Source: Vasconcelosia minhoensis LEGE 07310
GTDB taxonomy: Bacteria; Cyanobacteriota; Cyanobacteriia; Phormidesmidales; Phormidesmidaceae
Length of the DNA: 56,634 bases
NCBI RefSeq assembly: GCF_015207255.1
Contig: NZ_JADEXG010000031.1
Span: 1 to 56,634 of the forward strand
Reading direction: 5' to 3'
Shown: positions 1 to 56,634 of the stretch, piece after piece
Layout of the letters: the number at the start of each line of letters is the position of its first letter
Position numbering within the stretch: position 1 is the stretch's first letter
Program-made: the position numbers and the translations under genes
The notes under the pieces: model-generated
Databases searched by the model: none
Seen by the model: only the letters and a program-made list of their open reading frames with translations
What the model was told of the DNA's origin: nothing

Positions 1-127
1 GATAGGCGCAGGGAAACAACAGCAAACCAGACCAGCCTACGAAGACAAATCGGTCGCGCTTTAGCCAGTCGTCCAGGATGTCGAACCATCCCCGACTCGC
101 TCGCGCTCTTCCCATTGCTATGGTCAT
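1..127 (-). CDS. psbD: Photosystem II D2 protein, N-terminal part (cut by window edge)
   Basis: The 42 visible codons read [20 protein letters not shown] and continue through [14 protein letters not shown]. This is the invariant N-terminus of D2, the reaction-centre protein that with D1 binds P680, pheophytin and the quinones in the thylakoid membrane. The ATG is preceded on the minus strand by AGAGGA about six bases upstream, a good ribosome binding site, and further up by an AT-rich TATATAAA stretch that may belong to the promoter. The rest of the gene, and probably psbC after it, lies outside the window to the left. The gene diverges from ycf4. Identification is very secure although only about an eighth of the protein is seen. 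Confidence 0.95.
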
Positions 128-572
128 TTCAAATCCTCTTTATATAGCATCAGGTCCTTCAGAATTTAGGGTCAGGTAGGATGGCCAGCCCTAAACAATT
201 TTGGGCAAATCAGCCGCTGCGGGTCAGCTGCCGATCTGCGCTCGGGTCGCTGAAATCGCCACCCTAAAGGATTTTCTGTTAATTCCATAATAAGGAAGTA
301 TTCATTATTTTACAATCCGACATGTAATCTCTCAGATTGACTTGACCCTGGATTCCAAAGTCTAGCCATACGCCTGGATGCCTTTATTAGAGCAGGTTTA
401 GGCTACTTTTATGGGAACCATAGGATTGAAAAACAGGATAGAACTTTATAAGTTTTATTAATGACCGCTGGTAGACGATTTTTGTCTGACCGATGAATAT
501 TCTCTTGAGTTGATTTGGGCTAGGCTAAAGTGTCTGCCCTTATCGCAGGTCTATACGGGCCTATAGAACGTC
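128..572. promoter_or_regulatory. Divergent psbD / ycf4 intergenic region
   Basis: This 445-base gap separates two photosystem genes transcribed away from each other, so it must hold both promoters. The psbD side is AT-rich immediately before the start (TATATA near 140-146). Long untranslated leaders are usual for psbD in cyanobacteria. I see no small photosystem ORF, tRNA or strong hairpin here, and I cannot place transcription starts from sequence alone. Confidence 0.5.
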
Positions 573-1136
573 ATGACCGTATCTAAAACCGCTTCTGAGA
601 CCCTGCTGCGCCGTCAGATTTTAGGGGCTCGCCGGCTCAGCAATTTTTGGTGGGCGAGCGTAACCGCCCTAGGTGGCCTGGGCTTTTTGCTAGCTGGGAT
701 TTCCAGCTACACGAAGGTGAACCTGCTGCCGTTTTCAGAGCCGACCCAGCTGGTGTTTATTCCCCAGGGTATCGCCATGGGGTTCTACGGCATTGTGGCC
801 CTACTGCTCTCGGTCTATCTGTGGCTGGTGATCGCCTGGAACGTGGGTGGCGGCTACAACGAGTTTGACAAGCAGGCTGGGGAGGCGCGGATTTTTCGCT
901 GGGGCTTCCCGGGTAAAAATCGTCAGATCGACCTGAAGTATCCCTTAGAAGATGTGCAGGCGGTGCGGGTCGATATCAAGGAAGGGCTCAACCCGAAGCG
1001 GGCGCTCTACCTCAAGGTCAAAGGTAAAGGAGAGTTTCCGCTCACCCGTGTGGGGCAGCCGCTAGGCCTAGCTGAACTTGAGAACCGAGGGGCAGAACTG
1101 GCGCGGTTTTTACAGATTCCGCTAGAGGGGCTATAG
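573..1136 (+). CDS. ycf4: Photosystem I assembly protein Ycf4
   Basis: The 187-residue protein matches Ycf4 in length and layout: a short N-terminal tail, two membrane helices at about residues 24-46 and 64-88 ([20 protein letters not shown], then [20 protein letters not shown]), the conserved GGGYNEFD after the second helix, and a cytosolic C-terminal domain with [12 protein letters not shown]. Ycf4 is a thylakoid scaffold that helps build photosystem I and is not part of the mature complex. The ATG at 573 gives the usual length. It stands alone, divergent from psbD, with about 100 bases before the next gene. Confidence 0.95.
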
Positions 1137-1235
1137 CGGCATAGTAAATTGACGACAGATTTGGTTTTTGGACAGCTATGGCAGAATAGAGCCCGCCAAG
1201 CCAGTTGAAAATTTTAGATTTTAGGACATTTGAAA

Positions 1236-2015
1236 ATGCGTTTTGACTTTCAGAAGCAATGGCCTGCTTTGCTCGTCGCGATCGCGCTTACCCTGGGCAG
1301 CTGCACCGGCACAAATCCTTCCGCTGCCGATAGCCCGGATGCGACGACTGCACCTCCGACACCGGTGGCAACAACGCCCACCGATCCGGCGATTCTCGCC
1401 GACCTACCCCGGCTAGAGGGCCAGGCGACGGTGGAACTAATGGTCAACGGCAGCCCAATCACGATTGAGGTGAATGGCGGAGACGCACCGATTACGGCGG
1501 GTAACTTCGTCGATCTGGTCGAGCGCGGCGTCTATGACGGCACCCGCTTTCACCGCGTAGTTCGGGAGCCTGAGCCCTTTGTGGTACAGGGGGGCGACCC
1601 GCAGAGCGCCGACGCTAGCGTGCCGGTCAGCCAGCTCGGCACCGGCGGCTTTACCGACCCTGAAACCGGACAGCCGCGAATGATTCCCCTAGAAATTTTG
1701 CCGGAGGGGGCCGACCAGCCAACTTACAGCAAGACATTCCAGCAGGCGGGTATCACTGAGTCCCCAGCGCTGACGCATGAGCGCGGCGCAGTCGCCATGG
1801 CCCGCTCAGAGTTCCCCGATTCGGCCTCGTCACAGTTCTACATCACACTGACTGACGTTCCTTTTCTGGACGGCAGCTATGCGGTCTTTGGCCAGGTCAC
1901 CGACGGCATGGATGTGGTCGATGGGATTGAGCAGGGGGATGCGATTGAGTCGGCGACCGTAGTCGAAGGGTTAGAAAATCTCCAAAGACCTGAGGCAGGA
2001 GCAGCCTCCGAGTAG
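1236..2015 (+). CDS. Cyclophilin-type peptidyl-prolyl isomerase, lipoprotein
   Basis: Predicted peptidyl-prolyl cis-trans isomerase acting outside the cytoplasm. The N-terminus is a lipoprotein signal: two positive residues, a hydrophobic run and the lipobox LGSC with lipidated Cys23. A Ser/Pro/Thr-rich linker of about 40 residues follows, then a cyclophilin domain with [36 protein letters not shown] and [16 protein letters not shown] at 1230 is also in frame, but the ATG at 1236 with AGGA at 1223-1226 is the better start, giving 259 residues. The stop is only 10 bases before the next gene, so the two may be co-transcribed. The exact protein clients are unknown. Confidence 0.9.
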
Positions 2016-2025
2016 GGGCTGAGTC

Positions 2026-3183
2026 GTGAGCAAGTCTGACAGCCCCACACCAGTCGTCGTTACCGGAGTGGGGCTGATCTCTGCCCTGGGAGATGGACCA
2101 ACTTCCTGGCGGCGGCTGATTCAGGGAGAAAGCGCGATCGCGCTGCGGCAGCCTTTTCCCGCTCTGCAACCCTGTCCCCTAGCGATGTCAGGCAAAGTAC
2201 CGTCGCGCTTAGATGATCTGGTCAAGTCTGCCCTCTATGAAGCTTTAACCGACTCTGGACTGAAGCCGCCGCTGAATGACTGCGCCGTTGTTCTAGGCTC
2301 TAGCCGCAGCTATCTGGCCGAATGGGAAGCGCTGGCTCAGAAGGCTCGTCAAGCACAGACTCTAGACGGTTGGCTCGCCGCGCTACCCCATCAGGCGGCG
2401 CTTCAGGCTGCTCGCACCGTCCAAACCAGCGGTCCCGTACTCGCTCCGATGGCGGCCTGTGCCACCGGGCTATGGGCGATTACTCAGGCCGCCGAGCTGA
2501 TTCGCACTGGGCAATGTCAGCGCGCGATCGCGGGCGCAGCAGAAGCGCCAATTACCCCGCTGACGCTGGCGGGCTTTAGCAAAATGGGTGCGCTTTCCCA
2601 GACCGGCTGCTGTCCTTTCGATCGGGCTCGAAACGGACTGGTTTTAGGAGAAGGGGCGGCGATTTTAGTCCTAGAATCCGCCGAGCTAGCGGCCCAGCGG
2701 CAGGCGCCAATCTATGGCGAAATTTTGGCGGCAGGGTTGACCAACGACGCCTATCATGTCAGCTCAACCGATCCAGGTTACGGGGGCGCGATCGCGGCCA
2801 TCGGCCAGAGCCTGAAGCGCAGTCACCTACAGCCAGCGCAAATCGACGCCGTCCATACCCACGGCACCGGCACCCGGCTGAACGACCAGATGGAAGCCGA
2901 CCTAATCGCTCAAATCTTTGGCTCTAAGCTGCCGGTAATGGCGACTAAAGGCGCGACTGGCCATAGTCTAGGGGCCTCGGGAGCGCTGGCAGTTGCCCTC
3001 AGCCTGCTCAGCCTACGCCATCAGCAGCTACTCCCCTGTGTGGGCTTACGCAAGGCTGAATTTGAGCTGAGCTTTGTCCACCAGGCCAGACCGGCGGCGC
3101 TAGGGCATGTGCTCTGTCTCAGCTTTGGCTTTGGCGGCCAGAATGCCGCGATCGCGTTAAGCCGATTCCAAAGCCGAACCTAA
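2026..3183 (+). CDS. Beta-ketoacyl-ACP synthase family protein (KAS II / FabF-like)
   Basis: Thiolase-fold ketosynthase of 385 residues. The catalytic triad is visible: Cys145 in MAACATG, His279 in THGTGT and His313 in [12 protein letters not shown], with Lys308 just before. It should condense malonyl-ACP with an acyl chain. It is shorter than canonical FabF (about 415 residues), and cyanobacteria commonly carry such a second, divergent copy beside the main fabF, so its chain preference is not known and I give no symbol. The start is GTG with AGGGG seven bases upstream. The stop overlaps the tail of valS by four bases in convergent orientation. Confidence 0.85.
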
Positions 3184-6100
3184 AGCATCGCCAGCCGTGT
3201 CCGCAGCAGCTCAGCCTGCTTTTCGGCCTCAGCCAGAGACTCCCGAGCTGACTGCACGACCTCAGCCGGGGCCTGATTGACGAAGCCCGAATTTTTCAGC
3301 CGTCCGCGTAGCGACTTAATCTCGCCCTCTGCCTTGCCCAAGTCTTTCTCAATCTTAGCCCTAAGGGCTGCTACATCTACCACACCGCTGAGCGGAATTA
3401 GCACTTGAACGGTACCCGTTACCCCGGCAAACATTTGGGTCGGCTCGGGTTCAGACTCGGGTTCGGGCTCGGCAGCGCCAGGTGTCTCAGGCGTCTCCGC
3501 AATTCCAGGTTCTGGTGCAGTGGCCGCAGCGGGTTCGGCGGGCGGTAGCTTAGCCATTGGCTCAGCTGGAGGCAGTCTGCGGAGGCGCTTTTTGCCGGTA
3601 ATTTCGGTCCAGAAATTCTGGAGATTGGTCGCAATCTCTCGTCGATTTTGAGCATTCAAGTAGCGAATGCCAAACCAGAGCCCGTAGCCCAGACCGATTA
3701 GCTGGAACAGACCTGCTAGGCCAGGAATCGAGTCAACCGTTCGGAGAATGGCCGCTACCACGTTGATTGTCACCACGACGCCGAGCAAAATCAGTAGCAG
3801 CGTGGCCGGCCCGCGAAAGCCAGACAGGCGGCGGAAATAAGCCTGCGGCCTGGCGAGCAGGTCTTGGGCGAATTCCGAAAACTGCGCAAGCTCAAAATCA
3901 GGCATGGCAAAGCCTTCTGAGCTGGGCGCCGGGGTAGGATCAGGTCCTGTCGCTGTCGCCGAACCGGCTGGGCCGGTAGTAGTCAGCGTCTCGACCTTGG
4001 CCAAATCCTGAATGTAGTCACGGGTTGCTGCGAGAATGTCAGCTTCCTGGGGGCTATCCGTATTCAACTGAGCTTCGATCTGGGCAGAAGGCTTGATCCC
4101 AGCCTCCGCCCGCAGATTCCGGATGGTTCGAACCACGTCAATTAGCAGGTTAAACTGCCGCTCCAAGGTCGGATCGATCAGGTCAGTTCGCACGCTGGGA
4201 TAGGCTTGCTGAGCAAGGCTGTCCTCATAGCTAGTCTGAGTCAGGGTGTGCCAAAGCTCCTCGGTAATGTGAGGAACAAAAGGATGCAGCAGCTTGAGAC
4301 TGCCTTCCAGCACAAAGGCCAGAGTCTGCTGAGCAATGGTTTTGGCCCCGCCGTCGCCATACAATCGCGGCTTTGCCAGCTCGATATACCAGTCGCAGAA
4401 GTCACCCCAGATAAACTCATAGAGTTCCTTGGCCGCCTCGCCCATGCCGTACTTGTCAAGCTGCTGCCGCACCGTTTCTACCGTCCGATAGTATCGCGAG
4501 AGAATCCAGCGGTCGGCCAGCGGCAGGTCGGTCACAGACTTACCGACGGTCGGATCGCCCAGCTCTGCTGGCGTCTGCCCCTCCAGATTCATCATCACGA
4601 AGCGGGAGGCGTTCCACAGCTTGTTGGTAAAATTGCGAGACGCTTCTACCGCCGCCGATTCATCTGTCTTCCGATTGTAGTCAAGCCGAATATCCTGGCC
4701 TGCACCGGCGACTTCGCGGACGAGGGTATAGCGCAGGGCATCGGTGCCGTATTTATCAACCAAAACCAATGGATCGATGCCATTACCCTTAGACTTAGAC
4801 ATTTTTTGGTTGTTCTCATCCCGCACCAGGCCGTGAATGTAGACCGTTTCAAACGGCATCTGGTCGGTGAAATGGCCCGCCATCATAGTCATCCGAGCCA
4901 CCCAGAAAAAGATGATGTCGAAGCCTGTTACCAGCGTGGAGGTGGGGTAGTAGGTCTGAAAATCCGGCGCCGACTCGTCGGGCCAGCCCAGGGTAGACAT
5001 TGGCCATAGGCCCGAAGAAAACCAGGTATCGAGGACATCGGGGTCCTGCTCTAGCCGCACGCCTTCGCCAAACTGCTCCACTGCCTTAGCCCTGGCCTCA
5101 GCCGCCGTCATCGCCACGAAATAAGGCGTGCTGTCGGTAATGTTGCCCTCGGTTTCGCTCACCACATACCAGGCGGGAATCTGATGGCCCCACCAGAGCT
5201 GACGCGAGATACACCAGTCCCTTAGGTTGACCAGCCAGTCGCGGTACACCTTAGTCCAGCGGTCAGGTACAAACTGAGGAGACTGCTGATGATCCAGAAA
5301 ATCTAGCGCCTTGTCGGCCATCGGTCGAATTTTGACAAACCACTGGGTAGAGAGCAGCGGCTCAACCGGGACTTTGCCGCGATCGCTATAGGGTACCGAA
5401 TGCCTGTACGCCTCAATCCGCACTAGGAAACCCGCCTCGTCCAGGGCCGCCACCACCGCCTGTCGCGCCTCGAACCGATCCATCCCAGCAAAGACGCCCG
5501 CATTCTGATTCAGCGAGCCGTCCTTGTTGAGAATATTGATCATCGGCAGCTCGTGCCGCTGCCCCATGGCAAAGTCGTTTGGGTCGTGGGCTGGGGTGAC
5601 CTTGACGCAGCCCGTCCCAAATTCGGCATCGACAAACTCATCCGCGATAATCGGAATCTCCCGCTCCAGCAGCGGCAGCGTCACGGTCTTGCCCACCAGG
5701 TCGGCATAGCGCTGATCGTTGGGATTGACCGCCACCGCCGTATCGCCCAGCATCGTCTCGGGCCGGGTGGTTGCCACCTCTACGTAGCCCGACTCATCGC
5801 TGAGCGGATAGCGCAGATGCCAGAGATGCCCGTCCACCTCCTGATTTTCTACCTCCAGGTCAGACACGGCAGACTGGCTGGCCGGACACCAGTTGACCAT
5901 GTAGTTGCCCCGGTAGATCAGCCCCTCTTCATAGAGCCGATTAAACGCCGTCAGTACCGCCTGGGAAAGCCCCTCATCCATCGTGAAGCGCTCGCGGCGC
6001 CAGTCCACCGAGACGCCGAGCTGGCGCAGCTGGCCGACAATCTTGCCGCCCGATTCAGCCTTCCATTCCCAGGCCCGCTCCAAAAATTTCTCACGACCCA

Positions 6101-6431
6101 CCGTCTCGCGGCTTTTTCCCTGGTCCTTCAGCTCCTTTTCTAGAATCGTCTGAACGGCAATGCTGGCATGGTCGGTGCCCGGCAGCCACAGCGTATTCCG
6201 GCCCCTCATCCGCTGGTAGCGCACAATCGTATCGATTAGGGTGTGCTCAAAGGCATGGCCCATGTGCAGGCTACCGGTCACATTTGGTGGCGGAATCACC
6301 ACGCAAAAGGGACTGCCGCCCCGGTCGGGGTCAGCTTTGAAAACCTGATGCTTTTCCCAGAACTGCTGCCATTTGGCCTCAGTATCGGACGGGTCGTACT
6401 GGCTTGACAGGGTCGGTGTGGTTGCGGTCAT
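3180..6431 (-). CDS. valS: Valyl-tRNA synthetase with inserted CAAD membrane domain
   Basis: Class I aminoacyl-tRNA synthetase charging tRNA-Val. The signature HMGH is at residues 56-59 ([14 protein letters not shown]) and KMSKS at 543-547; the editing domain and helical anticodon-binding domain lie between and after. At 1083 residues it is about 100-200 longer than usual because of an insertion at about 840-1000, between the anticodon domain and the C-terminal coiled coil (about 1017-1083). The insertion has two membrane helices (about 876-897 and 904-925) and a Pro/Glu-rich linker. This is the layout of the CAAD domain appended to some cyanobacterial synthetases, related to plant CURT1 and reported to tether them to thylakoids. 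Confidence 0.95.
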
Positions 6432-6504
6432 CGCGGGTTTGACGGGCTCAGAGGCTAAAGCTAAATGGTACCTGACGATTTTGCCATGGGGCAGAGCAGA
6501 AGCT

Positions 6505-6541
6505 GCAAAAAAGCAGAAAGGGCTCCGGTCGGAGCCCTTTC
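6505..6541 (-). terminator. Rho-independent terminator
   Basis: A perfect 11-base-pair stem (GAAAGGGCTCC, loop of four, GGAGCCCTTTC) spans 6516-6541. Read on the minus strand it is followed by TGCTTTTTT. It lies just downstream of the small exported protein gene at 6584-6937 and separates it from valS. Confidence 0.85.
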
Positions 6542-6583
6542 ACAAAGCCTGAAGCTAAATTCTTAGGTCTTTTGCTTTCCGAA

Positions 6584-6937
6584 CTAAAGATCTGAAGCGG
6601 CTCCTTCACCGACCGGCTGGGCTGGCTGAGCGGCAGGCTGCTGCTGGAGCAGTTCCTGACGGCGCTGGAGATAGGATTCCGCCGCTCGGTCAATCACTCT
6701 GTCCTGACGCCGTTGAAACTCAGCCCCAGTCATACCCCCGGCCCGGCTGGCCTGATGCACTAAATCCATAAAGTCCGTCGAGGAACCCGAAAAAATGCCC
6801 GTTCCGGTTTCGTCGGCCCTGAGATCTTCCAGAGGATTGATATTGTTGGGCTGGGGATTAATCTCCTGAGCTAAGGCTGGAGTCGCGATCGCGCCCAGCA
6901 GCCCTACTGCGACTAGCGAATAAGTCAGTTTAATCAT
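6584..6937 (-). CDS. Small exported protein of unknown function
   Basis: The 117-residue product starts with a typical Sec signal peptide (MIKLTYSLVAVGLLGAIATP, cleavage expected after ALA at residue 23). The mature part is about 94 residues, rich in Gln, Ala, Arg and Glu, with a short segment around FSGSSTDFMDLVHQASRAGG and a Gln/Pro-rich tail. No cysteines, no enzyme motif and no recognisable domain. Proteins of this kind recur in cyanobacteria as uncharacterised periplasmic proteins. It is a single-gene unit with its own terminator; a perfect palindrome TTAACCCGGTTAA lies upstream at 6958-6970. Confidence 0.8.
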   Translation of the reverse strand: MIKLTYSLVAVGLLGAIATPALAQEINPQPNNINPLEDLRADETGTGIFSGSSTDFMDLVHQASRAGGMTGAEFQRRQDRVIDRAAESYLQRRQELLQQQPAAQPAQPVGEGAASDL

Positions 6938-7095
6938 GGCTTTCAGACTCCTCAGTTTTAACCCGGTTAACGAATGCCCAGATGACCTACGTTTAGATAG
7001 CCGCCCTAGTTGCTGCTAGTTTAGCAACTCTCTAGCCCCAACTGACCCCTAACTTTGTGCCAGTCTGTCGATCGAACGACTGATTAAGAGATAGC

Positions 7096-8013
7096 TTAGG
7101 CAATCCGGCGGCTAATCAAAGGCCGAATCAGCGCCAGCGCCCCCAGGCTGAAGGCGACCAAAATTCCCAGCGCTAGCCCCATGCTGACGCTGCCCCAGGG
7201 TGCCTGGAAGACAATGCTGCTGAACTGCCAGTCCGGGTGCAGGTACAGATAGCGGATAGGCTCAATTGCATAGCTCAGCGGATTTAGACTAGCAACGAAC
7301 TGGAGCCAGCCCGGCATAAACGACAGCGGCACCAGCGCCGTGCTGGCAAACAGCAGCGGCAGGTTGGTGACAAAAATCACCGCAATCAGCTCGATGTGGC
7401 CCGGCAGCGCAAAGGCCAGCCCCAGGCTCAGGGCCGTCACTCCCAGCACCAGCGTCAGCACGATCGCGCCCATTAGCAGCAGGCTACCCACGTTGGGCAG
7501 GCCCGCCCCCAGCACCGCACTCAGCCCCACAATCGCCGCAGTCTGCACCAGGCTCATCGCCGCGATAAACAGGGCAGAAGCCACCACAATTGAAAATCGC
7601 GACGCCAGCGGTGCCACCAGCAGCCGGTTCAAAAAGCCAAACTCGCGGTCAAACATCACCGGCAGGCCGGCGTTCAGCGCCCCGGCAAAGGCCGTGAAGA
7701 CAATGATTCCCGCGCCGAGGAACTGGCCGTAGTTCTGACTCTCACCGAACAGCCCCTGGGGCACGTTTTGAAATAGCGCACCGAAGAGAATCAGCCACAT
7801 CAGCGGCTGGACAATCCCCGCAACCAGGGTGGAGGGTCGGCGCTGGAGCTGGATGAACAGGCGGCGGGTCAGGGCTAGCGTTTCCTGAATAAAGGCAGGA
7901 GAGAAAACGCCGGGGGGATGTGCGATCGCGCTTTCCTCCAGAGACGCCTTCCACTGCTGAAGCTGAGGATTTTCAATACTGTCGGCCCGGCGGGGCGTGA
8001 GGGTGCTACTCAT
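7096..8013 (-). CDS. ABC-2 type transporter permease
   Basis: Membrane subunit of an exporter, 305 residues. After a cytosolic N-terminal segment of about 60 residues come six hydrophobic stretches and the ABC-2 signature region around FGFLNRLLVAP and SLNPLSYAIEPIRYLYL. The family includes DrrB-type drug and lipid exporters. The partner ATPase lies directly upstream (54-base gap). Both sit behind ctaB-ctaA, an arrangement seen in several cyanobacteria. The substrate is not deducible; a link to heme or membrane lipid handling would be guesswork based on position. Confidence 0.9.
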   Translation of the reverse strand: MSSTLTPRRADSIENPQLQQWKASLEESAIAHPPGVFSPAFIQETLALTRRLFIQLQRRPSTLVAGIVQPLMWLILFGALFQNVPQGLFGESQNYGQFLGAGIIVFTAFAGALNAGLPVMFDREFGFLNRLLVAPLASRFSIVVASALFIAAMSLVQTAAIVGLSAVLGAGLPNVGSLLLMGAIVLTLVLGVTALSLGLAFALPGHIELIAVIFVTNLPLLFASTALVPLSFMPGWLQFVASLNPLSYAIEPIRYLYLHPDWQFSSIVFQAPWGSVSMGLALGILVAFSLGALALIRPLISRRIA

Positions 8014-8067
8014 GATGATTGGGGGGGTGGCTATTAGGGAATTGAATAACGGTTGATGCGGTAGGGG

Positions 8068-9093
8068 CTAGCGGCGCATGTTTTGCTGCTTTGCCTCTTT
8101 CTTCATATCGCGCTGGCCTACGGCAGCGAGCTCAGCATCCATCAGCGTTCGCCCGGTCGCGGCCAGGTAGACGTCGTCCAGACTAGGGCGAGATTGAGAA
8201 ATGCCAAAAATCGGCATGTCAGCATCCTTGAGCTGCTGCTGCACCGTCATCAGCGCGTCGGCGTTGGGCTCAACCACTAGATTGATCGAGTTGCCCTGGT
8301 CGCTATTGACGATCGCATCCTGCACCATCGGCAGATCCTGGAGCAGCGCCCGGGCGCTCTCGGCTTCGTCGGCGTCGGTAAACTCCCGAATCCGCAGCGT
8401 AATTCGCTCGCCGCCGACCTGATCCTTGAGCTCGGCAGGCGAACCGGAGGAAATCACCTCACCTCGGTCGATAATCGCCACCCGGTCAGCCAGCGCGTCT
8501 ACCTCTTCTAAATAGTGGCTGGTAATTAAAATTGTCGTTCCCGCCGCGTGGAGCTGGCGCAGAAACTGCCAGACCGCCGTTCGACTCTCGATGTCTAAAC
8601 CTACGGTGGGCTCATCTAGAACCAGAACATCGGGCTGATGGAGCAGTCCTGCTGCCAGGTCTAAGCGTTTTTTAAGACCCCCAGAATAAATTCCGGTCTT
8701 TTTGTCGGCCCAGTCTTCCAGCTCTAGCAGCCGCAGCATTTGGGCAATTCGGTCGCGCGCGATCGCGCCCGGCAGGTGATAGATCGCCGCCTGGAGCTCC
8801 AGCAGCTCTCGCCCGGTCAGCACCTTGTCTAAGGCCACATCCTGAGCGATGTAGCCCAGCCGCTGCCGCACCTGGCGGGGATAGTCAATCACCGACAGAC
8901 CGTTTACCTCGAGCCTACCAGCGTCGGGCAGGGTGAGCGTGCAGAGGCAGCGAATCGTCGTGGTCTTACCCGCCCCGTTGGGACCTAGCAGGCCGAAGAT
9001 TTCGCCGGGCTTAATCTCCAAAGACACATCTTTGACGGCCTGAACCTCGCCGTAGCGCTTTTGGAGCCCTTCGATTAAAACTGCCGGTGCCAT
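8068..9093 (-). CDS. ABC transporter ATP-binding protein (DrrA/CcmA-like)
   Basis: ATPase subunit for the ABC-2 permease downstream. Walker A GPNGAGKT is at residues 37-44, the signature YSGGLKKRLDLAAGLL and Walker B VLVLDEPTVGLD follow, then the switch histidine in ITSHYLEE. The roughly 100-residue C-terminal extension after the nucleotide-binding domain is typical of the DrrA group. It is 69 bases downstream of ctaB on the same strand, so it may be transcribed with the heme A genes. Confidence 0.9.
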   Translation of the reverse strand: MAPAVLIEGLQKRYGEVQAVKDVSLEIKPGEIFGLLGPNGAGKTTTIRCLCTLTLPDAGRLEVNGLSVIDYPRQVRQRLGYIAQDVALDKVLTGRELLELQAAIYHLPGAIARDRIAQMLRLLELEDWADKKTGIYSGGLKKRLDLAAGLLHQPDVLVLDEPTVGLDIESRTAVWQFLRQLHAAGTTILITSHYLEEVDALADRVAIIDRGEVISSGSPAELKDQVGGERITLRIREFTDADEAESARALLQDLPMVQDAIVNSDQGNSINLVVEPNADALMTVQQQLKDADMPIFGISQSRPSLDDVYLAATGRTLMDAELAAVGQRDMKKEAKQQNMRR

Positions 9094-9162
9094 TGCGTCA
9101 CCTCTGCTGGCCTAAGTTCCGAATAGACATCACATCTCAATCTTACTGAACGGAGACCGGTT

Positions 9163-10149
9163 CTAACCCAAGGGCAGCATCGAAACGGATGCGGTCAGGT
9201 TCTGAACCTGATCAGCAAGTACCTGAACCCCGCTGCGGGTCAGGGGCAGACTGTCGATCACCATGCCGGCTGAGAGCAGCATCATATAGAGAATGGAGTA
9301 CTTAAAGGTGCTGCGGGCCAGGTCGCGATCGCTCGGCTGCTGTCTCAGCTGCCAGGCTTTTTGCAAGAATCGCAGACCCAGGGTCACTGCGATTAAACCG
9401 TACACCGCACCGCAAACGCCCAAAGGATAGATCAGCAGCAGCGTCATCGGCACCAGCAGCAGGGTATAGCGCCAGATTTGCTTCGCGGTTCCCTCATCGC
9501 CGACGATCACTGGCAGCATCGGCACCTTTACCTTGGCGTAGTCTTCCTGAATCAGCAGCGCCAGTGCCCAGAAGTGGGGCGGCGTCCAGACAAATACGAT
9601 GGCAAAGATCAGCCAGGCAGCCCAGCTCAGCTCTCCCGTCACCGCCGCCCAGCCGACCAGCGGCGGGATCGCACCAGCCGCCCCACCGATCACAATATTT
9701 TGGGTTGAAGAGCGCTTCAGCCAGTGGGTGTAAACCCCGATATAGAGAGCGATCCCCAGCATTGCTAGACCCGCGCTGAGAAAATTGGCAAACCAGCCGA
9801 GCAGGGCAAAGGACAGCACCGCCAGCACCGCTGCAAACAGCAGGGCGTCCCGAGACCGCACCCGACCGGAAGGAATCGGTCGATGCCGGGTGCGCTCCAT
9901 GTCATAGTCAATATCGCGATCGTAGACGCAGTTGATGGTCTGAGCTGAAGCCGCCGCCAGCGTGCCGCTGAGCAGCGTCACCCAGAGTAAGGCCGAGTCG
10001 AGCTGTCCCTGAGCCGCCACCCACATCGCCGCCGCCGTTTCAATCAGCAGCAGTGGAATAATTCGGGGCTTGGTCAGCTGCAGGTAGCTGCGGACGACCT
10101 GGCCAAAATTGTCGTGGCGGCTGGTCGTCCAGGCTGTAGATGGATGCAT
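9163..10149 (-). CDS. ctaB: Protoheme IX farnesyltransferase (heme O synthase)
   Basis: Transfers a farnesyl group to protoheme to make heme O, the first step to heme A for cytochrome oxidase. This UbiA-superfamily membrane protein has 328 residues and several hydrophobic helices. The prenyl-diphosphate/Mg motif is N73-x3-D77-x3-D81 (NCVYDRDID), followed by [11 protein letters not shown]; the second Asp-rich loop appears as YDRDID..ERT and [10 protein letters not shown]. The gene starts three bases after the stop of ctaA, so the pair is almost certainly one operon. Confidence 0.95.
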
Positions 10150-10152
10150 GCG

Positions 10153-11118
10153 TTAAGTATCCTGAGTGGAGAAATTCTGAGTCGATAATGCTTGTAAATA
10201 CGAAGGCGCAACCCGATCCCGCAGGGCCAGGGCGGTAAAACAGACTAGCGTCCCCAGTAGCATAGCGCCGACCGCCTGATGGCAGACCGTCAGCGGCTCA
10301 ACCTGGAGCTGTAGCCGTAGGGTAGCAATGCCCAGACCAATTTGGGCCAGCAGCAGCAGCCCGGCCAGGTTCGCCAGCGATCGCAGTCGTCCATCCAGAG
10401 CCGGGGTCCGCCAAACGCTAAAAACGAGCAGCAATATGGCTAGCGTCGGCGGCACAACACCGACAATATGGCTGTTCATCATATTGCACAGGTCGGCCAG
10501 GCCAAAGCACTGATGGGCCGCCCAGCGAGAGGCCACCAGCCCCCCCAGCAGGCTTTGCAGGTAGACCAGCAGCGCCGCCGTCAGCCCCAGCCAGGGCAGG
10601 TGGCCCGCCGTGCCGGTAGGCCGATAGGGCATCAGCCCGACGCCAATCGCGAGCAGTGTACAGAAAAACAAAAGTGCCGTACCCAAATGCGCGGTGACGA
10701 TGTCAAACCGTAGCATTTCAATCACGGTAAGACCGCCCAGCAGCCCCTGCACGCCAATCAGCAGCAGCGTTGCCAGGGCCGCCCAGGGCAGCCAGCCGGG
10801 TAGCGATCGCCGATGCCAGAGACTCAGCCCCAACAGGCCGATCACCATCAGTCCAATCAGCGAGGCATCGAGCCGGTGAAACCACTCTAGAAAAACCTGA
10901 AAATTCATCTGCTGGCTGGGCACCAACTGGCCGTAGCAGAGCGGCCAGTCAGGGCAGGCAAGACCCGCATTCATCACGCGAGTGGCGCTGCCCACAGCCA
11001 TCAGCGCCAGGGTCGCCGCCGCCATCTTCCAAACCCACCGCCGAATCAGGGTTTGGGCTGGAGTCGCTGGCTCGGGTAGCAGACAGGAAAACCGGGTCGG
11101 TAGCGTGGAATGGGTCAT
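10153..11118 (-). CDS. ctaA: Heme A synthase (COX15/CtaA family)
   Basis: Oxidises the C8 methyl of heme O to the formyl of heme A in the membrane. About eight hydrophobic helices are present, with the family features GSATRVMNAGLACPDWPLCYGQ, the histidine segment EWFHRLDASLIGL and a second histidine helix near ..VCHQAVGAMLLG. The longest frame opens at a TTG at 11163; ATG codons follow at 11148 and 11118. I take 11118 (321 residues, MTHSTLP), which fits the usual family length; none of the three has a clear ribosome site. Operon with ctaB; divergent from ctaC. Confidence 0.92.
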   Translation of the reverse strand: MTHSTLPTRFSCLLPEPATPAQTLIRRWVWKMAAATLALMAVGSATRVMNAGLACPDWPLCYGQLVPSQQMNFQVFLEWFHRLDASLIGLMVIGLLGLSLWHRRSLPGWLPWAALATLLLIGVQGLLGGLTVIEMLRFDIVTAHLGTALLFFCTLLAIGVGLMPYRPTGTAGHLPWLGLTAALLVYLQSLLGGLVASRWAAHQCFGLADLCNMMNSHIVGVVPPTLAILLLVFSVWRTPALDGRLRSLANLAGLLLLAQIGLGIATLRLQLQVEPLTVCHQAVGAMLLGTLVCFTALALRDRVAPSYLQALSTQNFSTQDT

Positions 11119-11526
11119 GGATGAGGCGTTGCTTTCTATGCAGGTCATTTCGAGCCGCTTCAACTACTGTAAACAATGTTGATTTTTTCGTAGCTAGGTC
11201 TTCAACTCGGCACTTACCTTTCAAACTAGCCCTTCAGGCTGGCTTCCTTACTTTAGAAAGCTTTACCCCGGGCTGCCCCAGACTTAGGCTTTTCTTATCA
11301 ATTGTTCAGTTTTCTGAACTGCCAGGGATCACTACATCCATCGATGGCCAGCCGTTGCCCAATCCCATACGCCAATCCTGTAAAAAACTTTAAAGCGTCA
11401 AATATGCTGCTGAAACTACAGCCACATCTCCAGCAAGAGCGCTAACGTGTAACAGGTGAGGCCAGGAGATGGCTCCGCTTACCCTACTTAGTTCATACAC
11501 CCCAACCCAAACCCAAAAGCTTTACC
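11119..11526. promoter_or_regulatory. Divergent ctaA / ctaC control region
   Basis: About 400 bases separate heme A biosynthesis from the oxidase operon, so both promoters lie here. Two short palindromes are visible: TTCAGTTTTCTGAA at 11305-11318 and CCATCGATGG at 11338-11347. A purine-rich AGGAGAT at 11464-11470 is too far from the ctaC start to be its ribosome site. I see no RNA gene or ORF of merit. Confidence 0.5.
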
Positions 11527-12513
11527 GTGAAAATTCCAAGTTCCATTGTCACTATGCTGCTCGGGATCGTGGTGACGCTGATCAGCCTTTGGTATGGCCA
11601 GAACCACGGCCTACTGCCGGTGGCGGCTTCCGCCGAAGCCATTCTGGTAGACGGGCTGTTTAACGTCATGATGACGATCAGCTGTGGTCTGTTTTTGCTC
11701 GTTGAAGGGGCGCTAATCTTTTCGATTATTCGCTTCCGACGGCGGGAGGGGGATGATGAAGATGGCGTTCATCTGGAAGGCAACATTCCGCTAGAGATTG
11801 TCTGGACGGCAATTCCTGCCGTGATTGTTTTCGGCATCTCGATTTACAGCTTTGACATCTACAGCGAAATGGGCGGATTGGATTTGATGAACCACAATTC
11901 GACCCCGACCGAGGCGGTCAAAATTGCCTACGCGCCTGATCTTGAGAATGGCGACATGCCGCTGCTGAGCGACGTTGGCTTAGGCGAGCCGCCTTCTAGC
12001 GCGGGGCAGCCTGCTCTTGAGGTCAATGTCTCCGGCCTCCAGTACGCCTTTATCTTCACCTACCCCGACTCGGGTATTGTTGATGGTGAACTGCACATTC
12101 CGTCCGGGCAGCTGGTGCGGCTTAACCTCCAGGCGCAGGACGTGCTGCACGCCTTCTGGCTGCCAGAGTTTCGAGTCAAGCAGGATATGATCCCCGGTCA
12201 GGAGACGCGGCTCGTCCTAGAAGCCACCCGCGAGGGCACCTATCCCGTTGTCTGTGCGGAACTTTGCGGTCCCTACCACGGCGGCATGCGGACCCAGCTG
12301 ATTGTCCATTCGCCCGAAGAATACGATGATTGGGTTCAGAGTAAGGTGGCACAGGGAAACACCGCTGAGACGTTGGCAAATCTGCCAGGCAGCGATCGCA
12401 CTGACGCCCAATACCTGGCCAACTTTGTCGAACCGCTCGACTTGGATATAGACGCCGATGCGCTGGCGCAGCTTCAGGCCATGCCCCACGCCCACATGGC
12501 CAGCCACTCCTAG
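11527..12513 (+). CDS. ctaC: Cytochrome c oxidase subunit II
   Basis: Carries the CuA centre that receives electrons from cytochrome c or plastocyanin on the lumenal/periplasmic side. An N-terminal membrane segment (residues 5-22) is followed by two transmembrane helices (about 50-70 and 92-110) and a cupredoxin domain. CuA ligands appear as C243-AEL-C247-GPY-H251-GG-M254, with the earlier His in DVLHAFWLPEF. The frame starts with GTG at 11527, preceded by a purine-poor leader. First gene of ctaC-ctaD-ctaE, 63 bases before ctaD. The insertion between helix 2 and the CuA domain (about 120-165) is moderately long. Confidence 0.95.
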   Translation: MKIPSSIVTMLLGIVVTLISLWYGQNHGLLPVAASAEAILVDGLFNVMMTISCGLFLLVEGALIFSIIRFRRREGDDEDGVHLEGNIPLEIVWTAIPAVIVFGISIYSFDIYSEMGGLDLMNHNSTPTEAVKIAYAPDLENGDMPLLSDVGLGEPPSSAGQPALEVNVSGLQYAFIFTYPDSGIVDGELHIPSGQLVRLNLQAQDVLHAFWLPEFRVKQDMIPGQETRLVLEATREGTYPVVCAELCGPYHGGMRTQLIVHSPEEYDDWVQSKVAQGNTAETLANLPGSDRTDAQYLANFVEPLDLDIDADALAQLQAMPHAHMASHS

Positions 12514-12576
12514 TCTTGTATTGCTTCAATCTGCTCCCGTCATCTCTTTTCTAAACCGTATTACCCCTACTGCTCT

Positions 12577-14256
12577 ATGACAACGTCAGAGGTTAAACCC
12601 GCAGCCGCGCCCGCGTCCGAGGCAATCCTGGGAAACGAGCGCAAATGGACCGACTATTTTACCTTCAGCACTGACCACAAGGTGATTGGTATCCAGTATC
12701 TGGTCACCGCCTTTGTGTTCTATATGATCGGCGGCGCGCTGGCGACTGCGATGCGGACGGAGCTCGCGACCCCAGCGCCCGACTTCGTGACGCCCGATGT
12801 CTATAACGGTCTGCTAACGCTGCACGGCACCGTCATGCTGTTTCTGTGGATTGTCCCAGCTGGGGCTGGGCTAGCCAACTACCTGATCCCGCTGATGATC
12901 GGAGCGCGGGATATGGCCTTTCCAAGGCTGAACGCGATCGCGTTCTGGCTGATCCCACCCTCCGGAATTCTGTTAATCAGCAGCTTTTTCTTCGAGCCGC
13001 CCACTGCGGGCTGGACTTCCTACCCGCCGCTCAGCCTCAACACCGGTATGCTGGGCGAAGGCATCTGGATTTTGAGCATTCTAATTGGTGGCACGGCTTC
13101 CATCTTGGGCGGTCTAAATTTTCTGGTGACCATCCTGAAGATGCGCGTCCCCAGTATGCCGCTGACCAAGATGCCCCTGTTTTGCTGGGCGATGATTGCC
13201 ACCTCACTGCTGATTTTGATCAGCACACCGGTACTGGCTGGGGCGCTGATCCTGCTGGCCTTTGACCTGATTGCGGGAACGGCGTTTTTTAACCCCACGG
13301 GGGGCGGCAATCCGGTGGTTTACCAGCATATGTTCTGGTTTTACTCCCACCCGGCGGTATATATCTTCGTACTGCCGCTGTTTGGCGCCATTTCGGAAGT
13401 GATCCCGGTCCATGCCCGCAAGCCAATTTTTGGCTATCGCGCGATTGCCTATTCCAGCCTGGTGATTAGCTTCTTGGGCCTGATTGTGTGGGCTCACCAC
13501 ATGTTTACCAGCGGCACTCCCCCCTGGCTGCGGATGTTTTTCATGATCACCACCATGGTGATCGCCGTACCAACCGGGATTAAAGTGTTTGGCTGGCTAG
13601 CCACCCTCTGGGGCGGCAAGATTGCCTTTACCAGCGCCATGCTGTTTGCCCTGGGCTTCATCGCTACCTTCCTGATCGGCGGCATCAGCGGCGTCATGCT
13701 GGCGGCGGTGCCCTTCGATATCCACGTCCACGACACCTACTTTGTCGTCGCTCACTTCCACTACGTCCTGTTTGGCGGTTCGGTGTTCGGCGTCTATATG
13801 GCGGTCTACCACTGGTTCCCCAAAATGACTGGGCGGATGATGAACGAAACCTGGGGCCGGATACACTTTGCGCTTACCTTTATTGGTATGAACCTGACCT
13901 TTATGCCGATGCATGAGCTGGGTCTGATGGGAATGAACCGTCGGATTGCCCTATACGACCCGCAGTTCACCGACCTCAACGTGGTGGCGACGATTGGGTC
14001 TTACATCATGGCGGTTTCCACGATCCCATTCATCATCAATGCAATCTGGAGCTGGCGATATGGCCAGAAGGCACCGGCCAACCCCTGGCGCGCCCTCACC
14101 TTAGAGTGGCAAACGCTGTCGCCGCCGATTATCGAAAACTTTGAGGAATTGCCGGTGCTTCAGACCGGGCCTTACGACTACGGTCTGGGCTACATTCCTG
14201 AGAAAGATCCGGCTGAGCTTTACAGCCATGCTGGGGAGCCCGCTGCGGCGACCTAA
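12577..14256 (+). CDS. ctaD: Cytochrome c oxidase subunit I
   Basis: Catalytic subunit of the aa3-type terminal oxidase, 559 residues and twelve helices. Metal ligands are visible: the low-spin heme histidine in LLTLHGTVMLFLW, the CuB His and cross-linked Tyr in FWFYSHPAVYIF, the two adjacent histidines in VWAHHMFTSG and the heme histidines in HDTYFVVAHFHYVL. The motif YSHPAV replaces the GHPEV of mitochondrial-type enzymes, marking the A2 subfamily, which lacks the D-channel glutamate. ATG start at 12577; 64 bases separate it from ctaE. Needs heme A made by the divergent ctaA-ctaB. Confidence 0.97.
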   Translation: MTTSEVKPAAAPASEAILGNERKWTDYFTFSTDHKVIGIQYLVTAFVFYMIGGALATAMRTELATPAPDFVTPDVYNGLLTLHGTVMLFLWIVPAGAGLANYLIPLMIGARDMAFPRLNAIAFWLIPPSGILLISSFFFEPPTAGWTSYPPLSLNTGMLGEGIWILSILIGGTASILGGLNFLVTILKMRVPSMPLTKMPLFCWAMIATSLLILISTPVLAGALILLAFDLIAGTAFFNPTGGGNPVVYQHMFWFYSHPAVYIFVLPLFGAISEVIPVHARKPIFGYRAIAYSSLVISFLGLIVWAHHMFTSGTPPWLRMFFMITTMVIAVPTGIKVFGWLATLWGGKIAFTSAMLFALGFIATFLIGGISGVMLAAVPFDIHVHDTYFVVAHFHYVLFGGSVFGVYMAVYHWFPKMTGRMMNETWGRIHFALTFIGMNLTFMPMHELGLMGMNRRIALYDPQFTDLNVVATIGSYIMAVSTIPFIINAIWSWRYGQKAPANPWRALTLEWQTLSPPIIENFEELPVLQTGPYDYGLGYIPEKDPAELYSHAGEPAAAT

Positions 14257-14320
14257 TTTCCTTTGGGGCTGATGCGTCCCGGTAGCCCCTTCTGCCTACT
14301 GCCGTCTATTTTCTTGAACT

Positions 14321-14944
14321 ATGCAAGGTTCCACCGTCGATACTGCCGAAAACATGGTCAGCGCCGCCGAGCATAACGGTGCGGCTAGCCATCACGAGGA
14401 GCACCCCGACCATCGGATGTTTGGCCTGCTGGTGTTCCTAGCCGCTGAAAGCATGATCTTTCTGGGGCTGTTCATTGCCTATATGTCGTTTCGGCTGATC
14501 TCAACCGAGTGGCCGCCCGCAGGCACGCCCGAGCTGGAGCTGCTGCTGCCGGGGATTAACACGATTATTCTGATCTCCAGCAGCTTTGTCATCCACAAGG
14601 CCGATACCGACGTCAAGCAGGATAATGTCAAGGGGCTGCGGCTCTGGTTTGCGATTACCGCTGTGATGGGCGCTATTTTCCTGGCCGGGCAGATCTATGA
14701 ATACACCCACCTGGAGTTTGGCCTGACTGAAAACATCTTTGCCAGCACCTTCTACGTGCTCACAGGCTTTCACGGGCTGCACGTATTCGTCGGACTGCTG
14801 CTAATGCTGGCGGTGCTGTGGCGGTCTCGCCAGGCCGGACACTACTCCCACGAAAATCACTTCGGCGTCGAGGCGGTAGAGCTCTACTGGCACTTTGTCG
14901 ATGTGATTTGGATTGTGCTATTCGCCATCCTATATTTGTGGTAG
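14321..14944 (+). CDS. ctaE: Cytochrome c oxidase subunit III
   Basis: Accessory membrane subunit of the aa3 oxidase, 207 residues with five hydrophobic helices. Family hallmarks are the early FGLLVFLAAESMIFLGLFIAY, the FYVLTGFHGLHVFVGL segment and the terminal EAVELYWHFVDVIWIVLFAILYLW. It completes the ctaCDE set and is 20 bases upstream of the next gene. Confidence 0.97.
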   Translation: MQGSTVDTAENMVSAAEHNGAASHHEEHPDHRMFGLLVFLAAESMIFLGLFIAYMSFRLISTEWPPAGTPELELLLPGINTIILISSSFVIHKADTDVKQDNVKGLRLWFAITAVMGAIFLAGQIYEYTHLEFGLTENIFASTFYVLTGFHGLHVFVGLLLMLAVLWRSRQAGHYSHENHFGVEAVELYWHFVDVIWIVLFAILYLW

Positions 14945-14964
14945 GCCCGTTTTAAGCACGCCGC

Positions 14965-15651
14965 ATGCTGATCCCGCTCACGCGCAAGACCTTTGACCAG
15001 CTGGTGCCCAAAGTCGGCACGGCTGACCAATATCGCTACTGCTGGGGCAGCCCAGCCGATCTGCTGCGCCGCGTGCTGATTTCGGTGGCGGGCCTGACGG
15101 GGGTATTTGCCCTGAGATACCTGCTCGGGGATGCTTCGGTTCCCTTTGCCTTCGTCGCTGGAACGATTTTCGGTCTGTACTGGCTGTGGAGCCCGGTCTA
15201 TTTTGCCAGTCGCCGCAATGCGGGACTGCGGCGGAACAGCTACAGCGGGTTCTGGCGCGGTCGGGTTCTGGATGCCTATGTCACCAACGACGTTACGGGC
15301 ACCGAGGAAACGGTAGATAAACGAGGCGACCTGGTGATCGTCGAAAATCGTGAGCGACGGCTGAATCTAGAACTCGGCGATCGCACCGGCTTTGTCACCC
15401 AGTTTCAAGTGCCTCTGCAAAAAGATCACCGGCTGATTCGCCCCGGCGACTTTGCCGAAATGATCGTCACCTCCAACCGCGAAGATCTGGGCCGGATCAG
15501 CGCTATTTCAGATATCTACATTCCCGATGCCAAACTCTGGGTGAGCGACTATCCCTACCTACGCAAAGATATCTTCGTCGAAGTTCGCCAGCAGCTCCGC
15601 CGCCAGCAACAGCGCCGCTCGCCACCGCCGCCAGAACCCGTTTGGGAGTAG
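14965..15651 (+). CDS. Conserved cyanobacterial membrane protein, function unknown
   Basis: A 228-residue protein with two membrane helices (about residues 35-52 and 58-78) and a soluble C-terminal domain containing YSGFWRGRVLDAYVT, GTEETVDKRGDLVIVENRERR and DIYIPDAKLWVSDYPYLR. Homologues are widespread in cyanobacteria and are sometimes labelled phosphate ABC transporter permease, a name the sequence does not support: there is no permease loop motif and only two helices. It follows ctaE by 20 bases on the same strand and may be co-transcribed, but a role in the oxidase is only a positional guess. Confidence 0.8.
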   Translation: MLIPLTRKTFDQLVPKVGTADQYRYCWGSPADLLRRVLISVAGLTGVFALRYLLGDASVPFAFVAGTIFGLYWLWSPVYFASRRNAGLRRNSYSGFWRGRVLDAYVTNDVTGTEETVDKRGDLVIVENRERRLNLELGDRTGFVTQFQVPLQKDHRLIRPGDFAEMIVTSNREDLGRISAISDIYIPDAKLWVSDYPYLRKDIFVEVRQQLRRQQQRRSPPPPEPVWE

Positions 15652-15773
15652 AAAGATTAAAGACCTTTAAAGTAATTTCTTACTATCATAAATACATTGA
15701 CGCAAAAATATATGATTTTCTTAGCTTTGATTATTTCAAAGCGATGAGTAGAGAACAGAATTAGTTTCTTGAG

Positions 15774-16592
15774 TCATCTGAATTCTAAGTTTTTAATGTC
15801 GTCGTCAAGAAAACACCTAGGCGGATTTTTGAGGCTTAGGTGATGTGTGAAATTAGCACTTATACAACCCATAGCAACCATCATAACTAAATATAAAACA
15901 AGTAATGAGTACATTCCCAACCCAAACCCCGATGTAAGATTCCAATCAAATTTGGAATTTAGCCAATTTGGAAGTTCGTTCAGTAGTAGAAAAGCTAACA
16001 ACCCTCCAATCAAAAAACCTCTCTCCGCTGAATCTTTGCGCTCTTCTTTAGTTGCGCCATAGACAATTCTTGCATTGCAGCCCAAACATACACAACGTCC
16101 AAAAATTATAGAGGTACCACAGAAAGAACAAGGAGCTGTTTTTTCGTTCGGAGTTGGTTCCTCTCCGGACGAATTCGACCCTATTTGGAAAGTATTTCCA
16201 GTTACTGTATTTATTCCGCCTTCAATATGAATTCCCTTCCAGCCCTTGATCACTACTTGTTGTGAAAAATCGTCTTTACCTAGCTCGTATTTGACTGATT
16301 CTATTACTTTTCGATCCATGTTTGCTACATCACTCATTTCTTGTAGAAGCCTTTTCAGCTCTAAGTCATTGCGAGCAGCTTCTTTAATCTCTGAGAAAGC
16401 TTGCCTATAGTTTAGAGGTTGCCTTTCTGCATTCTCTATAACATATGCTATATGGGGCATTTTATCTCTAATATAAGTCAACAATTCCTGCGACTTGAAA
16501 AGCACACTGTCAGTAACATTCTCGCCAACCTTGGCAAGTGCTCCTGATATTACAATGCTCGTAACAGCAACCAGAATAGTTAAAGGTTCCAT
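15774..16592 (-). CDS. AT-rich ORFan: helical N-terminus, zinc ribbon and two membrane helices
   Basis: I do not recognise this 272-residue protein. The N-terminus begins with a hydrophobic, helix-forming run (TILVAVTSIVISGALAKVG) and continues as charged helices to about residue 110. A short strand-like segment (IKGWKGIHIEGGINTVTGN) follows, then a zinc ribbon CSFC-x10-CLGC (Cys155, 158, 169, 172) and two membrane helices at about 192-210 and 222-245. The frame opens with a TTG at 16595, but ATG 16592 is better. Its codons are much more AT-rich than those of the flanking oxidase genes, no HIP1 site occurs inside, and it begins the accessory island, so recent acquisition is likely. An effector or sensor role is speculation. 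Confidence 0.65.
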   Translation of the reverse strand: MEPLTILVAVTSIVISGALAKVGENVTDSVLFKSQELLTYIRDKMPHIAYVIENAERQPLNYRQAFSEIKEAARNDLELKRLLQEMSDVANMDRKVIESVKYELGKDDFSQQVVIKGWKGIHIEGGINTVTGNTFQIGSNSSGEEPTPNEKTAPCSFCGTSIIFGRCVCLGCNARIVYGATKEERKDSAERGFLIGGLLAFLLLNELPNWLNSKFDWNLTSGFGLGMYSLLVLYLVMMVAMGCISANFTHHLSLKNPPRCFLDDDIKNLEFR

Positions 16593-16784
16593 CAATAGCT
16601 TTTCGATACTTCAATATAGTTTACCAAATCGAAATATAAAATCATCGCCAGGCCTGCTATAGCTAATTTCGCAAGCATAAGGTTAGTTAAAGTCTCTGTC
16701 AGAAAAGCATTCTAGCTGGTTTCTTGCTCTCCATAATTACGAAAACCGCCATATCACTTCTGTAACTATGCTGCTTGGTACCCA

Positions 16785-16905
16785 CGCATTTCTGCATATG
16801 TCCGCCATCGCCTGGCAGCGCGTACCAGTCGGCGTAGAATTCCACAAAAGTCGGCTTACCGTTCGTCAGGGCTTGCTCAAACGAGGTAGCACTTTTGGAC
16901 AGTAA
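16785..16905 (-). pseudogene. Frameshifted fragment of a txlA-like thioredoxin gene
   Basis: Read on the minus strand this stretch gives LSKSATSFEQALTNGKPTFV then EFYADW, closely matching LAKSATPLEQALANGKPTFV EFYANW of the intact txlA at 19595-20164. Two bases are missing right at the redox motif, so the frame runs into YALPGDG instead of CTSCQAM. Restoring two bases would give DWCTRCQAM. No start, no C-terminal half and no continuing frame are present. It lies about 2.7 kb from the intact copy, in the same orientation, at the other side of the island, so it is a decayed duplicate or an imported homologue remnant. Confidence 0.75.
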
Positions 16906-16994
16906 GCTTTTTGCTGAAGGAATGGCTCAGTTTTTAGCTTAGTCATTTATGAAAAGCAGCCTGAAGGCAGAATTGATATGGTAGTGAGCGTCAT

Positions 16995-17345
16995 CTATCG
17001 ATCAGCGCTAGTCTCTAGCCAGAGTTGAGCAAACCGGTCGGGCGTCCAACCAACTAGGTCAGACATCTGACCGTCGCCAATGTCTACAATCCGCTGAGTA
17101 CCGTCTCTGCGCTCTACTACAACGATTTTTGAAGAGCCTAGCGCTTCTAGCAAAATCACCGAAGTGTCAAACCCCGCGGACTACAAACAGGCAACCTGCT
17201 CTAAATACAGCTCATCAACCTTTCCAGAATTGAAGTAGTCGCTGGGGAACGGCAAAAGTAAGCGGCGGCGAGTAAACTAGAACGAAGCGCGAAGATTCTC
17301 TACCGCCCGCTCCACTGTGTTGTTAAGCTGCTGGCTGCGTGACCT
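16995..17345 (-). pseudogene. Decayed gene of unknown family with two in-frame TAG codons
   Basis: One continuous minus-strand frame encodes protein-like sequence interrupted by two TAG codons: QQLNNTVERAVENLRASF, stop, then FTRRRLLLPFPSDYFNSG..LEQVACL, stop, then SAGFDTSVILLEALGSSK..DGQMSDLVGWTPDRFAQLW, ending at a third stop. The coherence of the frame on both sides of each stop suggests a gene killed by point mutation. No usable start is seen, and the 5' part runs into the end of the retropepsin-like gene. I do not recognise the family. Confidence 0.55.
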
Positions 17346-17346
17346 A

Positions 17347-17772
17347 TCAACTCCATCTATCTTTTGGGCAGATCTCAAAAGCCAACTCGTGTCGATAAAA
17401 ACACACGTTGAACTCTGCAAAGAAGTTCATGTGCCCCAGAATGGCAGGTGAATCCCTCATTTCAGTCCAAGCGAATCCAAGAAGAACAGGAGGAAATTGC
17501 GCGATCGTACCTGCCACAACTAAACCGCGCGCATCACTCCGCGCTAAATTGCCGCTCAATGGAATAGATACCGTTTGATTTTTCCAGACTGCACCTAGCT
17601 GTAAACCAAGCTCATAGGGCAAAACGTTGACACTCGCACCCGTATCCAGCAATGCCGTCACTTCCAAAGAGCGATCGCCCAGTGTGAGCGTCAAAGGGAT
17701 ATGCGGCATGATCGCTGATCGCCCCAAACTATCGACTCGTTCAGTGAATGAGTAGCGTTGCCCGTTAAGCAT
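17347..17772 (-). CDS. Retropepsin-like aspartic protease domain protein
   Basis: A 141-residue single-domain protein with the aspartic protease motif LLDTGASVNVLP (Asp43), strands before and after it typical of retroviral-type pepsins, and a C-terminal DSPAILGHMNFF resembling the family ILG motif. Retropepsins work as dimers, so a single Asp-Thr-Gly is expected. A longer in-frame opening to 17868 exists, but the ATG at 17772 overlaps the stop of the upstream gene by eight bases, as expected for coupled translation. Such pairs are common in cyanobacteria. The substrate is unknown. Confidence 0.75.
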   Translation of the reverse strand: MLNGQRYSFTERVDSLGRSAIMPHIPLTLTLGDRSLEVTALLDTGASVNVLPYELGLQLGAVWKNQTVSIPLSGNLARSDARGLVVAGTIAQFPPVLLGFAWTEMRDSPAILGHMNFFAEFNVCFYRHELAFEICPKDRWS

Positions 17773-18025
17773 TGGATGCTTCCTTTGCTGCAACCAATAA
17801 ATCTGACAATGCTTGAACAGATGCGCTATCGGCTTGAGGCGACCACACCACGGCTTCAGTAGAGGCAAGTTGCTGGAGCACTACATCTGCTGGGTTTGCT
17901 TTTCCAGGTGGTTTTAGGTTACACCCTTCTTCTTTAGCAACTGCCAAGAGAAGAAAGTGAATCAGTCGAAGCTTATCTTGATGAGACAATTGAGCAACGG
18001 TCGGAAAGAGTTCACTGAGTAACAT
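17765..18025 (-). CDS. Small hypothetical protein paired with the retropepsin
   Basis: The 86-residue product is mainly helical: MLLSELFPTVAQLSHQDKLR, then LIHFLLLAVAKEEG, a Pro/Lys-rich middle and an acidic-alanine tail. It overlaps the retropepsin gene by eight bases, which implies translational coupling and a shared task. The N-terminus (SELFPTVAQLSHQDKLRLIHFL) resembles the short helical parts of many cyanobacterial antitoxin-like proteins, but I find no DNA-binding motif. ATG at 18025 with GGAG upstream. Confidence 0.65.
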   Translation of the reverse strand: MLLSELFPTVAQLSHQDKLRLIHFLLLAVAKEEGCNLKPPGKANPADVVLQQLASTEAVVWSPQADSASVQALSDLLVAAKEASNA

Positions 18026-18097
18026 ATTGCTTGCTCCAGAGAATACACCTATCCATTATAGTTATATTGGATTCTCCCGTTAGACCCAGAGACTGCA

Positions 18098-18643
18098 TTA
18101 GGATGCGTCAATTTCTCGAATGTATTGCTGTAACCATATCGGCTGAACTTGAGCGCCATATGCTGGAGGAATATGAAAGTAGTCTTGGTGATCAAGTGGA
18201 TTCTCTTTCCAATCTCTGCCGCTTGTGGTTGCTCCTACCAATTCTCCTGATCCGTCATAAACTTCCAACAGATGACATCCGTTGTCCCAGCCATCATCAA
18301 CATAACCAGCAATGTAGATAGCAAAAGTTTCTTGTTCCCCTACGTCATATTTAAAGACGTTAATATCACTTAGATTATGCTGCGAATACCAAATGTGACG
18401 CTCAAATGCATCAATGATCGTCTGAGGCACAGTTTCTGGATTGATTCTTTTCAATTCTATGTAATCTTCAAAATCATAGGCTGGAAGTAAGTAACCCTGC
18501 TCATCACCTAATTTGAGATGCCCAACACTCCGATCACTCAAAAACTCATGCACATCAAGAACTGAAAACATCTGTTCATTGAGTTGGTCAAACAGGTCTG
18601 AGTAAAAAGCCCTAACAACTAACTTATCTTCGTCTGTAAACAT
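18098..18643 (-). CDS. Hypothetical acidic protein in the accessory island
   Basis: A 181-residue soluble, acidic protein without signal peptide, membrane helix or recognisable motif. Features are an aromatic-rich middle (FERHIWYSQHNLSD), the segment TFAIYIAGYVDDGWDNGC followed by LEVYDGSGELVGATTSGRDW, and a C-terminal IWLQQYIREI. The strand pattern around VYDGSGELVGA recalls the SMI1/KNR4-type immunity folds, but that is a loose impression. Codons are AT-richer than in the core genes, fitting acquisition. ATG at 18643. Confidence 0.6.
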   Translation of the reverse strand: MFTDEDKLVVRAFYSDLFDQLNEQMFSVLDVHEFLSDRSVGHLKLGDEQGYLLPAYDFEDYIELKRINPETVPQTIIDAFERHIWYSQHNLSDINVFKYDVGEQETFAIYIAGYVDDGWDNGCHLLEVYDGSGELVGATTSGRDWKENPLDHQDYFHIPPAYGAQVQPIWLQQYIREIDAS

Positions 18644-18783
18644 TTCTAAATTTATGTCTAGTCAGTAACCTCTAAAGTATGCCTTAATCAATCAATCAAT
18701 CAGCCTAACAAAAATCTCATCGGATCTCAGGTAAAATTTGGGCTGATCAAAAAATGGAGATTGTGTCCTCTTCAGGTTTCTTC

Positions 18784-19250
18784 CTAACTGGGAATAGGAA
18801 AGTCTTCCGAGGAAAAATTGCGGTTGGCATATTCAATCGCTGTGGATAGCGATGTTCTCGGCCAGGGGATAAACACAGCTCGAACATCACCCGTTTCAGA
18901 ATTCGTTCGCCTAAGAATTTGCATGTCTTTAACATCTATATTGTCGAGCTTGAGCAAGGCATAGTCCTGCATCGTTTCTATGACCGTTACAGGTAATTCT
19001 TGACACAGGCGCACCGGGCCGATGGCTCGACTCAAGACCTGCTGTAAGGCGCGATCGCGTTCCTCCAAAACTCACTGCACCTGCCACTGATTGGGATGAA
19101 CCGCCCCATATTTTTCCGGCAGGAGGCTGCCGCGGGATGCCTGGCTAGCGGGACAATAGTCATCCTAAGTTTTTTCCAAAGCAGATTCGACCCGTTCGAA
19201 TAATTGGCTGGGGCTTAAGAACAAGAGCTAAGCCAGTTTTTGATGTGTAC
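18784..19250 (-). pseudogene. Decayed hypothetical gene with three in-frame stops
   Basis: A single minus-strand frame holds TAG at 19228-19230, TAG at 19165-19167 and TGA at 19072-19074. Between them the sequence stays protein-like: LLFLSPSQLFERVESALEKT, DDYCPASQASRGSLLPEKYG..VHPNQWQVQ, and finally an open 94-codon stretch (EERDRALQQVLSRAIGPVRL..FPIPS) to 18784. The last segment could still be translated from a TTG at 19068 but lacks its N-terminal third. Family not recognised. It sits directly downstream of hicB. Confidence 0.6.
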
Positions 19251-19252
19251 TT

Positions 19253-19483
19253 TCAGCAAGAACCACTGTAGCTCAAAGCTTTAACCTTCTGAATTGCACC
19301 TTCAACATCTGGTAGAGGTTGGCCATGTTTTTCTGCCGTTTCGATCCAAAGCTTTGTCACAATTCTTAGTTCTTCTATTGTTTCAGACAGGGTTTCCCCT
19401 TGTGCCAAACATCCCTTAAGGGCTGGAACTTCTGCCACATAACCTCTCTCATCACAGGAATAAATCACGATAGGATAGTTCAT
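19253..19483 (-). CDS. HicB-family antitoxin-like protein
   Basis: The 76-residue protein is the partial RNase-H-fold HicB domain: a first strand MNYPIVIYSCDERGYVAEVP, then ALKGCLAQGETLSETIEELR with the usual GC..G-x-T-x-x-E pattern, and a helix WIETAEKHGQPLP. HicB proteins neutralise the mRNA-cleaving toxin HicA. Here there is no intact hicA: upstream only a short truncated frame overlaps its start by ATGA, and downstream lies a pseudogene. It lacks a separate C-terminal DNA-binding domain, so it may be an orphan remnant or act alone. ATG at 19483. Confidence 0.8.
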   Translation of the reverse strand: MNYPIVIYSCDERGYVAEVPALKGCLAQGETLSETIEELRIVTKLWIETAEKHGQPLPDVEGAIQKVKALSYSGSC

Positions 19484-19605
19484 GCTTGCCTCTCTTCGTC
19501 TGTTTGATTTTTTGCTTGCTCGATTAGTTCAATTACCCGCTTCACGTAGATTGACTTGACCCTGTTATTGTGGACTGGAATGACAAAGATGGCTTCATCT
19601 GTCTT
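19480..19605 (-). pseudogene. 5'-truncated partner gene upstream of hicB (possibly hicA)
   Basis: The frame ending in TGA at 19480-19482 reads DEAIFVIPVHNNRVKSIYVK and RVIELIEQAKNQTDEERQA, then overlaps the hicB start as ATGA. The IPVHNN..VKSIYVKRVIELIE pattern recalls the C-terminal strand and helix of HicA toxins (PVH/xxxIKxxTLxxIxxQ), but the similarity is weak. Upstream the frame runs antisense-like through txlA codons, so the 5' part, with the catalytic His, is missing. Only a GTG 21 codons from the end could start a peptide. Most likely a relic of the toxin half. Confidence 0.4.
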
Positions 19606-20164
19606 GGCTGACCTGGGCTCCATGACTGCGGGGATCGGTGCTACCGCTAGGGGGAGCCGGCGTGCCTTCAACCTCAGAAGCCTGGCCCATGGCCTGACCG
19701 TGGGGGAGGGGCTGATGGGCAACCAGCGCATCCAAGTTTTCAGCGAGGATGGCGCGGGGGACTTCGCCGACGGCAAAGCCGCTGTCTTCGCTCTGATCGT
19801 CAAGAAAAACGAAATGGGGAATGCCATCAACCCGGTAATGCAGCATTTCGGGCAGCCAGTTGCTATTGTCCACGTTGAGCATGACGAAATTGACGCGATC
19901 GCGATAGTCCATCCGCAGCATCTGCATATCGCCAGCCATCGCCTGACAGCTCGTACACCAGTTGGCGTAGAACTCCACAAAGGTCGGCTTACCATTTGCC
20001 AGGGCTTGTTCCAGGGGAGTGGCACTTTTGGCTAGTTCGGTCAGCGAGGCTGACGGCGTGCGGGTTTGGATTCCCAGCACCAGGGCCAGGGTCAGTCCAA
20101 TGGCAACGACCGCGATTACGAAGTTTCTTAAGCGCTGACCCAGCTCTGGCGAATTAACCGACAT
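19595..20164 (-). CDS. txlA: Membrane-anchored thioredoxin-like protein (TxlA/HCF164-like)
   Basis: A 189-residue thiol-disulfide oxidoreductase with one N-terminal membrane helix (about 14-33) and a thioredoxin fold exposed beyond the membrane. The redox centre is FYANWC70-TSC73-QAMAGDM; the cis-proline is in VDGIPHFVFLDD. Cyanobacterial TxlA and plant HCF164 pass reducing power across the thylakoid for cytochrome b6f and photosystem assembly. The longest frame starts at a TTG (20230); ATG at 20164 (MSVNSPELG) matches the family. The C-terminus TDPRSHGAQVSQDR is typical, so the gene is complete. A broken partial copy lies at 16785-16905. Confidence 0.9.
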   Translation of the reverse strand: MSVNSPELGQRLRNFVIAVVAIGLTLALVLGIQTRTPSASLTELAKSATPLEQALANGKPTFVEFYANWCTSCQAMAGDMQMLRMDYRDRVNFVMLNVDNSNWLPEMLHYRVDGIPHFVFLDDQSEDSGFAVGEVPRAILAENLDALVAHQPLPHGQAMGQASEVEGTPAPPSGSTDPRSHGAQVSQDR

Positions 20165-20247
20165 AGAATAGAAAGCTATAAGTTGCATGATAGGGTGCAG
20201 CAATCCGCGCCCCAACTCCAGTCTACCCAATTCCCGCTCCCCAGCCT

Positions 20248-20652
20248 GTGAAAAAACGCCTCACCCTGACCTTTCCAAAACGCTCGGTACACATGCCGAT
20301 TACCTACCGGTTGGCCAAGGATTTTAACGTCGCTGCCAATATTATCCGGGCTCAGGTCGCGCCGAACCAGGTGGGCAAGCTAGTAGTGGAGCTTTCCGGT
20401 GATATTGACCAGCTCGACGAGGCAATGGAATGGATGCGCGACCAGGGTATCGGCGTTTCCCTGGTCAGTCGAGAAATTCTAATTGATGAGGAAGTTTGTG
20501 TTCACTGCGGTCTCTGTACCGGCGTCTGCCCGACCGAGTCGCTCAAGCTCGACTCGCAGACCTTCCAGCTCACCTTTAACCGCTCCCGCTGTATCGTCTG
20601 CGAGCAGTGCATCCCCACCTGCCCGGTGCAAGCCATTTCCACTAATCTTTGA
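20248..20652 (+). CDS. NIL-domain 4Fe-4S ferredoxin
   Basis: A 134-residue two-part protein. Residues about 14-80 form the NIL ferredoxin-like alpha/beta domain found at the C-terminus of methionine ABC transporter ATPases. Residues 80-134 hold two 4Fe-4S motifs: Cys84, 87, 90, 94 (CVHCGLCTGVCP) and Cys115, 118, 121, 125 (CIVCEQCIPTCP). The combination is common in cyanobacteria and is linked in related bacteria to sulfur transfer in homocysteine formation; here that is inference. GTG start at 20248, 83 bases from the divergent txlA start, and 12 bases before the next gene. Confidence 0.9.
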   Translation: MKKRLTLTFPKRSVHMPITYRLAKDFNVAANIIRAQVAPNQVGKLVVELSGDIDQLDEAMEWMRDQGIGVSLVSREILIDEEVCVHCGLCTGVCPTESLKLDSQTFQLTFNRSRCIVCEQCIPTCPVQAISTNL

Positions 20653-20664
20653 GCCGCCATCCCG

Positions 20665-21099
20665 ATGAAGACTCCGCCCTGGCTATCGGCATTTCTGCTG
20701 CTGCTGTCCTACACCGCATTCGGCGGCTTTCTGCACCATCGCGGCAGTTCTGAGCTCACCTGGATGCTGGCCCTCTTGCTCACTGCGGTCGAAGCCAGCG
20801 TGTTTAGCATTGCTTGGAAGTCGGCGCGAGACCTTTTGCTGATGGGCTTTCACTCCGATATTGGCTATGCGGCGATGGCCCTGATTGGGGCTTCCCTAGC
20901 GGTGGTTATCCTCGCGTGGATTCAGATTTCGGCCTACTTTCTGGTTATGGCGGCGGCTGGTTTGTTAATGCGGGTCGATCTGCTCACCCGTAGCGTTAGC
21001 AACCTCCAGTCATTTTTTGTGATCTGGCTGATTTCTCTGGCCGGGCTGGGGCTGACCTGGCTGCCCCGACTCGTGCTAACCAGCAACGAAATTCTGTAA
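20665..21099 (+). CDS. Conserved membrane protein, function unknown
   Basis: The 144-residue protein consists almost wholly of four hydrophobic helices (about residues 6-22, 31-50, 68-95 and 112-135), with no signature residues beyond a few Arg/Asp in loops (MRVDLLTRSVSN). It follows the NIL ferredoxin by 12 bases and shares its transcript, which ends at a clear terminator at 21205. I do not recognise a family with known function. Confidence 0.75.
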   Translation: MKTPPWLSAFLLLLSYTAFGGFLHHRGSSELTWMLALLLTAVEASVFSIAWKSARDLLLMGFHSDIGYAAMALIGASLAVVILAWIQISAYFLVMAAAGLLMRVDLLTRSVSNLQSFFVIWLISLAGLGLTWLPRLVLTSNEIL

Positions 21100-21138
21100 G
21101 TTCAGGTAGTCTACTAGACAGTCTATGAAGCGTCACAG

Positions 21139-21164
21139 CTCCGGCCCTGATATCAGGACCGGAG
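21139..21164. repeat. Inverted repeat centred on GATATC
   Basis: Two 13-base arms (CTCCGGCCCTGAT and ATCAGGACCGGAG) with one mismatch and no loop. It lies between the membrane protein stop and the terminator at 21205. There is no T-run after it on either strand, so it is more likely a protein-binding site or RNA processing hairpin than a terminator. Confidence 0.6.
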
Positions 21165-21204
21165 AGCGATTCTATACTCAGCACAAGCGTTTAACTGTTG
21201 CCCC

Positions 21205-21240
21205 TACCCTGTGTCCGGCCGTGTCACAGGGTATTTTTTT
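21205..21240 (+). terminator. Rho-independent terminator
   Basis: Arms TACCCTGTG (21205-21213) and CACAGGGTA (21225-21233) form a perfect nine-base-pair stem with an 11-base loop, followed directly by seven T. It ends the NIL ferredoxin / membrane protein transcript and also lies just beyond the 3' end of the convergent hydrolase gene. Confidence 0.9.
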
Positions 21241-21255
21241 AGGTATTTGGATAGA

Positions 21256-22191
21256 CTATTGGCCGGAGTTAGTAGGACTCGTATCCTGGCCTTTAGGATG
21301 CCCGCTGACCGTGCTGTTTAACCAATCGACTAAAATTGGATTGACCTGCTCCGGCGCTTCATCCTGGGGGCAGTGGCCAACACCCGGCAAGGCAATAAAG
21401 TCTTCTACCGCTGAATAGTCGGCAAAGCTGCGACCGAGCTCAATCGGCTCCCAGGGGTCAGCGCTGCCCCAGAGTATCAGGGTGGGGCAGGTCAGCCGAG
21501 GTAGCAAGTCTTCGGGCAGTGGCCCCTGAGAATAACGGATAAATGATAGGAAGACATCGACCGCTCCCGCATCGCGGGCCGGCTCCAGCAGCAGATGGAC
21601 CAGCTCATCGGTCACCGCCTTGGGCCGACCGTAAGCCTGCTTGAGGATGCGGCTAACGGTGCGCGGCTTAGCCAGTCGGGTGAAGAAAAAGTTGCCCAGC
21701 GGCCGGTAGCTGAGCAGCCGCTGAATCAACGGAGCGCTAGTACTGCGATACCAGGGCAGCGTATGGCGTTTGCGATCGTGCAGCAGCCGCAGGGAGCAGT
21801 TGAGTATAGCCATTCCCCGCACCTGGGTTGGGGCCATCACCGCGGCCTGCATGGCGACAATGCAGCCAATCGAGTTAGCAATCAGAAAGGTTGGCTCGCC
21901 AACTACCTCGGCGATGAAATCGACGATTTGCTGTCCCCAGGTCTCAAAGGTATAGGACAGCGGCTGTCCGGGAGTAGGTTTGGCCGACTGACCGTAGCCC
22001 AGCAGATCGATGGCATATACGCGGCTGCCCTCAGCGAGCACCGGGATGTTGTGCCGCCAGTGGTGGCTGGAGGCCCCAAAGCCATGTATTAGAATAACCG
22101 GCGGGCCGCTGGTACCGGCTTGCTGATAGCAAATAGACAGATCTTTCCAGGTCCATTCGAGGGTCTGAGGTAATTGTGTGACAGTGGGCAT
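21256..22191 (-). CDS. Alpha/beta hydrolase
   Basis: A 311-residue hydrolase of the fold shared by esterases, epoxide hydrolases and chlorophyll dephytylases. Visible are the oxyanion motif IHGFGASSHHWRHN, the nucleophile elbow ANSIGC (Ser107; the usual first Gly is Ala), the acid in WGSADPWEP and the His in GVGHCPQDE. A lid of about 80 residues (LHDRKRHTLPWYR..) lies between strands. Several such enzymes in cyanobacteria act on chlorophyll or lipid esters, but the substrate cannot be told here. A TTG at 22197 is in frame; ATG 22191 is preferred. Confidence 0.85.
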   Translation of the reverse strand: MPTVTQLPQTLEWTWKDLSICYQQAGTSGPPVILIHGFGASSHHWRHNIPVLAEGSRVYAIDLLGYGQSAKPTPGQPLSYTFETWGQQIVDFIAEVVGEPTFLIANSIGCIVAMQAAVMAPTQVRGMAILNCSLRLLHDRKRHTLPWYRSTSAPLIQRLLSYRPLGNFFFTRLAKPRTVSRILKQAYGRPKAVTDELVHLLLEPARDAGAVDVFLSFIRYSQGPLPEDLLPRLTCPTLILWGSADPWEPIELGRSFADYSAVEDFIALPGVGHCPQDEAPEQVNPILVDWLNSTVSGHPKGQDTSPTNSGQ

Positions 22192-22542
22192 AGGCAAAGA
22201 TTATTGATTCAGGAGAAGACAGACCCAATGCAGCCGAACGGTAATTGACCGTCAGGAAATAGAGCATACTCGGCGGAATGTGAGCGTTGATGGCTAGTAT
22301 AGACTGAGTTCACTAGACTACCGCTATAGACTGAGTTCACTAGACTACCGCCGCTGATAGAACAACCCGTCAGCAACCGCTCAATAGGAACAGATAGGAC
22401 AGCCGGATAGAAAGCATGAAATGGCTCAGCTGGGAAACCAGTCCTGGCTCGGCTTACTGGTATGCTTTATCCACAGCTTTCAGGGTAGGTCGTCGGCACT
22501 GTGGCCTGCGGACCCAGCCGAAGCAGCCTATCGCGCTCGACT
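22192..22542. promoter_or_regulatory. Divergent hydrolase / glycosyltransferase gap
   Basis: The 350-base gap contains the promoters of two divergent genes and a perfect tandem duplication (22298-22351, listed separately). Short frames crossing it show no conserved features. Confidence 0.45.
22298..22351. repeat. Perfect tandem duplication, 2 x 27 bases
   Basis: The 27-base unit starting TATAGACTGAGTTCACTAGA occurs twice head to tail without any mismatch (22298-22324 and 22325-22351). It lies in the gap between two divergent genes. Identity of the copies suggests recent slippage or selection. The unit contains a TATAGACT box-like element, so the duplication could double a promoter element, which is inference. 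Confidence 0.85.
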
Positions 22543-23625
22543 ATGACTCCGCCTTCAAGTTCTCTAATGGTCAATCTATCCATCCTGATGGAGCGACCTA
22601 CGGGCATCAGCACCTATGCCAAAAATCTATTGCCGCATCTAGGCCAGTTTCAGCCGACGCTGCTAAGCGCAGCTGCCTATCCTTCATACCGCTGCTACAA
22701 AATTCCCGCTGACATGACCCCTGAACAGGGGTGGCGCGGCCACTGCCGTCGCTTACTCTGGCTGCAAACCCAGCTGCCTAAACTCTATCGACAGGCTGGA
22801 AGCACGTTACTCTTTTCACCCCTGCCGGAAATGCCTCTATTTCAGCCTTGCCGAACGGTGGTTACGGTACATGACTTAATTCCCCTGCGGTTTCCCAGCC
22901 CCCTGTCGCCGCTCGGACCCTACTTTCGATATTACGTCCCCGCCGTGCTGCGGCAGGCTGAGCATATTCTATGCGATTCGGAAGCCACCGCTCGGGATGT
23001 GACTCGCTTCTGCCAGGTCTCTGCCAAAAAACTAACCGTTGTCCCGCTGGCCTGCGATACCGAGCATTTTAGGCCCCTAGACCTACCCCGAAAAAATTAT
23101 TTTCTATACATAGGGCGCCATGCTCCGCATAAAAACCTAGGCCGACTGATCAATGCATTCCAATCGGTTGCCCAAAAAACAGATGCTGAGCTGTGGATAG
23201 CCGGGCCGGAAGATGCTCGCTATACGCCGCAGTACCGGCAGCAGGCCCAGGAACTAGAACTGGCAGCGCGAATTCGCTTCGTTGGCTACGTTGACGATCG
23301 GCAGATTGCGGTTCTGATGAACCAGACGATTGGCTTAGTTATGCCCAGCCTGTGGGAGGGGTTTGGCCTACCGGCTTTAGAGGCAATGGCCTGCGGCACC
23401 CCGGTAATCGCCTCCAAGACGGGCTCCCTGCCCGAGATCACTGAAAATGCGGCCCTCATGGTTGACCCCTACTCGATTGAAGAAATTGCCGCCGCCTTAC
23501 AAGCGGTCATGGGTAACCCATCGCTTTGGCAGCAGCTGCATCAGTCTGGCCTAGAGCAGGCAAAACAGTTTAGCTGGCAAAAAACGGGGAAAGCCACCGC
23601 AGACGTTTTAAAGCAATACCTCTAG
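22543..23625 (+). CDS. Glycosyltransferase family 4 (mannosyl/glucosyl-type)
   Basis: GT-B fold transferase that uses a nucleotide sugar to extend a polysaccharide or glycolipid. The N-terminal acceptor domain has MVNLSILMERPTGISTYAKN; the C-terminal donor domain has YIGRHAPHKNLGRLI, VGYVDDRQIAVLMN and the E-x7-E motif in PSLWEGFGLPALEAMACGTPVI. No membrane helix. The frame opens at a GTG at 22501; the conserved part begins at the ATG at 22567, and an ATG at 22543 gives a slightly longer protein. I use 22543 but 22567 is equally possible. It ends three bases before a convergent gene. Confidence 0.9.
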   Translation: MTPPSSSLMVNLSILMERPTGISTYAKNLLPHLGQFQPTLLSAAAYPSYRCYKIPADMTPEQGWRGHCRRLLWLQTQLPKLYRQAGSTLLFSPLPEMPLFQPCRTVVTVHDLIPLRFPSPLSPLGPYFRYYVPAVLRQAEHILCDSEATARDVTRFCQVSAKKLTVVPLACDTEHFRPLDLPRKNYFLYIGRHAPHKNLGRLINAFQSVAQKTDAELWIAGPEDARYTPQYRQQAQELELAARIRFVGYVDDRQIAVLMNQTIGLVMPSLWEGFGLPALEAMACGTPVIASKTGSLPEITENAALMVDPYSIEEIAAALQAVMGNPSLWQQLHQSGLEQAKQFSWQKTGKATADVLKQYL

Positions 23626-23628
23626 CCG

Positions 23629-24303
23629 TCAACCCTGGGGGTCAGACTGAGCCTGAATTGCTTCGACTAGCGCATCTTTATTCATCTGGCTGCGACCTTC
23701 GATATCTAGGCTCTGAGCCTGCTCGTAGAGCTGGTCGCGGGTTTGTTGCTGAAGCTGGTCTGCTTGGGCTGTTTTCACAGCCTGCTGCAGCTCATTTTTG
23801 TCCATCTGGCTGCGGCCTTCAATGTCTAAATCTTGGGCTTGCTGATAGAGCGCTTCCTTAGTCGGCTCGCTGCTGCTGCCGGGAACGTATCCTTCTGCCG
23901 CCATTGCTCTCTGGATAGCGGGCGTCCAGCCAACGTACTGATCACCCGACTTGGAGCCCTTTTCCTTAGTGCACTCGGCCTCTCGCTGCTCTGCTTCGCT
24001 CAGCCGGTTCCAGACCGCTTCGGGCAGGTAGCGTTTGGTGATATCACCCTGGCGGGCATCGCCTTTGCCCCCGGCGGTTTGCCAGTTTTGCTCAGTCCAT
24101 TCTTCCAAAGACTTAGCCGCTTCATCCTTCTCGTCTTTTTTATAGCCGCCGCCCTGCTTTTCGTACTCCTGCACCAGCATTTGGCTCTTGCGGGCAGACC
24201 ATTGACCCGGGTCGCCACCTTTGTCAGACTGCTTGATTTCTGCTTTGATTTTGCGTCGCAGAGCGGGCTTGGTATACTTTTCTTCGTAATTATCGCTGGA
24301 CAT
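23629..24303 (-). CDS. DUF5872 protein with two Rho_N-like repeats
   Basis: A 224-residue very hydrophilic protein. Residues about 5-140 match the DUF5872 pattern: YTKPALRRKIKAEIKQSDKG, WSARKSQMLVQEYEKQGGGY, KSLEEWTEQNWQT and DITKRYLPEAVWNRLSEAE. The C-terminus has two near-identical helical repeats, EALYQQAQDLDIEGRSQMDK and DQLYEQAQSLDIEGRSQMNK, which look like Rho N-terminal/SAP-type nucleic-acid-binding helices. Together this suggests a small DNA- or RNA-associated protein, possibly stress related; the function is unproven. Convergent with the GT4 gene. Confidence 0.8.
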   Translation of the reverse strand: MSSDNYEEKYTKPALRRKIKAEIKQSDKGGDPGQWSARKSQMLVQEYEKQGGGYKKDEKDEAAKSLEEWTEQNWQTAGGKGDARQGDITKRYLPEAVWNRLSEAEQREAECTKEKGSKSGDQYVGWTPAIQRAMAAEGYVPGSSSEPTKEALYQQAQDLDIEGRSQMDKNELQQAVKTAQADQLQQQTRDQLYEQAQSLDIEGRSQMNKDALVEAIQAQSDPQG

Positions 24304-24418
24304 GCGGCTGGGCTAAAATCGACATCTCCAGCGTATTTAGGCCCAAACGGGCTGCCGTCTGTCGCTTGGCAGATTCCCTGAAGCGCGCTTACCTCTTAGC
24401 GCCCTAAAACCCTGATCG

Positions 24419-25021
24419 CTAAGGCTGAGCGTAGACGGGATGGTCTAGCCCGCCCAGCCGCCGGAGCGGCCAGAAGCGAACGGCCGCCCGACCAATAATC
24501 CGATCTTTCGGCACGAATCCCCAATAGTGGCCGTCATAGCTATCGTTGCGGTTATCACCCAAAACCAGGTATGAATTCTCTGGCACCACCTGCGGCCCCC
24601 ACTGATAGTCAGGCGTGGCCTCCAAATAATTTTCGGTCAGCGGCACGCCATTGACGTAGACGCGACTATTGCGCACTTCGACTATTTCACCCGGCAGGCC
24701 GATCACGCGCTTGATGAAGGCTTCACGGGCAAATTCCTGCCCCGAAGACTCGGGCGGATGGAAGACAACGATATCTCCCCGTGTCAGCGGGTTGAAATGG
24801 TAGGTCACCTTATCAATGATCAGCCGGTCGTTAATTCGCAGAGTCGGCAGCATAGACTCTGAAGGAATATAGCGCGGCTCGGCAATGAAGGTGCGAATGC
24901 CCAGCGCTAAAAGGACGCTAAAGCCAATCGTTTTAGCCGCGTCTACCCAAGAATCTGCGGTCGGCTTAGGCGGCGGCTGAAGGTCATCCGAGGGCGGATA
25001 CGAAGGGGCGGGGTTTGCCAT
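24419..25021 (-). CDS. lepB: Signal peptidase I
   Basis: Membrane serine protease that removes signal peptides from exported proteins. One N-terminal membrane helix (about residues 31-47) precedes the catalytic core. The nucleophile Ser56 is in IPSESMLPTL and the general base Lys104 in AFIKRVIGLPGE; the substrate-binding VLGDNRNDSYDGHYWG box and GRAAVRFWPL end are also present. Length of 200 residues is normal for the cyanobacterial enzyme with a single anchor. ATG at 25021. Confidence 0.95.
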   Translation of the reverse strand: MANPAPSYPPSDDLQPPPKPTADSWVDAAKTIGFSVLLALGIRTFIAEPRYIPSESMLPTLRINDRLIIDKVTYHFNPLTRGDIVVFHPPESSGQEFAREAFIKRVIGLPGEIVEVRNSRVYVNGVPLTENYLEATPDYQWGPQVVPENSYLVLGDNRNDSYDGHYWGFVPKDRIIGRAAVRFWPLRRLGGLDHPVYAQP

Positions 25022-25145
25022 AGAGGGTTCCAGCTAGAGCAAAAAGCCAATTGACTTGGATTAAGACTGTCTTAGACTACACGATCGGCATAGCGATACA
25101 TTGTCAAATCCATGACAGCCTGATTCAGAATACCCAGTTCATCCG

Positions 25146-25664
25146 CTATAGCTCTAGACCGCGCTCTAGCGGGTCTGCCCAATGGAATAATCTGGGCAGC
25201 TGGGCCAGATCCAGACCATAGTTAAGGACCCACAGGCCAATCTCGGCTAGCAGCAGGTTTTTCACCCAGGCTGCGTCTCCCGCTGAGGCTAGAATGTTCC
25301 TACCCTGATAGAGCTGCCATACCCGATAGGGAATGTAGAGGTAGGGCACCATTACAAAGGCCGTAGACTGAAACCACCGAAGCGAAATACTTTCCGACAG
25401 GACTTGCAGCCCCAGCAGGACAAAATAAGAAATAAAGACTGCCGCAATCTGATACTGCCCCTGCCACAGGCTCAAAATCAAAACGATCAGCGGCACCAAA
25501 CCGCCGCCAATTTGGACGGTGAGAAACCAAATTTTGAACCCGCTCGGCAGCGGCTGCGGCAGGCGATAGGGTTTAAGCGCTCGCCAGGCCCAGCCTGTGA
25601 TGCCTAAAAAGGCAGTCGAGATCGCAACAAACCCCAAATCCTGATAAAGCAGGTTGAAATACAT
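25146..25664 (-). CDS. Conserved membrane protein, function unknown
   Basis: The 172-residue product has four to five hydrophobic helices and aromatic-rich loops (WAWRALKPYRLPQPLPSGFK; FMVPYLYIPYRVWQLYQG). No signature motif. It resembles uncharacterised cyanobacterial integral membrane proteins. A GTG at 25670 is in frame; the ATG at 25664 is chosen. The 35-residue membrane protein gene lies 29 bases upstream on the same strand, so the two are probably one transcript. Confidence 0.75.
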   Translation of the reverse strand: MYFNLLYQDLGFVAISTAFLGITGWAWRALKPYRLPQPLPSGFKIWFLTVQIGGGLVPLIVLILSLWQGQYQIAAVFISYFVLLGLQVLSESISLRWFQSTAFVMVPYLYIPYRVWQLYQGRNILASAGDAAWVKNLLLAEIGLWVLNYGLDLAQLPRLFHWADPLERGLEL

Positions 25665-25693
25665 TCGCACCCGTCCTCACCTACAAACTCGCC

Positions 25694-25801
25694 TTAAAAC
25701 CCCGTGCCGTGAAAATCAATCGTCGGCTGGAGCAGCAGCATAATCGCGCCGACGACGACAAATGAAACGGTGACCCAGAGCAGAATTAAATTAAATCGCA
25801 T
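25694..25801 (-). CDS. Single-helix membrane protein of 35 residues
   Basis: ATG at 25801 opens a 35-codon frame: MRFNLILLWVTVSFVVVGAI followed by MLLLQPTIDFHGTGF and a TAA. It is one hydrophobic helix of about 22 residues with a short polar tail, the build of small photosystem or NDH subunits, but I cannot match it to psb, pet, psa or ndh small subunits I know. It lies 29 bases upstream of a membrane protein gene on the same strand, with no other feature in the gap. No clear ribosome site. The unbroken hydrophobicity and position make it a plausible real gene. Confidence 0.5.
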   Translation of the reverse strand: MRFNLILLWVTVSFVVVGAIMLLLQPTIDFHGTGF

Positions 25802-25950
25802 CGTGCATCGGTATAACAAAGCTACCCGTAATTAAGCGCGATTTTACGGGCTTGGAATCTACGGCAGGACAGAGACTTGTAGAATAAACCCGCGCTACAA
25901 TGAGAGGCTATCCCATTTCAGAAATGCTCACCCTCTGAGATCTTATTTCC

Positions 25951-26883
25951 ATGCCCTATCGTTTTAAACCCAAAGAATCCGTCCCCGAAGGACTGAAACG
26001 GATCGCCGCCGAACGAATGGACAAGGCGATCGCGCAGCTAACCCAGCCCGAAGACGAAGCCAAAGCCGTTCACAATGCCCGCAAGCGGTTTAAGCAGGTG
26101 CGGGCCGTACTGCGACTGGCAAAAGCGGAGCTAGGGCAGACCTACCAGCGGGAGAATGACTGCTTTCGCGACCTGGGCCACCGGCTCTCAGATATTCGGG
26201 ATGCTCAGGTGCGGCTGAATACGCTGGATAGCCTAAGCGAGCACTACGCGATCGCGACCGACGCCTTTGCCGATATTCGCACCGCCCTAGAAGCCTACTA
26301 TCAATCGACCCGTCAGTTTGTGGTGGCTGAAGAAAACGCGATCGCGGCTGCCCTGCCGAAGTTAAAGGCAGCTCGTGAACGGGTAGCCGGGTGGCCGATT
26401 GAGGCCAACGGCTGGAAAGCGCTGAGCGGATTTGAGCGCGCCTACCAAAGGGGCCAGAACGCATTTAAGCAAGCCATCAAACATCCCGAAGCGGAAAACT
26501 GGCACGACTGGCGCAAGCGGGTCAAAGACCTGTGGTATCACACCAAAATTCTGAAGCCGGTCTGGCCGGGCATGATGACGGCCCTGGCCAATGAGCTCAG
26601 CGACCTGTCAGATTTGCTGGGAGACGATCACGACCTGGTTGGACTGCGAGAATTTATTCTCAGCCGTCCCAAGCGTCTGAAGGAATGTGACCAGCAAGAT
26701 GCGCTGCTGGCCCTAATCGATCGTCGCCAGCAAGAGTTACGGACGGAGGCCCAAAAACTAGGGCAGCGCCTTTACGTTGAAAAACCCAAGCGCTTTGACA
26801 AACGGACAAAGGCTTACTGGCAGATCTGGCGGCAGCAGGCCCAGCCAGCCGCTGAGCCTAAGCGCGAACTGGTTTTGCAGTAG
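25951..26883 (+). CDS. CHAD domain-containing protein
   Basis: The 310-residue all-helical protein is one CHAD domain, with conserved histidines and basic residues: AVHNARKRFKQVRAVLRLAK near residue 40, DIRDAQVRL near 85, WHDWRKRVKDLWYHTKIL near 180 and DLLGDDHDLVGL near 225. CHAD domains bind polyphosphate through these basic helices and associate with phosphate metabolism. It has no partner CYTH domain. It ends three bases from the convergent recA. Confidence 0.9.
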   Translation: MPYRFKPKESVPEGLKRIAAERMDKAIAQLTQPEDEAKAVHNARKRFKQVRAVLRLAKAELGQTYQRENDCFRDLGHRLSDIRDAQVRLNTLDSLSEHYAIATDAFADIRTALEAYYQSTRQFVVAEENAIAAALPKLKAARERVAGWPIEANGWKALSGFERAYQRGQNAFKQAIKHPEAENWHDWRKRVKDLWYHTKILKPVWPGMMTALANELSDLSDLLGDDHDLVGLREFILSRPKRLKECDQQDALLALIDRRQQELRTEAQKLGQRLYVEKPKRFDKRTKAYWQIWRQQAQPAAEPKRELVLQ

Positions 26884-26886
26884 CCG

Positions 26887-27939
26887 CTACTCTTCCTCGT
26901 CCGCAGCTTCATCACCGGGCTCTGTCTTGATTGAGTCGGGACGAATTTTTTCGCGGACTTCGGCTTCGACCTTTTTAGCGAATTCGGGGTCTTCCTTCAT
27001 TCGGATAATGGTGTTATCCCGACCCTGACCAACGTTGGTGCCTTCGTAGCTATACCAGGCCCCCTTGCGGACAATCACGCCCTGCTCTTCGGCCATATCG
27101 AGGATGCAGCCCAGGGTAGAGATGCCTTCGCCAAAGAGAATGTCAAACTCGGCAATCCGGAAGGGCGGCGCAACCTTGTTTTTGGCAACTTTAACCTTGG
27201 CTCGAATGCCGTACTGGTCATTGCCTTTCTTCAGGGTTTGAATACGGCGAATATCCAGCCGGACGGAGGCATAGAACTTGAGCGCATTGCCGCCGGTCGT
27301 GGTTTCCGGGCTGCCGTAGGTGACGCCGATTTTGAGCCGCAGCTGGTTGAGGAAAATCACCGTACATTGGGACTTGCCGATGTTGCCGGTAATTTTTCGC
27401 AGAGCCTGACTCATCAGACGAGCCTGCAAGCCGACATGGGTATCGCCCATCTCACCCTCGATTTCGGCTCGGGGGGTAAGCGCAGCGACGGAGTCAATCA
27501 CAATCAGGTTGACCGCCGAGGAGCGAACCAGCTGGTCGCAGATCTCCAGACCCATTTCACCCGTATCGGGCTGGGAGATCAGCAGATTTTCCACATCGAC
27601 GCCCAGCGCTTCGGCATAGACCGGGTCTAGGGCGTGCTCGGCGTCTACGAAAGCAGCGACGCCACCGCTGCGCTGGACTTCTGCGATCGCGTGCAAGGCC
27701 AGCGTCGTCTTACCCGAGCTTTCCGGCCCATAAATCTCAATCACTCGACCCTTGGGCAAACCGCCACCTAGCGCCACGTCCAGAGTCAGCGCACCGGTTG
27801 GGATGGTCTCGACCTGCATCCGGCGGGCTTCGCCCAGCCGCATGATCGCTCCTTTCCCAAAATTTCGCTCAATCAGCGTCAGAACTGAGCTGAGCGCCTT
27901 TTCCCGTTCTTTCTCAGAAGATGCGTTAGCTGCTGGCAT
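26887..27939 (-). CDS. recA: Recombinase RecA
   Basis: DNA strand-exchange protein for homologous recombination and, in many bacteria, trigger of the SOS response. Walker A GPESSGKT is at residues 71-78, Walker B in [12 protein letters not shown], and the L1/L2 DNA-binding loops appear in [17 protein letters not shown] and [20 protein letters not shown]. Length 350 with an acidic tail [11 protein letters not shown] is standard. ATG at 27939 with GGGAA upstream. A LexA-like palindrome lies about 50 bases upstream. Confidence 0.98.
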
Positions 27940-27983
27940 AGGAATTCCCAGGTAATAGATTTGATTTTTTGGCTATACTGAAT

Positions 27984-28003
27984 TTTAGTACAGTTATACT
28001 AAA
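27984..28003 (-). promoter_or_regulatory. LexA-box-like palindrome upstream of recA
   Basis: The arms TTTAGTA and TACTAAA flank a six-base spacer. On the minus strand the core AGTATAACTGTACT differs at one position from the cyanobacterial LexA consensus RGTACNNNDGTWCB. It lies 45-64 bases before the recA ATG, among AT-rich promoter-like sequence. LexA regulation of recA varies among cyanobacteria, so function is an inference. Confidence 0.55.
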
Positions 28004-28110
28004 ACGACAGCCAAATTAAGGAATTGTTTTAGCTTTTCTGTCCCCAATCCGGCCTGAGCCTGCCCGGTTCAGGCTGAAATTCACTCCGGCAGGTGGCTGT
28101 AAACCCTTCC

Positions 28111-28308
28111 ATGATGCCCTACTTCAAACTTGTTCAGGTAATCGCCTTCCCAGATTGGATCATCGCCGTTGGCCAGCTGCCGACGGGCGGCTACCGCTGC
28201 TGGGTGCTTACCCCCGAGCTGACTGCCCTAGACGACGGCGAAGTCTACCCCACCAGCCAGGCCGCCGCCTCAGCCGCCCGCTTTTTGGTTAAGTATTCAT
28301 TAGACTAA
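28111..28308 (+). CDS. Small conserved hypothetical protein
   Basis: A 65-residue protein, MMPYFKLVQVIAFPDWIIAV then GQLPTGGYRCWVLTPELTAL and an Ala-rich helical end. It has a mixed strand-helix pattern and no motif I recognise. An in-frame GTG at 28093 would add six residues; the ATG at 28111 is preferred. It is divergent from recA. Codon use matches core genes of the window. Confidence 0.6.
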   Translation: MMPYFKLVQVIAFPDWIIAVGQLPTGGYRCWVLTPELTALDDGEVYPTSQAAASAARFLVKYSLD

Positions 28309-28360
28309 GTTTTAAGTAATTGAGCAAAATTAATACATTTTTTTACATGAAAAAATTGTC

Positions 28361-28406
28361 ATTCCGAGCAGAGCGTAGACGCTTGCGGCTTCCCACAGGG
28401 TGGAAT
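28361..28406. repeat. Decayed intergenic palindromic repeat
   Basis: ATTCC at 28361 and GGAAT at 28402 bracket a core with GCGTAGACGC (self-complementary ends) and GCGGCTTCCC. The GCGTAGACGC..GCGGCTTC word is typical of short dispersed repeats between genes of many cyanobacteria. It marks the start of a stretch with broken frames. Confidence 0.45.
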
Positions 28407-28416
28407 CTCTTAACTA

Positions 28417-28641
28417 ATGATGCTTCTGAGCGAGATGCCTCGATTAACTCGGCATGAAATTAGGCTCTTCTTCGTAAAATCCATTGCTCAGGTACTTATA
28501 CTAACCAGTATCGTTGGAATAAGTTCAAAGTCAATTCTGCGACCAGTGGCACTGTCTTGGGCTGAATCGCTCATCTGGTTTGGCTTTGAAAACATTGCGA
28601 GATTGTCTCAGGCGCGGCAAAAGTTTGGACGGAGCCCATGA
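28417..28641 (+). CDS. Doubtful small ORF with a hydrophobic segment
   Basis: A 74-codon frame (MMLLSEMPRLTRHEIRLFFV, then KSIAQVLILTSIVGISSKS) with one possible membrane helix and a basic end. It overlaps the next frame by ATGA, as coupled genes do, but it has no recognisable family and lies among decayed sequence. It may be the 5' remnant of a longer gene. Weak support. Confidence 0.25.
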   Translation: MMLLSEMPRLTRHEIRLFFVKSIAQVLILTSIVGISSKSILRPVALSWAESLIWFGFENIARLSQARQKFGRSP

Positions 28642-29025
28642 AACCGAAGAGCTGCCAGAAGTACGTTGTCGGCGTGATGACGATGGATTTAGAGGGCAAA
28701 GACTCTGAGCGCTTTCTCGATTGCGTTACTAAAGCAGTCAATACTTTTGAGCCTGCTCTTAACGATTCGCTTGGCGTTCGGGTGGTTGCGTTTTCTTTTT
28801 AGCTAGCTCACGAACGTTGGCATCATCTCGACTAAACGTCTTAACCCTACATTTTGGGGTAATCCGGAAGACAGATCGCTTACTGTTCGTCGTTTAGAAA
28901 CTTTGTTGTTCCACACCTTTAGTCGTTTGCTAAATATTTCTTATTCTGAGCAACCACAGAACATCATGTACGACTTCATGGATGTAGAAGATCTCGCTGG
29001 CATGGTCCACTTTATGGATAGGTAG
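28638..29025 (+). pseudogene. Frameshifted relic resembling a metzincin-type metalloprotease
   Basis: The first frame (ATG 28638, 54 codons) reads QKYVVGVMTMDLEGKDSERF..LGVRVVAFSF and stops at 28800-28802. A second frame, shifted by one, continues from 28807 to TAG 29023-29025 with NVGIISTKRLNPTFWGNPED, RRLETLLFHTFSRLLNISYS and EQPQNIMYDFMDVEDL. Joined, the order recalls archaemetzincin-like proteases, in which HExxHxxGxxH is followed by a ..CxMY.. segment. Here the motif would be HTFSRLLNISY: only the first His is left. A dead gene is the best reading; the family assignment is tentative. Confidence 0.4.
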
Positions 29026-29100
29026 TGCATTAATGTAAAGGATAGAGGAAAATAAGGTATGGCTGTTATAACTCTAAAGGCATAGAGCAGATGAAAGCTG

Positions 29101-29373
29101 ATGTTTGAGCAGCTCAAGTCGATTGAGCGGTTTAACAGCTTTCGCAATCGGTTTTCTAAGGTGCTGAGGCTCAGCGACAGTGAAGGCGAGATCGCGATGG
29201 AGCCCTCTGGCATCAAGTTTATCTTTGGTGGCCCTGAAGGCGACGACCTGGCGCGGGTGGACTGCACCATCGAGCTCGACCGCGAGGACCACTGGGAACG
29301 CTTCATGCGCTTTATGCACCGCTACGCCGAAGCTAACGGCATGGCCTACGGCGAGCCGCCAGCAGAGACCTAA
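29101..29373 (+). CDS. Small conserved hypothetical protein
   Basis: A 90-residue acidic protein, MFEQLKSIERFNSFRNRFSK..EPSGIKFIFGGPEGDDLARV.., with a predicted strand-rich middle and a C-terminal helix HWERFMRFMHRYAEANG. Similar short proteins occur in cyanobacteria without known role. It precedes the epimerase gene by 93 bases on the same strand. Codon use is normal for the window. Confidence 0.7.
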   Translation: MFEQLKSIERFNSFRNRFSKVLRLSDSEGEIAMEPSGIKFIFGGPEGDDLARVDCTIELDREDHWERFMRFMHRYAEANGMAYGEPPAET

Positions 29374-29466
29374 AAAATCAGGCTCACCCCGCTACCATTA
29401 AGAGATAGCTATTTGATCACTGGTTCAGATAGCAGAAAAATGGAGGGTGTGAGGTAACCACTCGGT

Positions 29467-30387
29467 ATGGAAATTGCAATCACTGGGGCAACTGGGTTTG
29501 TCGGGACGCGATTAGTCGAGCGGCTGATTGAGGAAGGGCATAAAGTCAAGGTGTTTACCCGCAGCCCGTCGCGGGCTCGCAAAGTTTTTCCCCTCAGCGC
29601 TTTTCCAAAAGTTGAGGTAGTAGGCTATACGCCAACCGCTTCGGGAGACTGGCAGCAGCAGATTTCGGGCTGCGATGGGGTGGTCAATCTAGCTGGGGAA
29701 ACGATTTCTGAGCGCTGGACGGCGGAGCGCAAGCGGCGAATTCTCAACAGCCGCAAGCTGGGTACGCAAAAGCTGGTCGAGGCGATTGAACAGGCTGAGA
29801 ATCGGCCCGCCGTCTTGGTCAGCGGGTCCGCGGTCGGCTACTACGGCACCAGCGAAACGGCGGAATTCTACGAAACCAGCGAGCCGGTGCAGGATGATTT
29901 TCTGTCAGAAGTCTGCCAGGCTTGGGAGGGCGAAGCCGAAAAGGTGAAGGCGTTCGGCACGCGGCTGGTGATTATTCGCACTGGGATTGTGCTGGGGATG
30001 GGCGGCGCAATCGAGCGGATGCTGACGCCCTTTCGGCTCTATGCCGGGGGTCCAATTGGCAGCGGCAAGCAGTGGTTTTCCTGGATTCATCGCGACGACC
30101 TGGTCAACCTGTTTATCAAAGGACTGACCGATGCCAGCATGGAGGGTGTCTATAACGGCACGGCACCCAACCCGGTGCGAATGGGCGAGTTGTGCAACAC
30201 CCTGGGCAAGGTAATGGATCGGCCTTCCTGGCTGCCAGTGCCTGACTTTGTGATTGAGACACTGCTGGGAGACGGGGCGGTGGTGGTGCTGGAGGGGCAG
30301 AAGGTGCTGCCGGAGCGGACGCAGGCCGCTGGCTTTGAGTTTCAATATCCGCAGGTAGAAGCGGCGCTGCGGGACGTGGTGAGCTGA
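29467..30387 (+). CDS. TIGR01777-family NAD-dependent epimerase/dehydratase-like protein
   Basis: Extended short-chain dehydrogenase fold, 306 residues. The dinucleotide site is GATGFVGTRLVERL near residue 7; VNLAGETISERWTAERKRRI and SGSAVGYYGTS match the family, as does the C-terminal GVYNGTAPNPVRMGEL with the late domain LPVPDFVIETLLGDGAVVVLEGQ. These YfcH/SulA-like proteins are widespread; one plastid relative affects division, but the reaction is unknown. ATG 29467 follows a purine-rich leader. Confidence 0.9.
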   Translation: MEIAITGATGFVGTRLVERLIEEGHKVKVFTRSPSRARKVFPLSAFPKVEVVGYTPTASGDWQQQISGCDGVVNLAGETISERWTAERKRRILNSRKLGTQKLVEAIEQAENRPAVLVSGSAVGYYGTSETAEFYETSEPVQDDFLSEVCQAWEGEAEKVKAFGTRLVIIRTGIVLGMGGAIERMLTPFRLYAGGPIGSGKQWFSWIHRDDLVNLFIKGLTDASMEGVYNGTAPNPVRMGELCNTLGKVMDRPSWLPVPDFVIETLLGDGAVVVLEGQKVLPERTQAAGFEFQYPQVEAALRDVVS

Positions 30388-30414
30388 TTGGGTGATTAAA
30401 TTGTTTGTTAGACA

Positions 30415-30439
30415 GTGCGTTACGCTAGCGCTAACGCAC
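30415..30439. repeat. Short palindromic intergenic repeat
   Basis: GTGCGTTA and TAACGCAC form an eight-base-pair stem around CGCTAGCGC, followed by CCTACGG. The word GTGCGTTACGC..GCTAACGCACCCTAC is a familiar dispersed repeat in cyanobacterial gaps. Here it overlaps the 3' end of the cobyrinate synthase gene, whose stop codon and last codons lie inside or beside it. Confidence 0.7.
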
Positions 30440-31831
30440 CCTACGGGGCTTTTCGCAGCGATATTGCCAGCAGCATTCGACAAATCTCCGCGCTAGTTCG
30501 GGTTTGTCGCCCCAGTGCAGATGAACGTAGGAGGCTTGCAGATGCGGCAGACACCAGCCCTCCGATCGCGGTTCCTGAGGCAGGTAGTATCGCTGCACCT
30601 GATACATCGGCTGGGTTAAGGGACCGACGGCCTGGGAATGATGAAATTCATGGCCGATGACGGTCTGGCCCCGCTTGAGTAAGGGACTGTCTGATTGTGC
30701 GACTGCACGGTGATAGCCCAGGGTGAGCTTAGACGCCATCTTGGCTTCAAGGGGCAGCGTGCCAACCATGGGCCAGGACTTTTCTGCAAGATCCGTTAGC
30801 GACTGGCTGAGGTACATCAGGCCGCCGCATTCAGCATAGGTGGGCATTCCCTGCGCGATCGCGTCCCTCACCACCCTAATCGCCCCCTGATTCTGAGCTA
30901 GTTCCAGTGCAAAAACCTCCGGGAAGCCACCGCCGAAGTAGAGTCCAGCTGTGTTATGCGGCAGAGAAGTATCAGATAGGGGACTCCACTCCACCAATTC
31001 AGCCCCTTGAGCAGCGAGCTGGTCTAGATTGTCGGGATAGTAGAAGCTGAAGGCGTTGTCGGTCGCGATCGCAATCCGAGGCTTCGGGTCAAGTTCTTTT
31101 TTGCCAGAGTCCTTTGGAACGAGAGAGGGCGGACATTCTGAACTCGCTGAATTTCCATTGCTCAGCCAGCGTTCTAGCTGGGACCAGTCAAAGGACCGTT
31201 TGCCCAGCTCAGCCAGCCGAACCGTGAGCGCTCCCAGGTTTTTGATCTCTGCGGTTGGCACCAGCCCCAGGTGGCGGTCGGGAATCTGAATCGTCGGCTC
31301 CCGTCGGAGCACGCCCAGGATGGGGACGCCGGTATCAGCTAGGGCCGCTTTGAGCAGGTCTAAATGGCGATCGCTGCCCACCCGATTCAGCACTACCCCG
31401 GCCAGCTTTAGGCGCGGATCGAAGCTGCGGTAGCCGTGGACGAGGGCGGCGAGCGATCGCGACATTCGAGCGCAGTCCACCACCAGCAGCACCGGTAGAT
31501 TCAGCAGCCGGGCGATGTGGGCCGTACTCGCCGTATCGTCGATTCCCGAGGCACCGTCGAACAGACCCATGACGCCCTCAACCAGAGCATAGTCAGCATT
31601 CTGGCTATGAATCGTATAGCTGTGCCGAACATAGTCCTCAGAGGTCAATACCGGATCCAGGCTGTAACAAGGTCGCCCGGTCATCGCCCGGTGGAACATC
31701 GGGTCGATATAGTCAGGCCCAACTTTGAAGGACTGAACCCGGGCCGAGCGGCGGCTGAGGGCGGCGAGTAGGGCCAGGGTGGCGGTGGTTTTGCCGACGC
31801 CGCTGCGATCGCCGGCAACGATTAGGCCCAT
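30431..31831 (-). CDS. cobB: Cobyrinic acid a,c-diamide synthase
   Basis: Amidates the a and c carboxyls of cobyrinate using glutamine and ATP in (pseudo)cobalamin synthesis; also called CbiA. The N-terminal dethiobiotin-synthetase-like domain has the P-loop GLIVAGDRSGVGKTT and VEGVMGLFDG; the C-terminal glutamine amidotransferase domain has the nucleophile Cys in PTYAECGGLMYLSQSL and a terminal YVHLHWG. Length 466 is normal. ATG at 31831, two bases after the ABC permease stop, so the three minus-strand genes may be one transcript. The last residues are coded by a palindromic repeat. Confidence 0.92.
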   Translation of the reverse strand: MGLIVAGDRSGVGKTTATLALLAALSRRSARVQSFKVGPDYIDPMFHRAMTGRPCYSLDPVLTSEDYVRHSYTIHSQNADYALVEGVMGLFDGASGIDDTASTAHIARLLNLPVLLVVDCARMSRSLAALVHGYRSFDPRLKLAGVVLNRVGSDRHLDLLKAALADTGVPILGVLRREPTIQIPDRHLGLVPTAEIKNLGALTVRLAELGKRSFDWSQLERWLSNGNSASSECPPSLVPKDSGKKELDPKPRIAIATDNAFSFYYPDNLDQLAAQGAELVEWSPLSDTSLPHNTAGLYFGGGFPEVFALELAQNQGAIRVVRDAIAQGMPTYAECGGLMYLSQSLTDLAEKSWPMVGTLPLEAKMASKLTLGYHRAVAQSDSPLLKRGQTVIGHEFHHSQAVGPLTQPMYQVQRYYLPQEPRSEGWCLPHLQASYVHLHWGDKPELARRFVECCWQYRCEKPRRVR

Positions 31832-31832
31832 A

Positions 31833-32627
31833 CTACTGCCACCGGGTGAGGATGACTTCGCGGCGAAACAGCCAGACGGTCAGCCAGAACAGGCCGCTAT
31901 CCACCATAGCCAGAATCAGCACCCCCAGCAGCACCAGCGGCAGACTGATGTAGAGCCAGCCGCCCACGGTGCCCGTTCCCAGAAAAATCAGGGGTAACAG
32001 CAAAAAGGCCATAATCTGCTGGGCCACGCGTGGATCGTTGACCCGAGACGAAATGCAGAGGCCGCACAGCACCGACAGCAGCGCCATCAGCGGGCAGAGC
32101 AGCAGCATCGCCGCCAGCCAGGCCGGGCGGTAGGCATAGGCTGCGACGGTGGGAATAGTCACGACGCTGAGCCCCACCAAAATCAGGCCATAGGCTAGCC
32201 AGGTGGTGATGACGGCGGGCGAAATGGCTCCCAGCGCCTTGCCCAGCAGCAGCTCCAGGGTAGAGGTGGGGGTCGCCAGCAGCGGCTCTAGGGTTTTAGT
32301 TTGCTTTTCACTAATAATGCTGCTGGCGGCGATGTAGGCCGGTAGCGCCACGGCAATGGTCAGCAGAGTGACTAGCATCTGGTCATTCAGCTGCACCAGG
32401 AAAACCGCCAGCGGGGAAAGGCCACTCAGGGCTGCGGGAATGTCGATCTCGCCTAAGTCATCGGGGCTACTGCCCGCGTGCTGGGCCAGGGTCGCATTCA
32501 GACCAATGATGCCCAGCACCAGAATAATCGGTAAAACCGACATGGCCCAGAGAATGCTTTTAGACTGGCGAAATTCCATCCATTCCTTTTGCACAACAGC
32601 CCCGACTCGCCTGCGACTAATCCTCAC
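31833..32627 (-). CDS. ABC-2 type transporter permease
   Basis: A 264-residue membrane protein with six hydrophobic helices. The N-terminal cytosolic MRISRRRVGAVVQKEWMEFR is followed by a long external loop (ATLAQHAGSS..) and the motif SEKQTKTLEPLLATPTSTLELLLGK, typical of ABC-2 permeases of the Nat type. GTG start at 32627, overlapping the ATPase gene end by 11 bases. The substrate is unknown. Confidence 0.88.
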   Translation of the reverse strand: MRISRRRVGAVVQKEWMEFRQSKSILWAMSVLPIILVLGIIGLNATLAQHAGSSPDDLGEIDIPAALSGLSPLAVFLVQLNDQMLVTLLTIAVALPAYIAASSIISEKQTKTLEPLLATPTSTLELLLGKALGAISPAVITTWLAYGLILVGLSVVTIPTVAAYAYRPAWLAAMLLLCPLMALLSVLCGLCISSRVNDPRVAQQIMAFLLLPLIFLGTGTVGGWLYISLPLVLLGVLILAMVDSGLFWLTVWLFRREVILTRWQ

Positions 32628-33558
32628 GGCTGCCCTCCCGAGCCTGCGCTAGCAGATTGAAATAGACCGTTTCTAGCGACTGCTGATGTTCTTCGACAAA
32701 CTGAATGTCTGCCCCAGCGGTCACCAGGGCGCGGATTAGTTCGGGATTGTTCTGCGGTGGGTCTTCGACCTGGAGGGTGAGGCTCTGCTCTGCCTGTTGG
32801 ACGGCGTGAATGAATGGCAGCGATCGCACCTGAGCCAGTATTTTATCCGTGACGCTGGCCAATCGAACTGTGACGCTATTCCCATAGAGGGACTGGCGCA
32901 GCCCGGCGGGCGTATCGATGCGGATCAGCCGCTGCTGGAGAATGCCAATGCGATCGCAGAGCCGGTCGGCCTCATCCAGATTGTGCGTACAGATAAAAAT
33001 GGTCCGCCCTTCGCCGCGCAGCTGCTGGATAAATTGGCGCACCACTTTCACCGATTCCGGGTCAAGGCCGCCGGTCGGTTCGTCCAAGAAGAGAATCGGC
33101 GGCTCGTGGAGGAGGGCGCGCGCGATCGCGAGTTTCTGCCGCATCCCCTTAGAAAAGCTACCCACCGGCTGCTGACGCTTTTCCCACAGACCTAGCAGGC
33201 TGAGATATTTCTCAATTTGTTTCGAGACCTCCTGCACGCCGTAAAGTCGGGCAAAGAACGTGAGATTTTCCACCGCGCTGAGTTTGGCGTAGAGGCCGGG
33301 GGTTTCTGTCAGGATGCCAATGCTTGACCGGATGCGCTCATTCTGGCTGCCAAGGGGATAGCCCGCCACCCAGCCCTGCCCGGCGCTTGGCGCAATCAGC
33401 GTACAGAGCATTCTTACCGTCGTAGTTTTACCGGCGCCGTTGGGACCCAGAAAGCCAAAGACCTCGCCCTGCTCGATGTGAAGGGTCAGGCTATCAACCG
33501 CTAGCCGCGACTGGCCTTTGGTGATGAACTGTTTGCTCAGTCCTTCGGCGTGGATCAT
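32617..33558 (-). CDS. ABC transporter ATP-binding protein
   Basis: ATPase partner of the overlapping permease. Walker A GPNGAGKT is at residues 38-45, the signature GSFSKGMRQKLAIARALL and Walker B ILFLDEPTGGLD are clear, and CTHNLDEADRLCDR contains the switch His. The C-terminal tail of about 90 residues is usual for the NatA/CcmA group. ATG at 33558. Confidence 0.9.
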   Translation of the reverse strand: MIHAEGLSKQFITKGQSRLAVDSLTLHIEQGEVFGFLGPNGAGKTTTVRMLCTLIAPSAGQGWVAGYPLGSQNERIRSSIGILTETPGLYAKLSAVENLTFFARLYGVQEVSKQIEKYLSLLGLWEKRQQPVGSFSKGMRQKLAIARALLHEPPILFLDEPTGGLDPESVKVVRQFIQQLRGEGRTIFICTHNLDEADRLCDRIGILQQRLIRIDTPAGLRQSLYGNSVTVRLASVTDKILAQVRSLPFIHAVQQAEQSLTLQVEDPPQNNPELIRALVTAGADIQFVEEHQQSLETVYFNLLAQAREGSRED

Positions 33559-33875
33559 GTTGGGGGAGAAGAGGGGAGAGGGAAGAGTAGGGGATGTTCG
33601 TGAAGCGTCGCCGTAGGCGTTAAGGGGTGATGGTAGGGATTTGGTTTCAAGCCCCTGTAGCCAGTTATTGGATAAAGGCCCGTTAGAGGGATAGGCTGGA
33701 CGGGTGAGGTTTTTTAGGCCGTCTCGACTTCCATTCTAAGCGTCAAAGGTTTTGAGCCGAGGGGAACGCTAAGGGTGATGACGGTCGAAAATTCGGTTTG
33801 GTTCAACCTAGCATCGGCATTGGCTCTCGCTAGGATGAGAGCTGTAGCGGAGTCAGCTCGGAAAAATTTTATTTG
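33559..33875. promoter_or_regulatory. Divergent ABC exporter / lipoprotein gap with repeat remnant
   Basis: About 310 bases with two divergent promoters to be placed. A short imperfect palindrome AAGCGTCGCCGTAGGCGTT sits at 33603-33621 and resembles dispersed cyanobacterial repeats. A purine-rich GGGGGAGAAGAGGGGAGAGG run covers 33561-33580. No ORF or RNA gene is evident. Confidence 0.4.
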
Positions 33876-35552
33876 ATGAAATCAGCTACTGTCCTGGTCT
33901 GTCTTATTTCCCTACTAGCCGCCTGTCGTCCCGAGACTACGCCTTCTCAACCGCCTCAGTCTCAGCCGGAGAGTAACCCTGCGGCCAGCCAAACTGCCAA
34001 TCCGCAAAACTGCCCTGAGGCTAGCCAGCCCCAGCCGCTGACCATACCTGAACAGGAATTTCCGCTTGACCAGTTCAACTTTCAGCCCCAGCAGATTGAG
34101 GCGGATGCGGATACCGTCACGTTTGAAACGCCCCATTACCGTTTTGTGTACTGTCGGGGCGATCGCGGTTGGAGCGTTGAGGCAGCAGCGCAGTCAGAAC
34201 CTGCGTCCGTTTCCTACGAACAGAGCCTCAGGAACATCCAGGATCCTGATTACGAAACGATTGAAGTTAACGGTGAGACCTACCAGTATCGGGTGCGGCT
34301 GGAGGCGGAATGGCTCAACCAGCGGCTCGATCAGGCTGACGAGCAGACTGCTCCGCCACCAGAGCCGGACCCCAATCAAGAAAAAGTGATCTTTGAGCTG
34401 AAGCGACCCGACCAAACTGAACCGATTGCTCAGACCGTCTATACCCTAGCCGAGCTTAGAGCCGCAGATTTGGGGGCTAGCTTAGGATTGCCGCGGATGG
34501 GTGGGGTAGCTGCCGTGGGCGACAGTATTTGGTGGGCGATCGCGTTTGAGCATAGCGAAGGCGCCAGCGGCATAGCCAGCCTGCTGCGGTACGACATTCA
34601 GGAACAGGCGCTGACGCTCTTGCAACCTGAAGCATTGGAGCGCGAGCAGTTCACTGACCTGGTCGTAACCGGTGACCCGACCAAACCGACATTGTGGCTG
34701 GGGACGCAGCGCAGCGGCGAAGGCAATCCCACCTTGCCTGGGCAGGGGCTGGTCGCCTACCGTCCTGAGGGGAGTGGGGCAGAGGGTGGAGTGACAGCTT
34801 ACACGGTGAGCAACAGTCCCTTAGTCGGGGCAATTCCCTATCGGCTACGGCTCGAAGCCGATAGGCTGTGGGTGGGAACGGGCAACGGCGTCTGCGAGCT
34901 GCAATGGCAGCGGGCCAACCAGCCTGACAGCTGGAACTGCTGGCGGTTTACGGCCCGGGCGGAGCTGCCGCCTGAAGGGGTGCCGCTCTATCCCAGCTCT
35001 CTGGCGGAAACGCCAGCAGAAACGCTGAATCAAGATACCGTCGAGGTGCTTTGGTTCGCCCGCACCGGCTCAGCGGCTGAGGGAGAGCTGCCGCCAGGTC
35101 GCTACGAAGTGGTCTACAGGCCAGGGTTTGAAGTTACCCTGGACGATCGCGGCGGTGAAGTCTGGCCTTTCTTAGCCGATACAAAGCAAAACCGCGATCG
35201 CGTTGCTCCCGACACGATTTGGTGGGCCGGGCGCGAATGGCATTGGAACGGCAGCCAATTTGTTCGAGGTTTAGACGAGGTGTCGCTGAACTATGTTGGG
35301 GGCGGGCCGCACGGAATTGAGTCGAGTACCTATACCGCTGACTATTTAGCCAATCACTATGCTCTGCGAGGCGCTTTTGAGCTGATGGCGCTATCGGCCA
35401 ATCGCACCCAGGTCCGCCACTACTCGGGCTGGGTGGAAGCGGACGCGATCGCGCCTTACCCCACCGTCGTTCCCCATTCGCCGCCGGCCCAGCCGAAACC
35501 GAATCCGCTCGTTGCGATCGCGCCTGAGCTACCTGAAGAGCAGCGCCCGTAG
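33876..35552 (+). CDS. Large lipoprotein of unknown function
   Basis: A 558-residue exported protein with signal peptide and lipobox LLAAC (lipidated Cys17), then a Pro/Gln/Ser linker to about residue 60. The rest is strand-rich and acidic. LPRMGGVAAVGDSIWWAIAF, TKPTLWLGTQRSGEG and DRLWVGTGNGVCEL repeat a W/LWxGT pattern reminiscent of beta-propeller blades. The domain around FETPHYRFVYCRGDRGWSV with a Cys recurs in cyanobacterial lipoproteins. No catalytic motif seen. A TTG precedes the ATG at 33876 directly. Convergent with the TPR gene. Confidence 0.75.
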   Translation: MKSATVLVCLISLLAACRPETTPSQPPQSQPESNPAASQTANPQNCPEASQPQPLTIPEQEFPLDQFNFQPQQIEADADTVTFETPHYRFVYCRGDRGWSVEAAAQSEPASVSYEQSLRNIQDPDYETIEVNGETYQYRVRLEAEWLNQRLDQADEQTAPPPEPDPNQEKVIFELKRPDQTEPIAQTVYTLAELRAADLGASLGLPRMGGVAAVGDSIWWAIAFEHSEGASGIASLLRYDIQEQALTLLQPEALEREQFTDLVVTGDPTKPTLWLGTQRSGEGNPTLPGQGLVAYRPEGSGAEGGVTAYTVSNSPLVGAIPYRLRLEADRLWVGTGNGVCELQWQRANQPDSWNCWRFTARAELPPEGVPLYPSSLAETPAETLNQDTVEVLWFARTGSAAEGELPPGRYEVVYRPGFEVTLDDRGGEVWPFLADTKQNRDRVAPDTIWWAGREWHWNGSQFVRGLDEVSLNYVGGGPHGIESSTYTADYLANHYALRGAFELMALSANRTQVRHYSGWVEADAIAPYPTVVPHSPPAQPKPNPLVAIAPELPEEQRP

Positions 35553-35556
35553 GGCG

Positions 35557-36165
35557 CTATCGGACGACCGCTGGGAACTGGGGATGAGTTCGTAGGGCAG
35601 CCAGGTCGGGATCCTGGCGAGCAACTTCTCTGAACCGGTCTGCACCCGTCGCTAAGGCCCGCTGCAGAAAGTCCAAACCGGCTAGATAGTTACCCTGTCG
35701 AGCGTAGCAGCAGGCTTTGCTGTATAGGGCATCCGCATTGTCAGGCTGAAGTACCAGTATCCGATCTAAGTTTTTGAGCGCTTCCTCATACTGAGCCGAG
35801 CGAAACAGCGCCTGACTGATGCCAAACCAGGCAGAAATGTCTTCTGCATTCAGTTCGGAGGCGCGGGTGAAAGCCGCGATCGCGGCCTCATAGCGCTTCA
35901 TCTTGAGCAGAATCCTGCCTTTCAGAATCCAGGCTTTGGCCCGGTCTGGGCTGAGCTGAGTGACCCGATTGGCGGAATCCAGCGCCTCCTGCTCGCGGTG
36001 CAGCTTCAACAGCACGCGACTGCGCTGCTGGAGCGCATCCGGATCTTCAGGCAAAGCGACCAGGGTCTGATCCAGCTCGGTCAGGAGCTCGGTCAGCTCG
36101 GTTTTAGATAGGGGGTCTGAGGGGACCAGATCGGGGGACAATCTGGACGGTTTGCTCTGGCTCAC
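35557..36165 (-). CDS. TPR-repeat protein
   Basis: A 202-residue soluble protein with at least four tetratricopeptide units between residues about 35 and 185: DALQQRSRVLLKLHREQEAL, AKAWILKGRILLKMKRYEAA, ISAWFGISQALFRSAQYEEA and ADALYSKACCYARQGNYLAG. It ends with REVARQDPDLAALRTHPQF, a frequent TPR cap. TPR proteins act as scaffolds; the partner is unknown. The start is GTG at 36165, with no obvious ribosome site. Confidence 0.85.
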   Translation of the reverse strand: MSQSKPSRLSPDLVPSDPLSKTELTELLTELDQTLVALPEDPDALQQRSRVLLKLHREQEALDSANRVTQLSPDRAKAWILKGRILLKMKRYEAAIAAFTRASELNAEDISAWFGISQALFRSAQYEEALKNLDRILVLQPDNADALYSKACCYARQGNYLAGLDFLQRALATGADRFREVARQDPDLAALRTHPQFPAVVR

Positions 36166-36418
36166 GGGGGGTACGACGACAATCAGGATGAATTAAACTA
36201 ATTTAAAAGCGGTCTTGAAAAAAACAAGAACCCAGAGGCTTATTTCTGGAGGCACCGAAGCCACCGCCGACGCGCTCAATTGCAGACTGAAAGCGTCTAT
36301 TAGCTACAGGTTATCGGACTGGGCTAAGCATTTTTACGGACAGAACCCAATCTGGTTGAGAATTTTACTTTTCGGGCAAAATTACCAGGCAGTGATGAAG
36401 CCAGCAGCCCCTGAACTT

Positions 36419-36453
36419 AAAAGGCCGAGAGATTGGTGTCAATCTCTCGGCCC
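36419..36453 (-). terminator. Rho-independent terminator after ssb
   Basis: GGCCGAGAGATTG and CAATCTCTCGGCC form a 13-base-pair stem with a four-base loop (36423-36452). On the minus strand it is followed by TTTT. It lies 28 bases past the ssb stop and ends the manC-like / ssb transcript. The rest of the gap 36166-36418 holds only a short unsupported frame. Confidence 0.88.
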
Positions 36454-36480
36454 GTTATTCAAAGATTGCTGAAGACCCTT

Positions 36481-36927
36481 TTAGAACGGAATTTCGTCGT
36501 AATCGGTCGCTTCGGCTGGGCTGCTGGTGGCTGGGACCGGAGTCTGGGCGGCGGCCGGAGCCGCCTGGGTAGAGATGCTAGCCGTGGGGGCGGCGGCGGC
36601 CGTATCTAGGGTCAGCGATTGGAGCGCTGACAGGCCGTATATCCGCCGTACCGTCAGCTCTGCCCGTTTTTCCTTAAAGCCTTCAGGCCGGTCAACGCTA
36701 TCCATTTTTAAGCGGCCTTCCAGGACGACGCGATCGCCTTCTTTGTAACCTTCCTGAATTTCCTGAGCCAGATTGCCCCAGCCGATTGCCTTCAGCTGGC
36801 TGGGCGGATCGTCTGACCGCAGGCCCGGGAACTGGATGATAAATTCGGCAATCGGCGTTTGGCTGTCTGAGGTATAGCGCAGCTGAGGAGCCTTGACGAT
36901 TTCAGCCATTAAAACGCAGTGGTTCAT
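36481..36927 (-). CDS. Single-stranded DNA-binding protein family (SSB-like)
   Basis: The 148-residue protein has an OB fold (residues 1-95: MNHCVLMAEIVKAPQLRYTS, IAEFIIQFPGL, LKAIGWGNLAQEIQEGYKEG, DRVVLEGRLKMD), an Ala/Pro/Thr-rich linker and an acidic-hydrophobic tip DYDEIPF, like the partner-binding tail of SSB. It is likely the divergent short cyanobacterial SSB rather than the main copy, so I give no symbol. Its ATG overlaps the stop of the upstream nucleotidyltransferase by four bases (ATGA), so the two are coupled, an odd pairing of sugar and DNA functions. Confidence 0.85.
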   Translation of the reverse strand: MNHCVLMAEIVKAPQLRYTSDSQTPIAEFIIQFPGLRSDDPPSQLKAIGWGNLAQEIQEGYKEGDRVVLEGRLKMDSVDRPEGFKEKRAELTVRRIYGLSALQSLTLDTAAAAPTASISTQAAPAAAQTPVPATSSPAEATDYDEIPF

Positions 36928-39449
36928 GATGCTTCTTTGATTCCTTGCTCTTTCTCGATAAAAGACTGCACCCGCTGACGATATTCCTGGAGATGCTGAT
37001 CGACCCAGTCGCGGTCATCGCTGTTGGCAAAGATATGCACCAAGGGCTCGCCCGCATCCGGCAAGATCAGCACCCAGCTCTGACGCGCCCGGTCTACCAC
37101 TTTGACGCCGTCAATCAGCTCTAGGTCATCGGCTGGGTGAGTTTCTACAAGATAGCGCATGAGCGCTCCCTTGACTGTCCAGGGGCAGCGAATGGTTTGC
37201 ACGCGATGGGATACGCGCGGCAGCTCACCCCAGATCTGACCCAGCGATCGCTCCTGGATCAGCAGCATCTCAATCAACTTGGCAATGCAGAACATGGCGT
37301 CAAAGCCAGGATGCAGCTGGGGAAAGATAAAGCCCATATCGCCGCTGCCGCCGAGCACTACGTTGTTATTGGTGTGGCAGGCTTCCATCAGCGCCGTAGG
37401 ATTGGCCTTCGTGCGAATCACCTGGCCATCGTGACGGTGGGCAATCTGCTCAATTGCACCCGAGGCATGAACCGGGACGACAATCGTTCCTCGTGGCTGA
37501 GCCGTAAGGATCATATGGGTCATCAGTGCAGTCAGCGTCTCTCCCCGAATCGGACTACCGACTTCGTCCACCAGAATCAGCTGCTCACCATTGGCCGTGA
37601 CCTGCACCCCAAAGGTGGCCTGCAGCGCCTGTACAACCTGCCCCAGCTGCCCCAGCAGCACTTCCCGCTCGTCCGCCGAGGGCGCTGTGGCCGAAAGGCT
37701 GGCATTCAGTACGACCGCATCACAGCCAAATTTGCCGAGCAAAATGGGCAGTACCGCTCCCGATACCGCATAGCCATAGTCGATGACGACCTTGGATTTG
37801 CTACTGCGAATCGACTCGACGTTCAGCCGCTTTTCAAAGGCGGTGGCGTAGGTCTCGACCAGTCGGGTGGGGTAGGTGACGGTACCGATTTCGTGGATCT
37901 GCGATCGCCGCAGGTCCTCTTTGAAGTAAGCCCCTTCAATCTTTTTCTCTTTGCCCTTGGGAATGTCAATTCCCTTCTCGTTGAAAAACTCAATCAGCAG
38001 GTAATTCGTGCGGTCAGGATGGAGCCGTACATGAATCCCGCCCGCCACCTCAAGCGTCGGCAACACCGCCCTAGCCACTGGGATAGCCGTTGCTTCTAAG
38101 TTCTGAACGTTGATCCCGACCGACATCAGCCCGGCAATTAGCGATCGCGATACCATCCGCGAAATGCTGCGCTGATCGCGGGAGACGGTGACATGGGCAC
38201 CTGGCTTTAGCGTGGAGCCATAGGCCGCGCCCAGCTTCACGGCAAACTCGGGCGTGATGTCAATATTCGCCAGGCCGGCTACGCCCCGCTGGCCAAACAG
38301 ATTGCGCTGGGCCGTGTTGCCCCAAATTAAGTTGATATTGAGGGTCGCGCCTGACTCAATAATTTTGCTCGGCCACACGCGCACGCCGGGGCTAATTTGA
38401 GCTTCCTCACCCACGGTCGAGAGGGCGCCGACCACCGCGCCTTCCAAGACATGCGACCGGCGGTCAACTCGCGTACCGCGGGAAATGATGCAGGCGCGTA
38501 GGTGGGTTTCTTCGCCGATGATGGCCCCGTTCCAAATAATCGGCCGCTTCAGGTCAGCGTCGCTGCCGATGGTCACATTGTCACCAATCACGGTGCCTGG
38601 CTCCAGCACAGCCCGCGGCCCAATCCGGCAGTTATTGCCGATTAGAACGGGGGGATGAATTTTAGCGGTTGGATCGATGTAGGTATTCTGGCCAACGTAG
38701 AGCCCCTCGCGCTGCTCAGGATAGGCATAGTCCACCAGGACTTTGCCAGCCATAGCGTCATAGTGGGCCTCGCGGTAGGCGTCGAGGTGGCCGACGTCGC
38801 ACCAGTAGCCATCGGCGACATAGCCATACATGGGCTCGCCCTTCTCCAGCAGCAGCGGAAAGAAGTCCTTCGAAAAATCTTGCTCGATGCCGGCCGGCAG
38901 ATAGTCGAGCATCTCGGGCTCAAGAATATAGGTGCCCGTGTTCACCGTGTCTGAAAAAATTTCGCTAGTCGAGGGCTTTTCCAAAAATCGCACGACCCGA
39001 TTCTCATCATCAGTGATCACGACACCAAACTCAATCGGGTTGGGAACTCGGGTTAGCACCATGGTTGCCTTAGCGCCCTTCTCCCGGTGAAAGCGCAGCG
39101 CTTCTTGAAGGTCAAAATCGGTGATGCTGTCGCCGCTGATGACGAGGAACGTATCGTCGAGCAGTTCGGCAATATTCTTGACACAGCCGGCGGTGCCCAG
39201 GGGCTGATCTTCCTCAACGGCATAGGTCATCTGCACGCCAAAGTCTTCGCCGTCCTGAAAATAGTCCCGCATCACGTCGGGCAGATAGTAGAGGGTGGCG
39301 ATGACCTCGGTAATGTTGTTACGCCTCAGCAGATTGACGATGTGCTCTGCAATCGGGCGATTGAGCACGGGAACCATCGGCTTCGGCAGATCACAGGTCA
39401 GCGGTCTGAGTCTTGTTCCGGAACCACCAGCCATGAGTACTGCGCGCAT
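36924..39449 (-). CDS. Mannose-1-phosphate guanylyltransferase fused to an inactive-looking phosphomannomutase domain
   Basis: An 841-residue fusion. Residues 1-235 are a nucleotidyltransferase (AGGSGTRLRPLT at 7-18, TAGCVKN, ISGDSITDFD); about 250-370 is a left-handed beta-helix of hexapeptide repeats; 380-825 follows the phosphohexomutase fold. In the last part the catalytic serine loop TASHNP is replaced by HVRLHPDRTN (about 473-482) and the metal loop DGDGDR by TANGEQ (618-623), so mutase activity is unlikely. Related fusions occur in cyanobacteria. It should supply GDP-mannose or a related sugar nucleotide for surface polymers. The longest frame starts at 39479; ATG 39449 has AAGGAGGAATT directly upstream and is chosen. 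Confidence 0.88.
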   Translation of the reverse strand: MRAVLMAGGSGTRLRPLTCDLPKPMVPVLNRPIAEHIVNLLRRNNITEVIATLYYLPDVMRDYFQDGEDFGVQMTYAVEEDQPLGTAGCVKNIAELLDDTFLVISGDSITDFDLQEALRFHREKGAKATMVLTRVPNPIEFGVVITDDENRVVRFLEKPSTSEIFSDTVNTGTYILEPEMLDYLPAGIEQDFSKDFFPLLLEKGEPMYGYVADGYWCDVGHLDAYREAHYDAMAGKVLVDYAYPEQREGLYVGQNTYIDPTAKIHPPVLIGNNCRIGPRAVLEPGTVIGDNVTIGSDADLKRPIIWNGAIIGEETHLRACIISRGTRVDRRSHVLEGAVVGALSTVGEEAQISPGVRVWPSKIIESGATLNINLIWGNTAQRNLFGQRGVAGLANIDITPEFAVKLGAAYGSTLKPGAHVTVSRDQRSISRMVSRSLIAGLMSVGINVQNLEATAIPVARAVLPTLEVAGGIHVRLHPDRTNYLLIEFFNEKGIDIPKGKEKKIEGAYFKEDLRRSQIHEIGTVTYPTRLVETYATAFEKRLNVESIRSSKSKVVIDYGYAVSGAVLPILLGKFGCDAVVLNASLSATAPSADEREVLLGQLGQVVQALQATFGVQVTANGEQLILVDEVGSPIRGETLTALMTHMILTAQPRGTIVVPVHASGAIEQIAHRHDGQVIRTKANPTALMEACHTNNNVVLGGSGDMGFIFPQLHPGFDAMFCIAKLIEMLLIQERSLGQIWGELPRVSHRVQTIRCPWTVKGALMRYLVETHPADDLELIDGVKVVDRARQSWVLILPDAGEPLVHIFANSDDRDWVDQHLQEYRQRVQSFIEKEQGIKEAS

Positions 39450-39452
39450 AAT

Positions 39453-39464
39453 TCCTCCTTTATC
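39453..39464 (-). promoter_or_regulatory. Strong ribosome binding site fixing the guanylyltransferase start
   Basis: On the minus strand AAAGGAGGAATT lies directly before the ATG at 39449. It is one of the best Shine-Dalgarno sequences in the window and rules out the in-frame ATG 30 bases upstream. Confidence 0.8.
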
Positions 39465-39788
39465 CTTCTTTTTCATCAAGCAGCTTTAGTAAGCAGGGAG
39501 ACAGCGACCGCTTTCGCGGCCAACAAGCTCCCAGATCATTAGATCAATTTAAATATTGCCAACCCAGCGGTAGGCTATTTTGACTAAAGGCCCACGATCA
39601 TTCTATAGGAACAGCACCAGAACAGGATTTTTGCAGCGACCCGGCCACTGTAACTGACGACTTTGGCTGATAATCCTGGGCCGGCTTGGGGGGCAATTTG
39701 CTAGCCTACAGACAGACTGGCAAACATACCAGCTTGCTTTAGTTTGGTACGATGTGGCTGACGTATTTGAGCAGGGAGTTAGAACGAA
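39465..39788. promoter_or_regulatory. Divergent gap upstream of the guanylyltransferase
   Basis: This gap of about 320 bases has two divergent promoters. A small hairpin CCGCTTTCGCGG lies at about 39509-39520. On the plus side TTTAGTTTGG and TACGAT near 39740-39755 may belong to the promoter of the small gene at 39789. No RNA gene or ORF seen. Confidence 0.35.
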
Positions 39789-39974
39789 ATGGGTGGTTTC
39801 ATTGGATTACTCGTTTTAGCGGTTTACGGATATGGAGCCTGGCGCTTCTGGCGAGGGTTTAACCGAACCAGTTTCAGCCAAGGTAAAGTTTATTTAACTT
39901 TTCTCTGGCCGTTTTTTGTGATTGGCAGCAAGTCCTACCGGCAGAACTTTTCCAAGACGCTGAAGGGCTCCTAG
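39789..39974 (+). CDS. Small conserved membrane-associated protein
   Basis: A 61-residue protein with an N-terminal hydrophobic helix (GGFIGLLVLAVYGYGAWRFW), a basic stretch RGFNRTSFSQGKVYL, a second hydrophobic patch (TFLWPFFVIGSKS) and a basic end. Short proteins of this form are conserved in cyanobacteria without known role. GGAG lies ten bases before the ATG. It precedes the methyltransferase on the same strand by 41 bases. Confidence 0.75.
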   Translation: MGGFIGLLVLAVYGYGAWRFWRGFNRTSFSQGKVYLTFLWPFFVIGSKSYRQNFSKTLKGS

Positions 39975-40015
39975 CTGGCCTCGCGTCAGGTTTATAGCCC
40001 TTTCATTGGATTCCC

Positions 40016-40702
40016 ATGCAGTTTCAATCCTCTCCCTGGCAGCCCATGATTCAGGCGGCGACCCAACGCTTCAATCGCGAATACGGCGGTCAGCCCTTCG
40101 ACCTGCCAGCTGAAGTGGAAGCCATGGAGGTGTTTCGAGATTGGACCGCGGGCACGCTCACCTCGCGGATTGCCTCGCCGTTCTGGCAGCTGGCTCAGCC
40201 GCGTAAGCAGCAGCGCTGTCTGGACCTGGGCTGCGGCTTTAGCTTTTTAATTTACGATTGGCGGGAATGGCAGGCGCTATTTTACGGTCAGGACGTCAGC
40301 CCAATTGCCGTAGAAACCCTGCGCCAGCGCGGCCCCCAGCTCAACTCCAAGCTATTTAAATCGGTCGTTCAGCGGCCCGCCCATCAGCTGGACTATGGCG
40401 ATCTGCGCTTTGACCTGGCGATCGCGACCGGCTTTAGCTGCTACTACCCGCTGGACTACTGGCAAACGGTCCTGGACGCGGTGAAACGCGTGCTCAAGCC
40501 CGAGGGCTTTTTAGTCTTCGACGTGATCGATCCCGAGCAGCCCCTGGCCGAAAATTGGGCCATTTTGGAAACCTATTTGGGAGCGGAAGTCTTTCTCACA
40601 GACCTGGCCGACTGGCGAGCTCTAATCCGGCAGGCTGGCGCTCAGGTCGTGAAGCAGCAGGAGGGCGATCCCTTCCATTTATATAAGATTCGGTTCGGCT
40701 AG
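40016..40702 (+). CDS. Class I SAM-dependent methyltransferase
   Basis: A 228-residue Rossmann-fold methyltransferase. Motif I is CLDLGCGFSFLIYDW near residue 66, motif II YGQDVSPIAVETL, motif III LRFDLAIATGFSCYYPLDYW and the later RVLKPEGFLVFDVIDPEQP. The substrate is not evident; the N-terminal 50 residues (AATQRFNREYGGQPFDLPAE) are particular to a cyanobacterial group. The cobK start follows five bases after its stop, so a shared transcript is likely, but I see no reason to call it a corrin methylase. Confidence 0.85.
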   Translation: MQFQSSPWQPMIQAATQRFNREYGGQPFDLPAEVEAMEVFRDWTAGTLTSRIASPFWQLAQPRKQQRCLDLGCGFSFLIYDWREWQALFYGQDVSPIAVETLRQRGPQLNSKLFKSVVQRPAHQLDYGDLRFDLAIATGFSCYYPLDYWQTVLDAVKRVLKPEGFLVFDVIDPEQPLAENWAILETYLGAEVFLTDLADWRALIRQAGAQVVKQQEGDPFHLYKIRFG

Positions 40703-40707
40703 GGCCG

Positions 40708-41493
40708 GTGAGTCAGCCTGGAGGCTCACGGCTGTGGCTGATTGGCGGAACGCGGGAGAGCGCTGAGCTAGCCCGCGCGATCGCGAACCGTCAACTCCCC
40801 TGTCTGATTACCGTCACGACGCCAGCCGCGCAGTCCCTCTATCCCGACAGCGCATTTCTGGAAGTCCGGGTCGGTCGGCTGGGGGAAGCAACCATCGGCT
40901 CTTTCCTCCAGCAGGCCCAAGTCAGTCACATCCTGGACGCTTCCCATCCTTTCGCCAGCGCCATTTCAGCGCTCGCGATCGCGGCGGCCGAGCGCTGGCA
41001 GCTGCCCTACCTGCGCTACCAGCGGCCCGAGCTAGCCCCGCCCCAAAGTCCTCAGGTCGTCCTGACATCCCTGGAATCTTTGCTCAGCAGCGACCTGCTA
41101 AGCCAGCAGCGGGTACTGCTAACCCTGGGCTATCGCTGGCTGCATCAGTTTCAGCCCTGGCATGGCCAGTCTCAGCTCTATGCTCGGATTCTGCCTTCCC
41201 CCGAGGCGCTGGCGGCCGCGATCGCGGCAGGCTTCACCGCCAAAACCCTAATTGCCCTACGCCCGCCCCTTTCCCTAGAGCTAGAAAAAGCCCTGTGGCA
41301 GCAGTGGCAAATCACCACCGTCGTCACCAAAGCCTCGGGAAAAGCCGGCGGAGAAGATATCAAGCGCCAGCTGGCCGAACAGCTCAGAGTGCGGCTAATC
41401 CTGATCGAGCGGCCCGCGGTCAACTACCCGCAGCAGACCTCGAATATCGCGATCGCCCTCCGCTTCTGCCAAAACCCCACCCCCCACATCTAA
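40708..41493 (+). CDS. cobK: Precorrin-6A reductase
   Basis: Reduces the macrocycle of precorrin-6A (or cobalt-precorrin-6A) in (pseudo)cobalamin synthesis. The 261-residue protein matches CobK/CbiJ: LWLIGGTRESAELARAIA at the start, HILDASHPFASAISALAIAA in the middle and VVTKASGKAGGEDIKRQLAE near the end, followed by LILIERPA. Start GTG at 40708. The cobyrinate diamide synthase gene of the same pathway lies about 9 kb away on the other strand. Confidence 0.9.
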   Translation: MSQPGGSRLWLIGGTRESAELARAIANRQLPCLITVTTPAAQSLYPDSAFLEVRVGRLGEATIGSFLQQAQVSHILDASHPFASAISALAIAAAERWQLPYLRYQRPELAPPQSPQVVLTSLESLLSSDLLSQQRVLLTLGYRWLHQFQPWHGQSQLYARILPSPEALAAAIAAGFTAKTLIALRPPLSLELEKALWQQWQITTVVTKASGKAGGEDIKRQLAEQLRVRLILIERPAVNYPQQTSNIAIALRFCQNPTPHI

Positions 41494-41516
41494 ATCCCTA
41501 CTCATCTACCTGCATA

Positions 41517-41572
41517 GGGCATGGCAACCATGCCCCTACCCATCGACCCATCCACCCCCTACCCATCGACCC
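41517..41572. repeat. Palindrome and direct repeat after cobK
   Basis: GGGCATGG-CAA-CCATGCCC (41517-41535) is an eight-base-pair palindrome of a type often found between cyanobacterial genes. The 14-mer CTACCCATCGACCC follows twice (41536-41549 and 41559-41572). There is no T-run, so terminator function is doubtful. Confidence 0.7.
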
Positions 41573-41763
41573 GTCTTGACTCTAGGCCAATAAGTGCTAT
41601 GGTATGGCTACTTTGAATCTGCCAGCCACGCCAGCAGCCACGCCAGGGCAAGTCCCAGCGCAGAATTCCATAAAAAATAATTGATTAATTCAAGTCGGGC
41701 GACAAGGGCATATCATGAATTCTGCAAAAGCGATAGAGTGTAGGCGCTCGCTGGCAACTATCG

Positions 41764-43245
41764 GTGACCGAGACTCCTATGCCGTCTAGGCCGACCCCTC
41801 CGTTTAATCCGATGTCGGGTAGACCCGTCCCTGGCGACACGCCTGTGTTTGCGCTGAAGGAGCTGGTTTCGCGGCTGCAGCGAGAGCAGTATAAAATTCA
41901 GGATTTGCTTAGCTCGCTGGGGTTTGCGCTGCGCAGCCTCAACAACATCAACCAGTTTCTAGAGCTCATCCCGATGATTGCCAGTCGCGTTACCGACGCT
42001 TCTGGCGGGGCATTGGTGCTGTTTCATCCCGATGGGCAGCTGCGGCTAGAGCGGCTCTATTGCTCAGAAGACAGCGACTGTCAGACCATTCGCTTTGCGC
42101 TGGAGTCGGCCACCCATCAGATCACAGCCTCCCTGGCGGCAGCGGGGGGAACCGTCCAAGCTGCTCGCGGCACCCTGCAGATTCTGGACCAGCGGGTAAA
42201 TCGCTATCTCGGCCCAGATGTACAGCTGTTTGGCACGGCGATTATTGTGCAGAAGGCAGCCCGGGGGCGACTCTACATTTTTAGTCAGGATTCCGGCTAT
42301 ACCTGGACGGAGACGCGGCAAAAGCTGGCGCGGCTGGTTGCCGATCAGACCGCTGTCGCGATCGAGAATGATGAGCTGACGGTTGAGCTACGCAAGAAAG
42401 AGCGGCTGGATCGCGAACTTGAGCTCGGGGCCGAGATTCAAGCCCAGCTGCTGCCGCGACAATGTCCCCAAATTGAAGGGGTAGACCTAGCGGCGCGCTG
42501 CCTGACGGCGAGCAAGGTCGGCGGTGACTACTACGATTTCATTCCAACTAACTATGAGCAGCTGCGGGCTCCCCAATCTGAAACCTCTGCCAATCGGCCC
42601 TGGAGCTTTGCCATCGGCGATGTGATGGGGAAGGGCGTGCCAGCCGGACTGATGATGACGATGCTGCGAGGTATGCTGCGAACTGAGGTCCTCAACGGGC
42701 ATTCGCCCGGGCACATCCTCCAGCATCTGAACTGGGTCATGCATACCGACCTAGAAAATTCCCATCGCTTTGTCACCCTGTTTTACTCCGAATACAACCC
42801 GAAGACCCAGATGTTAGCCTACGGAAATGCGGCCCATAATCCGCCGCTGCTCTGGCAGGCCGCGACGAACACGGTGACCCGTCTCGATACGGACGGAATG
42901 CTGCTGGGCCTAGATATTGAGACTCAGTATCAAGAAAACCAGGTACAGCTGCGACCCGGTGATACCGTCATCTACTACACAGACGGATTTACCGATGCAG
43001 CCAACGCTCGGGGCGATCGCTTCGATGAAGAAAATCTGGTTGAAGCAGTCCGCTGGGCCTGCCGCAACCGTGATAAAGCTCAGGAAATTTTAACTTACCT
43101 ATTTGAAATGCTCCAGCATTTTGTCGGTGCCGATCGCAGCTCAGGCGACGACACGACCCTAATCGTCATGCGGATTACTCAGCCAGCTGAGTTTCGCCAG
43201 CTTTCGACTCGGGCAACGGACCGGCTGGGAGCGTCAGAAAATTAG
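41764..43245 (+). CDS. GAF-domain PP2C-type (RsbU/SpoIIE-like) serine phosphatase
   Basis: A 493-residue signalling protein. Residues about 30-210 are a coiled helix plus a GAF sensor (LNNINQFLELIPMIASRVTD..FGTAIIVQ); 220-475 is the SpoIIE/RsbU phosphatase with metal aspartates in KVGGDYYDFIP (about 254), GDVMGKGVPAGLMM (about 284), YYTDGFTDA and SSGDDTTLIVM. Such enzymes dephosphorylate anti-sigma antagonists or related STAS proteins; the partner is not in the window. The frame opens with GTG at 41764, while an ATG at 41779 would remove five residues. Confidence 0.9.
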   Translation: MTETPMPSRPTPPFNPMSGRPVPGDTPVFALKELVSRLQREQYKIQDLLSSLGFALRSLNNINQFLELIPMIASRVTDASGGALVLFHPDGQLRLERLYCSEDSDCQTIRFALESATHQITASLAAAGGTVQAARGTLQILDQRVNRYLGPDVQLFGTAIIVQKAARGRLYIFSQDSGYTWTETRQKLARLVADQTAVAIENDELTVELRKKERLDRELELGAEIQAQLLPRQCPQIEGVDLAARCLTASKVGGDYYDFIPTNYEQLRAPQSETSANRPWSFAIGDVMGKGVPAGLMMTMLRGMLRTEVLNGHSPGHILQHLNWVMHTDLENSHRFVTLFYSEYNPKTQMLAYGNAAHNPPLLWQAATNTVTRLDTDGMLLGLDIETQYQENQVQLRPGDTVIYYTDGFTDAANARGDRFDEENLVEAVRWACRNRDKAQEILTYLFEMLQHFVGADRSSGDDTTLIVMRITQPAEFRQLSTRATDRLGASEN

Positions 43246-43347
43246 GGCAAAATGGCCTTGCCCGGTTGCAAAAAATCTGTTAGAAGCCGGGTCTTAGCGG
43301 GGAATCTTGATAGGTATCGTCCCTAAACGGCTTTAGCCGTTCATCCT

Positions 43348-43638
43348 ATGCAACCTATGCCGCTGTCTATGCCGAATATCGACGCTGAGCTGTCGGGACT
43401 TCCACTCTTCCAAGTTTTACCTGCCGAACCGTCTACCGCGATCGCGTTCACCCCTAGTTTTTTCAGCCAAGACGCGCAAAGCTTAGTCACGACGCCTATT
43501 ATCGGTCAGTATTTTGACCAAGACCTGTTTGGTACGGTCGGTGAAATGCTCCATACTTTTGTAGAATCGGGTCAGGTTTGGGCGCTGCTAGCTGGGACTG
43601 TGTTTGGATATATGGTCCGCAGTCTGACCACCTATTAA
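43348..43638 (+). CDS. Small hypothetical protein with C-terminal membrane helix
   Basis: A 96-residue protein with a polar N-terminus ([20 protein letters not shown]..), a middle [19 protein letters not shown] and a C-terminal hydrophobic run [18 protein letters not shown], suggesting a tail anchor. No known family. The stop is 47 bases before the argH GTG. A hairpin AACGGCT..AGCCGTT lies just upstream at 43325-43341. Confidence 0.65.
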
Positions 43639-43685
43639 GTCTGCTGGCGGCGCCGCGATCTATCCTGTCCTATCCGAGGCCCGCC

Positions 43686-45077
43686 GTGAGCACCCCGTCC
43701 AACTCAACCTGGAGCCAGCGCTTTGAGTCGGCGCTGCATCCTACCATTGCTCACTTTAACGCCAGCATTGACTTTGACATAGCGCTCTTGGAGCATGACC
43801 TGACAGGGTCCCAGGCCCATGCGCAAATGCTGGGCAAAACCGGGATCATTTCGGCTGCCGAGAGTGAGCAGCTGGTGCAGGGGCTGGAGACGATTCGCAC
43901 CGAATACCGACAGGGCCAGTTTCAGCCCGGCGTCGAGGCCGAGGATGTCCACTTTGCCGTGGAGCGGCGGCTGACTGAGCTGGTCGGCGATGTCGGCAAA
44001 AAACTGCATACGGCGAGATCGCGCAATGATCAGGTGGGCACCGACGTGCGGCTGTATCTGCGCGACCAGATTGAGCAAATCCGCCAGCATATCCGCGCCT
44101 TTCAGCAGGCCCTGCTAACCCTGGCTGAGGCCCATGTCGAAACCCTAATCCCCGGCTATACCCACCTCCAGCGAGCCCAGCCGCTGAGCCTGGCCCACCA
44201 CCTGCTCGCTTACTTTGAGATGGCCCAGCGCGACTGGGAGCGGCTGGGTGACGTGGCCCGGCGGGTGAACATCTCACCGCTCGGCTGCGGCGCACTGGCG
44301 GGGACGCCCTTCCCAATCGACCGCCAGTTCACGGCAGAAAAGCTGGGGTTTGCCAGCGTCTATGGCAATAGCTTGGACGGGGTCAGCGATCGCGACTTTG
44401 CGATTGAGTTTGCCAGCGCCGCCAGCCTGATTATGGTGCATCTATCGCGACTGGCCGAAGAGGTAATCTTCTGGGCTTCGGAGGAATTTCGGTTTGTCAC
44501 CCTGGGCGACAGCTGCTCCACCGGCTCCAGCATCATGCCCCAGAAAAAGAATCCCGACGTGCCCGAGCTGGTGCGGGGTAAAACCGGGCGCGTCTTCGGC
44601 CACCTGCAGGGCCTGCTGGTGATGATGAAGGGGCTGCCGCTGGCCTACAACAAGGATTTGCAGGAAGATAAGGAAGCTCTGTTTGACACGGTGCGAACGG
44701 TGACCGGCTGCCTGGAAGCGATGACGATTCTACTCCAGGAGGGCCTGACCTTCCGGCCCCAGCGGCTGACCGCAGCGGTCTCAGAGGATTTCTCTAACGC
44801 CACCGACGTCGCGGACTACCTGGCGGCGAAGGGCGTTCCGTTCCGGGAAGCCTATAACCTGGTCGGCAAGGTTGTGAAGACCTCGCTGGCGGCTAATAAA
44901 CTGCTGAAAGACCTGACCTTGGATGAATGGCAGACGCTGCACCCCGGCTTTGAAGCAGATATCTATGCCGCGATCGCGCCTGCTCAGGTCGTCGCGGCTC
45001 GCAATAGCGAAGGCGGCACCGGTTTTGACCAGGTGCGGCTGGCCTTGAAGCGATCTCGCCAGCGGCTAGAGTCCTGA
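43686..45077 (+). CDS. argH: Argininosuccinate lyase
   Basis: Last step of arginine synthesis, splitting argininosuccinate into arginine and fumarate. The 463-residue protein has the superfamily signature [20 protein letters not shown], the [20 protein letters not shown] segment and [16 protein letters not shown]. The longest frame reaches back to 43578 through the upstream gene, but the GTG at 43686 gives the standard length and N-terminus ([20 protein letters not shown]). The GT2-TPR gene starts one base after its stop. Confidence 0.96.
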
Positions 45078-45078
45078 A

Positions 45079-46305
45079 ATGACAACCATAAGCCTCTGCA
45101 TGATTGTTAGAAATGAGGCGGTCAACCTGCCGGGCTGCCTGGCCAGCGTCGCTGATCTGATGGATGAGGTCGTCATCCTGGACACGGGCTCTACCGATGA
45201 CACCACCGCCATCGCTGCCGAAGCCGGGGCTCGGATCTATTCTCATGTCTGGCAGGATGACTTTGCTGCGGCCCGCAATGCCGCCCTAGCAAAGGTGACT
45301 CAGGACTGGGTGCTGGTGCTCGACGCCGATGAAACCCTGACTCCGGCAGGGCGGCAGCTGATTCAATCGCTGAGGCAGTCATCTATTATTCAGGGTCATG
45401 ACCTCAATAGGCTGCTGGTGATCACCCTGCTGCGCCATGAAATTGGCGCGAAGCAGTCTCCCTACACCCAGGTCTCTCGCCTGTTCCGCCATCATCCTGC
45501 GCTGCAGTTTACCCGCCCCTACCATGAGACCATCGACGATAGCGCTGAAGCGTTGATGGCGCAGCATTCCCAATGGCAGGTGGCGCAGCTGGCGACCGTA
45601 GCCATCAATCATACGGGCTACCAGGCCGACCCGATCGCCGTCCAGGCTAAATTTGAGCGGGCGCAGCGCTGCCTGGAACGACAGCTCACAGCGCATCCTG
45701 ACGACACCTATACCGCAAACAAGCTAGGCGCGCTCTACGGGCAGCAGGGAGATTGGCTAAAGGGGGTGCAGCTGCTACAGCAGGCGTTGGCCAACGCGCC
45801 TGAACCACCTGACGCAATTACCCGCTCCGAACTGCACTACCACCTAGGGTTGGGCTATCGTCAGCTGGGACAATTTGAGGCTGCATCCGAGCACTATCAA
45901 CGGTCGTTCGCGCTCCCCATCCCAGATCTGCTCAAGCTTGAAGCGCATATTAATCTGGGCAGTTTATTAAAAGGGCAAAATGATCTGACGGCTGCCCTTG
46001 AGCAGTTTCAGACAGCAGCTCAGATTGATCCGAACAGCGCGATCGCGCATTACAACCTGGGCGTCACCTACCGGGCTCTGGGCCAGCTACCGGCGGCAGT
46101 TGCGGCCTATGAAACCGCGATCGCCTGCGACCCGACCTATGCCGACGCCCACCTGAACTTAGGCAGCGCTCTATTCAAGCTGGGTCGCCTGTCTGCCAGC
46201 AAGGCCGCCTTTGAACAGGCGATTCAGCTCTATCAGCAGACTGAGCCGGCAGCCGCCCAGCGACTGCGGCAGAAACTACAGGGCCTGGGCCTAAGGCTCG
46301 ACTAG
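45079..46305 (+). CDS. Family 2 glycosyltransferase with TPR repeats
   Basis: A 408-residue two-part protein. Residues 1-200 are a GT-A fold: ISLCMIVRNEAVNLPGCLAS, VVILDTGSTDDTTAIA, the DxD-like VLVLDADETLTPAG, and the acceptor-side FTRPYHETIDDSAEA. Residues about 215-390 hold five or so TPR units (YTANKLGALYGQQGDWLKGV; AHYNLGVTYRALGQLPAAVA; ADAHLNLGSALFKLGRLSAS). Such GT2-TPR proteins are frequent in cyanobacteria and may glycosylate proteins or glycans; the acceptor is unknown. It follows argH by one base. Confidence 0.88.
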   Translation: MTTISLCMIVRNEAVNLPGCLASVADLMDEVVILDTGSTDDTTAIAAEAGARIYSHVWQDDFAAARNAALAKVTQDWVLVLDADETLTPAGRQLIQSLRQSSIIQGHDLNRLLVITLLRHEIGAKQSPYTQVSRLFRHHPALQFTRPYHETIDDSAEALMAQHSQWQVAQLATVAINHTGYQADPIAVQAKFERAQRCLERQLTAHPDDTYTANKLGALYGQQGDWLKGVQLLQQALANAPEPPDAITRSELHYHLGLGYRQLGQFEAASEHYQRSFALPIPDLLKLEAHINLGSLLKGQNDLTAALEQFQTAAQIDPNSAIAHYNLGVTYRALGQLPAAVAAYETAIACDPTYADAHLNLGSALFKLGRLSASKAAFEQAIQLYQQTEPAAAQRLRQKLQGLGLRLD

Positions 46306-46367
46306 CGACAGTAGCGCGGGTCTTCCCAATCCGGTTCGGACATGGTTTCCCAAGGGATGACGTTACC

Positions 46368-46835
46368 TTAAGTGCCGGGTTGGCGTTTATTGGGAGTAGC
46401 CATGCGCTCAGGATGGTTCCAGGGCAGCAGGATGCGCTTGCACTGGGTTAAAATCTCTTCCCAGGAGAGGTTGGGCTGGCCCAGCAAACCGCGAAAAGTA
46501 TTGAGAATAGCTTCGGACTCTTCTTTTTGTAGTACCGAGAGTGGCTGTGACGCGCGAATTGGATCGATTTGGACAGCGGCGATCCCCTGGCGTACCGCAT
46601 TGGCAATCGCCGAACTGTGAGCTTTGCGGGCTATTTCGTACTGGCACTGCCAGCCCTTTTCACTGGAGGCGTAAAGCGCAGGCAGGCGATTGAGCGCAAA
46701 GGTTTCGACCTCAGCAGCTTTGACATAGCTTTGCAAGCGCGGCGGCAGTTGGGCCAGCTGCTGCTCAACCTCTTGTATGACCAGCGTTTCCATGACGTTG
46801 GTATAGACTCTCTCCGATATCGGCTCAACTTTCAT
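46368..46835 (-). CDS. ComFB-family protein (late competence / c-di-GMP receptor type)
   Basis: A 155-residue protein with the ComFB domain at about 8-100: VYTNVMETLVIQEVEQQLAQ..LQSYVKAAEVETFALNRLPALYASSEKGWQCQ. In cyanobacteria ComFB-like proteins have been described as cyclic di-GMP receptors affecting cell size, motility or competence. Whether this one binds c-di-GMP is inference from the family. The C-terminal 50 residues (SWEEILTQCKRILLPW..) are extra. ATG at 46835. Nearest neighbours give no functional link. Confidence 0.88.
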   Translation of the reverse strand: MKVEPISERVYTNVMETLVIQEVEQQLAQLPPRLQSYVKAAEVETFALNRLPALYASSEKGWQCQYEIARKAHSSAIANAVRQGIAAVQIDPIRASQPLSVLQKEESEAILNTFRGLLGQPNLSWEEILTQCKRILLPWNHPERMATPNKRQPGT

Positions 46836-47236
46836 CTTGTATTCCCCCTTTGGTCAGCTCACTGCTGGCCGTGTTCTTGATTAAGTAACGGTCTGGTTTG
46901 CACAATGCAATGCACTTAGGGCGCTGTAGTAGCCAGGCTAAATACGCACAGGCCGATCGGGCTAGCTTAATACCATTCGTGAAAACTATCCATGACCTTG
47001 AGCCTCACTCTATTCATAAGTTACCCAGATTGGCGAACGTAGATGGCAATCCTGAGAGAATCTGTAGAGAATTCTTTTTTAACAGAGAATTCTTTTTTAA
47101 CGCTAACCCTATTGAACTCAGCGTAACTAAGGCCTTTATCGATGCCTACGGTCTGAGCCTGTCCATCATCCAATCCATAAGGTTTTGACAAAACCCTTCA
47201 TGAAAGCAAAATCTAGGCGCAACCGGTCTTCCGCGG
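46836..47236. other. Gene-free gap holding a tandem repeat
   Basis: This 400-base gap upstream of comFB has no convincing gene. A 96-codon plus-strand frame from a TTG crosses it, but its residues EFFFNREFFFN come from an 18-base tandem repeat and it has no conserved look. The comFB promoter must lie in its first part. No tRNA or terminator is evident. Confidence 0.5.
47066..47101. repeat. Perfect tandem duplication, 2 x 18 bases
   Basis: The unit AGAGAATTCTTTTTTAAC occurs twice without mismatch (47066-47083, 47084-47101). Each unit carries GAATTC and a T6 run. It lies in a gap between two minus-strand genes; replication slippage is the simplest origin. Confidence 0.85.
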
Positions 47237-47893
47237 CTAAAAAACGGTATTTCTGACAAATTCGATGCCCTGCTTCACGGCCTCATAGCCAAATCGCAGA
47301 ATCAGGAAAGTTAGGGTGCCGCCCATGGCGCAGAGGACCAGGCCCGCCAGGCTAATCGCGCCGTCGTCATCGAGCAGGCCAAAGCCGGTGACGAAGATGC
47401 CGATCGCCGGTAGGGTATTGGTGCCGGGGATGGGAACCATCATCGAGATCGACATCAGCGCGATCGCAGTCCCAATCACAATCCGCCCCAAGCGACTGGT
47501 GCAGACCGGCGTCAGGCGGGGTCGCGAGACGGTCTCAATCCGCTGCAGCCAGGGGATGCCCTTAGTAATAAAGCCCTTCACCGTCTTCCGGTCAAAGCCG
47601 CGCTGACGCCAATTTTTGGGGAACCAGGGCTGCTCGGCCCCGGCGATCAGCTGCACCGCCAGCAGCAGCATGACGATGCCAAAAGGTACCGAGTAGCCAG
47701 GAGCCGGTACCGGCAGAGCCGAGGGCAGGGCCAGCAGCACGAAGAGAAAGCCAAAGGTGCGCTCCCCCGCCAGCTCTAGAATTTCCGCCAGCGTCACCCG
47801 ATTGACCGGGGCAGCCGCGATCGCGGCCTCCGTCGCGGGCAATTCATCAACCGCTAGAAAATAGCGCTGAAGCTCTGCCGATAGCTTGGCCAT
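47237..47893 (-). CDS. exoD: ExoD-family exopolysaccharide-related membrane protein
   Basis: The 218-residue protein matches the ExoD family: a short N-terminal helix, then ITLAEILELAGERTFGFLFV-like (VTLAEILELAGERTFGFLFV), LPSALPVPAPGYSVPFGIVM and several hydrophobic helices, ending TLTFLILRFGYEAVKQG. ExoD was named for altered exopolysaccharide in rhizobia; its molecular role is unknown. ATG at 47893, 23 bases past the ahcY stop. Confidence 0.88.
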   Translation of the reverse strand: MAKLSAELQRYFLAVDELPATEAAIAAAPVNRVTLAEILELAGERTFGFLFVLLALPSALPVPAPGYSVPFGIVMLLLAVQLIAGAEQPWFPKNWRQRGFDRKTVKGFITKGIPWLQRIETVSRPRLTPVCTSRLGRIVIGTAIALMSISMMVPIPGTNTLPAIGIFVTGFGLLDDDGAISLAGLVLCAMGGTLTFLILRFGYEAVKQGIEFVRNTVF

Positions 47894-47916
47894 AGGATAT
47901 TTTCCCTAAGTTACCC

Positions 47917-49233
<1,317 letters not shown>

Positions 49234-49273
49234 CTAGCTAGCTTAATCGCAGTTTTGGCCAGATGCTAGCGAT

Positions 49274-50050
49274 TTAAGGAAAAGTCTGGGTTCTAACGTC
49301 CTCGCAGAATTGCTGCGCCGCTTCAATCGCCTGCTGCCGTAGGTTGACATAGGTTTTGGCAAAGGGGGGCTGCCAGTCAGAAAGGCCCCAGACGTCGGAG
49401 GTCACTAGCACCTGGCCGTCGCAGAAAGGCCCCGCGCCAATACCGATGGTCGGAATCGTCAGCGTTTGGCTAATCTGCTGAGCCAGCTTGGCCGGGATAT
49501 GCTCTAACACGATAGAGAACGCGCCTGCCTTTTCTAGCGCGATCGCTTCTGCTAAAATCCGTTCCGCTTCGTCGTCGGACTTGCCCTGCTGGCGAAAGCC
49601 GCCAAACTGGTGATAGGACTGCGGCGTCAGGCCGACATGGCCCATCACCGGGATGCCCGCCTGGACAAGAAAGGCGATGGTGGTCGCGATCGCCTCGTAG
49701 CCGCCTTCCAGCTTCACCGCCTGCGCCCCGGTTTCCTTCAGCGCTCGCCCCGCTGCCAGCATAGCCGCTTGCGGGCTGACCTGATAGCTCAAGAAGGGTA
49801 GATCTACGACCATCAGCGCCTGCTTGACGCCGCGCCGGACGGCTTTGGCATGGTGCAAAATCTCTTCCAGGGTCAGCGGCAGCGTCGTCTCATAGCCCAG
49901 CACCGGCATCGCCAGAGAATCGCCCACCAGCACCAGATCGGCCCCGGCCGCATCGACCATTTGGGCAGACAGAAAGTCCCAGGCGGTGAGCACCGCGATC
50001 GGGCGGCCTTCCTGCTTCCACTGAGCAAACTTATGAATCGTGATCGCCAT
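49274..50050 (-). CDS. panB: 3-methyl-2-oxobutanoate hydroxymethyltransferase
   Basis: Adds a hydroxymethyl group from methylene-tetrahydrofolate to ketoisovalerate, first step to pantothenate and coenzyme A. The 258-residue TIM-barrel enzyme has [40 protein letters not shown], the Lys in [27 protein letters not shown] and [19 protein letters not shown] at 50062 is also in frame; the ATG at 50050 fits the family. Divergent from rbcL. Confidence 0.95.
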
Positions 50051-50495
50051 GGCCAATCTCACAGAGGGGCTTGCTGCCAGGATAGCAACTGGCTCGTTAG
50101 CTCATCGGTATTCCACCCGACCTGCCCGCCCCAGTTCCCCAGCTGTTACATGACTTAAGAAATCGAAATTCATCTCAACCCAAATTTATAACTTTTAGTT
50201 ATGTAAATATACAGATCTTCTAAAAGAGACCTTATCAAAAGGCTGGTAGTATTCTGAAAGGCGTAGGTTTTTAAAGAAATATCTAAACCTAAGTCAGAGC
50301 AGTCATTTCAACAGTTGCGGCAGGCGTTTGCGATGGCGCTGCGGCTCTCAGCTTGGGACTCCTCTGAACCTTCATCTGCTGGGCGCGGGTTGCTTCGCCG
50401 GTCCTCGTCAGTCTTTTTAGCCTGGGGGGCAGCAGCAGGAGTTCGTTACACCATCGTTTTATTCAATCGTTCGATTCACAGGAAAAGGGAGAGAT
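50051..50495. promoter_or_regulatory. panB / rbcL divergent region with long rbc leader
   Basis: A 445-base gap that must hold the rbc operon promoter and the panB promoter. The part 50161-50300 is AT-rich and contains a LysR-type palindrome (listed separately). A long leader before rbcL is usual. Frames crossing it lack conserved features. Confidence 0.5.
50188..50202 (+). promoter_or_regulatory. LysR-type operator, candidate RbcR site
   Basis: ATAACTTTTAGTTAT is a perfect palindrome of six-base arms around TTT and fits ATAA-N7-TTAT, the T-N11-A form bound by LysR regulators such as RbcR/CmpR of cyanobacteria. It is about 300 bases upstream of rbcL and 140 from panB. Function is inferred from pattern and position. 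Confidence 0.5.
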
Positions 50496-51926
50496 ATGTC
50501 TTACTCTCAGTCATCGACTCAGTCGAGTGCTGGATACAAAGCCGGGGTACAGGATTATCGGCTGACTTACTACACGCCAGACTATACCCCCAAAGATACT
50601 GACCTGCTAGCGGCTTTCCGCATGACGCCGCAGCCCGGCGTGCCGCCGGAAGAAGCGGGTGCAGCCGTTGCGGCAGAGTCCTCGACAGGCACCTGGACCA
50701 CCGTCTGGACTGACCTGCTGACCGACCTAGACCGCTATAAGGGTCGCTGCTACGATATCGAGCCGGTTCAGGGCGAAGACAATCAGTACATCTGCTACGT
50801 CGCCTACCCCCTGGACCTGTTTGAGGAAGGCTCGGTTACTAACATGCTGACCTCGATTGTGGGTAACGTATTTGGCTTTAAAGCCCTGCGCGCCCTGCGG
50901 CTTGAGGATCTGCGGATTCCCGTTGCCTACCTCAAGACCTTCCAAGGGCCGCCCCATGGCATTCAGGTTGAGCGGGACAAAATCAACAAGTACGGTCGTC
51001 CCCTGCTCGGCTGTACGATCAAGCCTAAGCTGGGCCTGTCGGCGAAGAACTACGGTCGGGCGGTCTATGAGTGCCTGCGCGGCGGTCTGGACTTCACCAA
51101 GGATGATGAGAATATCAACTCTCAGCCCTTCCAGCGGTGGCGCGATCGCTTCCTATTCGTCGCTGACGCCATTCACAAGTCCCAGGCTGAGACCGGCGAA
51201 ATCAAGGGCCACTACCTGAACGTCACCGCCGCCACCTGCGAAGAGATGCTGAAGCGGGCCGAGTTCGCCAAAGAGCTCGAAATGCCCATCGTCATGCACG
51301 ATTTCCTGACGGCTGGCTTTACCGCCAATACCACCCTATCTAAATGGTGCCGCGACAACGGTCTGCTGCTGCACATCCACCGGGCCATGCACGCGGTAAT
51401 TGACCGGCAGAAGAACCACGGCATGCACTTCCGGGTGCTGGCCAAGTGCCTGCGGATGTCCGGCGGTGACCACATTCACACCGGTACGGTAGTCGGTAAG
51501 CTAGAGGGCGATCGCGGTGCGACCCTGGGCTTCGTAGACCTGCTGCGGGAGAACTACGTCGAGCAGGACAAGTCTCGCGGCATCTACTTCTCGCAGGACT
51601 GGGCCTCGATGGGCGGCGTCATGGCCGTGGCCTCCGGCGGTATTCACGTGTGGCACATGCCCGCGCTGGTGGAAATCTTCGGCGATGACTCCGTTCTCCA
51701 GTTCGGCGGTGGCACCCTAGGACACCCCTGGGGCAACGCACCGGGCGCAACCGCGAACCGGGTGGCGCTGGAAGCCTGCGTTCAGGCTCGGAACGAGGGC
51801 CGCAACCTGGCTCGTGAAGGTGGCGACATCATCCGTGAAGCCTGCAAGTGGTCGCCTGAGCTCCAGGCCGCCTGCGAACTCTGGAAAGAGATCAAGTTCG
51901 AGTTCGAGACGATGGATACCATCTAG
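50496..51926 (+). CDS. rbcL: RuBisCO large subunit, form IB
   Basis: Fixes CO2 onto ribulose-1,5-bisphosphate in carboxysomes. The 476-residue protein has the conserved [20 protein letters not shown] start, the catalytic KPKLG loop (Lys176, Lys178), the carbamylated Lys202 in [11 protein letters not shown], and the [17 protein letters not shown] and [17 protein letters not shown] segments. Sequence type and the adjacent rbcX identify form IB of beta-cyanobacteria. GGGAGA before the ATG at 50496. First gene of rbcL-rbcX-rbcS. Confidence 0.99.
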
Positions 51927-51991
51927 GCTCGGTTCTCAGTCGGTTTCAAACAGATCGGTTGCTCTGCGTTTAGCCCTGCGATTTGGCCCCC

Positions 51992-52390
51992 ATGGATCTC
52001 AAGCAAATAGCCAAGGATACAGCCAATGTTCTCTCTAGCTATTTGACCTTTCAGGCCGTGCGCACGGTGCTTAACCAGCTCAGGGAAACCGATCTGCCCC
52101 GCTTCTACTGGTTCAACGATTTCTCTACTCGGGAAAGCCTCCAGAATGGCGAAGCGTATCTAGAGCGGCTGATGCAGGCACAGCCAGACCTGGCTCTGCG
52201 GATTATGACCGTGCGCCAGCATCTGGCTGAAGAGATTACCGAGTTTTTGCCCGAAATGGTGCAGACCGGTATCCAGCATGCCAACATAGAGCACCGCAAG
52301 CGCCATCTGGAAAAAATTACCCAGATGAGTTCCGAAGAGCTGACGGCGGGCGTGGAAAGAACCGATGGAGACGATCCAGAACTCGAATAG
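51992..52390 (+). CDS. rbcX: RuBisCO assembly chaperone RbcX
   Basis: A helical dimeric chaperone that clamps the C-terminal tail of newly folded RbcL and helps form the L8 core before RbcS binds. The 132-residue protein begins MDLKQIAKDTANVLSSYLTF and has the peptide-binding helix region QAVRTVLNQLRETDLP and YWFNDFSTRESLQNGEAYLE. A TTG at 51983 is in frame, but the ATG at 51992 matches known RbcX starts. It lies between rbcL and rbcS, 65 and 67 bases from each. Confidence 0.97.
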   Translation: MDLKQIAKDTANVLSSYLTFQAVRTVLNQLRETDLPRFYWFNDFSTRESLQNGEAYLERLMQAQPDLALRIMTVRQHLAEEITEFLPEMVQTGIQHANIEHRKRHLEKITQMSSEELTAGVERTDGDDPELE

Positions 52391-52457
52391 GTCCTGCTTT
52401 GAACCCAAAGCAGCTGACCGCATCAACTGCTGTAAACCTCTCACCCGTGATTGATAA

Positions 52458-52805
52458 ATGAAAACCCTGCCAAAAGAGCGCCGTTACGAAACCCTCTCCT
52501 ACCTTCCCCCGCTGACTGACGCCCAGATCGAGAAGCAGATCAACTACATTCTCAAGATGGGCTTTATCCCCGCGATTGAGTTCAACGAAACCTCTGAGCC
52601 AGAAGTCTACTACTGGACGCTGTGGAAGCTGCCGCTGTTCAACGCCAACAATACCCGCGACGTCCTAGATGAAATCCAGGCCTGCCGCTCGGAGTACGGC
52701 AACTGCTATATCCGCGTGGTCGGCTTTGACAACGTGAAGCAGTGCCAGATCCTCAGCTTCATCGTTCACAAGCCGGGCAGCAATAGCGGCGGCTATCGCT
52801 ATTAG
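52458..52805 (+). CDS. rbcS: RuBisCO small subunit
   Basis: Small subunit capping the L8 core to complete L8S8 RuBisCO. The 115-residue protein is typical: [71 protein letters not shown] and [12 protein letters not shown]. It ends the operon; several strong palindromes follow within 200 bases. Confidence 0.99.
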
Positions 52806-52862
52806 GTCAGCTGGCCGGAGCGGCTCACCCTGTGGGAAGAGCAAGCTCTAGATCCCCCAGCC

Positions 52863-52885
52863 CCTTCTCCCCGCTTGGGAGAAGG
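52863..52885. repeat. Palindrome CCTTCTCCC / GGGAGAAGG, first copy
   Basis: A nine-base-pair perfect stem with loop CGCTT, 57 bases after rbcS. There is no T-run directly after it, so it may be a dispersed repeat rather than, or as well as, the rbc terminator. The same arms recur at 52938-52960. Confidence 0.75.
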
Positions 52886-52933
52886 AGGAACAGATTGTAA
52901 AATTTATTGGGTCAAGAGCAGTTGCCCAACTCA

Positions 52934-52964
52934 AAATCCTTCTCCCGTTCTGGGAGAAGGATTT
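52934..52964. repeat. Palindrome with CCTTCTCCC / GGGAGAAGG core, second copy
   Basis: AAATCCTTCTCCC and GGGAGAAGGATTT form a perfect 13-base-pair stem with a five-base loop. The core arms are identical to the first copy 70 bases upstream. Elements with this CCTTCTCCC..GGGAGAAGG form are frequent between cyanobacterial genes. Confidence 0.8.
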
Positions 52965-52991
52965 AGGATGAGGGCGATTCGTTTGTGCCTA

Positions 52992-53023
52992 AGTTAGGGA
53001 AGCTTTTTCCAGCCTCCCTAACT
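52992..53023. terminator. Hairpin AGTTAGGGA / TCCCTAACT
   Basis: Nine-base-pair perfect stem with a 14-base loop, followed on the plus strand by CAGGTTTTGTT. It could be the actual end of the rbc transcript, though the T-run is short and interrupted. Confidence 0.45.
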
Positions 53024-53090
53024 CAGGTTTTGTTATGGAATCCTAAAGTTTGGCTTAAAAACTCACGGCCTCGAACAGGAATGCGGCTTA

Positions 53091-53129
53091 AAATTGTAGT
53101 AGCTGTTACTGAAATCACTACTACAATTT
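53091..53129. repeat. Inverted repeat AAATTGTAGTAG / CTACTACAATTT
   Basis: Two perfect 12-base arms separated by 15 bases, ending 13 bases before the ATG of the next small gene. Because it overlaps the probable leader or promoter of that gene, it could be an operator or an RNA hairpin near the ribosome site. Confidence 0.75.
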
Positions 53130-53142
53130 GCATTGCCAGGCC

Positions 53143-53418
53143 ATGAACAGTCCACACTCCTACCTGCCCGATTCCTATTCGCCCGGTTCCCAGCCGCTTA
53201 GTTCCAGCTCAGCCTATCGTCCCGCCCGGCTGGGGCAGGGTTTTCAAGTTCTATGGCGCGGATTTAGCCGCTTTATGGCTGACGATAGGCAGCCGCTCTA
53301 CCCCCTCAGCCAGCTCACCCATCAGCAGCTTTGCTACCTGCGGGCGCGACGGATTTATTACTTTCTGCCGCTCGATCAGCAGCGGGCCTGGTTAGAAAAA
53401 ATTTATCACCAGTCTTAG
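53143..53418 (+). CDS. Small hypothetical protein
   Basis: A 91-residue protein: a Ser/Pro/Tyr-rich N-terminus (MNSPHSYLPDSYSPGSQPLS), then a basic, aromatic C-terminal half (LGQGFQVLWRGFSRFMADDR; LRARRIYYFLPLDQQRAWLE). No recognised domain. A TTG at 53128 is in frame, but the ATG at 53143 is preferred. The perfect inverted repeat 13 bases upstream suggests regulated expression. Codon use is normal for the window. Confidence 0.6.
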   Translation: MNSPHSYLPDSYSPGSQPLSSSSAYRPARLGQGFQVLWRGFSRFMADDRQPLYPLSQLTHQQLCYLRARRIYYFLPLDQQRAWLEKIYHQS

Positions 53419-53571
53419 TTGAAGTGAGCTGAAGCGGTAATTCGTGTATTCGGCTACAAACCTTACCCGCTTCCCCCGATACTTTCAAACATAGGTCCTA
53501 AAGATGCTGTGAAAGCAAGCGCAGCCGCTCTTTACCGACTGTTGTGATAGCGACTTAATGCCCGGGGGAAT

Positions 53572-55008
53572 ATGAATCAAAGCCAGGTAGACGATCCGCA
53601 CACCCGGCCGTCGGGGCCGCCGCCGCCGCAGTACGAGGGCTGGCAAGCCAAAGTCGCCGACTACTTTAACTTTTCCGACTACCGGACTAATTTTCGCGCT
53701 GAGATCGTAGCCGGGCTGACCACCTTCATGACCATGGCCTACATCCTGGTCGTCCACCCGCTAATTTTGTCGGACGCGGTTTTCGTGAACGAGTCGGGTG
53801 ACCTGTTTCAGGAGCTGGTGGTGGTCACCGGCATCTCTGCCGCGATTGGCAGCCTGATTATGGGGCTCTATGCCAAATATCCCTTTGTCCAAGCTCCTGG
53901 CATGGGCACGAATGCTTTCTTTGCCTATTCGGTGGTGCTGGGTTTGGGCATCAGCTGGCAGACGGCCCTGGCGGCAGTCTTTATTGAGGGTCTGATCTTC
54001 ATTGCCCTGACCGTGACCGATGTACGGCGTCATTTGATCACGGCAGTTCCCGGCGCAATCAAGGCGGCGACGACGGTGGGGATCGGTCTGTTTTTGGCCT
54101 ATATTGGCCTGTCTGGCAATACGGAAACCGGCGGGGCCGGTCTGATTGTGGCCAGCGATGCCACGAAGACGGCCTTTGGCAGCTTTGCGGAACCAGCGAC
54201 GCTGCTGGCGGCCTTTGGGATTTTGCTGTCCTCCTTCTTTATCGTCCGTCGGATTAAGGGAGCACTGCTCTGGGGAATCGCTGGCACAGCAATCCTCGGC
54301 TGGGTTCTGGGCGTGACAGCAGCACCCACCGAAATCGCAAAAATTCCGCCCTTTCCCAGTACGCTATTCGGCGCGGCCTTTTCCGGTCTAGCGGGAATTA
54401 ACGCCGGTAATCTGATCGACTTTCTGGCGGTGCTGCTGGTATTTCTCTTTGTAGACCTATTCGACACCATTGGCACCTTGACCGGCGTGGGTACGCAGGC
54501 GGGCTATATCGATGAGAATGGAGAGCTACCCCGGGCGAATCAGGCGCTGTCAGCAGACGCGATCGCGACCACCACCGGCGCTATCCTCGGCACCTCCACC
54601 GTCACCACCTTTGCCGAATCGGCGGCGGGCATTGCCGAAGGTGGGCGCACCGGGCTGACGGCGGTTGTCGCCGCAGTGATGTTCATCATCGCGCTGCTGT
54701 TTGTGCCAATTTTTTCGGCAGTGCCAGCCTATGCCACGGCTCCAGCCCTGCTGATTGTAGGCGTGCTGATGATGTCCAGCGTCACCGGCATTCGCTGGGC
54801 CGACCTGACGGAATCGATTCCGGCCTTTGCCACGATTTTCTTCATTCCCCTGGGCTTTTCGATTGCCGAAGGGCTGGCGCTGGGGCTGATCCTCTATCCG
54901 TTCACGAAGCTGGTCAGCGGCAGAGCCAAAGAAGTGCCGGTCGTCACCTGGATTCTGGCGGTTCTGTTTATCGCCCGATTTATCTTTACCACCCTACGGT
55001 TTGGCTAG
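53572..55008 (+). CDS. NCS2-family purine permease, AzgA-like
   Basis: A 478-residue membrane transporter with about 13 helices. It shows AzgA/GhxP hallmarks: RAEIVAGLTTFMTMAYILVVHP, APGMGTNAFFAYSVV, the VFLFVDLFDTIGTLTGVGTQAG segment and TSTVTTFAESAAGIAEGGRTGLTAVV. The family imports adenine, guanine or hypoxanthine with protons. Directly downstream, ten bases after its stop, starts the remnant of a deaminase that would act on such purines, which supports a purine substrate. ATG at 53572 after a GGGGGAAT leader. Confidence 0.9.
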   Translation: MNQSQVDDPHTRPSGPPPPQYEGWQAKVADYFNFSDYRTNFRAEIVAGLTTFMTMAYILVVHPLILSDAVFVNESGDLFQELVVVTGISAAIGSLIMGLYAKYPFVQAPGMGTNAFFAYSVVLGLGISWQTALAAVFIEGLIFIALTVTDVRRHLITAVPGAIKAATTVGIGLFLAYIGLSGNTETGGAGLIVASDATKTAFGSFAEPATLLAAFGILLSSFFIVRRIKGALLWGIAGTAILGWVLGVTAAPTEIAKIPPFPSTLFGAAFSGLAGINAGNLIDFLAVLLVFLFVDLFDTIGTLTGVGTQAGYIDENGELPRANQALSADAIATTTGAILGTSTVTTFAESAAGIAEGGRTGLTAVVAAVMFIIALLFVPIFSAVPAYATAPALLIVGVLMMSSVTGIRWADLTESIPAFATIFFIPLGFSIAEGLALGLILYPFTKLVSGRAKEVPVVTWILAVLFIARFIFTTLRFG

Positions 55009-55017
55009 GTGCCCCCG

Positions 55018-55337
55018 ATGGATTCCTTCATCCGGGCGATTCCCAAAGCCGAGCTGCATATTCATGTAGAGCTTTGCCAACTCAATGGCGGAGCATAACC
55101 TCAAGCAGCTGATGGACAGGGGCCTCTGCATCACCGTCAATTCTGACGATCCGGCCTACTTTGGCGGCTGTCGCCGAGAATTTTCAGGCGGTGCAGACGG
55201 CGCTAGAGCTGAGCCAGCAGGATATTTACCGGCTGGCTAAGAACTCATTCGAAGCTACATTCCTGAATTCGAATGAAAAGCAGGCACTGATTGCCGAACT
55301 CGATCAGTTTATGGCGACTGCTGAGTCTGCACCGTAA
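55018..55337 (+). pseudogene. Adenosine/adenine deaminase remnant with internal deletion and frameshift
   Basis: The ATG at 55018 reads [18 protein letters not shown], the metal-binding HxH start of the adenosine/adenine deaminase family, then drops out of frame. From about 55075 another frame gives LCQ-less sequence [20 protein letters not shown] and [11 protein letters not shown], the conserved SDDP metal site near the C-terminus. After one more shift it ends [31 protein letters not shown] to TAA 55335-55337. About 200 residues between the two metal sites are gone, including the catalytic Glu and His. The gene is dead. It follows the purine permease by nine bases and overlaps the next gene by 29 bases. 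Confidence 0.88.
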
Positions 55338-56634
55338 TCACCTGAGGTGGGGTGGAGTCGGGGGGGTAGAGTAGGTCAACTTCAACCGTGCGGCTAGTTT
55401 GGGGAGCGATCGTCAGCGTTGCCAGCGGATCGCCTAGCTGGCCGCGTCGCTGCACCAGGTGATAATTGACAATGCGCGGCAACCCCCGGTCATCCTGATA
55501 GCGCACCTGAACCGGCCCGCGAAAGAACATCTGCTGGGCGGGCGGCGTCAGAAATCGCAGTCCTTCACCCGTTAGCAGGTCTTCCTTAATCGGCGTTTCA
55601 AGCGCTACGGTGACGGTTTGGGGCTGGTCGGTCGGATTGTAGAGCGGCAGGGTCAGGCTGTACTGAATGCCATAGTTGCCGTGGGCCTGGTAGGCGGTGT
55701 CGGGATAGCGCACCAGCAGCGGCGCGCTTTGATTTTGGTTCGTTCCCAACCTGCCGCCGGGTAGCAGGCTGATGCCGTAGGAAAAGGCTTCGCCCCCAGC
55801 CGGGATAGTCAGCCTATCCGTGACTGGACTATCGGTGAGGGTAGCCTGCCATTCTGACCCCTGGGCGACTCCAGCGACTCTACCGTAAATCAGCGGACTG
55901 GCATTGCTATCAGGCGGGGTGGGGGCGCGATCTCGCGGTCCCGCCAAACCACTGTCATCCAACAAGGTTTGCCAATCCTCTAGTGAGGGGGCTTCTTCCC
56001 CATCTGCGGTCTCCACGGCAGGGCGAGCCAGGCTGGCGAGATAGACCGGCCCACTGCTGCGCAGCCTAAGTAAAGTGGAGCGGCCATTGATCGGTGGATC
56101 TAGCGATCGCACCGGAATTGGCTGATTCAGCAACATCGCGCTTTCGCCCGGCGGAATCACCAGCTGGCCCGGTAGCTCAGCCTGGCGTTCTCCCCGCAAA
56201 ATATCTCCCATTACCCGGCTGCCCGGCCCGGCAAAAATCGGATAGAACGGGCCAAAGCTCTCCCTGTCTGGCAGCTCTATAAAGGGCGCGTCGGGCTGGC
56301 TGAGATAGCTTGCACCGGCCAGAACATCCACAGCCACAGGCTGGCTGCCGGGATTGTAAACCAAAATTCCCAGGTACAGGCTAGTTAGCTGCTCCGGCGT
56401 CTCGGCCTTGTAAACGTGGTGAGCGAATACATCAAACCGTCCGTCAAAGGGCAAATTCAGATGGGCCTCGGGGACGGCTTTGCCCTCGGGCGGAAAGGTC
56501 GAGAGCAGAATTCCCGGGGTGCCGATTAGCTCGGGACTGTTGCTGTTGAAGACGGGGATATCGTCGAGCTGGGCCGGTAGAGATCGGACGGTTTGGGGGC
56601 GGATAATTTCGACCGGTTCGGCGGTGGGTGGGGA
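55309..56634 (-). CDS. DUF3370 family protein, 5' part outside window
   Basis: The open frame runs from the stop at 55309 to the right edge without a start, so the N-terminus is missing; 441 codons are visible. The first visible part, RPQTVRSLPAQLDDIPVFNS, NSPELIGTPGILLSTFPPEG and AHLNLPFDGRFDVFAHHVYK, is typical of DUF3370, a cyanobacterial family of exported, strand-rich proteins of unknown function. Later YLGILVYNPGSQPVAVDVLAGASYL and YNPTDQPQTVTVALETPIK look like immunoglobulin-like sandwich strands. A signal peptide is expected upstream but is not seen. A surface or S-layer-associated role is guesswork. Confidence 0.85.
   Translation of the reverse strand, partial: SPPTAEPVEIIRPQTVRSLPAQLDDIPVFNSNSPELIGTPGILLSTFPPEGKAVPEAHLNLPFDGRFDVFAHHVYKAETPEQLTSLYLGILVYNPGSQPVAVDVLAGASYLSQPDAPFIELPDRESFGPFYPIFAGPGSRVMGDILRGERQAELPGQLVIPPGESAMLLNQPIPVRSLDPPINGRSTLLRLRSSGPVYLASLARPAVETADGEEAPSLEDWQTLLDDSGLAGPRDRAPTPPDSNASPLIYGRVAGVAQGSEWQATLTDSPVTDRLTIPAGGEAFSYGISLLPGGRLGTNQNQSAPLLVRYPDTAYQAHGNYGIQYSLTLPLYNPTDQPQTVTVALETPIKEDLLTGEGLRFLTPPAQQMFFRGPVQVRYQDDRGLPRIVNYHLVQRRGQLGDPLATLTIAPQTSRTVEVDLLYPPDSTPPQVITVQTQQSP

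Follow-up and report, generated by a model that had tools for sequence, protein, structure and literature searches.

An intact AzgA-like purine permease gene followed by the remnant of a probable adenine deaminase gene in the cyanobacterium Vasconcelosia minhoensis LEGE 07310

Introduction

What was the gene that lies in pieces directly behind an intact purine permease gene in Vasconcelosia minhoensis LEGE 07310, was it truly lost, and does it reveal what the permease carries? The window analyzed here (56,634 nt) is a whole contig (C118) of this organism's genome, a 5.26-Mb assembly of 161 contigs rated 100% complete, and it also carries rbcL (50496-51926), named by eye from its translation. 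An earlier note, made from the letters alone, had described an intact AzgA-type permease followed by a wrecked "adenosine/adenine deaminase", had called the loss recent, and had held that the deaminase fixes the likely substrate of the permease. We compared the locus with 59 relatives, among which the genus was represented by no other genome, with an order-level set of 63 genomes that includes its own, and, for the deaminase, with a class-level sample of 388 genomes drawn evenly from a larger group, in which matches at E <= 1e-90 were kept. A search of the open-access literature on guanine deaminase, adenine deaminase, or AzgA in cyanobacteria yielded nothing on the remnant gene.

Results and Discussion

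The permease gene (53572-55008, forward strand) is an open frame of 478 aa from an ATG at 53572 to a stop at 55008, and it is as intact as the earlier note had stated. The remnant (55018-55337, forward strand) begins 9 nt after that stop, with an ATG at 55018 whose frame runs for 26 codons before a stop, and ends with a stop at 55337. It consists of three collinear pieces, on one strand and in the same order as in intact relatives, for which the intact deaminase gene of genome G016 (L004) served as our reference. Specifically, piece 1 (55018-55071) opens at the start codon, and its 18 residues include the metal-site motif HIHVE (15/18 identical to L004); piece 2 (55085-55168), in another frame, holds 28 residues ending in [10 protein letters not shown] (21/28 identical to L004 and 25/28 to the intact gene L083); and piece 3 (55170-55337) holds the C-terminal 55 residues and the stop (34 of 51 aligned residues identical to L004). 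In tblastn, pieces 1, 2, and 3 matched intact relatives at E values of 5.6e-07, 1.8e-13, and 2.8e-19, which is far beyond chance.

What is missing lies mainly between the first two pieces. Across the scar of a large deletion (55072-55084), an offset of 67 nt in the remnant corresponds to 762 nt in L004, a net loss of 695 nt or about 232 codons (six intact genes compared), and the join to piece 3 is 2 nt short (three intact genes compared). Thus, the frame shifts and the two clear end motifs reported earlier are there, while the loss, put at about 200 residues, is real but a little larger than claimed. With 695 nt net gone between HIHVE and the SDDP piece, the window's copy lacks a complete catalytic core. 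The 695-nt loss may have been a single event or an in-frame loss of 690 nt plus a 5-nt loss; which of the two applies turns on whether the six bases that follow piece 1 are chance or the LC codons. Beyond these gap lesions, the pieces contain no extra stops or shifts (95 codons compared). Downstream, a convergent gene for a DUF3370 protein (55309-56634, reverse strand; PF11850, 548 bits), truncated at the contig end, overlaps the final 29 bases of the remnant. Elsewhere in the sample, a deaminase copy with one TAG (G030) was considered as a second case of decay and not counted, as its 338-codon frame reaches nearly to the end of the match.

We consider it highly probable that the locus is a former two-gene purine unit whose deaminase was destroyed by a large internal deletion together with small frame-changing losses, with the permease left intact. 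In such a unit, the permease would bring a nucleobase into the cell, where a cytoplasmic deaminase would convert adenine to hypoxanthine and ammonia, until the deletion and the smaller losses wrecked the second gene and spared the first. The 9-nt gap suggests that the two genes were co-transcribed. As synonymous sites are saturated, the loss cannot be dated, and the pieces are consistent with its being recent: the lack of further lesions and of excess amino acid change agrees with the earlier description of it as such. In a 36-row deaminase tree, the remnant, with 30% of the columns filled, was not firmly placed; its nearest row by path was L063 (G016), and the only supported set holding it was one of 16 rows.

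The identity of the lost enzyme can be approached through its intact relatives, which score above curated cut-offs and one of which, L004, is matched by the remnant pieces. Specifically, L004 reached 566.4 bits against NF006850 (cut-off 419) and 391 bits against TIGR01430 (cut-off 216.55), and a second gene (L002) reached 541.3 bits against NF006850, over the same cut-off. Among solved structures, L004 was closest to 3ou8, 3pan, 3pao, and 3pbm (463 bits, with an alignment over 310 residues to 3ou8), followed by 3rys (373 bits) and then 6n91 (141 bits); classical adenosine deaminases scored 141 bits and below, and the vertebrate adenosine deaminases scored less than 100 bits. We take 3ou8, 3pao, and their kin to be Pa0148. 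Pa0148-type enzymes and the intact relatives of the remnant have HxH and [11 protein letters not shown] in common; unlike those enzymes, the window's copy has no interior, has two frames shifted, and cannot make an enzyme. Pa0148 appears as an adenine deaminase in a reference title within PMC6281700, and a passage of PMC6629668 terms PA0148 adenine-deaminase-encoding. The names of NF006850 and TIGR01430 and the PDB entries' own label all read adenosine deaminase, such that it is the literature on Pa0148 that makes adenine specificity probable. On these similarities, a Pa0148-type adenine deaminase (PF00962) fits better than a classical adenosine deaminase, which sharpens the double name given earlier, and the nearest solved relatives suggest that the enzyme acted on adenine. 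The neighbors of intact copies fit this identity: hpt follows the deaminase gene in four genomes (G016, G207, G097, and G215), and the G097 copy (in L154) scores above the cut-off of TIGR01203. In G207, the deaminase also has a gene for a UraD-type decarboxylase beside it.

The permease belongs to the AzgA/AZG-like NCS2 family, as it scored 144.9 bits against PF00860 (cut-off 27) and as its sole matches among solved structures at E <= 0.01 were AZG1 (262 bits) and AZG2 (207 bits); it had no NCBIfam match. AZG1 and AZG2 are, by name, plant adenine/guanine permeases. The nearest known counterparts of the window's permease are these two, its best solved matches, together with fungal AzgA (adenine/guanine/hypoxanthine; NCS2/NAT superfamily, PF00860), from all of which it differs in being a bacterial protein of 478 aa whose substrate is only predicted. 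Named relatives that share 78-80% identity with it belong to Leptolyngbya sp. BC1307, strain CCP5, cf. Phormidesmis LEGE 11477, and Phormidesmis priestleyi, while a search of plasmids gave matches that were all below 60% identity. Upstream lies a small frame without a Pfam match (53128-53418, forward strand), whose last 20 residues resemble those of a small protein upstream of another permease (L034), with 9/20 identical. We dropped it as a conserved permease companion, since that role would rest on those nine residues.

How often do the two genes stand together? Among the 63 order genomes, 58 have the permease and 22 the deaminase (23 before a match in G005 at 32% identity and E 1.3e-53 was left out). 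All 22 hold a permease match, full or partial, with none nearby: the genes are on separate contigs in 18 and more than 600 kb apart on the same contig in 4 (G032, G064, G079, and G083). At the class level, the deaminase occurs in 34/388 genomes, 14 of them outside the family, and 7 of these 14 have the permease. An intact adjacent pair was found in 2 of the 29 genomes with both genes, although separate contigs in drafts do not strictly exclude adjacency, and in G089, the deaminase sits at a contig end. Pairing is thus not the rule. One of the two pairs is a permease-adenine deaminase-hpt run (G097; L138/L154, 5856-8998 of L154), and in the other, xanthine dehydrogenase genes are transcribed divergently from the permease and deaminase (G240; L143/L155, 1-6883 of L155). 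The window has the same gene order, strand, and short gap as both, whereas their permeases are only 56-64% identical to its own and occupy other parts of the permease tree. These are intact pairs of the kind that the earlier note had proposed to look for. In themselves, the two loci are compact purine-use loci in cyanobacteria.

The wider comparison gives no support to the earlier claim that the deaminase pins down what the permease carries. Across 69 permease loci, with flanks of 1.5 to 4 kb inspected, guanine deaminase adjoins the permease in 11 (10 genomes, as L033 and L092 are the same contig; L097 at 26% and L105 at 34%, partial, are excluded), and a Pa0148-type deaminase does so only at the window. 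In six further permease loci from deaminase-bearing genomes, guanine deaminase is again the neighbor in three (G164, G236, and G362; guanine deaminase stands beside the permease at L147-L149); the adenine deaminase of these genomes lies either about 1 Mb away or on a different contig. The genomes of the nearest permeases (78-82% identical) gave no match to the deaminase, and the flanks of L086/L108, L087, and L032-L037 held no trace of it. In a 68-row tree, the window's permease groups in a 15-row clade that has support and includes permeases linked to guanine deaminase; those of G097 and G240 branch far away (the guanine deaminase labels on this tree predate the finding at L147-L149, and counts from them, being underestimates, were left aside). 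Together, partners and tree imply that the pair formed more than once or was lost very often, and that the deaminase does not determine the permease's cargo.

Two readings of this pattern can each be put forward only tentatively. One is that cyanobacterial AzgA-like permeases of one lineage swap partners repeatedly between guanine and adenine deaminases, such that here, an adenine partner was gained and then lost, with the cargo now routed by apt and xanthine-dehydrogenase-like genes. Adjacency in two genomes whose permeases lie at distant places in the tree means that permease and deaminase do meet repeatedly, and the plant AZG permeases, named for carrying both adenine and guanine, make both partners compatible with one carrier. 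All the neighbors would be in keeping with one permease whose cargo is adenine, guanine, and hypoxanthine. The other, which we regard as possible but doubtful, is that the permease belongs to a module for guanine or oxopurine breakdown, which the deaminase adjoined by chance or in a short-lived local fusion, such that its loss says nothing about the cargo. The frequency of guanine deaminase as a neighbor, its presence in the permease's own clade, and the three genomes that keep their adenine deaminase away from the permease speak for such a module; the repeated meeting of permease and adenine deaminase and the breadth of the AZG carriers speak against it, as does the window's own genome, in which a protein search found no guanine deaminase, the best match (30%) being an 8-oxoguanine deaminase (682 bits; cut-off 532).

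Whether another gene could replace the lost one is best judged from the same genome. The earlier note had advised looking there for another deaminase, and no second copy was found: an intact deaminase as the query gave no match at E <= 1e-40, and the single PF00962 match is a 346-aa paralog between aspS and purA (1420-2460 of L001, contig C101). In this paralog, HRHLGG and CTDN stand where the usual motifs would be, and it was rejected as a replacement because it falls under every NCBIfam adenosine deaminase cut-off. A PF00962 match of some kind occurs in 53/59 relatives, and most of the 59 have one of a strength similar to that of the paralog. Likewise rejected was a type-1 adenine deaminase (TIGR01178), for which the genome gave two weak matches below the cut-off. 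On this assembly, deaminase activity is lost, unless the aspS-purA paralog supplies it. The genome keeps apt (223 bits; cut-off 185.85). A protein search found hypoxanthine phosphoribosyltransferase neither beside the remnant nor elsewhere, the sole match at E <= 0.001 being PyrR at 27%; of 12 phosphoribosyltransferase matches, three were scanned against NCBIfam and the rest read by eye. A three-gene, xanthine-dehydrogenase-like cluster with XdhC is also present (5889-10572 of L132, contig C156), the large protein of which (917 aa) has iron-sulfur and molybdenum parts joined and scores 551 bits, below the NCBIfam cut-off of 780. With apt and this cluster kept, imported purines still have routes, and the permease probably still works on purines that are now handled by Apt or by the cluster.

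Could the remnant be a fault of sequencing or assembly, with the deaminase still whole in the living organism? The contig ends 1.3 kb downstream, the assembly is in 161 pieces, and the remnant is known from assembled sequence alone; nevertheless, a net loss of 695 nt and a separate loss of 2 nt would need two unrelated faults, and in an assembly rated as complete, neither an intact copy nor an unplaced fragment turned up elsewhere, which makes this explanation very improbable. That a remaining frame, such as the 58 codons at 55161-55337, yields a functional short protein can be set aside almost entirely: the C-terminal frame does run uninterrupted to the gene's own stop, and the remnant differs from five intact genes by 0.16-0.215 amino acid changes per site, with 0.17-0.24 among the intact genes themselves over the same 95 codons, but such low change is equally expected from recent loss, the lost interior contained most of the active site, and the frame's only start is a TTG inside piece 2, with no partner frame.

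Conclusions

The deaminase remnant is an ordinary, lineage-specific pseudogene and a genuine gene loss. It offers a clear case, in a filamentous cyanobacterial lineage, of a purine-salvage enzyme lost behind an intact transporter. For this cyanobacterial family, the comparison would correct the automatic annotation "adenosine deaminase" to adenine deaminase, and it cautions against inferring the substrate of a transporter from a single adjacent gene.
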